From Clostridia bacterium (GTDB lineage: Bacteria > Bacillota_A > Clostridia > Christensenellales > Borkfalkiaceae): DNA of 7,175 nucleotides. Below the pieces are notes generated by a model. That model worked only from the letters and a program-made list of their open reading frames with translations, did no database searches and had not been told where the DNA came from. The position numbers were made by a program, and so were the translations under genes. The DNA lies in NCBI GenBank assembly GCA_017504735.1, contig JAFVQP010000189.1, positions 1 to 7,175 of the forward strand, in the 5' to 3' direction. This document shows, piece after piece, positions 1 through 7,175 of the stretch. Each line of letters starts with the position of its first letter. Positions within the stretch are counted from its first letter, which is position 1.

Positions 1-198
1 GGCTCCGCCGGTGCCAAGGCGCTGGATGCGCTGGGCATCACTTACACCGCTTGCGACGATCAGGCAAAGGCCCTGATGGAAGTCGCCGCCGGCAGCACGC
101 AGGCTTTTTCAGTAACTTCCCGCGTCAACCCTATACAACGCGCTATTACACAGCTTGTATATAATATCAAATTCGTCAATATCTTGTCAAGCGTTTGA
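1..198 (+). pseudogene. Fragment of an amino-acid ABC transporter substrate-binding protein, broken at about position 100
   Basis: The frame is open from base 1 to a TGA at 196-198. Its first 33 codons read like the second lobe of a periplasmic or lipoprotein amino-acid-binding protein (SBP_bac_3 type): a GSAGAKALDALGI stretch followed by QAKALMEVAAGST. In that family the next residues are normally D-A-A-V-hydrophobic; here they become QAFSVTSRVNP and the similarity is lost. The first 100 bases are 68% GC by hand count, the next 100 are 39%, and the codons of the first part (CTG, GCC, GGC) differ from the other genes in the window. The upstream part is outside the window. It could be a real truncated gene, a recombination remnant or a chimeric assembly junction. 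Family assignment of the first third is fairly secure; the nature of the break is not. Confidence 0.5.
161..190 (-). promoter_or_regulatory. Candidate sigma-A promoter facing left, out of the window
   Basis: On the minus strand a consensus -35 TTGACA (185-190) is followed after 18 bp by TATTAT (161-166). Transcription would start near 150-155 and run leftward, antisense to the binding-protein fragment. No minus-strand gene is recognisable between here and position 1, so the target would lie beyond the edge, or the true neighbour was lost at the junction near position 100. AT-rich DNA throws up such matches, so this is a candidate only. Confidence 0.4.
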
Positions 199-240
199 AC
201 GCACTTTTTTAAAATTTTTTAAGAAAAAATGAATTATTTT

Positions 241-288
241 GTTTTTTGCCATTTTTACAGGTTTTATACACGTTTTTTGCACTTTTAC
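241..288. repeat. Pair of imperfect T-rich direct repeats
   Basis: GTTTTTTGCcATTTTTAC at 241-258 recurs as GTTTTTTGCACTTTTAC at 272-288, with starts 31 bp apart (about three helical turns). The first nine bases are identical. The surrounding DNA is strongly T-rich, which raises the chance of coincidental similarity. No gene is visible on either strand in 199-393. Confidence 0.4.
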
Positions 289-298
289 TTCCATATAT

Positions 299-325
299 TA
301 TATATACGCGTATGCGCACGCGCAT
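299..325. other. 27-bp strictly alternating pyrimidine/purine tract with a near-palindrome
   Basis: From t299 to t325 every odd position is a pyrimidine and every even one a purine, passing from TATATATA into CGCG and GCGCACGCGC. This base pattern is favourable to Z-DNA under negative supercoiling. The right half contains ATGCGC-AC-GCGCAT (312-325), a 6-bp inverted repeat with a 2-nt centre. It lies just beyond the terminator of the lipoprotein gene. Confidence 0.6.
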
Positions 326-326
326 T

Positions 327-363
327 AAAAAAGTAAACAGAACCCGAAAATGAGATTTCGGGT
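327..363 (-). terminator. Intrinsic terminator of the lipoprotein gene
   Basis: On the minus strand the perfect stem ACCCGAAA/TTTCGGGT (356-363 with 342-349) closes a 6-nt loop and is followed by a T-rich stretch ending in six T (complement of the A run 327-332). It begins about 30 bp after the lipoprotein stop at 394-396. The T run starts 9 bp from the stem, a little remote from the ideal. Confidence 0.7.
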
Positions 364-393
364 CCTATTCCTCTAAATTTTACACGTTTGAGC

Positions 394-1602
394 TTAGCCT
401 ACTTCTACCTCAGTATCTACCGACACCGTGGAGCGAAGCGCGGTTTCCATGTCCGACCAGCTCTTTTCAACTGCCTTTGCCGCCGAACCGTAACTCTTTT
501 CAAAGTCTTCAAAGAACGCCTTTTGCGCGTCTTGACGTTTCGCAGCAATCTTAGGCAAGTTTTCTTCCGCCTTAATCTTTTCCTGTGCGAGGATATCCAA
601 CGCCTTCGTGTGTTGCGTTGAAACGATATTCAACTGCTCATCCAAAACCTTATTCACCTGCTCAGCCGCCTTATGAATCGCCTCTTCCGCTTCAGCAACT
701 CTTGCCTGAATGCCTTCAAGGTTGAGTTTTACCTCTGTCGTAAAGCCGCCAACTTTGATTTCCGTACGAGCCTTTATGTAATCAATCTTAACCTGCTGTA
801 AAGCCTTCAACGCAAGGTTATACGCGCTGTTTTCACCAACAATAAATACATATCTTTGCGCCTCAATCGCTTTTACCGCAACGTTGTATGCACCATTGCA
901 AACGTCAAACGCAGCTTTTTGCAACAAGCTAAGTTTGTCACGCATTACTTCCAAAGAAGCCTGTTCCATCGCAAATGCTTTTGCCTCGTAGTAAACTTCT
1001 TTCAATTCCTGCGAATAGAATTCTGCGGTTTCCTTTCTCGATTCGATCAAGGTATTTACCAATTCAACATACTGCATTTCCGCCGTTTCTACATAGGGAG
1101 CGCACTCCTCTACCAAAACCTTTAACTGTTCTTCCGTGATTGCCGCCTGCTGTTGTACAGTTGCCTGAATATCCACAGTTTCAAGATAGCTTTTCACCTG
1201 CGTTTCTACGCTGTTATAAAGGGTAGTAGCCAGCTCTGTGTCGCCCGAAAGGGAAATTTTTAATTCGTTTTCACCAGCCTGCACTTCACTTTGTACAAGA
1301 TAGCCCGTTTCTTTGGAAACCTGCACAAACAACTTCGCAGCTTCCTCCGCCGTTTTGCCTTGAACGTCCGAAAACGCCTCCGAACTGATGATAAGGTTGC
1401 CCTCTTCGTTGATTGCATTTACGCTGATAACCTTATTTTCACCGTCAAGTAAAAATTCTACTTCGGGGTTCAAGCAAACGTTCATCACAGTTTTTTGCTT
1501 TTCTTCCTCATCTTTTTTGAATAATTTACAGGACGATAACGCACCTACACTCGTCGTCATCATCAATGCAGCGCTTGCCAGCGCAATAATCTTTTTCTTC
1601 AT
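394..1602 (-). CDS. Lipoprotein with an RsgI-like extracellular domain and a long helical C-terminal region
   Basis: 402-residue predicted membrane-anchored surface lipoprotein. The start at 1602 is chosen because AGGAGG (complement of 1609-1614) sits 6 nt upstream; an in-frame ATG at 1653 lies upstream of the ribosome binding site and between the promoter elements. Residues 1-25 form a signal peptide (MKKK, hydrophobic core) ending in the lipobox LSSC with C25 as the lipidated cysteine, then a charged linker rich in K and E. Residues about 38-120 resemble the extracellular middle domain of RsgI-type anti-sigma factors: LNPEVEFLLDGENKVISVNA, then N-E-x-G, a TAEEA helix and GYL. In RsgI that domain follows an N-terminal sigma-binding segment and one transmembrane helix; both are absent here. 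Residues about 125-385 are rich in A, E, K and Q and read as long amphipathic helices, probably coiled coil. It is monocistronic with its own promoter and terminator. Lipoprotein status is firm, the RsgI relation moderate, the function unknown. Confidence 0.85.
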   Translation of the reverse strand: MKKKIIALASAALMMTTSVGALSSCKLFKKDEEEKQKTVMNVCLNPEVEFLLDGENKVISVNAINEEGNLIISSEAFSDVQGKTAEEAAKLFVQVSKETGYLVQSEVQAGENELKISLSGDTELATTLYNSVETQVKSYLETVDIQATVQQQAAITEEQLKVLVEECAPYVETAEMQYVELVNTLIESRKETAEFYSQELKEVYYEAKAFAMEQASLEVMRDKLSLLQKAAFDVCNGAYNVAVKAIEAQRYVFIVGENSAYNLALKALQQVKIDYIKARTEIKVGGFTTEVKLNLEGIQARVAEAEEAIHKAAEQVNKVLDEQLNIVSTQHTKALDILAQEKIKAEENLPKIAAKRQDAQKAFFEDFEKSYGSAAKAVEKSWSDMETALRSTVSVDTEVEVG

Positions 1603-1624
1603 AACACTTCCTCCTAATTTGTTT

Positions 1625-1668
1625 TTGTATTGACAATATAGCACAAAAAACATTGAATGTCAATACAA
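1625..1668. repeat. Perfect 11-bp inverted repeat embracing the lipoprotein promoter
   Basis: TTGTATTGACA (1625-1635) and its exact complement TGTCAATACAA (1658-1668) are 22 bp apart, arm centres 33 bp apart (about three helical turns). One arm contains the -35; the other touches the last base of the -10 and covers the predicted start. Because most of it is upstream of the start, it cannot act as an RNA hairpin, so a DNA-level operator is the simplest reading. Confidence 0.6.
1635..1663 (-). promoter_or_regulatory. Promoter of the lipoprotein gene
   Basis: A perfect -35 TTGACA (1658-1663) is followed after exactly 17 bp by TATATT (1635-1640), which carries an upstream TGC (extended -10 form). 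Predicted start is near 1628, giving a leader of about 26 nt that contains the AGGAGG. This is a strong sigma-A type promoter lying between two arms of a perfect inverted repeat. Confidence 0.8.
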
Positions 1669-1713
1669 TTTTATGATTTTTTCACCTCTGTTTTGTCATA
1701 AATTTTACTACAC

Positions 1714-1741
1714 TTCCACAGTTAAAACCACATTTGTGGAA
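1714..1741. repeat. Short inverted repeat upstream of the lipoprotein promoter
   Basis: TTCCACA (1714-1720) and TGTGGAA (1735-1741) are a perfect 7-bp pair around 14 bp. An inner alternative CCACA-TT-TGTGG (1728-1739) shares the right arm. There is no adjacent T run in either direction, so it is not a terminator. It lies between the HAD terminator and the lipoprotein -35 and may be a protein site or chance. Confidence 0.35.
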
Positions 1742-1759
1742 TATTTGCAACCTCGCAAT

Positions 1760-1795
1760 AAAAAAAGAGAAATCAACGTTACGTCAATCTCTCTT
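1760..1795 (-). terminator. Intrinsic terminator of the HAD phosphatase gene
   Basis: On the minus strand AAGAGA (1790-1795) pairs with TCTCTT (1765-1770), extended inward by a wobble and two A-T pairs, with a loop of about 13 nt. It is followed directly by a T run (complement of the A run 1760-1766). It starts 24 bp past the stop codon at 1819-1821. It probably ends the typA-HAD transcript. Confidence 0.7.
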
Positions 1796-1818
1796 ACGCC
1801 TATATGATATGGTTTATA

Positions 1819-2454
1819 TTACACAAGTTCAGCAAAATCCATCACGTATTTATCCGCTACTTGACGCATTTCTTCCATCACGTCCTTAGACGACTCGTCA
1901 TACACCCCTACCGTTGCCATACCGACCTTTTTCGCCGTTTTTAACACGTTAAGGTTATCATCCGCCATGATACATTCTTCAGGCGTTACGCCAAGACGTC
2001 TCGTCGCCTCTACGTATATCGCCTCATCCGCTTTCGACATTCCAAACGTATCAATCGACCATACGTTTTCAAATAAGTCGTACACGCGCAGGCGTTTCAT
2101 ACATATATCGGTAAGAAGCTGAGGACTTGCCGTCAAAACGTTCAAACGACAGCCTTGCGCCTTTAGTTTTTCCAACGTTTCCTTTACGTTTGCTTTTAAA
2201 GGGATTGTTTCACCATAGGCACGCAATGTTTCCGCCTTGAAATGTTCGTATATCTTTTCCGCATCGTAACCACCTGGCAAATGGTCGGCAATATATTGCG
2301 CAGAACCCTTATACCCCAACGGCGTCAAAGTTGTAACGATATCGTCGGGATAAGAAATGCCTTTTTCATCCAAAAAACCAAGCACAATCCCTATCCCTAC
2401 GGGCATCGAATCTACCAACGTCCCATCTAAATCGAAAATGTAAACTTTTTGCAT
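1819..2454 (-). CDS. HAD-superfamily hydrolase, phosphoglycolate phosphatase/beta-phosphoglucomutase-like
   Basis: 211-residue cytoplasmic phosphatase of HAD subfamily IA, usual length. Start at 2454 is preferred over the in-frame ATG at 2475 because GAGGTGA lies just upstream of it and motif I then begins at residue 7, as is normal. Motif I is FDLDGTLVDS with nucleophile D8 and acid/base D10; an alpha-helical C1 cap occupies about residues 16-85; motif II is VLTAS (T108 or S110); motif III is K141; motif IV is ADDN with D165 and D166 binding magnesium. All catalytic positions are present, so it should be active on a small phosphorylated metabolite, but the substrate cannot be read from the sequence. 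It follows typA by 66 bp on the same strand with no obvious promoter of its own in the gap, suggesting read-through from typA. Confidence 0.9.
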   Translation of the reverse strand: MQKVYIFDLDGTLVDSMPVGIGIVLGFLDEKGISYPDDIVTTLTPLGYKGSAQYIADHLPGGYDAEKIYEHFKAETLRAYGETIPLKANVKETLEKLKAQGCRLNVLTASPQLLTDICMKRLRVYDLFENVWSIDTFGMSKADEAIYVEATRRLGVTPEECIMADDNLNVLKTAKKVGMATVGVYDESSKDVMEEMRQVADKYVMDFAELV

Positions 2455-2490
2455 ACTTTCACCTCGATTTTTCATTTCAACGCGTACATG

Positions 2491-2517
2491 CCCCCTTCAT
2501 TTTATATTTTAAGGGGG
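2491..2517 (-). other. GC-rich intercistronic hairpin between typA and the HAD gene, without a U tract
   Basis: CCCCCTT (2491-2497) and AAGGGGG (2511-2517) form a perfect 7-bp stem around a 13-nt A/T loop, 3 bp beyond the typA stop. In the direction of transcription it is followed by CATGTACGCG rather than T residues, so it does not look like a full intrinsic terminator. It could stabilise the typA 3' end, be a processing site, or partially attenuate HAD expression. Confidence 0.5.
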
Positions 2518-2520
2518 ATT

Positions 2521-4353
2521 TTACGCTTTACCAGCCTTTTCCTTGGCACGTGCTTTTGCACGCAATTCTGCATCCAAAATACGCTTTCTGATACGCAAAG
2601 ATTTCGGGGTTACTTCCAACAACTCGTCATCAGCAATAAACTCTAAACATTCTTCCAAGCTCATCTTGCTAACGGGGACAAGCGTCAACGCATCGTCGCT
2701 ACCCGACGAACGAGTATTTGTCAAATGTTTGGTCTTACAAACGTTTACGTTGATATCGTCCGCAAGGTTGGTATAACCTACCACCATACCTTGATATACG
2801 GGCGTACCGGGCGTTACAAACAAGTTACCTCTGCCCTGTGCGTTAAACAAACCGTAGGTAACCGCTTCACCCGTTTCAAACGCAACCAAGGAGCCTGTAT
2901 TTCTACGTTGCATATCCCCCTTATAGGGTTCGTAGGAATAGAAAATGGTATTCATAATACCCTGGCCCTTCGTATCGGTCAAGAATTCACTCTTATACCC
3001 AAACAAACCGCGGGAAGGAACGGTGAATTCCAAACGCATACGCGCACCAATTGCATTCATTTGTACAAGCGTACCCTTACGGTTACCCATTGCAGAGAAT
3101 ACGGGGCCCGTCATATCTTCGGGTACGTCCGCAACAAAGCGTTCGATGGGTTCGTGGATCACGCCGTCGATTTCCTTATACAATACTTTAGGAGTGGAAA
3201 CCTGGAATTCGTAGCCTTCACGGCGCATCGTTTCAATCAAGATAGAAAGATGCATTTCCCCTCTACCGCAAACGCGGAAACTATCCGCATATTCGGTGTC
3301 GTTTACACGCAAGGAAACGTCACGCAACAATTCCTTGTACAAACGGTCGCGAAGTTGTCTGCTGGTAACAAATTTACCTTCTTTCCCTGCAAACGGGCTG
3401 TCGTTTACCGAGAAAGTCATTTCCACGGTAGGATCTTCAATTTTTACAAACTGTACGGGTTCTACCTTCGTAGGCTCGCACACGGTATCCCCAATGCTCA
3501 AACCTTCGATCCCCGAGAACATAACGATATCCCCTGCTTTTGCTTCAGGTACAAGCACCTTTTCCAAGCCTTCGATTTGGTATAAGTTTACGATACGGCA
3601 GTTCGTACGAATCTTCGAATCGTTGAAATTACATAAGGATACAGGCTCGTTTGCACGGATAACACCTCGTTCGATTCTACCGATACCGATACGGCCGACA
3701 AATTCGTTGTAATCAATGCAGGAAACAAGCAATTGACCAGGGCCTTCCACATCCATTTCCATAGGGGGAATGGTTTCCAAAATGGTATCAAACAAGGGGT
3801 TAAGGTTGGGTTCCTGCTTATCAGGGGTAAGGGAAGCCGTACCTTGACGTCCACAGCAATATACAATAGGACTGTCAAGCTGTTCATCCGTAGCGTCAAG
3901 CTCCATCATGAGAAGCTGCATTTCTTCCACAACTTCATCAATACGCGCATCAGGTCTATCCACCTTGTTGATTACGATAATCATTTTTAAGCCCAAAGCC
4001 AACGCCTTTTGCATAACGAAACGAGTTTGAGGCAAAGGCCCTTCCGCCGAGTCAACAAGGATGATTGCGCCGTTTACCATCTTCAAAACACGTTCAACTT
4101 CACCCGAGAAATCCGCGTGGCCAGGGGTATCGATGATGTTAATTTTTACCCCGTTGTAGTGTGTGGAAGTGTTTTTTGCGAGAATGGTAATACCACGTTC
4201 TCTTTCCAAATCGCCGCTGTCCATAACACGATCTTGTACCTGTTGGTTTTCACGGAATACGCCGCCCTGCGCCAACATTTCGTTAACAAGGGTGGTTTTA
4301 CCATGGTCAACGTGCGCGATAATTGCAATGTTTCTTAAATCTTCTCTAATCAT
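2521..4353 (-). CDS. typA: TypA/BipA ribosome-associated translational GTPase
   Basis: 610 residues, full length for the family. TypA binds the 70S ribosome in the EF-G site, hydrolyses GTP and supports ribosome assembly and growth under stress. The GTPase domain covers about 1-200: G1 AHVDHGKT (13-20), G2 RGIT with T56, G3 DTPGH (75-79) and G4 NKVD (129-132). The G5 region reads YCCGRQG (165-171), with cysteine where many homologues have serine in YASA. Beta-barrel domain II follows (about 205-300), then the EF-G III-like and V-like domains ([21 protein letters not shown], split here as [10 protein letters not shown] and [11 protein letters not shown], then [20 protein letters not shown] near 450), then the TypA-specific C-terminal domain ending in a lysine/arginine-rich tail. 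AGGAG (4364-4368) lies 10 nt before the start. It has its own promoter and probably leads a two-gene transcript with the HAD gene. Confidence 0.98.
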
Positions 4354-4394
4354 AGTAGAAGCGCTCCTTATTTCGTAAACTTTTCAACCTTTTT

Positions 4395-4423
4395 ATTGTA
4401 ATACTTTTTTTTAATATTGACAA
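4395..4423 (-). promoter_or_regulatory. Promoter of typA
   Basis: TTGTCA (4418-4423, one mismatch to TTGACA) and TACAAT (4395-4400, one mismatch to TATAAT) are separated by exactly 17 bp. Predicted start is near 4388, giving a leader of about 35 nt with no further structure seen. The region just upstream is almost pure A/T and could serve as an UP element. Confidence 0.75.
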
Positions 4424-4437
4424 GAATTTTTAACAGC

Positions 4438-4459
4438 TTTATAAAAAATATTTTATAAA
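4438..4459. repeat. Perfect 9-bp A/T inverted repeat upstream of the typA promoter
   Basis: TTTATAAAA (4438-4446) and TTTTATAAA (4451-4459) flank AATA. It begins 15 bp upstream of the typA -35 and just past the folA terminator. Its pure A/T composition makes chance more likely than usual; it may simply be part of an A/T-rich upstream activating region. Confidence 0.4.
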
Positions 4460-4464
4460 AATAC

Positions 4465-4503
4465 AAAAAAAATCTTCCAACGGATGCTACCGTGGAAGAT
4501 TTT
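4465..4503 (-). terminator. Strong intrinsic terminator of the thyA-folA operon
   Basis: A 13-bp stem with one bulged base (AAATCTTCC-ACGG, 4470-4483, against CCGTGGAAGATTT, 4490-4502) closes a 6-nt loop. On the minus strand it is followed by eight T (complement of 4465-4472). It starts 2-3 bp after the folA stop. The plus-strand side has only four T after the stem, so it works chiefly for folA. Confidence 0.9.
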
Positions 4504-4505
4504 TA

Positions 4506-5006
4506 TCATAATTTTTGCGGATTTTTATTTTCGTATTTCGTAAAACGAATGGTATAGCCATTGTCGTTTGTTGGCTCTCCCTCGTCCACGCAAACAAAAT
4601 CGGGGTGTTCGTCGAGGTTTGGAAAGAATACTTCTGCACCACCAATAGCATCTACCTTCGTCACCAACGCATAGTTGCAATAAGGCAACAGCTCGCGGTA
4701 AATTTCATCACCGCCTATGACGTAAATATCCTCATTTTCACGGGCTTTCATCTCCGCTTTTAACTGCTCGTACGAACGGACAATTACACATTCATCGCAT
4801 ACCTGCCCCCTAGATAATACAATATTTACCCTATTTTTAAGTGGCTTTTGACCAGGGAAAGAACGCAGGGTATTTCCACCCATCACAACGGTATGTCCCA
4901 TCGTGGTTTGACGGAAAAATTTCATATCCAAGGGCAAGGAAAACATCATATCATTCCCCTTTCCGATCCCCCATTCCTTATCCGCATGTACAATTGCGTA
5001 AATCAT
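4506..5006 (-). CDS. folA: Dihydrofolate reductase
   Basis: 166 residues, typical DHFR length. It reduces dihydrofolate to tetrahydrofolate with NADPH, regenerating the cofactor oxidised by ThyA encoded just upstream. Seen: EWGIGKGND (11-19), the folate-pocket helix LPLDMKFF with catalytic acid D27 and F31, VVMGGNTLRSFPG (40-52), the KPLKNRVNIVLSR strand (54-66), and the cofactor-binding glycines in IYVIGGDEIY (94-103). In E. coli numbering, position 22 is F instead of the usual W (a change I associate with clostridial DHFRs) and the NADPH-contacting R44-H45 pair is replaced by G44-N45, while T46 is kept. AAAGGAG (5012-5018) lies 5 nt before the start. It is the second gene of the operon, separated from thyA by the unusual repeat element, and ends at a strong terminator. 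Confidence 0.96.
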   Translation of the reverse strand: MIYAIVHADKEWGIGKGNDMMFSLPLDMKFFRQTTMGHTVVMGGNTLRSFPGQKPLKNRVNIVLSRGQVCDECVIVRSYEQLKAEMKARENEDIYVIGGDEIYRELLPYCNYALVTKVDAIGGAEVFFPNLDEHPDFVCVDEGEPTNDNGYTIRFTKYENKNPQKL

Positions 5007-5024
5007 AGATTCTCCTTTGGATTA

Positions 5025-5223
5025 CAGTGAAGTTGTGGCGTTGCCACAGTGAAGTTTATTCCATAAGTGAAGTTGGCTACACCAGTGAAGTTTTTGCGTC
5101 CCGCAAAAGTTATTGCTATTATTAATAACAGCCACAACTTGCCAATAGGCAAACTTCACTTTTCGCAAAGCGAAAAACTTATCTCTTGAAAAGAACTTCA
5201 CTTTGCGTTAGCAAAACTTCACC
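5025..5223. repeat. Mirror-symmetric array of AGTGAAGTT boxes alternating with small stem-loops, between thyA and folA
   Basis: Boxes AGTGAAGTT occur at 5026, 5048, 5066 and 5084 (starts); complementary AACTTCAC(T) boxes at 5152, 5194 and 5215, with a partial AACTT at 5176. Paired boxes are equidistant from a common centre (start plus end sums 10249, 10250, 10250, 10244), and the centre holds the palindrome TTATTAATAA (5119-5128) within AAGTT...AACTT (5107-5140). Between boxes lie short hairpins of different sequence: TGTGGC-GTT-GCCACA (5034-5048), TTAT-TCC-ATAA (5056-5066), TTTTGCG-TCC-CGCAAAA (5092-5108), TTGCC-AATA-GGCAA (5139-5152), TTTTCGC-AAA-GCGAAAA (5160-5176), TTTGC-GTTA-GCAAA (5202-5215). 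No reading frame or gene is visible. TTA flanks both sides (5022-5024 and 5224-5226). It could be a non-autonomous mobile repeat or a structured RNA region in the thyA-folA transcript. Confidence 0.85.
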
Positions 5224-6054
5224 TTAAATTGCTACCGGAATTTTCTTTTCCAGCTTCTCGTATTCGTAATCCACAAGCTTAAAGCTGTCCACCGTGAAGT
5301 CGTAGAAGTTGGTGATACTTTCATCCACAATCAATTTTGGTGCTTTGTGACGGGGGTTTTGTAAAATTTCTTCCACAAGCGGAATATGTCGATCGTAAAT
5401 GTGCGCATCCGCAATCACATGCACCAATTCACCCGCTTTCAAGCCCGACACCTGCGCAAACATGATGAGCAAAATTGCATACTGCACCACGTTCCAATTG
5501 TTTGCCGTCAACATATCGTTGGAACGCTGATTTAAAATACCATTTAAGGTATCCCCCGTTACGTTAAAGGTCATCGAATAGGCGCAAGGATACAAATTCA
5601 TTTCGTGTAAATCTTGGAAATTGTAGATATTCGTCATAATGCGACGGCTGGCAGGGTTGTGTTTCAAATCGTACAACACCCTATCCACTTGGTCAAATTC
5701 ACCCTCTTTATATTGATGTTTTACACCGAGCTGATACCCGTACGCTTTCCCGATGGAGCCCGTTTCATCCGCCCAACTATCCCAAATGTGAGAGTTTAAG
5801 TCGTGAATGTTATTACTTTTCTTTTGCCAAATCCACAAAAGCTCGTCCACGCAAGATTTAAACGCAGTACGACGCATGGTCAAGATGGGAAATTCCTCTT
5901 GTAAATTATAACGGTTGACAATACCAAACTTCTTTACCGTATGCGCAGGCGTACCGTCTTCCCATTTCGGACGCACGTTTAAATCAGTGTCCCAAAAACC
6001 GTTTTCCATAATATCCCGCATATTTTGCGCAAAAATTTCGTCCGCTCTGCTCAT
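5224..6054 (-). CDS. thyA: Thymidylate synthase (ThyA type)
   Basis: 276 residues ending in PVAI, the normal family C-terminus. It methylates dUMP to dTMP using methylene-tetrahydrofolate, yielding dihydrofolate for FolA. Seen: R137-R138 of the phosphate-binding pair (ASRRIM), the active-site loop LYPCAYS with nucleophile C157, QRSND (176-180) holding dUMP phosphate and base contacts, N188 in ANNWNV (the uracil-reading Asn), and DAHIY with H218 and Y220. The loop YPC-A-Y-S and ANNWN replace the textbook PPCH and GLPFN, marking a ThyA subfamily that I recall from other low-GC Gram-positives; all catalytic residues are kept. AGGTGG (6058-6063) lies very close to the ATG (3-4 nt). It is the first gene of the operon with folA; the repeat element begins 1 base after its stop codon. 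Confidence 0.97.
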   Translation of the reverse strand: MSRADEIFAQNMRDIMENGFWDTDLNVRPKWEDGTPAHTVKKFGIVNRYNLQEEFPILTMRRTAFKSCVDELLWIWQKKSNNIHDLNSHIWDSWADETGSIGKAYGYQLGVKHQYKEGEFDQVDRVLYDLKHNPASRRIMTNIYNFQDLHEMNLYPCAYSMTFNVTGDTLNGILNQRSNDMLTANNWNVVQYAILLIMFAQVSGLKAGELVHVIADAHIYDRHIPLVEEILQNPRHKAPKLIVDESITNFYDFTVDSFKLVDYEYEKLEKKIPVAI

Positions 6055-6084
6055 AATCCACCTCGTAAAGAATTTTCACCGATT

Positions 6085-6113
6085 ATTATATCATATTTCC
6101 ATGCCGGAGTCAA
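6085..6113 (-). promoter_or_regulatory. Promoter of the thyA-folA operon
   Basis: TTGACT (6108-6113, one mismatch) and a perfect TATAAT (6085-6090) are separated by 17 bp. Predicted start is near 6078, giving a leader of about 24 nt. It is divergent from, and 64 bp away from, the pgk promoter, leaving a shared upstream region of about 6114-6177. Confidence 0.85.
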
Positions 6114-6177
6114 GCCCCAGCCCAAAAGAAAAAGCCCCTTTGGGAAAAATAATTTTGCGTATTTCTATATAATAATG

Positions 6178-6206
6178 TTGACAAAAAAGAAAAAATTGGG
6201 TATTAT
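6178..6206 (+). promoter_or_regulatory. Promoter of pgk
   Basis: A perfect TTGACA (6178-6183) is followed after 17 bp by TATTAT (6201-6206, one mismatch). Predicted start is near 6213, giving a leader of about 38 nt with the AAGGAG. The spacer is a run of A residues and then TTGGG. No operator-like inverted repeat overlaps it. Confidence 0.85.
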
Positions 6207-6231
6207 ATATGTGTATGCTTAAAAATTAATC

Positions 6232-6237
6232 AAGGAG
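6232..6237 (+). promoter_or_regulatory. Ribosome binding site of pgk with unusually long spacing
   Basis: AAGGAG is the only Shine-Dalgarno match upstream of pgk, but it ends 13 nt before the ATG at 6251 rather than the usual 5-9. The start is still preferred because it gives the expected PGK N-terminus ([19 protein letters not shown]) and no alternative ATG, GTG or TTG lies nearer in frame. Confidence 0.65.
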
Positions 6238-6250
6238 ACTTATACACTCT

Positions 6251-7175
6251 ATGAACAAGAAAACAGTAAAAGACGTAGAAGTAAAAGGCAAAAAAGTCCT
6301 CGTTAGATGCGACTTTAACGTGCCTATGAAAGACGGCGCTATCACCGATGAAAATCGTATCATCGGCGCTTTGCCCACCATCAAATATTTGATGGAACAG
6401 GGCGCGAAAGTTGTACTCTGCTCCCACATGGGCAAACCTCACAACGTTTTCGACGCGAAACTTGAACTCAACAAGAAAGAAAAAGGTAAAGTTGCAGCTC
6501 TTCCCGAAGCAGAACAGGCTGCTGCTACCGAAGAATTTTTGGAAAAAGCAAAGAAAGACGTTAAAAAGCTTTCCCTTGCGCCCGTTGCAGCGCGCTTGAA
6601 CGAATTGCTTGATGGCAAAGTTGCGTTCGCATCCGACGTTATCGGCGACGACGCAAAGGCAAAGGTTGCGGCTTGCAAAGAAGGCGAATGCGTTTTGCTT
6701 GAAAACCTTCGTTTCCACAAGGGCGAAGAAAAGAAAGCGCCCGAATTTATGCAGGCACTTGCAAGCTATTGCGAAGTATACGTCAACGACGCGTTCGGTA
6801 CGGCGCACCGTTCCCACTCTTCCACGGCAGGTATCGTAGAAGAAGGCTTGGTGACGACGGCGGCTTGCGGTTTCTTGATTGAAAAGGAACTCTCCGTAAT
6901 GGCTGACACCCTTGAAAATCCCGAAAGACCTTTCGTTGCTATCCTTGGCGGCGCAAAAGTTGCGGACAAGCTCAACGTTATTTCCAACTTGCTTGAAAAA
7001 TGCGACACGCTGGTAATCGGCGGCGGCATGGCATACACCTTCTTGAAAGCAAAAGGCGGCAAAATCGGTACTTCGCTGGTTGACGACGAAAAGATTGATT
7101 ACTGCCTTGAAATGTTGAAGAAGGCTGAAAGCCTTGGCAAGGAAATTTTGCTCCCCGTAGATACGGTTGCGGCAA
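6251..7175 (+). CDS. pgk: Phosphoglycerate kinase, 3' end beyond the window
   Basis: 308 codons are visible and the frame runs off the right edge; about three quarters of a normal PGK. It interconverts 1,3-bisphosphoglycerate plus ADP and 3-phosphoglycerate plus ATP in glycolysis, in the cytoplasm. Seen: substrate-binding CDFNVPM (20-26) with D21 and N23, R36 (ENRI), SHMGKP (58-63, lysine where many have arginine), ENLRF with R154, [10 protein letters not shown] with R187, and the hinge and nucleotide motifs GGAKVADK (233-240, K236 and K240) and [11 protein letters not shown] (257-267). The C-terminal GGGDS ATP loop is not reached. Between SHMGKP and KLSLAPVA there are about 42 residues, rich in K, E and A, against roughly 8-14 in common bacterial PGKs; this looks like a helical insertion in the N-domain. 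It has its own promoter, divergent from thyA; no gap gene precedes it. Confidence 0.97.

Follow-up and report, generated by a model that had tools for sequence, protein, structure and literature searches.

MITEs and the ERIC, Correia and BOX elements are short, dispersed, intergenic, non-autonomous palindromic repeats, and the element described here is like them in these respects. The closest described structure is Gut-1 (RF01706), which the 2010 account, in the excerpt available, presents as restricted to the human gut and as a likely noncoding RNA (PMC2864571). Gut-1 has its own constant box, GUGAAAU, which alternates with variable hairpins. A second group of related findings concerns 23S rRNA IVSs and their proteins. 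According to excerpts of the respective papers, the IVS of one species is a horizontally acquired selfish element that is excised by RNase III, and its S23 protein, of unknown function and probably not made there, has a homopentameric relative (PMC4990558); the family PF05635 (23S_rRNA_IVP, hereafter IVP) resembles the Avd protein of DGRs (PMC10053308); IVP ORFs occur within rRNA insertions in CPR bacteria (PMC11270868); and four helix bundle proteins are listed in the phage regions of a fish-pathogen genome (PMC5524665). Within the CC-licensed PMC literature, judged by titles and the openings of abstracts, we found no paper linking IVP genes to hairpin arrays. Nevertheless, the link may have been noticed before, because "23S rRNA IVP" appears in a figure legend of a CRISPR-association screen, the finder of which also accepts other repeat arrays (PMC10910872). 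The array type, hairpins, boxes and mobility go unmentioned in the available part of that paper, and perhaps the screen took hairpin arrays of the kind studied here as repeat arrays.

The element lies between folA and thyA in a stretch of 7,175 nucleotides, which is the whole of the DNA analysed and which we call the window. Its features are as follows.

5025..5223, no strand assigned: whole array-only element, between folA and thyA; the corresponding gaps of relatives are without it
5026..5092, plus: left arm, with boxes AGTGAAGTT at 5026-5034, 5048-5056, 5066-5074 and 5084-5092
5035-5047, 5057-5065 and 5075-5083, plus: inter-box hairpin segments of the left arm
5093..5107, plus: innermost left hairpin, TTTGCG/CGCAAA
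5107..5140, no strand assigned: core AAGTTATTGCTATTATTAATAACAGCCACAACTT, which by sequence comparison corresponds to the slot holding an IVP gene in G008:C81
5141..5223, minus: right arm, with hairpin segments at 5141-5150, 5161-5175, 5185-5193 and 5203-5214
5152-5160, 5176-5184 (two mismatches), 5194-5202 and 5215-5223 (one mismatch), minus: reverse boxes of the right arm
5129..5203, minus: sub-threshold Rfam match to Gut-1 (21.9 bits, E 0.064, gathering cut-off 50)
5224..6054, minus: thyA, thymidylate synthase (PF00303, 4e-85), the stop codon of which abuts the element
4506..5006, minus: folA, dihydrofolate reductase (PF00186, 3e-38)
5012-5018, minus: AAAGGAG before folA, about 6 nt from the element

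Besides folA and thyA, the window contains typA, pgk, a HAD hydrolase gene and, at 394-1653 on the minus strand, a gene for a protein with an RsgI-like anti-sigma central domain (PF23750, 9e-13).

A first-pass annotation, made from the letters alone, had described boxes mirrored around position 5123.5, and this symmetry holds to about 3 nt. There are six exact copies of AGTGAAGTT, four on the plus strand and two (5152 and 5194) on the minus strand, whereas 200 dinucleotide-preserving shuffles of the whole window gave a mean of 0.09 and a maximum of 2. Two further boxes are degenerate, namely AACTTCACC at 5215-5223 and AACTTATCT at 5176-5184. The box midpoints lie about 35, 53, 71 and 93 nt to the left of the centre and about 32, 56, 74 and 95 nt to its right. 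Each half of the array has four hairpin segments, three between its boxes and one next to the core, which makes eight in all. The annotation had called every segment a perfect or near-perfect hairpin, which was slightly generous, as three of the eight are weak (TATTCCATA and CTTGAAAAG with three pairs each, GGCTACACC with two). The core is an imperfect palindrome with distinct edges (AAGTTATTG versus CAGCCACAACTT).

The array is an insertion, and the orthologous gaps of relatives do not contain it. Among 80 folA loci, thyA adjoins folA in 76, these being all the loci in which thyA was located, and two GTGAAGTT boxes within 60 nt occur in none of the 80, the whole retrieved stretch having been checked. 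The thyA-folA gaps of relatives range from an overlap to 191 nt, with the exception of one of 719 nt (L021), which starts with other sequence. The gaps do not hold the drifting stems that the annotation had named among the grounds for refuting its reading; they are without the element. Its other ground, a lack of further copies, did not arise, as the exact double-box pattern is present elsewhere in five of 23 close relatives, while the reversed-pattern control gave 0 in all 23. The matches number 44 in G021, 13 in G006, 5 in G019, 1 in G001 and 68 in G008, the last count being inflated by contig C98, which looks mirrored through an assembly artefact (arrays 4932/43513 and 11590/36874). Across the order, 41 of 396 genomes match the pattern, 22 of them with three or more matches and seven with more than 40; the other 19 have just one or two, and single matches are best regarded as background because about 20 genomes likewise have one or two matches in the reversed control, which never exceeds 2 per genome. 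The window array is one copy of a dispersed repeat family with a patchy presence among genomes, some of which may be incomplete.

The placement of these copies was assessed with AGTGAAGTT clusters, of which 61 were found; two lie within called ORFs, six are at contig edges and 53 could be placed. With gene calls made by a greedy ORF rule, 42 of the 53 fall between co-directional genes, compared with 520 of all 781 gaps, a difference that is not significant (p 0.069). The distance from the end of the array to the next start codon is 14-29 nt in 15 of 48 measured cases. This placement agrees with insertions being tolerated at operon junctions, and a role as an RNA leader is compatible with it too. 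Several variants were also observed. For instance, G021 carries half elements with a single arm (C1 39874-40010, C7 75315-75451, C7 103493-103629 and C16 74699-74825), the first three of which end 15, 22 and 14 nt before a start codon, and at G375:C2 2449-2634 one arm is tandemly duplicated with a 111-nt period. G415 has the window's box mostly in near-identical single box pairs (TTGCGCTATGCGCAA), which may be a different, REP-like repeat, and three Y1 transposase matches are present in that genome. Carriage by phages was considered and rejected: the triple-box pattern matches 51 viral contigs, and, with spacers read by eye, only four stretches (L207, L223, L243 and L250) contain real-looking hairpin arrays. 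All four come from IMG/VR contigs labelled viral and have the window's box (in L223 at 3844-4037 and 7847-8042); at the array, the sequences of L207 and L250 are identical.

The main new finding is the association of such arrays with IVP genes, which was invisible to the first-pass annotation and alters the interpretation. In G375, one element encloses an ORF that belongs to PF05635 (2e-21). This family was found in 28 of 45 genomes searched and in 49 of 200 genomes of the order (46 above the cut-off), compared with none of 14 control genomes. By a box-agnostic finder, 64 of 118 IVP loci have a hairpin array no more than 350 nt away, on both sides of the gene in 10 of the 64, against 13 of 460 random positions drawn from the folA loci of 23 genomes, although part of the 64 calls may be other tandem repeats. 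Within the same loci, an array was present in 69 of 221 IVP-adjacent 350-nt windows and in 5 of 210 windows located 450-800 nt away. The array was upstream of the IVP gene in 61 cases and downstream in 13, the upstream windows being 400 nt long and the downstream ones 350 nt. Thus, IVP genes lie within or beside hairpin arrays far more often than chance would produce. The finder called no array at the remaining 54 of the 118 IVP genes, at least one of which (L285) has a Gut-1 match. Conversely, no IVP gene was detected in the array-rich genomes G021, G231, G316, G347 and G415, which have the AGTGAAGTT/GTGAAGTT box, or in G002 despite its 101 TGAATTG matches; such cases might reflect incomplete assemblies or a lost source copy. 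The GTGAAGTT box accompanies only four IVPs among the 118 loci, one each in G008 and G375 and two in G225. Insertion into rRNA was rejected as a general explanation of the loci, as 0 of 40 IVP loci scanned matched an rRNA family; a tRNA or tmRNA gene was found in 15 of the 40 stretches. The IVP profile matches PDB entries 2rld (4e-38) and 2gsc (2e-4), each with five chains per sequence, and the protein is a pentameric, Avd-like four-helix bundle.

Comparison of IVP loci shows what a fuller element looks like. In G008:C81 and G375:C2, where the box is that of the window, the core slot, which in the window is short and contains no gene, holds the IVP gene, and CAGCCACAA, located 2 nt past the IVP stop codon in G008:C81, also borders the window core. 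The G008:C81 element sits in an operon between genes that, on reading by eye, we take to be def and fmt. In the GTTATATT class, four elements (L280, L283, L312 and L363, from G086, G138, G246 and G174) align pairwise over about 570-640 nt at about 88-90%, with the order terminal hairpin, mirrored array, TATAAT-type promoter (identified by eye), IVP ORF and terminator. Their similarity ends soon after the terminator; only L280 and L283 stay alike for about another 270 nt of downstream flank and may therefore descend from one ancestral site. The sequence of the terminal hairpin varies between most of these otherwise similar copies, being nearly the same in L280 and L283. The element showed no gene for strand transfer or for a nuclease, and a comparison of element ends, for which there was no near-identical empty site, established no target-site duplication. 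In the window, no IVP gene was found among ORFs of at least 80 aa, read by eye and, for six of them, with Pfam. The simplest reading of these sequences is that the window copy would have lost its IVP gene and kept its arms.

The boxes also go with the proteins. For 53 of the 64 array-bearing loci, to which a box class was given by hand (11 were left out), the closest IVP shares the box in 48, while 2000 permutations gave a mean of 6.1 and a maximum of 17. The agreement persists in IVP pairs at 58-80% identity, and some agreeing pairs are more than 90% alike, so the agreement partly reflects common descent of whole elements and close kinship. Three of the five disagreeing pairs combine ATGAAG with the similar GTGAAGTT, and two separate IVP lineages (L355/L356 and L315/L361) have the AGTGAAGTT box. 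The abundance of boxes was compared between IVP classes in tables built on the hand-assigned classes. The difference is convincing for TGAAAT, with matches off the IVP locus in 7 of 7 genomes that have an IVP of this class and in 4 of 38 others, G180 being counted among the others even though its locus L298 was TGAAAT in the test above. It is weak for two other classes, TGAATTG (4 of 5 genomes against 10 of 40, p 0.027, with IVP-locus matches subtracted for G086 and whole counts used for the other four genomes) and GTTATATT (3 of 4 against 10 of 41, p 0.066).

The first-pass annotation had stressed that boxes are constant while stems vary and stay paired, and related loci confirm it, with 365 of 413 unique spacers scoring as hairpins. 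The window itself folds far better than its shuffles, both as plus-strand DNA (z = -7.15) and as RNA in the thyA-folA sense (z = -8.0), with 0 of 200 shuffles equalling either value. The stems of the 365 hairpin spacers, a count that excludes the 48 non-hairpin spacers, contain 1744 Watson-Crick pairs, 4 G.T, 14 A.C and 35 other mismatches, 23 of which are C.T, often within a TC/TC internal loop. In contrast, the stems of 103 tRNAs from the same DNA (nine of 112 being excluded) contain 1123 Watson-Crick and 108 G.U pairs. Because the hairpin score is biased toward Watson-Crick pairs, we added a count in a fixed register, set by spacer length with no selection on that score. There, 147 spacers of the GTGAAGTT class have 659 Watson-Crick, 9 G.T, 18 A.C and 21 other pairs, so that G.T is no commoner than A.C, and 24 of 34 positions show three or four Watson-Crick types. 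In the TGAAAT class, the counts are 400 Watson-Crick, 1 G.T and 4 C.A. Hence, the two arms of the stems co-vary without the wobble intermediates that selection on RNA usually leaves. As the stems are almost purely Watson-Crick, pairing seems to be maintained at the DNA level, and the absence of wobble points to single-stranded or cruciform DNA, or to the copying of one arm from the other. G.U pairs were too few to read the direction of transcripts from the strands. The symmetric TC/TC internal loop recurs in some hairpins across box classes, in arrays of G395, G404, G228 and G078 (e.g., TTGC-TC-GC-GTT-GC-TC-GCAA), and is perhaps a recognition feature.

The window array had been taken for an undescribed family, which proves not wholly right, because Rfam already lists a single arm of this architecture under the name Gut-1 RNA. 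Gut-1 is the closest Rfam match to the window, and in the GTDB family of G008 its model has matches in 57 of 151 genomes, 32 of them above the cut-off; among 14 control genomes, E. coli gave a match below it. Matches above the cut-off fall within six IVP loci (L285, L291, L292, L294, L297 and L303), and in the loci inspected Gut-1 is one arm of a mirrored element. The window's own box is present in Gut-1-matching elements of G057 and G078. Further box types are GTTATATT/GTGATATT, ATGAAATC, GTGAATTG and ATGTAAT.

We favor the reading that the window array is a non-autonomous, internally deleted copy of a small IVP-associated mobile element, to which we would assign a probability of roughly 60%, the proposed role of IVP included; its status as a dispersed repeat of a mobile type is much firmer than its mode of movement. 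The fuller element would consist of two mirrored arms, each with about four boxes of 7-9 nt spaced by short DNA hairpins, together with a single IVP gene, placed in the core or a short way downstream of the arms. The IVP pentamer may bind the boxes, with the hairpins holding them at a set spacing, and this binding could mark the DNA so that host enzymes copy or excise it; array-only copies such as that of the window would be served in trans. We infer from the near lack of G.U pairs that the hairpins act, or are renewed, as DNA in a single-stranded or cruciform state, with one arm possibly copied from the other. A more ambitious proposal, which we can only offer tentatively and with some doubt, is that these elements are mobile elements of a new class, in which no transposase, nuclease or reverse transcriptase can be recognised and the sole protein, the pentameric IVP, is the mobility factor and recognises boxes presented by hairpins, each IVP lineage having its own box. 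Gut-1 would then be one arm of such an element and not an RNA, and the 23S rRNA IVSs would be a specialised branch.

Other explanations deserve consideration. The array could be an mRNA leader or a noncoding RNA, with IVP as an RNA-binding regulator and the copies in operons tuning translation or RNase III cleavage. The listing of Gut-1 as a likely noncoding RNA in the excerpted account (PMC2864571), the excision of a 23S rRNA IVS by RNase III, as stated in the excerpt of PMC4990558, the distances to start codons and the frequency of clusters between co-directional genes all speak for such a role. Nevertheless, we consider it unlikely, given that G.U pairs are almost nil in the stems and far more frequent in tRNAs, that G.T does not exceed A.C, that the orthologous sites of relatives lack the array and that the co-directional excess over all gaps is not significant.

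Movement by known enzymes appears less probable still. REPs are intergenic multicopy hairpins with a constant short tag, and this resemblance counts in favor of REP/BIME-like repeats whose mover is a Y1 (IS200/RAYT) transposase and whose link to IVP is secondary. We regard this as very improbable, since Y1 is absent from 14 of 23 relatives and Y1_Tnp from 12 of 16 array-bearing genomes (including G375, G180, G404, G395, G326, G008 and G021), and an array was found at just 1 of 21 Y1 loci in a crude test with fixed coordinates; Y1/RAYT was thus rejected as the mover, in agreement with the first-pass view that these are not standard REP/BIME repeats. It is also conceivable that IVP, like the Avd of DGRs, assists a reverse transcriptase in copying array RNA into new sites, as the excerpted likeness of PF05635 to Avd (PMC10053308) might suggest. 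This would be the most improbable of the alternatives and was likewise rejected, because the reverse transcriptase family PF00078 is missing from 18 of 21 array-bearing genomes.

The association ties together the S23/IVP proteins, to which the excerpted literature ascribes no known function, and Gut-1, which in the available part of the 2010 account had no known host. It predicts a code between protein and box that can be tested. The arrays are, moreover, a natural case of hairpin arms being rewritten with pairing kept, in what is likely a mobile element without a recognised mobility enzyme.

Comparison with the described systems shows both likenesses and differences. As is expected of MITEs, the window's repeat family has dispersed copies and orthologous sites without the element. 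In contrast to MITEs and the ERIC, Correia and BOX elements, the boxes of the hairpin arrays are constant while their stems are rewritten, the partner is IVP and no transposase was found. The arrays are not CRISPR, as the first-pass annotation had held, since their spacers are hairpins and their boxes invert. DGRs have a related four-helix-bundle protein in Avd (excerpt of PMC10053308), and they differ in the reverse transcriptase that most array-bearing relatives lack. The likeness to Gut-1 lies in the succession box-hairpin-box-hairpin-box, which the window alignment displays, although the box differs and the Rfam model describes a single arm of three hairpins, as RNA. RNA-type pairing that tolerates G.U would be expected of Gut-1, and the TGAAAT-class stems do not show it; the 2010 account as excerpted (PMC2864571) mentions neither an inverted second arm nor an IVP gene nor the lack of wobble. 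Finally, the sole gene of the 23S rRNA IVS belongs to the same protein family as that of the fuller hairpin-array elements, but the IVS resides in the 23S rRNA gene, whereas the elements described here carry box-hairpin arrays and are located in gaps between protein genes or in the vicinity of a tRNA or tmRNA gene, with that of the window lying between thyA and folA.
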